Shown: piece by piece, positions 1 to 12,632 of the stretch
Layout of the letters: every line of letters begins with the position of its first letter
How positions within the stretch are numbered: position 1 is the first letter of the stretch
From: an uncultured Eggerthellaceae bacterium
GTDB taxonomy: Bacteria > Actinomycetota > Coriobacteriia > Coriobacteriales > Eggerthellaceae
Length of the DNA: 12,632 bases
Assembly (NCBI GenBank): GCA_946631805.1
Contig: CAMPAJ010000022.1
Span: 1-12,632 of the forward strand
Reading direction: 5' to 3'
Translations under genes and position numbers: made by a program
The notes under the pieces: model-generated
What the model saw: only the letters and a program-made list of their open reading frames with translations
Database searches by the model: none
What the model was told of the DNA's origin: nothing

Positions 1-115
1 CTAACTGATGTGGATTTCAGGAACGGTGCCTGCAGAATCGCTCACGACCCCCGCCTCCCCCTCGCGGGGCTCCTGTTGTTCCAATTGCTCACGGCCCCGC
101 CCCCCCCTCGTGCGG
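1..115. other. Intergenic segment left of the inserted element
   Basis: I see no convincing gene here. The stretch is rich in C-runs and contains a perfect 6-bp hairpin, CCCCGC at 49-54 against GCGGGG at 64-69. A longer-range pair is also possible between the GCGGGGC at 64-70 and the GCCCCGC just before the C-run near 100. Either could be part of a terminator for a gene outside the window, but no clear T-run follows. The minus-strand reading across it lacks coding character and runs into the element's inverted repeat. Confidence 0.4.
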
Positions 116-142
116 GTGTGAGTAACTTTAACTGGGGTTAGG
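116..142 (+). repeat. Left terminal inverted repeat
   Basis: Begins GTGTGAGTAACTTTAACTGG. It pairs with the right-end repeat at about 709-735. The first 11 bases are identical and the rest is similar with one- or two-base gaps. Confidence 0.6.
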
Positions 143-221
143 GACCGCCCCAGATGTGTGAGCTGGAAAGGACCTTTCGGTATTCTTTGATTGCCGTCAA
201 GAGAAGAGAAAGGTCCCGTCA

Positions 222-452
222 ATGAATTCTACAACGTTCGCGGCGCTCGTCGCCGTCGCAGCCGACCATTTCTACCTAGCCCTCAGGGCGACCGAGGACC
301 TCGACTCGTTCCTGCAGGCGGTGTGCGGCGGAATGCGCGAGGCCGCCGTCGCCGCCATGGCGGAATGCGTCGAGCGGAAGGGCTGGGAGCCGCCGCAGCT
401 CCCCAAGCTGCTCACCAAGAACGTGTCGATCCCGCTGTCTTACCGCAGCTAG
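222..452 (+). pseudogene. Transposase remnant (N-terminal fragment, 76 codons)
   Basis: This short ORF has an acidic, helical, Ala-rich N-terminal part with motifs such as AADHFYLAL and EDLDSFLQAV, followed by GMREAAVAAMAECVE and ERKGWE. The layout resembles the N-terminus of ISLre2/UPF0236-type transposases, a helical segment with a conserved E..LxxAxxxxxR pattern; that is family recall, not a database match. After residue 58 the character changes to PQLPKLLTKNVSIP and ends at TAG. This could be an in-frame junction to the transposase's own C-terminus created by an internal deletion. An AGAAGAGAAAGG purine run (about 201-212) lies 10-20 bp upstream of the ATG. It lacks the catalytic core and should be inactive. 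It could instead be an unrelated small protein. Confidence 0.4.
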
Positions 453-708
453 CGTCCGCCGCGCGTGAGCGCGGCATTCATGTGGCCGCGCGACGTGGAC
501 GCCGCATAACCTGAAGGCCCGCACGCGCGAGCTTTTTTGAAAAGAGCACGCGCGCGAACATCCGCCGGACAGGCGGCCGAACCTCCGCGCGCGCTTTTGG
601 CTGCCCGGCTCACGCCGGGCAGGCGATTCCCGTGATCGCTTGTTCTTCTCTGTTATGATTGCGGTCAGAAGAATCCGTTGGGTCATCCGGAATGTCGTAG
701 GAAATTGG
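453..708. other. GC-rich hairpin-containing right half of the element
   Basis: No gene is supported here. The stretch holds several dyads. A near-repeat of GCACGCGCG (520s and 547s) surrounds a CTTTTTTGAAAAG loop. CCGCC/GGCGG flanks GGACA (562-576). A perfect 9-bp stem lies at 601-609/614-622 (CTGCCCGGC, loop TCAC, GCCGGGCAG). None is followed by a clean T-run on either strand. These could be terminators or folded DNA belonging to the element. Confidence 0.4.
601..622. repeat. Perfect 9-bp hairpin with 4-nt loop
   Basis: CTGCCCGGC-TCAC-GCCGGGCAG is perfectly symmetrical and GC-rich. It lies inside the right half of the IS-like element. Without a T-tract it is a weak terminator candidate, but it would be a stable barrier in RNA or single-stranded DNA. 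Confidence 0.5.
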
Positions 709-735
709 CTCTACCCCAATAAAGGTTACTCACAC
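709..735 (-). repeat. Right terminal inverted repeat
   Basis: Read on the minus strand from 735, it begins GTGTGAGTAACCTTTATTGG and mirrors the left end at 116-142. The bases outside it (736 onward) show no match to the left flank. Confidence 0.6.
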
Positions 736-806
736 TTCTCAACAGATGTGGGCGCTGATCCTCGGATTGCCGCGACCAGCTGGTCTGCACGCACGATCTT
801 GAGCGT

Positions 807-884
807 GAACAGGGGACGGAGGTTTGTCCACGCATTTCCGGCGTGCAATGCAGAGTCCGTCCGTGAACAATCCTCCCCCTGTTC
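807..884. repeat. REP-like imperfect inverted repeat downstream of the operon
   Basis: The left arm (807-832) begins GAACAGGGGACGGAGG. The right arm (862-884) read on the other strand begins GAACAGGGGGAGGATTG. The outer nine bases GAACAGGGG/CCCCTGTTC pair perfectly, and pairing continues through GGAGG, TTGT and CACG with bulges. A small inner GCATT/AATGC stem (832-850) gives a cruciform-like fold. It resembles the dispersed GGGGACGG-type REP palindromes seen in many genomes, which is recall and not checked. It overlaps the stop codon of the small ORF ending at 883 and could act as a transcription end or mRNA 3' stabiliser for the minus-strand operon. Confidence 0.5.
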
Positions 885-1029
885 ATCCGGCGAGGCGCTC
901 GAACGGGCCGTTGTTGCTGCCGAAGTCGATAGGCGTCTTCTCGAAATCGATGCCCTTGTCCTTGGCGATGGCGTGCTCGCCTTGCGCGTAGCCCTCCCGG
1001 TCGAGGGCGTCGACGTCGGGGAGGGTCAC
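883..1029 (-). CDS. Small unidentified protein (48 aa) at the operon end, or a gene remnant
   Basis: I do not recognise this protein. A GTG at 1029 is preceded by a GGGGA Shine-Dalgarno-like run 5 bases away and opens a 48-residue frame ending in TGA. The third codon position is almost always G or C, as in the neighbouring genes, which argues for real coding. The product is acidic and soluble, with motifs GYAQGEHAIAKDKG and PIDFGSNNGPFERL. The same frame stays open upstream with plausible residues (AIEDWGDI) to just after the superoxide reductase stop, but without an ATG. It may therefore be the C-terminal scrap of a deleted gene instead of a complete small gene. It begins about 53 bp after the superoxide reductase stop and ends inside the REP-like repeat. 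Confidence 0.4.
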   Translation of the reverse strand: MTLPDVDALDREGYAQGEHAIAKDKGIDFEKTPIDFGSNNGPFERLAG

Positions 1030-1082
1030 GATGTCTCCCCAGTCCTCAATGGCATAGTGCTTTGAGAGAGCTCCCTGACACG

Positions 1083-1511
1083 CTATTCGTCGTCGTCCTG
1101 CATGCTCTCGAACATCTCGGTGGCCCATAGCCCGTGCTTGTTGCAGTAGGCGTAGATGTTCAGCGGAATATCGCCGTTAAGGGCGAACTGAGCGTAAGGC
1201 TTGATGCCTGGCCGCAACTTGACGAGCTGCGCGCCCATCTCGGTGGAAATGTAGATCCACTCGATGGAGTGATCTGGGTCCATGGGGTGCTCGTTGTCCT
1301 CGTCGCCGACGGTAACGGTGGCGATCCGCCCGCGCTTCAAAACGGGCAGGTGCTTCTCGGCGGAAGCGTTGCCGGGGTTGTCTTCGGTGTAAGGTTCGAG
1401 CACCTTCATCTCGTTCCCGCAGCACGAAGGGATTGCGCCTTGGGTGCCGAATTTCATGACGATGCTTCCGCACTTGTCGCATCGATAAAACACGTCTCTC
1501 CAAATAGCCAT
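1083..1511 (-). CDS. dfx: Superoxide reductase (desulfoferrodoxin, two-iron type)
   Basis: This 142-aa cytoplasmic enzyme reduces superoxide to hydrogen peroxide without making oxygen, usually with electrons from rubredoxin. The N-terminal desulforedoxin domain has the four-cysteine iron site C11-x2-C14 and C30-C31. The C-terminal catalytic domain has the full His4-Cys set: H54 in EKHLPV, H75 and H81 in EHPMDPDH, and C123 and H126 in YCNKHGLW. The catalytic E52 and K53 are present. Length matches the two-domain family. The start is chosen because AAAGGAGA lies 8 bases before the ATG at 1511; a longer reading to 1577 has no ribosome binding site. It follows cobW by 71 bp on the same strand and is probably co-transcribed. 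In this setting it plausibly protects oxygen-sensitive Co(I) corrinoid and iron-sulfur proteins. Confidence 0.93.
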   Translation of the reverse strand: MAIWRDVFYRCDKCGSIVMKFGTQGAIPSCCGNEMKVLEPYTEDNPGNASAEKHLPVLKRGRIATVTVGDEDNEHPMDPDHSIEWIYISTEMGAQLVKLRPGIKPYAQFALNGDIPLNIYAYCNKHGLWATEMFESMQDDDE

Positions 1512-1582
1512 GATGATATCTCCTTTCACGAGTCGACAATGCACGAAGCTGCGATGCGCCGCGCTTCGCAGTGGCAAACCTA

Positions 1583-2590
1583 TTATCCAGAAAGCAGAGC
1601 TTCGGTGATTGCCAAGTTGCGCCCAATTATCACGAGCTTTGGTTTTCCGTCATAATCGACAGGGGACGATTCCATGTCGCCATACACGTATTCTACGTGG
1701 ATCATTCCGCCTTCCGCGCTTGTAACGAAGCCCTTCGCGCGGAGCACCTGTCCTACGCGTTTCGATTCAAACAGTTCGCGCAAGCCTTGAAGATCGGCGC
1801 GGCCGAAACTGCGTTCGGGATGCACGAGGACGGACTCCATTCCTCCGATTTGGCGGACGCGATTCTGATTATGTCCATGGCGATGTCCGTGCTCGTGCTT
1901 GCAATCGTGGGCGTCCCCGTTGCCGCGAATGTCCCCGCGCTCGTGGTCGCCGCCCATGCCCGCGACGCCTCCGTTCGCAAACGCCTCCTGTGCGACGGCC
2001 AGCACTTCGAGCGCGTCCAAATCGTCCCAAGCAGTATCGACGATGGGCACGTGCCAGCCGACCTGCTCCCAAATGATCGTGCGAACGTGTTCGATTTCCG
2101 CGGGTTCTAGGAACTGCGTCCGGCTGAGAACTACGAGGCGTGCCTGTTCGAGCTGCACCGAAAACACGCCGATATCCAGGTTGATTAGTTCGTCGGCGTT
2201 TTGCGCGTTGACGATTGTAACCACGGATTCGACCGTAAGGGGCAGATGCCACAGGTCGTTGGAGCAAATGCGGACGAGCTCGTTCGGACATGCGATGCCG
2301 GTCGGTTCTATGATGATCGTCTTCGGCGTTAACTTGGACACGACTAACTCGATGGTGTCTGCAAGATCGCCCCGTAGCGAGCAGCATACGCACCCCGACA
2401 TCAATGTCCGCACTTCCAGATCGCCCGTTTGGACCAGCTGGTCGTCAATGGACGCTTCGCCCAGCTCGTTTTCTATGAGGACGGTAGATCGCGCATCCAC
2501 TCCATCGGTGAAGAGCTTGTTGATGAATGTCGTCTTTCCGGCGCCGAGGAAGCCCGCGATTATGTGGACGCTAACGTTTTCCCTATTCAT
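1583..2590 (-). CDS. COG0523/CobW-family NTPase, putative metallochaperone
   Basis: This 335-aa G3E P-loop protein belongs to the family that delivers or inserts metals such as zinc, cobalt or nickel. Visible motifs are Walker A GFLGAGKTT (residues 13-21), the metal-binding SGCVCC (C67, C69, C70), a Walker-B-like IIIEPTG (92-98), and a histidine-rich linker (about 216-240, HEHGHRHGH). The C-terminal CobW_C-like domain follows. The usual NKxD guanine-specificity motif is not intact: the expected strand reads VVLSRTQF (S156-R157-T158-Q159). Nucleotide preference may therefore be altered. The ATG at 2590 lies inside the stop region of the preceding corrinoid-protein gene (8-bp overlap), indicating translational coupling. 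An in-frame upstream ATG at 2638 would overlap more and has no clear ribosome site. Its likely clients are the zinc-dependent MtaB or the cobalt cofactor proteins; the exact metal is inference. Confidence 0.85.
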   Translation of the reverse strand: MNRENVSVHIIAGFLGAGKTTFINKLFTDGVDARSTVLIENELGEASIDDQLVQTGDLEVRTLMSGCVCCSLRGDLADTIELVVSKLTPKTIIIEPTGIACPNELVRICSNDLWHLPLTVESVVTIVNAQNADELINLDIGVFSVQLEQARLVVLSRTQFLEPAEIEHVRTIIWEQVGWHVPIVDTAWDDLDALEVLAVAQEAFANGGVAGMGGDHERGDIRGNGDAHDCKHEHGHRHGHNQNRVRQIGGMESVLVHPERSFGRADLQGLRELFESKRVGQVLRAKGFVTSAEGGMIHVEYVYGDMESSPVDYDGKPKLVIIGRNLAITEALLSG

Positions 2591-3293
2591 CGGCGACGTC
2601 CTTGTTGCGTTGTTTTTCCGCGAGAGTGGATTTCGCATACTCGACGGTATCGCGCGCGTCTTCGCAGTAGTGGTCGGCGCCTATCGAGTCAGCGAATTCC
2701 TGCGTGACGGGAAGCCCGCTTACATAGATGCGGGCCTTCTTGCGCAGGCCCGCCCGGTCAAGCGCCTCGATAACGTTGCCCATTTCCCTAATAGTGGTGG
2801 TAAGCAGGGCCGATAACCCGACGATATCGGGGTCGTGGGTTTTGACGGCTTCGACGAATCGCTCGGGCACGACGTCGATTCCCAGGTCGATTACCTCGAA
2901 CCCTTCACAGCGCAGCATGAGTGCGGCGATGTTTTTGCCGATGTCGTGCAAGTCGCCCGCCACCGTTCCGACCACCGCCTTCCCGCGAGGTTGATTGAAT
3001 TCGTCCATGTTAAGGTCGTTCTGCATGGCGAAGAGTGCGGCATGAGAAGCGCGCGAGCACATAAGAACGTCGGGAATGTAGAACTCACCGTTCTTGAAGT
3101 CGCGCCCGACGGCGCTCATGCTGGCAACAACCGCCTCCTTTAGGATGAAGTTCGCTGCGATTCCGCTATTCAGAGCGCCTTTTACCAATGACATGGTGTT
3201 TTCGGCGTCGCCATCCAAGATGGCTTCCTGAATGTGCTCGATCCAGACATGTTCGTTTTCCGTGGCGTCGGATAGATGTTTGTCCGATGGCAT
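2583..3293 (-). CDS. Corrinoid protein, MtaC/MtbC-like (second copy)
   Basis: This 236-aa methyl-carrier protein has an N-terminal four-helix B12-binding-2 cap (about 15-100) and a C-terminal Rossmann-type B12-binding domain. D114-L-H116-D-I-G119 is the DxHxxG motif, whose histidine is the lower axial ligand of cobalt. VGLSALLTTT (158-167) is the S/L motif of the cofactor-tail pocket. The usual GG motif reads VSGLPVT, with Ser at the first Gly. It has a longer, charged N-terminus and C-terminus than the other corrinoid protein at 7566-8204. The start at 3293 is preferred over 3308 because the GGAGG sits 4 bases before it and just after the regulator's stop. It lies between the PocR regulator and the CobW-like gene, overlapping the latter by 8 bp. 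It may serve a different methyltransferase or have a sensory role. Confidence 0.88.
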   Translation of the reverse strand: MPSDKHLSDATENEHVWIEHIQEAILDGDAENTMSLVKGALNSGIAANFILKEAVVASMSAVGRDFKNGEFYIPDVLMCSRASHAALFAMQNDLNMDEFNQPRGKAVVGTVAGDLHDIGKNIAALMLRCEGFEVIDLGIDVVPERFVEAVKTHDPDIVGLSALLTTTIREMGNVIEALDRAGLRKKARIYVSGLPVTQEFADSIGADHYCEDARDTVEYAKSTLAEKQRNKDVADE

Positions 3294-3308
3294 GACGCCT
3301 CCTTCCAT

Positions 3309-4631
3309 CTAGTGGCTTAACCGGTATTCGCGCGGGCTCATGCCAAAGTGTTTCTTGAACACGCGGGCGAAATAACTGGGATCGGAATATCCGAGTTGCG
3401 CGGCAACTTCGTTTACGCGGTTCTTCGGATTGGTGAGCAAGTAGCTTGCCTCGGTCATTTTGATTTGTGTTGCGTATTCCATAATCGACGTGCCCTGATC
3501 TTCTTTGAAGATCCGGCTTGCGTAGTACGGCGAAAGCTCAACGGCTTTGGCCACGTCCTGCAAGGTGAATTCGCGGTACGTGTTGGCTTTCATGAAGCCG
3601 AGCATGGCGTCGACCGTGCGTCGGCGCGGCCGCGTGTTGGCCTCGATTGCGGCGAGCTGCTGGTCGAATGTGGTCTGGGCGATCTTCCCGAGACTTTCGA
3701 GGCTGCTGGCATATCTCGCGGCATTGCAACATTCCATGTTGATGCGCATGCTCTCATCGGGGTTCACGCCGCAGTCGATGATGAGATGCGATACCGAAAA
3801 CACCAAGTCGAACACGTTTGCATAGACTTCTGCAAACGTGTTGGATGTGGAAAGGATGTCTGCGAACAAGACGGTGTAGGTTTTTCGCGCCTCTTCGAGG
3901 TCGCCGGACTTGATGAACATGGTGAGCGTTTGGATCTGGTCGTGAAGATATGTAATCGAGTTCGTGTTCAGCTTTTCTTCGAGCTTGAGGCGCATGTCGC
4001 GTTCCTGTGCGAGCAGCTCCTTTTGGTACTCGACTTCGTTTTTGCTCTTCACCTCGTTCAAGACCGAGGACATGATGGTGTTGGCTACCATCATCAGAAG
4101 CTTCGAAGCGGATTGGGCTTTGGCGGGGGAGACGACTTGCAGCTTTTTGGCGGCATTGATGAGGGGTTGCATGTCATCGGTGATTTCCCTGTTCTGCTGC
4201 TCCAATTCGACCCAGAAGAACTCTTCCGGTTCCCACATGAGTACCTGCCCGCATACGAGCGAGCCAATATGGATGTTGTCGTACGTGATGGGCGCCACCC
4301 ATTCGACCAACCCGGCGGGGCACCTGAATATGTTGGGCTCGTTGTATTCGGCGGCGAGCGCCCCGGCTCTCCGGTACGCCTCGACGCAGCGGTTTATGCC
4401 CTTCTTTTGCTCGAGCTTGCGCACGAGCTTGCAAAACTCGCAGTTCTTCTGGGCATCGGATTTCGTGAAAATTGACCTCCCGATGGGCGAGACGATGTTC
4501 GCGGTAAGCCCCGTGGCTCCGGTGAAGTCTTCGAGGAGCTTGCGCAGAAAACCTTTGTCGAGCAGATTCAGCAGCTCGTCGGTGTCGGTGCGCAATTCGT
4601 TGGACCGCCTATTGTCTGATTGCACCCTCAT
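3309..4631 (-). CDS. PocR-domain AraC-family transcriptional regulator
   Basis: This 440-aa cytoplasmic regulator probably activates the operon in response to a substrate or corrinoid-related signal. The N-terminal PocR ligand-binding domain (about 20-190) shows its conserved cysteines: C64 and C67 in NCEFC, C82 in NRCVEAY, C104 in FRCPAG. A short charged helical connector follows (about 195-225, EVEYQKELLAQERDMRLKLE). The last about 97 residues (344-440) form the double helix-turn-helix AraC domain with LQDVAKAVELSPYYASRIFK and the signature GYSDPSYFARVFKKHFGMSP. The ATG at 4631 has GGAG 4 bases upstream; the adjacent GTG at 4634 is spaced too closely. It starts 87 bp after the RACo gene and is followed at once by the second corrinoid gene, so it appears to be part of the operon it may control. 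PocR domains are known from the propanediol/cobalamin regulator PocR; the ligand here is unknown. Confidence 0.88.
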   Translation of the reverse strand: MRVQSDNRRSNELRTDTDELLNLLDKGFLRKLLEDFTGATGLTANIVSPIGRSIFTKSDAQKNCEFCKLVRKLEQKKGINRCVEAYRRAGALAAEYNEPNIFRCPAGLVEWVAPITYDNIHIGSLVCGQVLMWEPEEFFWVELEQQNREITDDMQPLINAAKKLQVVSPAKAQSASKLLMMVANTIMSSVLNEVKSKNEVEYQKELLAQERDMRLKLEEKLNTNSITYLHDQIQTLTMFIKSGDLEEARKTYTVLFADILSTSNTFAEVYANVFDLVFSVSHLIIDCGVNPDESMRINMECCNAARYASSLESLGKIAQTTFDQQLAAIEANTRPRRRTVDAMLGFMKANTYREFTLQDVAKAVELSPYYASRIFKEDQGTSIMEYATQIKMTEASYLLTNPKNRVNEVAAQLGYSDPSYFARVFKKHFGMSPREYRLSH

Positions 4632-4721
4632 CACGCTCCTAATTCACGCGCGCAACCGCGGCGTAATTTGCCGCAGACGCCGACGAAATGCATTTACGCA
4701 ATTTACGATACGACATGGACA

Positions 4722-6536
4722 TTATCTCATGCCGCCGCTTTGGCACATGACGTTGCGCTCCAAAGTCATGCCCCGAACGTACACCTCGGTGAAATGCTTG
4801 TCGTGGGCTAGCTCGATATGTTTGGTTTGTTGGCGGATTCGTTCGCCAAGCGTGCGCTCGTCGCAGTTGAGCAGGTACCGCTGCACGCCGAGTCCGGCGC
4901 CGTTGCCCATAGACCTTATGGGGACGCCCTCTATCGTGGGGAGCAAGCCTATGATCTGAGCGTTTTCCACGTTGATGTAGTTGCCGAATGCCCCGGCCAA
5001 ATAGATTGCCGAAAGGTCTTCGGGGCGGATGCCCGAAGCATCCATGACGATGCGGCACCCTGCGAAAATGGCTGATTTTGCCAGCTGGATAGCGCGGATG
5101 TCCTTAAGCATTATGCACACCCGCTCGCCTTGCGGGTGCTCATCGGCGTCGACGAGCACGAACAAGCGCCCGCCTTCGGTCTCCTCGATACGCCCGCCAA
5201 GCGGATGCTCGGTGCGAGCCTGCCCCTTGAGGAACTTGCCCTTTGCGTTGATGACCCCGCTTTTCAGCAGCATGGCAACGGTGTCGATGATGCCCGACCC
5301 GCACAGTCCTTTCGCAGCGACGTTGCCGATTACGCCAATCGCGAAGCGCTGCTCGTCTTCCAAGTATTCGACGGTTTCGATCGCCCCATCGCAGGCCCGC
5401 ATACCCGAAGAGAGTCCGGCCCCCTCCAGCGCAGGGCCGCATGCCGTCGAGGCGACCAAGTAGCCGTCTGCCGTGCGTATAGACACCTCGCAGTTCGTGC
5501 CCAGGTCGATGACCAGGTAGGGTTTCTGATCGCGGGGCAGTTCTAGCAGGCATGCCACGGTGTCCGCCCCGACGAAACCGCCGAGTAGGGGCATGAACGT
5601 GAGCAGGCACGATTCGTTCACGTCCAAGCCGAGGCCCGCTGCGCTCGTGACGACTTCGCGCGATACCAGTCCGGCGAACGGCATGCGGCCGAGCGCCTGC
5701 GGAGACAGGCCCAGGCACAGGTGCTGCATGGTGGAGTTTCCGCAGCACACGACCTCGTATATGCGATCGCGTCTGGCTTCGTGTTGCTCGCAGAGCTGCC
5801 CGATGAGGTCGTTTATCGTGGCGGCAATGGCTTCTTGCTCGCAGTCGAGTCCATCCGGATCTTGTATCACGTGGTCTATGCGACTGATTACGTCCGCCCC
5901 GTACTGTGCTTGCCGGTTGAGCTCAGATGCATGGCCGAGCAATGTGCCGTCAAACAGGTCGTAAAGAAATGCCACGACTGAAGTGGTGCCTATGTCGACG
6001 GCTACCGCCCACGCCCCAGGTTCCGTTTCGCAGCTGTATGCGTCGATGATGCTGTCGCCTGCCAGCACAAGGTACAGGTTGTTCTGCGATGGATCGCGAT
6101 AACCTGTCGAAATCTTTCTTAGAATCGGGACGGATGGTACGTCTGCTTCTCGACCTGTTTGCTCGCGTATCGCAGCGGCGCAGCACTCGAAGTCGTAGCC
6201 GCCCATCGGGGTGTTTCGTGCCGTAGCATCAACGGCGACTATGCGAATCCAGGGGTCAAACGGGGGTGCTGCTTGAAGGTCGGTTTCGAGCAGCTGATGT
6301 GTCGAGGCGTCGGGTTTCGCGAATATGCGCATGCCGTCAGTGCAGCTGTGGCGACAGGCCAGAACGCTGTTCTGAAAGCCATCGCGTTCGGCGACCGTTA
6401 CGCGGCATTTTCCGCACGTTCCATTACCGCCGCATACCAGGTTCAAAGGAATTCCCGCGGCGACGCATGCATCGGCGACAGTGGCTCCCTGGTTTACCTC
6501 GATGCTCGTATCCAGATAAGGAAAAGAGATATTCAT
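4722..6536 (-). CDS. RACo-type reductive activator of corrinoid proteins
   Basis: This 604-aa protein uses ATP binding or hydrolysis and a [2Fe-2S] cluster to return inactive Co(II) corrinoid to methyl-accepting Co(I). The N-terminal ferredoxin-like domain has C35-x5-C41-x2-C44 (CGGNGTCGKC) and a fourth cysteine at C61 (LACRHSC). A linker follows to about 170. The ASKHA-type ATPase (DUF4445) shows AVDIGTTSVVAFLYD (180-193), LVIDLGTNCEVSI (341-353), ACGPALEGAGLSSGM (365-379), GLCGSGIID and IYLAGAFGNYINVENA (511-526). The length fits RACo of acetogens. The ATG at 6536 is chosen because GGGGGA lies 4 bases upstream and the 2Fe-2S domain begins right after; the frame runs on to 6716 but that part is not domain-like. 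It follows the folate methyltransferase by 128 bp, in which a strong hairpin lies. Confidence 0.93.
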   Translation of the reverse strand: MNISFPYLDTSIEVNQGATVADACVAAGIPLNLVCGGNGTCGKCRVTVAERDGFQNSVLACRHSCTDGMRIFAKPDASTHQLLETDLQAAPPFDPWIRIVAVDATARNTPMGGYDFECCAAAIREQTGREADVPSVPILRKISTGYRDPSQNNLYLVLAGDSIIDAYSCETEPGAWAVAVDIGTTSVVAFLYDLFDGTLLGHASELNRQAQYGADVISRIDHVIQDPDGLDCEQEAIAATINDLIGQLCEQHEARRDRIYEVVCCGNSTMQHLCLGLSPQALGRMPFAGLVSREVVTSAAGLGLDVNESCLLTFMPLLGGFVGADTVACLLELPRDQKPYLVIDLGTNCEVSIRTADGYLVASTACGPALEGAGLSSGMRACDGAIETVEYLEDEQRFAIGVIGNVAAKGLCGSGIIDTVAMLLKSGVINAKGKFLKGQARTEHPLGGRIEETEGGRLFVLVDADEHPQGERVCIMLKDIRAIQLAKSAIFAGCRIVMDASGIRPEDLSAIYLAGAFGNYINVENAQIIGLLPTIEGVPIRSMGNGAGLGVQRYLLNCDERTLGERIRQQTKHIELAHDKHFTEVYVRGMTLERNVMCQSGGMR

Positions 6537-6626
6537 GCGATCCCCCGTGCAAACATGCCTGCCTCGCTTGCACGGAACACGAGCGAGGCGGGAAACGTCC
6601 ATTGGTTGTCGATTTCTAGCAGTTAG

Positions 6627-6654
6627 AGGGAAGGGGCTGTTCAGTCCCTTCCCT
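6627..6654 (-). terminator. Intergenic hairpin after the folate methyltransferase gene
   Basis: AGGGAAGGG (6627-6635) and CCCTTCCCT (6646-6654) pair perfectly, with further G-T, C-G, T-A and G-C pairs inside. It starts 10 bases after the stop codon. No U-run follows on the minus strand, so it is more likely an attenuating or RNA-stabilising structure than a full stop, given that the activator gene continues in the same direction. Confidence 0.5.
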
Positions 6655-6664
6655 TGATATCGGT

Positions 6665-7471
6665 TTAGTCGAAATCGAAGAAGCCCTTTCTGTTCGACTT
6701 GATGTAGGTCTTGCAATACTTGTCCTGGCCGAGCAGTGTTGTGGCCGTAATGACGTCTGCCATCGTCTCGCGGTTCGTGGGGTCGATGATGTAGCCGTCG
6801 ACGCCCGCCGTCATGGTCATGACGGTGAAGACGCGGTTGAGGCGCGCGCGCTTGGGCAGGCCGTACGAGATGTTCGAAAGGCCCAGGATCTGATGTGTCT
6901 CGGGATAGCTTTCCTTGATGCGCCTGTTGGTGTTGAGCACCTCGAGGCCGGCGTCGGTGATGGAGCTGACTGGCTTCACGAGGGCGTCAAAGAACATGCG
7001 GTCGTCTTCGATGCCGTCGGCCTTCAGGCGGGCGTACAGGTTGTCGACCACCTTCATGCGGTCGTCGGCCGTCTCGGGCATTCCGGTCGAGTCCATGCAC
7101 AGAAGCACGACCTTGGTGTTGTATTCCTTCACGAGTGGCGCGATGGTCTCGTAGCGCCCGTCTTCGCCCGAAATGGAGTTGATCATCGATTCGGTGCCCT
7201 TGTACACTTCGAGTCCGCGCCTGAGGGCTTCGTGGTTCGGCGAGTCGAAGCAGATGGGCGTGTCGACTTCGTCCTGGACGATGTTGACGAGCCACTCCAT
7301 GACTTCCAGCTCGTCGTGAACGCGGCTTCCGCAATTCACGTCGATGAACGTGGCATCGGCTTCCGCCTGTTTGCGCGCGAGATTCCGGATTACCGACTCG
7401 TCACGCGCATCGACCGCTTCATTCACCTCTTTGCGGCTCGTATTGATGAGCTCGCCTACGATTGTGAGCAT
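6665..7471 (-). CDS. Methyltetrahydrofolate:corrinoid methyltransferase (AcsE/MtvA type)
   Basis: This 268-aa pterin-binding TIM-barrel enzyme exchanges a methyl group between a methyl-corrinoid protein and tetrahydrofolate. Here it is expected to act as methyltransferase II, forming methyl-THF. Recognition rests on the N-terminal TIVGELINTSRKEV, FIDVNCGS (42-49), FDSPNHEAL (75-83) and GLSNISYGLP (197-206). Aligned by eye with Moorella AcsE, the folate/pterin ligands are kept: D76, N98 in INSIS, D162, and the key N200. Length matches the family (about 262-270). An AGGAGG lies 7 bases before the ATG. Archaeal and some bacterial methanol systems use a UroD-family MtaA for this step; the folate enzyme here fits the acetogen-type pathway. 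It is separated from the corrinoid gene by 94 bp containing a strong hairpin. Confidence 0.92.
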   Translation of the reverse strand: MLTIVGELINTSRKEVNEAVDARDESVIRNLARKQAEADATFIDVNCGSRVHDELEVMEWLVNIVQDEVDTPICFDSPNHEALRRGLEVYKGTESMINSISGEDGRYETIAPLVKEYNTKVVLLCMDSTGMPETADDRMKVVDNLYARLKADGIEDDRMFFDALVKPVSSITDAGLEVLNTNRRIKESYPETHQILGLSNISYGLPKRARLNRVFTVMTMTAGVDGYIIDPTNRETMADVITATTLLGQDKYCKTYIKSNRKGFFDFD

Positions 7472-7505
7472 CTTTTAGCCTCCTAGGGTACTTCGTGTGA
7501 AAGAG

Positions 7506-7545
7506 AAGCGGCGCCCTAAGGGATGTCGGCAAGCGGGCGCCGCTT
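7506..7545 (-). terminator. Strong intergenic hairpin between corrinoid and folate methyltransferase genes
   Basis: AAGCGGCGCCC (7506-7516) and GGGCGCCGCTT (7535-7545) form a perfect 11-bp stem around an 18-base loop. On the minus strand it is followed by CTCTTT, a weak U-tract. It sits 20 bases after the corrinoid gene stop. It looks like a leaky terminator or processing barrier that would raise mtaB/mtaC levels over downstream genes. Confidence 0.6.
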
Positions 7546-7565
7546 TTACCAGAACCTGATGCGAC

Positions 7566-8204
7566 TTATGCGGCTGCCATGATGGAGTCGCACAGTTCGA
7601 CGCAGGCAGAGGCGTCTTTGGAAAAGCCGTCGGCGCTGATCTCGTCGGCGAATTCCTGGGTGATGGGCGCCCCGCCGACGATTATCTTCACCTGGTCGCG
7701 AAGGCCCTCGTCAACGAGGTATTTGATGGTGGTGTCCATCTGCATCATCGTGGTGGTCAGCATCGAGGACAGGCCGACGATAGCGGGTTTGTGCTCCTTG
7801 ATGGCGGCGGCGAAGTCTTCGACCGGCACGTCGATTCCCAGGTCAACAACCTCGTAGCCATTGGACTCGAGCATGAGCACGACCAGGTTCTTGCCAATGT
7901 CGTGCAGGTCGCCGTCGATGGTGCCGATAACGACCGTGCCCTTCGTTTCCATGCCTTCTTCGCCGAGCAGCGGCTTCAGCAGTTCCGTGCCAAGCTTCAT
8001 GCAGTCTGCGGCTTCCATGACCTCGGGAACGAACATCTCGCCGTCGCGGAACAGGGGGGCAACGATGTCCATACCGCCGATGAGGCCGTCGTTGATGATG
8101 ACCTGCGGGTCGATACCCTCGTCGATCGCCTGTTGAACCAGTTCTTCGATCTCATCGGTTTCGCCGTCTACAACCGCTTCTTTGATTTCGTCCAAAATAG
8201 CCAT
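7566..8204 (-). CDS. mtaC: Methanol-specific corrinoid protein, MtaC-like
   Basis: This 212-aa methyl carrier partners the MtaB-like enzyme: it accepts methyl on Co(I) and hands it to the folate methyltransferase. The N-terminal helical cap (1-85) is followed by the B12-binding domain with D99-L-H101-D-I-G104 (axial histidine H101), GLSSMLTTT (144-152) and VGGAPIT (176-182), all canonical. AAGGAGATAGAAG precedes the ATG. The gene begins 52 bp after mtaB, so the pair is clearly co-transcribed. It is strongly acidic with a clean high-GC codon pattern, suggesting high expression. Corrinoid proteins for other methyl donors share this fold, so the methanol assignment rests on the MtaB neighbour. 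Confidence 0.92.
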   Translation of the reverse strand: MAILDEIKEAVVDGETDEIEELVQQAIDEGIDPQVIINDGLIGGMDIVAPLFRDGEMFVPEVMEAADCMKLGTELLKPLLGEEGMETKGTVVIGTIDGDLHDIGKNLVVLMLESNGYEVVDLGIDVPVEDFAAAIKEHKPAIVGLSSMLTTTMMQMDTTIKYLVDEGLRDQVKIIVGGAPITQEFADEISADGFSKDASACVELCDSIMAAA

Positions 8205-8256
8205 TCTTCTATCTCCTTATTCGAATCTGTTTGCTGATTTACAGGTCGGTGATTGT

Positions 8257-9642
8257 CTAGCCGAGCAGGTAGTCGCCAGGGCGGAAGGTGTCCAGGTCGA
8301 GCTTCGGCTTGATCTGGTTCCAGAACTCCTCGGGATCGTCGGGGATACCGGCGAGTGATTTGTTCATGCGCTTGAGCCACTTTGCGTCGCGCTTGTCGGA
8401 TTTCAGGTTGCCCTCGTCGATGGCGCGCTGGAGCTCGTCGATCGCAGCCTGGCAGGCAATCTTGGTGCGCTTGAGCGGCTCGGTTTCTGCGAGGATCCGC
8501 TCGGAGATGCGCAGCACGACGTCGGGGCGCAGGACCCACGCTTGCGGATCCAGGTAGCAGTCCGAATCCACGAGGAGGTCGCGGAAGGCCAGTTTGTCTG
8601 CTAGCTCCTTGCGCGTGTTGTACAGGCGGCAGTCGTAGATGAGCTGTTCCATATGGACGGTCGGGGCCATATCGGAAAGCAAGCGGATGTATTGGATTGA
8701 CTCGTTGGACCACAGATCGGGCACGGCGCCTGCGATGTTGCCAACGCGGCTGAGGTGAGCGCCTGCACATGTGCGGCCCTCCATGGCGATGGGCGAGCCG
8801 GTAATCGCCTTAAGGTAGGGGCCTGCGTATTCGCAGTCCTTTGAGGGGCCGACTGCGCCGCGCTCGAACGCGACCAGGGCGCGTGGAACCAAGGCGACGC
8901 GGGCAACTGCTGCGAACAGGCGCGACACGAAACCCTTTTCGGCGAGCACCATGGCGGTGTTGGCGAAGCCGCACGACGAGTCGCCCGCTGGTAGAGCGCC
9001 GTTGGCGTCGCAGAGCTCGACGATGCGATCCCAGAGGAATTCCATGTCGCGGGCGCCCATGACGCCCACGGCAAACACGAGCTTCTCAAGGTCGCCGCGG
9101 ATGATGGCGTCGTCGCTTACTTCCTTGCCGCCCGTGGACTCGATGGAGATGAAGTCGGCGCCGTCTTTTGCAGACTGCTCGATGAGGTGCTGCATCTTAT
9201 CCCAGTTCTCGCCCGAACGCATCTGGGGAGGACGCACGAATTCGCGGTTATCGTTGACCGTCATGCGCAGTGACGACTTGAGTCCGTAGGCGCTTTCGGC
9301 GTTTTCCATCTCCTCGAGCAAGATCTGGTTAACCTTGATGCCCCACTCGGGGTTGAGGGTGAATTCAACGGTCGTTTCGTATTCGAGCTGAGCGCCGGCA
9401 ATTTCGAGCTGCGCAGCGCGCTCGAGCGAGTCGTGGGCGATGTTGCGATAGATGGTGTAGGCCTTGTCGATGGTGTCTTCGTTGACTTCCATCGTGGGGA
9501 GCGTGAAGTTAAGCTCGGGCAGAACGTCTCCGCCACCGATGACCAAGCCCTTCTTTGTTGTTACGGGATTGGGGCATGAACCGAATACGAACTCATCCAG
9601 ATTGTCGATGGCAAGCTTTTCGAATACTCGCTTCTGCGGCAT
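8257..9642 (-). CDS. mtaB: Methanol:corrinoid methyltransferase, MtaB family
   Basis: This 461-aa zinc enzyme activates methanol (or possibly another small methyl donor) and methylates the cobalt of its corrinoid partner. The length equals that of archaeal MtaB, and family blocks are recognisable: ADFISIESTGGKEV, LPAGDSSCGFANTAM, RALVAFERGAVGPSKDCEY, KAITGSPIAMEGRTCAGAH and DLWSNESIQY. The three zinc ligands known for Methanosarcina MtaB (Glu164, Cys220, Cys269) correspond to E168, C224 and C270. AAGGAG lies 9 bases before the ATG. It is the first gene of the train, directly upstream of its corrinoid partner. Divergence in the C-terminal part leaves open a related substrate such as a methoxylated compound. 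Confidence 0.9.
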   Translation of the reverse strand: MPQKRVFEKLAIDNLDEFVFGSCPNPVTTKKGLVIGGGDVLPELNFTLPTMEVNEDTIDKAYTIYRNIAHDSLERAAQLEIAGAQLEYETTVEFTLNPEWGIKVNQILLEEMENAESAYGLKSSLRMTVNDNREFVRPPQMRSGENWDKMQHLIEQSAKDGADFISIESTGGKEVSDDAIIRGDLEKLVFAVGVMGARDMEFLWDRIVELCDANGALPAGDSSCGFANTAMVLAEKGFVSRLFAAVARVALVPRALVAFERGAVGPSKDCEYAGPYLKAITGSPIAMEGRTCAGAHLSRVGNIAGAVPDLWSNESIQYIRLLSDMAPTVHMEQLIYDCRLYNTRKELADKLAFRDLLVDSDCYLDPQAWVLRPDVVLRISERILAETEPLKRTKIACQAAIDELQRAIDEGNLKSDKRDAKWLKRMNKSLAGIPDDPEEFWNQIKPKLDLDTFRPGDYLLG

Positions 9643-9694
9643 CTTCGATCTCCTTTCAGCTTCCTAGTAGATGAATGCGGCGACCTGGTTTTCG

Positions 9695-9759
9695 ATAGCC
9701 GCAAGAGTTGGGGACGTCCCTGTGGTGCACTGCACAAGGAATCGCACTTTGGCGGCTAT
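9695..9759 (-). repeat. Folded segment in the mtaB leader (REP-like or structured 5' UTR)
   Basis: A perfect 8-bp outer stem ATAGCCGC (9695-9702)/GCGGCTAT (9752-9759) encloses two perfect palindromes, GGGACGTCCC and GTGCACTGCAC. This makes a three-way-junction-like fold. It lies 53 bp upstream of the mtaB start, inside the presumed leader RNA. It carries no cobalamin-riboswitch or other riboswitch consensus that I recognise. The GGGGACGTCCC core is typical of dispersed REP palindromes, so chromosomal repeat DNA is the main alternative. Confidence 0.5.
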
Positions 9760-9784
9760 TCCTTTTCGTGGTTGCCATGGGTCA

Positions 9785-9813
9785 AGTGTAGACAGGAGCA
9801 TCTTGGATGTGCA
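9785..9813 (-). promoter_or_regulatory. Candidate promoter of the methyltransferase operon
   Basis: On the minus strand, TGCACA (9808-9813) and TACACT (9785-9790) are separated by 17 bases. Each matches 4 of 6 positions of the sigma-70 consensus. This would start RNA near 9778 and give a leader of about 135 bases that includes the folded segment. The weak -35 fits an activator-dependent promoter. This is judged by eye only. Confidence 0.35.
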
Positions 9814-9840
9814 GGCCTTTAAATGCGAAAAAATAGGACA

Positions 9841-9873
9841 ATATTGCCCTTAGAGCAAAAGGGGCAATAATAT
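9841..9873. promoter_or_regulatory. AT-flanked dyad, candidate operator
   Basis: ATATTGCCCTT (9841-9851) and AAGGGGCAATAATAT (9859-9873) form an inverted repeat with small bulges around TTGCCC/GGGCAA. Its centre is about 78 bp upstream of the candidate transcription start of the mtaB operon, where activators often bind. The PocR/AraC regulator encoded in the operon is the obvious candidate ligand, though AraC proteins more often bind direct repeats. Confidence 0.4.
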
Positions 9874-9891
9874 GCTTGTTTCAGCACGATT

Positions 9892-10292
9892 GTGCTAGTT
9901 GATTTGGCTGAGCATATTGGTTTACGGAGTAATGCATCGGAGTTAGCTGCTTATGTTGTGGTGGAGTTGTGTAGAAATGCGTGCAGAAGTGCGATTTTCG
10001 CATCTAGAGTGCACATCGCGATGTCTGATTTTGCTCCATGGCGTTGCTGTGTGAATTGTGAGCGCGTCTTCTTTTGCGGTTCTCGTAGTGGCGAATATGG
10101 TCTATTTGGAATCGCCCTGCAGGATTGCTTCCGCTTAATACGGATAATATTGTCATTTTGGGGACAAAACGCGTTGCATTGGAACGGTTTTCTGACCAAT
10201 TGCTGGTGATGCCTTTGCGTTTTGCTAAGGAAGTTGAGCACGCGCGACACGACGCTTTAGAGCGCGTATTGGCTGCCATTGCCGAGGAGTGA
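9892..10292 (+). pseudogene. Probable decayed gene of unknown family
   Basis: This stretch is visibly AT-richer than its neighbours. It shows coding-like pieces in different plus-strand frames: VDLAEHIGLRSNASELAAYV from about 9898, FAVLVVANMVYLESPCRIAS (ending at a TAA near 10138), then VILGTKRVALERFSDQLL through HDALERVLAAIAEE ending at TGA 10290-10292. Two frameshifts would join them. No single frame gives a convincing complete protein with a ribosome site. I cannot name the family. The base composition suggests a different origin from the flanking genes, but plain intergenic DNA is possible. Confidence 0.3.
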
Positions 10293-10374
10293 CGTGATCC
10301 CGAGAAGGCATCCAAGCCCTTTTCCCAGAACGGGCTCGTGCGGTTGCGCTGTGTAAAATGCTGGCATCTCACGG

Positions 10375-10380
10375 TACAAT
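10375..10380 (+). promoter_or_regulatory. Candidate -10 element for the amidase gene
   Basis: TACAAT matches 5 of 6 positions of the TATAAT consensus and lies about 36 bases before the amidase start. A matching -35 is poor (TGTAAA-like, about 18 bases upstream). Confidence 0.35.
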
Positions 10381-10415
10381 AGGGCACACGATTTGAGATG
10401 GCTATTTGGTAGGCG

Positions 10416-12119
10416 GTGGGTCGGATGGGCGGTTCTTGCGAGCGATTTGGGCTTTCGTGGGCGATTTGGGCTTTCGTGGCGGCATTTCTTGTTGTTCTTG
10501 CGACGGCGATGGTTGCTCCAACATCGGCGTTTGCCACAGGCGAATCGGGTGAAGGCTTGACGGCGGGCGCTACCGAGGCAGGCTCGGGGTCGGGAGCCAC
10601 CGACGAGAAGACCGAGGCCGAGAAGGCTGCGGAAGCTGCCGCGGCGAAGAAGGCCGAGGAGGCTCGAAAAGCCGCCGAGGAAAAGAAGGCGCGCATCGCG
10701 AAGATGGCCGTCGTGAAAGACGGGCTGTACAATCTGCGCGTCGTGTCGCAGTCGAGCGCTTCGCTCGCCGTCAAGGACGGCTCGACCAAGGCGGGCGCAA
10801 AAGTGACCCCGGCGCAACGCAACCTTTCGGATTGGGCGCAAAAATGGATCGTCCTCCAAGACAAGAACACGGGCTACTACACGATTCGCAATTTGGGCTC
10901 GCGCCTGTACTTGACGGTTTCGGGCAGCGTGAAGAAGGGCGCCAAGGTCAAGCAGGCCAAGACTTCCGCATCGCTTGCTCAGAAGTGGGAGCTGGTGAAA
11001 TCTTCGGGCTCCATCGTGTTCAAATCGGCCAAGAATCCCAAGCTCGCGCTCGCGTTCGGCACCGATAAAAACGGCAATTACACCGCGACGCTCAAGAAGT
11101 ACACCGGCAAGAAGGCCCAGCTCCTGAAGCTGCGCAAGGTGGAGCCTATCGAGGACGGACACTCGTATTTCGTGCGCAGCGCCTCGGCGTCGAAGAAGGC
11201 CCTCGCCGTGAAGGACGCTTCCACGAAAAAGAACGCGAAGATCGTCCTAGACAAACGCTCGTCTTCGAGCAAGGCGCAGAAGTTCCGCATGGAGAAAACG
11301 GGTTCGAGCTGGCGCATGCAGTGCGTGCAGTCGTGCCTGTACGCCAGCGCTTCCAAGAGTGCCATCAAGCAGGTGAAAAGCTCGAAGGGCAAGGCGCGCA
11401 AGTGGAAGCTGGCGCTGAACCTGAACACGGCGACGTTCACCATAAAGTCCGCGTCGACGGGCAAGTTCGTGGACGCCAAGTCCGGCAAGCTCGCGTTGCG
11501 GGCCAAGTCCACGACGAAGTCGAAGCTTCCCGCCAAGGAGCAGCGTTTCGTGCTCGTGCCGACGTATAGCTTCACGGTGTTCCTGGACGCGGGGCACGGC
11601 CGCAACGCGTCGGGCTGGGGCGTGTACGACCCAGGCGCCGAAGGCAACGGGCGCGACGAAGCCGACCTCACGAAGGACCTGGTAGAGCGCATTGCCGCCA
11701 ACCTCGAAGGATCCGATGTACGCGTGTTCAGCGGCGTTGAGTACAGCGTGCCGTTCTGGCAGCGCAACGCCAAGGCGCGCTCGCTCAAGTGCGACGTCGT
11801 GCTCTCGGTGCATTTCGACGCCGACGGGGGCACCAGCACGTCGACGATGATCGGCTCGGGCGCTTCGACGGCGTCGCGCACGTTCAATTCCATCATTCAC
11901 CCCAGGCTCGTCTCGAGCACCGGGTTGAGCGATGGCGGCACGTCGCACCGCGGCGACATCACCGTCGTCAACGGGAGGGTGCCGTCCGTACTCATGGAAG
12001 TGGCGTTCATCGACAACTACTACAGCCTGCACAAGTACCTGGGACGCCGCGATACGGTAGCCGCCAGCATTGCCGAGGGCATCATCGTCGCCTCCAAGAC
12101 GCCGGAGCTGCAGCGCTAG
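10416..12119 (+). CDS. Secreted N-acetylmuramoyl-L-alanine amidase with lectin-like repeats
   Basis: This 567-aa cell-wall hydrolase cleaves the bond between muramic acid and the stem peptide. A signal peptide has a hydrophobic core at about 13-33 and a likely cut after SAFA (residue 40). A low-complexity Ala/Glu/Lys segment follows (about 62-97, helical or coiled). Residues about 101-380 hold ricin/beta-trefoil-like repeats, with units of the form LYNLRVVSQSSASLAVKDGS and YFVRSASASKKALAVKDAS plus QKW motifs, rich in Lys and Ser. The amidase_3 domain covers about 384-560: H394 in FLDAGHG, E415 in RDEADLT, H466 in VLSVHFDA as zinc ligands, and catalytic E528 in PSVLMEVAFIDN. All are intact. 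The start is uncertain: GTG 10416 or ATG 10425. It is monocistronic, followed by a hairpin. It may bind wall sugars through its repeats and act in growth, division or lysis of neighbours. Confidence 0.9.
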   Translation: MGRMGGSCERFGLSWAIWAFVAAFLVVLATAMVAPTSAFATGESGEGLTAGATEAGSGSGATDEKTEAEKAAEAAAAKKAEEARKAAEEKKARIAKMAVVKDGLYNLRVVSQSSASLAVKDGSTKAGAKVTPAQRNLSDWAQKWIVLQDKNTGYYTIRNLGSRLYLTVSGSVKKGAKVKQAKTSASLAQKWELVKSSGSIVFKSAKNPKLALAFGTDKNGNYTATLKKYTGKKAQLLKLRKVEPIEDGHSYFVRSASASKKALAVKDASTKKNAKIVLDKRSSSSKAQKFRMEKTGSSWRMQCVQSCLYASASKSAIKQVKSSKGKARKWKLALNLNTATFTIKSASTGKFVDAKSGKLALRAKSTTKSKLPAKEQRFVLVPTYSFTVFLDAGHGRNASGWGVYDPGAEGNGRDEADLTKDLVERIAANLEGSDVRVFSGVEYSVPFWQRNAKARSLKCDVVLSVHFDADGGTSTSTMIGSGASTASRTFNSIIHPRLVSSTGLSDGGTSHRGDITVVNGRVPSVLMEVAFIDNYYSLHKYLGRRDTVAASIAEGIIVASKTPELQR

Positions 12120-12124
12120 CGCCC

Positions 12125-12165
12125 AAATGTGCATTCTGACCCCAGGGGCGAGGATGCGCATTTAT
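12125..12165 (+). terminator. Hairpin terminator between amidase gene and mfd
   Basis: AAATGTGCAT (12125-12134) pairs fully, with one G-U, with ATGCGCATTT (12154-12163). An inner CCC/GGG stem lies at 12140-12148. It starts 5 bases after the amidase stop. The A-run before and the TTTA after make it potentially bidirectional, although the T-tract is short. Confidence 0.5.
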
Positions 12166-12182
12166 CCGCTAAACTGTTCGGC

Positions 12183-12632
12183 ATGCTTATCGATTCTTTA
12201 ACATACGCGCTCGAGCATTCGGGCGCTCTTCAAACGTTCTGGGGAAAACTCGATACAGGGGAAGACGCGACGCTCGGCGTGGCGTCTTCGGCCCGCCCGT
12301 TCATGGTGGCGGCGCGTTTCGCGCACGCCCCGCAATCGACGCTCGTTATCGTCGCGGGTGAAGAGGCGGCGTTCACGTTCTCGCGCAACGTGGCCGCCTA
12401 CGTGGGCGACGAGCGCGTGCTGCTCTTTCCCGAGCGCGCAGACTTGCCCTGGGATGCTAAAACGCCCGATCCGCGTACAGTTGCCCGAAGGCTCGAGGCG
12501 GCCGACGCGCTCGCGAGCGACTTGCCGGTGATCGTGGTCGCGTCGGCGCGGGCGTTGCTGCGCACGCTGCCGCCCGTGAGCGCGCTCGTGCCCAAGCCGC
12601 TCGAGTTCAGGGCGGGCATGGAGCTTTCGGCC
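12183..12632 (+). CDS. mfd: Transcription-repair coupling factor Mfd, N-terminal part (cut by window end)
   Basis: Only the first 150 codons are present, open to the window edge. They match the UvrB-homology region of Mfd, which recruits UvrA after the translocase removes RNA polymerase stalled at DNA damage. Recognisable parts are PFMVAARFAH, STLVIVAGEEAA, GDERVLLFPERADLPWD (a degenerate form of the family's LFPxxExLPY block), KTPDPRTVARRLEAAD and VIVVASARALLRTLPPV. The ATG at 12183 has no clear Shine-Dalgarno. A TAAACT (12170-12175) lies only 7 bases before it, so transcription may start at or next to the ATG. The translocase motifs, which would confirm the identity, lie beyond the window. 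Confidence 0.8.
   Translation, partial: MLIDSLTYALEHSGALQTFWGKLDTGEDATLGVASSARPFMVAARFAHAPQSTLVIVAGEEAAFTFSRNVAAYVGDERVLLFPERADLPWDAKTPDPRTVARRLEAADALASDLPVIVVASARALLRTLPPVSALVPKPLEFRAGMELSA

What the first reader, a model, noticed from the sequence alone, without database searches (positions are those of the whole stretch)
883..9642. Complete methanol-type corrinoid methyltransferase operon with folate outlet, in a likely actinobacterium
The sequence shows an MtaB with E168/C224/C270, a canonical MtaC, an AcsE/MtvA-type folate methyltransferase with D76/N98/D162/N200, and a RACo activator on one strand. This set is best known from Firmicutes acetogens and, in a different form, methanogens. 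In a GC-rich, probably Coriobacteriia, background it points to methylotrophic C1 entry in a less expected lineage. The substrate (methanol or another methyl donor) is not fixed by sequence.
Basis: partly seen in the sequence, partly recalled or inferred. Interest (0 to 1): 0.75.

Follow-up and report, generated by a model that had tools for sequence, protein, structure and literature searches.

The report
Methanol-demethylating operon in an Eggerthellaceae bacterium
A gut-type actinobacterium carries a complete, intact set of genes for taking the methyl group off methanol and loading it onto folate, a trait best known from clostridial acetogens, and its nearest sequenced relatives seem to lack the enzyme that would turn that methyl group into acetate.

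Summary
One strand carries an intact run MtaB (8257-9642), corrinoid protein (7566-8204), folate methyltransferase (6665-7471) and RACo (4722-6536). MtaB is sister to Eubacterium/Acetobacterium MtaB, from genera that use methanol; the three zinc ligands are kept. Loci of Alkalibaculum and a Lachnospiraceae share part of the same parts list, so this is a known kind of bacterial mta system. The host is close to Eggerthellaceae MAG RGIG2516 (genome G001). The substrate is most likely methanol. The less expected part is the outlet. None of the 15 held genomes of G001's genus, G001 included, has CODH or acetyl-CoA synthase above cut-off. G001 keeps a complete folate methyl branch with a formate/nitrite channel, beside a LysR regulator fused to a corrinoid domain. 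My best reading is methanol to methyl-THF to formate/CO2 with anaerobic respiration, rather than acetogenesis. That last step is inferred from relatives, because the window's own genome is not held. A more distant order member in the same MtaB clade (G018) does have CODH/ACS.

The parts
8257..9642 (-). MtaB, methanol:corrinoid methyltransferase (461 aa), zinc ligands E168/C224/C270
   Evidence: PF12176 535 bits; ligands in 50 of 50 rows incl. PDB 2i2x_A; sister to Eubacterium/Acetobacterium MtaB
7566..8204 (-). corrinoid protein 1, MtaC of bacterial type (212 aa), DLHDIG
   Evidence: PF02607+PF02310; 1y80 215 bits; homologue next to MtaB also in L001, L002, L012
6665..7471 (-). methyltransferase II (MtaA), methyl-corrinoid:tetrahydrofolate methyltransferase (268 aa)
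   Evidence: PF00809, PRK07535 over cut-off; D76/N98/D162/N200; nearest named outside relatives Eubacterium aggregans 65%, Acetobacterium 58-62%
4722..6536 (-). RACo, ATP-dependent reductive activator of corrinoid proteins (604 aa)
   Evidence: PF17651, PF14574, Fer2; PDB 3zyy 248 bits
3309..4634 (-). PocR-domain AraC-type transcription regulator
   Evidence: PF10114 137 bits + PF12833; homologues next to the mta genes in L002, L003, and its first part at the contig end of L001
2583..3293 (-). corrinoid protein 2 (236 aa), DLHDIG, starts 15 bp after PocR
   Evidence: PF02607+PF02310; motif; in its own clade of 10 rows, 100/100
1583..2590 (-). CobW-type G3E GTPase (putative metallochaperone), overlaps the end of CP2 by 8 bp
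   Evidence: PF02492 115 bits + PF07683; CobW homologues at 30-31% also in L002 and L003 mta loci
1083..1511 (-). desulfoferrodoxin-like superoxide reductase, possibly last gene of the run
   Evidence: PF01880 52.8 bits, over Pfam cut-off; NCBIfam dfx_rbo 76 of 146.9, below cut-off; 1dfx alignment
9643..10415 (.). intergenic region upstream of MtaB (GC 0.49), the place where the operon promoter and regulator site should lie
   Evidence: composition; no Rfam match in the window up to E 1; role is inference

Best explanation
This is a bacterial methanol:tetrahydrofolate methyltransferase (mta) operon in an Eggerthellaceae bacterium. MtaB (zinc) breaks the C-O bond of methanol and methylates the Co(I) corrinoid of CP1. 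The folate methyltransferase moves the methyl group to THF. RACo re-reduces Co(II) that has been oxidised by accident. PocR-AraC switches the set on, with CP2 and CobW as accessory parts. These roles follow from homology and conserved residues; activity is not shown. In the closest sequenced relatives the methyl-THF probably cannot enter acetyl-CoA, because CODH/ACS is not found. I therefore infer that it is oxidised through MTHFR, FolD, FchA and formyl-THF ligase to formate (with ATP), with the electrons going to anaerobic respiration. This last step is inference for the window's own organism. The confidence given is for the methanol:THF operon; for the non-acetogenic outlet it is about 0.5.
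For: MtaB family, ligands and sister position. MTII nearest named outside relatives are also Eubacterium/Acetobacterium. Overlapping parts lists: Alkalibaculum L002 has PocR, CP, MtaB, CP, MTII, CobW; Lachnospiraceae L003 has PocR, CP, MtaB, CobW; Eggerthellaceae L001 has the same order MtaB-CP1-MTII-RACo-PocR until its contig ends. Ribosome sites read by eye before MtaB, CP1, MTII and Dfx. Host close to G001: amidase 61% and 623 bits, next genome by score 38% and 249 bits; the window's right flank is collinear with G001:C20. G001: CdhC no match, CODH no match over cut-off, the only CdhD match is the mta MTII itself; genus CdhC 0 of 15 and CODH over cut-off 0 of 15. G001 run MTHFR-FTHFS-FchA-FolD-FolE-FocA, also in G255 of the genus with FocA about 4 kb away. 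Precedents: Desulfotomaculum kuznetsovii oxidises methyl-THF from MtaB to CO2 with sulfate (PMC5770442, passages); D. hafniense is described as running its methyl branch in the oxidising direction, with fumarate as acceptor for growth on vanillate (PMC3306737, passages).
Against: The window's own genome is not held. G001 is a MAG of unstated completeness. Only 2 of 15 genomes of its genus carry MtaB, one cut at a contig end. G018, in the same MtaB clade at 76%, has CdhC, CODH and CdhD, so acetogenesis is possible in part of this clade; its run next to MtaB is only MtaB-CP1. Across the order MtaB and CdhC co-occur (4 of 9 MtaB genomes against 5 of 288 others, Fisher p 4.7e-5, not corrected for kinship). 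No electron acceptor or formate dehydrogenase was tested. L002 and L003 show no RACo, and L003 no MTII, at E 1e-3 in the stretches held. In G261 of the genus the LysR-corrinoid regulator has no MTHFR match in the 2.2 kb upstream. The fork that joins the window clade to Eubacterium/Acetobacterium has 92/88 support, not starred.
Confidence: 0.8

Rival explanations
1. The operon feeds classical acetogenesis: methyl-THF enters CODH/ACS and acetate is made, as in Eubacterium limosum.
For: G018, with an MtaB 76% identical to the window's and in the same clade, carries CdhC, CdhD and CODH. MtaB and CdhC co-occur in the order.
Against: The nearest relative G001 and its whole held genus lack CdhC, and CODH over cut-off (0 of 15 each); the window groups with G001, not G018, by MtaB (99/95), amidase and flank.
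Confidence: 0.25
2. Same machinery, another small O-methyl or methyl donor instead of methanol.
For: Sequence alone does not fix the substrate; the MtaB is at most 62% identical to the named enzymes among the 120 listed; the order holds a second, deeper MtaB lineage at 43-47% identity.
Against: The named rows among the 120 listed are Eubacterium, Acetobacterium, one Sporomusa and one 'Bacillota bacterium'; Eubacterium strains and A. woodii are described as methanol users (PMC10795377 and PMC13391211, passages). The zinc ligands are invariant. O-demethylases for aromatic ethers use another MTI family (recalled).
Confidence: 0.15
3. The operon mainly supplies methyl groups for methionine synthesis or disposes of toxic methanol, without energy gain.
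For: Methyl-THF is the general methionine methyl donor (established knowledge); the folate branch in G001 could run in the reducing direction.
Against: A dedicated regulator, activator and two corrinoid proteins are a large outlay for one-carbon supply; with FTHFS and MTHFR methyl-THF could be made from formate anyway. Indirect only; methionine synthase was not searched.
Confidence: 0.15

Closest known systems
mtaB-mtaC-mtaA methanol system of Eubacterium limosum/callanderi/maltosivorans and Acetobacterium woodii
   Same: MtaB 58-62%, MTII 58-65% for named Eubacterium aggregans and Acetobacterium, separate small corrinoid protein, folate as acceptor; genes named mtaB/mtaC2/mtaA there, arranged as in A. 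woodii (PMC10795377, passages)
   Different: Host is an actinobacterium; RACo, PocR, CP2 and CobW lie in one run in the window (full operons of those species were not compared here); nearest relatives lack CODH/ACS over cut-off
Methanosarcina MtaB-MtaC (PDB 2i2x)
   Same: MtaB family and Zn ligands E/C/C
   Different: 35.8% identity; far below the methanogen equivalog cut-off (380 of 720 bits); methyl goes to folate, not coenzyme M
Methanol oxidation by MtaB in the sulfate reducer Desulfotomaculum kuznetsovii
   Same: MtaB feeds methyl-THF that is oxidised with an external acceptor (PMC5770442, passages)
   Different: That MtaB groups with methanogens (same passages); the host reduces sulfate; no acceptor was tested here
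Desulfitobacterium hafniense O-demethylation plus bidirectional methyl branch
   Same: Methyl branch used in the oxidising direction, fumarate as acceptor (PMC3306737, passages); 4o0q, the best PDB hit of the window's MTII, is recalled to come from this species
   Different: Its genome has CODH/ACS, and the entry described there is aromatic O-demethylase (same passages)

Membership tests
Bacterial methanol methyltransferase MtaB (PF12176) | Full-length PF12176 match over cut-off | tested here: met
   534.8 bits of 25, profile 3-459 of 460
Bacterial methanol methyltransferase MtaB (PF12176) | Zinc ligands Glu, Cys, Cys | tested here: met
   E168, C224, C270 aligned with 2i2x_A, 50 of 50 rows; that these are the zinc ligands of 2i2x is recalled
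Bacterial methanol methyltransferase MtaB (PF12176) | Groups with MtaB of methanol-grown acetogens | tested here: met
   Sister to Eubacterium/Acetobacterium rows, 92/88, unstarred
Bacterial methanol methyltransferase MtaB (PF12176) | Methanol-dependent methylation of its corrinoid protein | not testable with these tools
   Needs purified proteins
Methanogen MtaB equivalog (NF040651) | Score over 720 bits | tested here: not met
   379.7 bits
MtaC-type corrinoid protein | B12-binding_2 + B12-binding domains with DxHxxG | tested here: met
   CP1 and CP2 both
Methanogen MtaC equivalogs (NF040655, NF040669) | Score over 420 or 450 bits | tested here: not met
   CP1 162 and 162 bits, CP2 126 and 129 bits
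Methyltransferase II with THF as acceptor | Pterin-binding fold with Asp/Asn pterin residues | tested here: met
   PF00809, PRK07535 over cut-off; D76, N98, D162, N200; the roles of these residues are recalled
RACo activator | 2Fe-2S N-terminus, RACo middle and ASKHA C-terminal domains | tested here: met
   Fer2 26, PF17651 164, PF14574 239 bits
Acetogen (Wood-Ljungdahl) context | CODH/ACS in the same genome | tested here: inconclusive
   Own genome not held. In 15 of 15 genus genomes, G001 included, no CdhC match and no CODH match over cut-off; G018 has both
Acetogen (Wood-Ljungdahl) context | Folate methyl branch (FTHFS, FolD/FchA, MTHFR) | tested here: met
   In relative G001, one run of genes; FTHFS in 8 of 9 and MTHFR in 8 of 9 MtaB-bearing order genomes. 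Not tested in the window's own genome

The most novel reading that the evidence does not exclude
[quoted passage not shown] Methanol enters by a corrinoid system, is oxidised on folate to formate with ATP gained at formyl-THF ligase, and formate leaves through FocA. Electrons go to respiratory reductases, which are many in known members of this family. A LysR regulator fused to an MtaC-like domain would read the methylation or redox state of the corrinoid and set the folate branch. This would be anaerobic methylotrophy that is neither acetogenic nor methanogenic, in actinobacteria.
Probability: 0.35. Interest if true: 0.65.

Novelty: new member of a known kind. Interest (0 to 1): 0.45.

Why it matters
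Methanol from pectin is described as food for acetogens and methanogens (abstract of PMC13391211 in the listing). An intact methanol entry in Eggerthellaceae adds another possible consumer. If the outlet is formate or respiration rather than acetate, it would give these bacteria a C1 electron donor and a formate cross-feeding role, and would set them against methylotrophic methanogens in competition for methanol. For E. lenta the acetogenic pathway is itself unproven (PMC10234575, passages), so a genus with the methyl branch but no CODH/ACS makes a clean test case. E. lenta and Slackia are noted for very many molybdopterin oxidoreductases (34 and 25 genes; PMC3306737, passages), so electron acceptors for such a pathway are plausible.

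Tried and rejected
Recent transfer from Firmicutes: operon genes have GC 0.55-0.61 and GC3 0.68-0.84, like the flanking amidase (0.62; 0.83), so there is no compositional sign of a recent arrival; an old transfer remains possible since MtaB and MTII both have Eubacteriaceae among their nearest named outside kin. Plasmid carriage: MtaB has no match in the plasmid collection. RNA element: no Rfam match in the window up to E 1. The end pattern of the inverted-repeat element at the left edge was sought in the 67 loci fetched: no match. A corrinoid-protein tree did not resolve whether CP2 is orthologous to the PocR-adjacent corrinoid proteins of L002/L003. [quoted passage not shown] Literature searches pairing Eggerthella, Eggerthellaceae, Coriobacteriia or Coriobacteriales with MtaB, methanol, methyltransferase or methyl branch listed no paper whose title or abstract start describes this operon. 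Of the papers listed there I opened passages of four (PMC10673518, PMC10234575, PMC9686372, PMC3306737); the other eight were seen as listings only. The library holds only CC-licensed papers.
Full report
What is there. The - strand of the window carries, in order, MtaB (8257-9642), corrinoid protein CP1 (7566-8204), a pterin-binding methyltransferase II (6665-7471), RACo (4722-6536), a PocR-AraC regulator (3309-4634), a second corrinoid protein CP2 (2583-3293), a CobW GTPase (1583-2590) and a desulfoferrodoxin-like ORF (1083-1511). Gaps are 15-128 bp, with an 8-bp overlap of CP2 and CobW, which fits one transcription unit (inference). Clear ribosome sites stand before MtaB, CP1, MTII and Dfx (read by eye). 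The starts chosen for RACo, CP2 and CobW are mine; for CP2 the 236-aa start agrees with database entry P0123.

MtaB. PF12176 covers the whole protein. The only PDB relative found is Methanosarcina MtaB 2i2x_A, 35.8% identical over 447 columns. E168, C224 and C270 align with its Glu, Cys and Cys and are present in 50 of 50 rows. Next come entries at 58-62%, among which the named ones are Eubacterium limosum/callanderi/maltosivorans (61-62%), E. aggregans (59%) and Acetobacterium (58-62%) (the best 120 of 6476 are listed). In a 49-row tree the window sits in a starred clade of 12 (100/100) with Eggerthellaceae L001, G018 and unnamed rows. This clade is sister to the Eubacterium/Acetobacterium rows at 92/88, not starred. 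Other order members (G006, G142, G130, G040, G070) carry a separate, deeper MtaB lineage at 43-47%.

Partners. CP1 and CP2 both have DLHDIG. CP1's best structure is 1y80 (215 bits), a 'predicted cobalamin binding protein' that I recall as the Moorella MtaC; methanogen MtaC 2i2x_B scores 137. MTII is over cut-off for PRK07535, and its nearest named outside relatives are Eubacterium aggregans (65%), Acetobacterium (58-62%) and Sporomusa; an entry named Eggerthellaceae bacterium stands at 69%. So MtaB and MTII have the same nearest named outside kin. RACo matches 3zyy (248 bits).

The same kit elsewhere. L002 (Alkalibaculum MAG) has PocR-CP, then MtaB-CP-MTII-CobW; L003 (Lachnospiraceae TWA4) has PocR-CP-MtaB-CobW; L001 (Eggerthellaceae MAG RGIG2516, goat jejunum) has MtaB-CP1-MTII-RACo-PocR up to its contig end. 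L002 and L003 show no RACo, and L003 no MTII, at E 1e-3 in the 15.6 and 21.4 kb held. G018 has only MtaB-CP1 together. The six other named loci with a corrinoid protein next to or near MtaB (L004-L006, L008-L010) lack PocR and CobW matches at E 1e-8, and L007 has MtaB alone. So the PocR-corrinoid protein pair and CobW recur in the nearer, clostridial loci, and this window is a member of a known kind. In one search, CP2 and nine unnamed relatives form their own clade (100/100). Its link to the PocR-adjacent corrinoid proteins of L002/L003 is unresolved.

Host. The right-flank amidase (10416-12119 +) finds G001 at 61% and 623 bits, and the next genome by score at 38% and 249 bits (32 of 297 order genomes match at 1e-20, most over the amidase domain only). 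The window's right flank is collinear with G001:C20 into the next coding stretch. G001 is the genome of L001, titled Eggerthellaceae. In G001 the mta operon lies on another contig beside DUF262-like genes (name recalled). The MtaB-bearing end of G299 lies beside the same genes as in L001, so the locus is in the same surroundings in two genomes. In the window it is in different surroundings, next to the amidase.

The outlet. The window's genome is not held, so I used relatives. MtaB occurs in 9 of 297 order genomes and acetyl-CoA synthase CdhC in 9 of 297 (two of these, G010 and G088, at 42-56 bits only). Four genomes have both: G006, G018, G070 and G130. Fisher p is 4.7e-5, or 1.3e-5 without the two weak ones, not corrected for kinship. 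Among the 9, FTHFS is in 8, MTHFR in 8, CODH over cut-off in 5 and CdhD over cut-off in 6. One of those six CdhD matches, in G001, is the mta MTII itself. In G001 no CdhC and no CODH over cut-off (two matches of about 24 bits) were found. In its genus CdhC is in 0 of 15, CODH over cut-off in 0 of 15, with 6 of 15 giving weak matches of 23-26 bits, and MtaB in 2 of 15, one cut after 53 residues by the contig end. The control genomes for CdhC ring only in two archaea, but the search did find CdhC in other order genomes, so it can see the bacterial form.

G001 does have, on one strand of one contig, MTHFR with the PF12225 C-terminus, FTHFS, FTCD_C (FchA-like), FolD, GTP cyclohydrolase I and a formate/nitrite channel. 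Divergent from it stands a 518-aa LysR regulator whose C-terminal part is B12-binding_2 plus B12-binding. The same arrangement is in G255, where FocA stands about 4 kb further on. In G025, MTHFR stands beside the start of the regulator, which the contig end cuts. In G261 the regulator is present, but the 2.2 kb upstream of it hold no match to MTHFR or the rest of that operon. The regulator was found in 4 of 297 order genomes, one partial; G001, G255 and G261 are in G001's genus. A methyl branch with a formate channel and a corrinoid-linked regulator but no CODH/ACS is best read as methyl oxidation to formate, or as formate use for methyl supply. The direction is inference.

Precedent and print. 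Moorella mtaA1B1C1 rises on methanol (PMC13391211, passages). Eubacterium strains that grow on methanol carry mtaB/mtaC2/mtaA (PMC10795377, passages). In Butyribacterium, overexpressing mtaA, mtaB and mtaC is cited as having raised methanol use (PMC9847067, passages). Oxidation of MtaB-derived methyl-THF with an external acceptor is described for D. kuznetsovii (PMC5770442, passages), and an oxidising methyl branch with fumarate for D. hafniense (PMC3306737, passages). Among sulfate reducers mtaB is patchy, which its authors put down to possible transfer (PMC7808614, passages). The Wood-Ljungdahl pathway of E. lenta is called not biochemically validated (PMC10234575, passages). Two cultured members of the Coriobacteriia order Anaerosomatales do not use methanol (PMC9686372, passages). 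Searches listed no paper recognisable as describing an Eggerthellaceae mta operon; most of those listed were not opened.

Verdict. Enzymology: a methanol:THF methyltransferase operon, about 0.8. Outlet: non-acetogenic in this organism about 0.5; full formate model 0.35; acetogenesis 0.25. Shown: genes, residues, kinship, co-occurrence. Inferred: substrate, operon unity, flux direction, roles of CP2, CobW and Dfx.

Noticed in passing
L043:9984-11540 (G001:C3), also L064:12196-13749 (G255), L065:2243-3796 (G261): LysR regulator fused to a full MtaC-like corrinoid domain, divergent from a folate methyl-branch operon in G001 and G255 (not seen beside it in G261); 4 of 297 order genomes, one partial. 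One literature search listed only an archaeal review, not opened. Possible corrinoid-state sensor.
   Followed up: partly
window 116-138 and 713-735: 23-nt inverted repeats, 87% complementary, flank a 574-bp stretch; looks like a small mobile element or remnant of an insertion sequence (type not tested).
   Followed up: partly
window 10416-12119 (+): N-acetylmuramoyl-L-alanine amidase with ricin-type lectin repeats, divergent from the operon; 61% identical copy in G001, followed there by the same next coding stretch.
   Followed up: partly
window 883-1128 (-): 81-aa ORF just downstream of the desulfoferrodoxin-like gene with no Pfam or NCBIfam match; may be a gene remnant or chance ORF.
   Followed up: no
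L042:240-1253 and L067:3593-11026 (G018): G018 has another RACo-MTII pair close to FocA and FTHFS, and a possible further methyltransferase ORF (family not tested) upstream of an FchA-FolD-MTHFR run, hinting at more than one corrinoid methyl entry.
   Followed up: no
G006, G142, G130, G040, G070 (L013-L017): A second, deeper MtaB lineage (43-47% identity to the window's) in other genomes of the order; CdhC found in G006, G070 and G130.
   Followed up: partly
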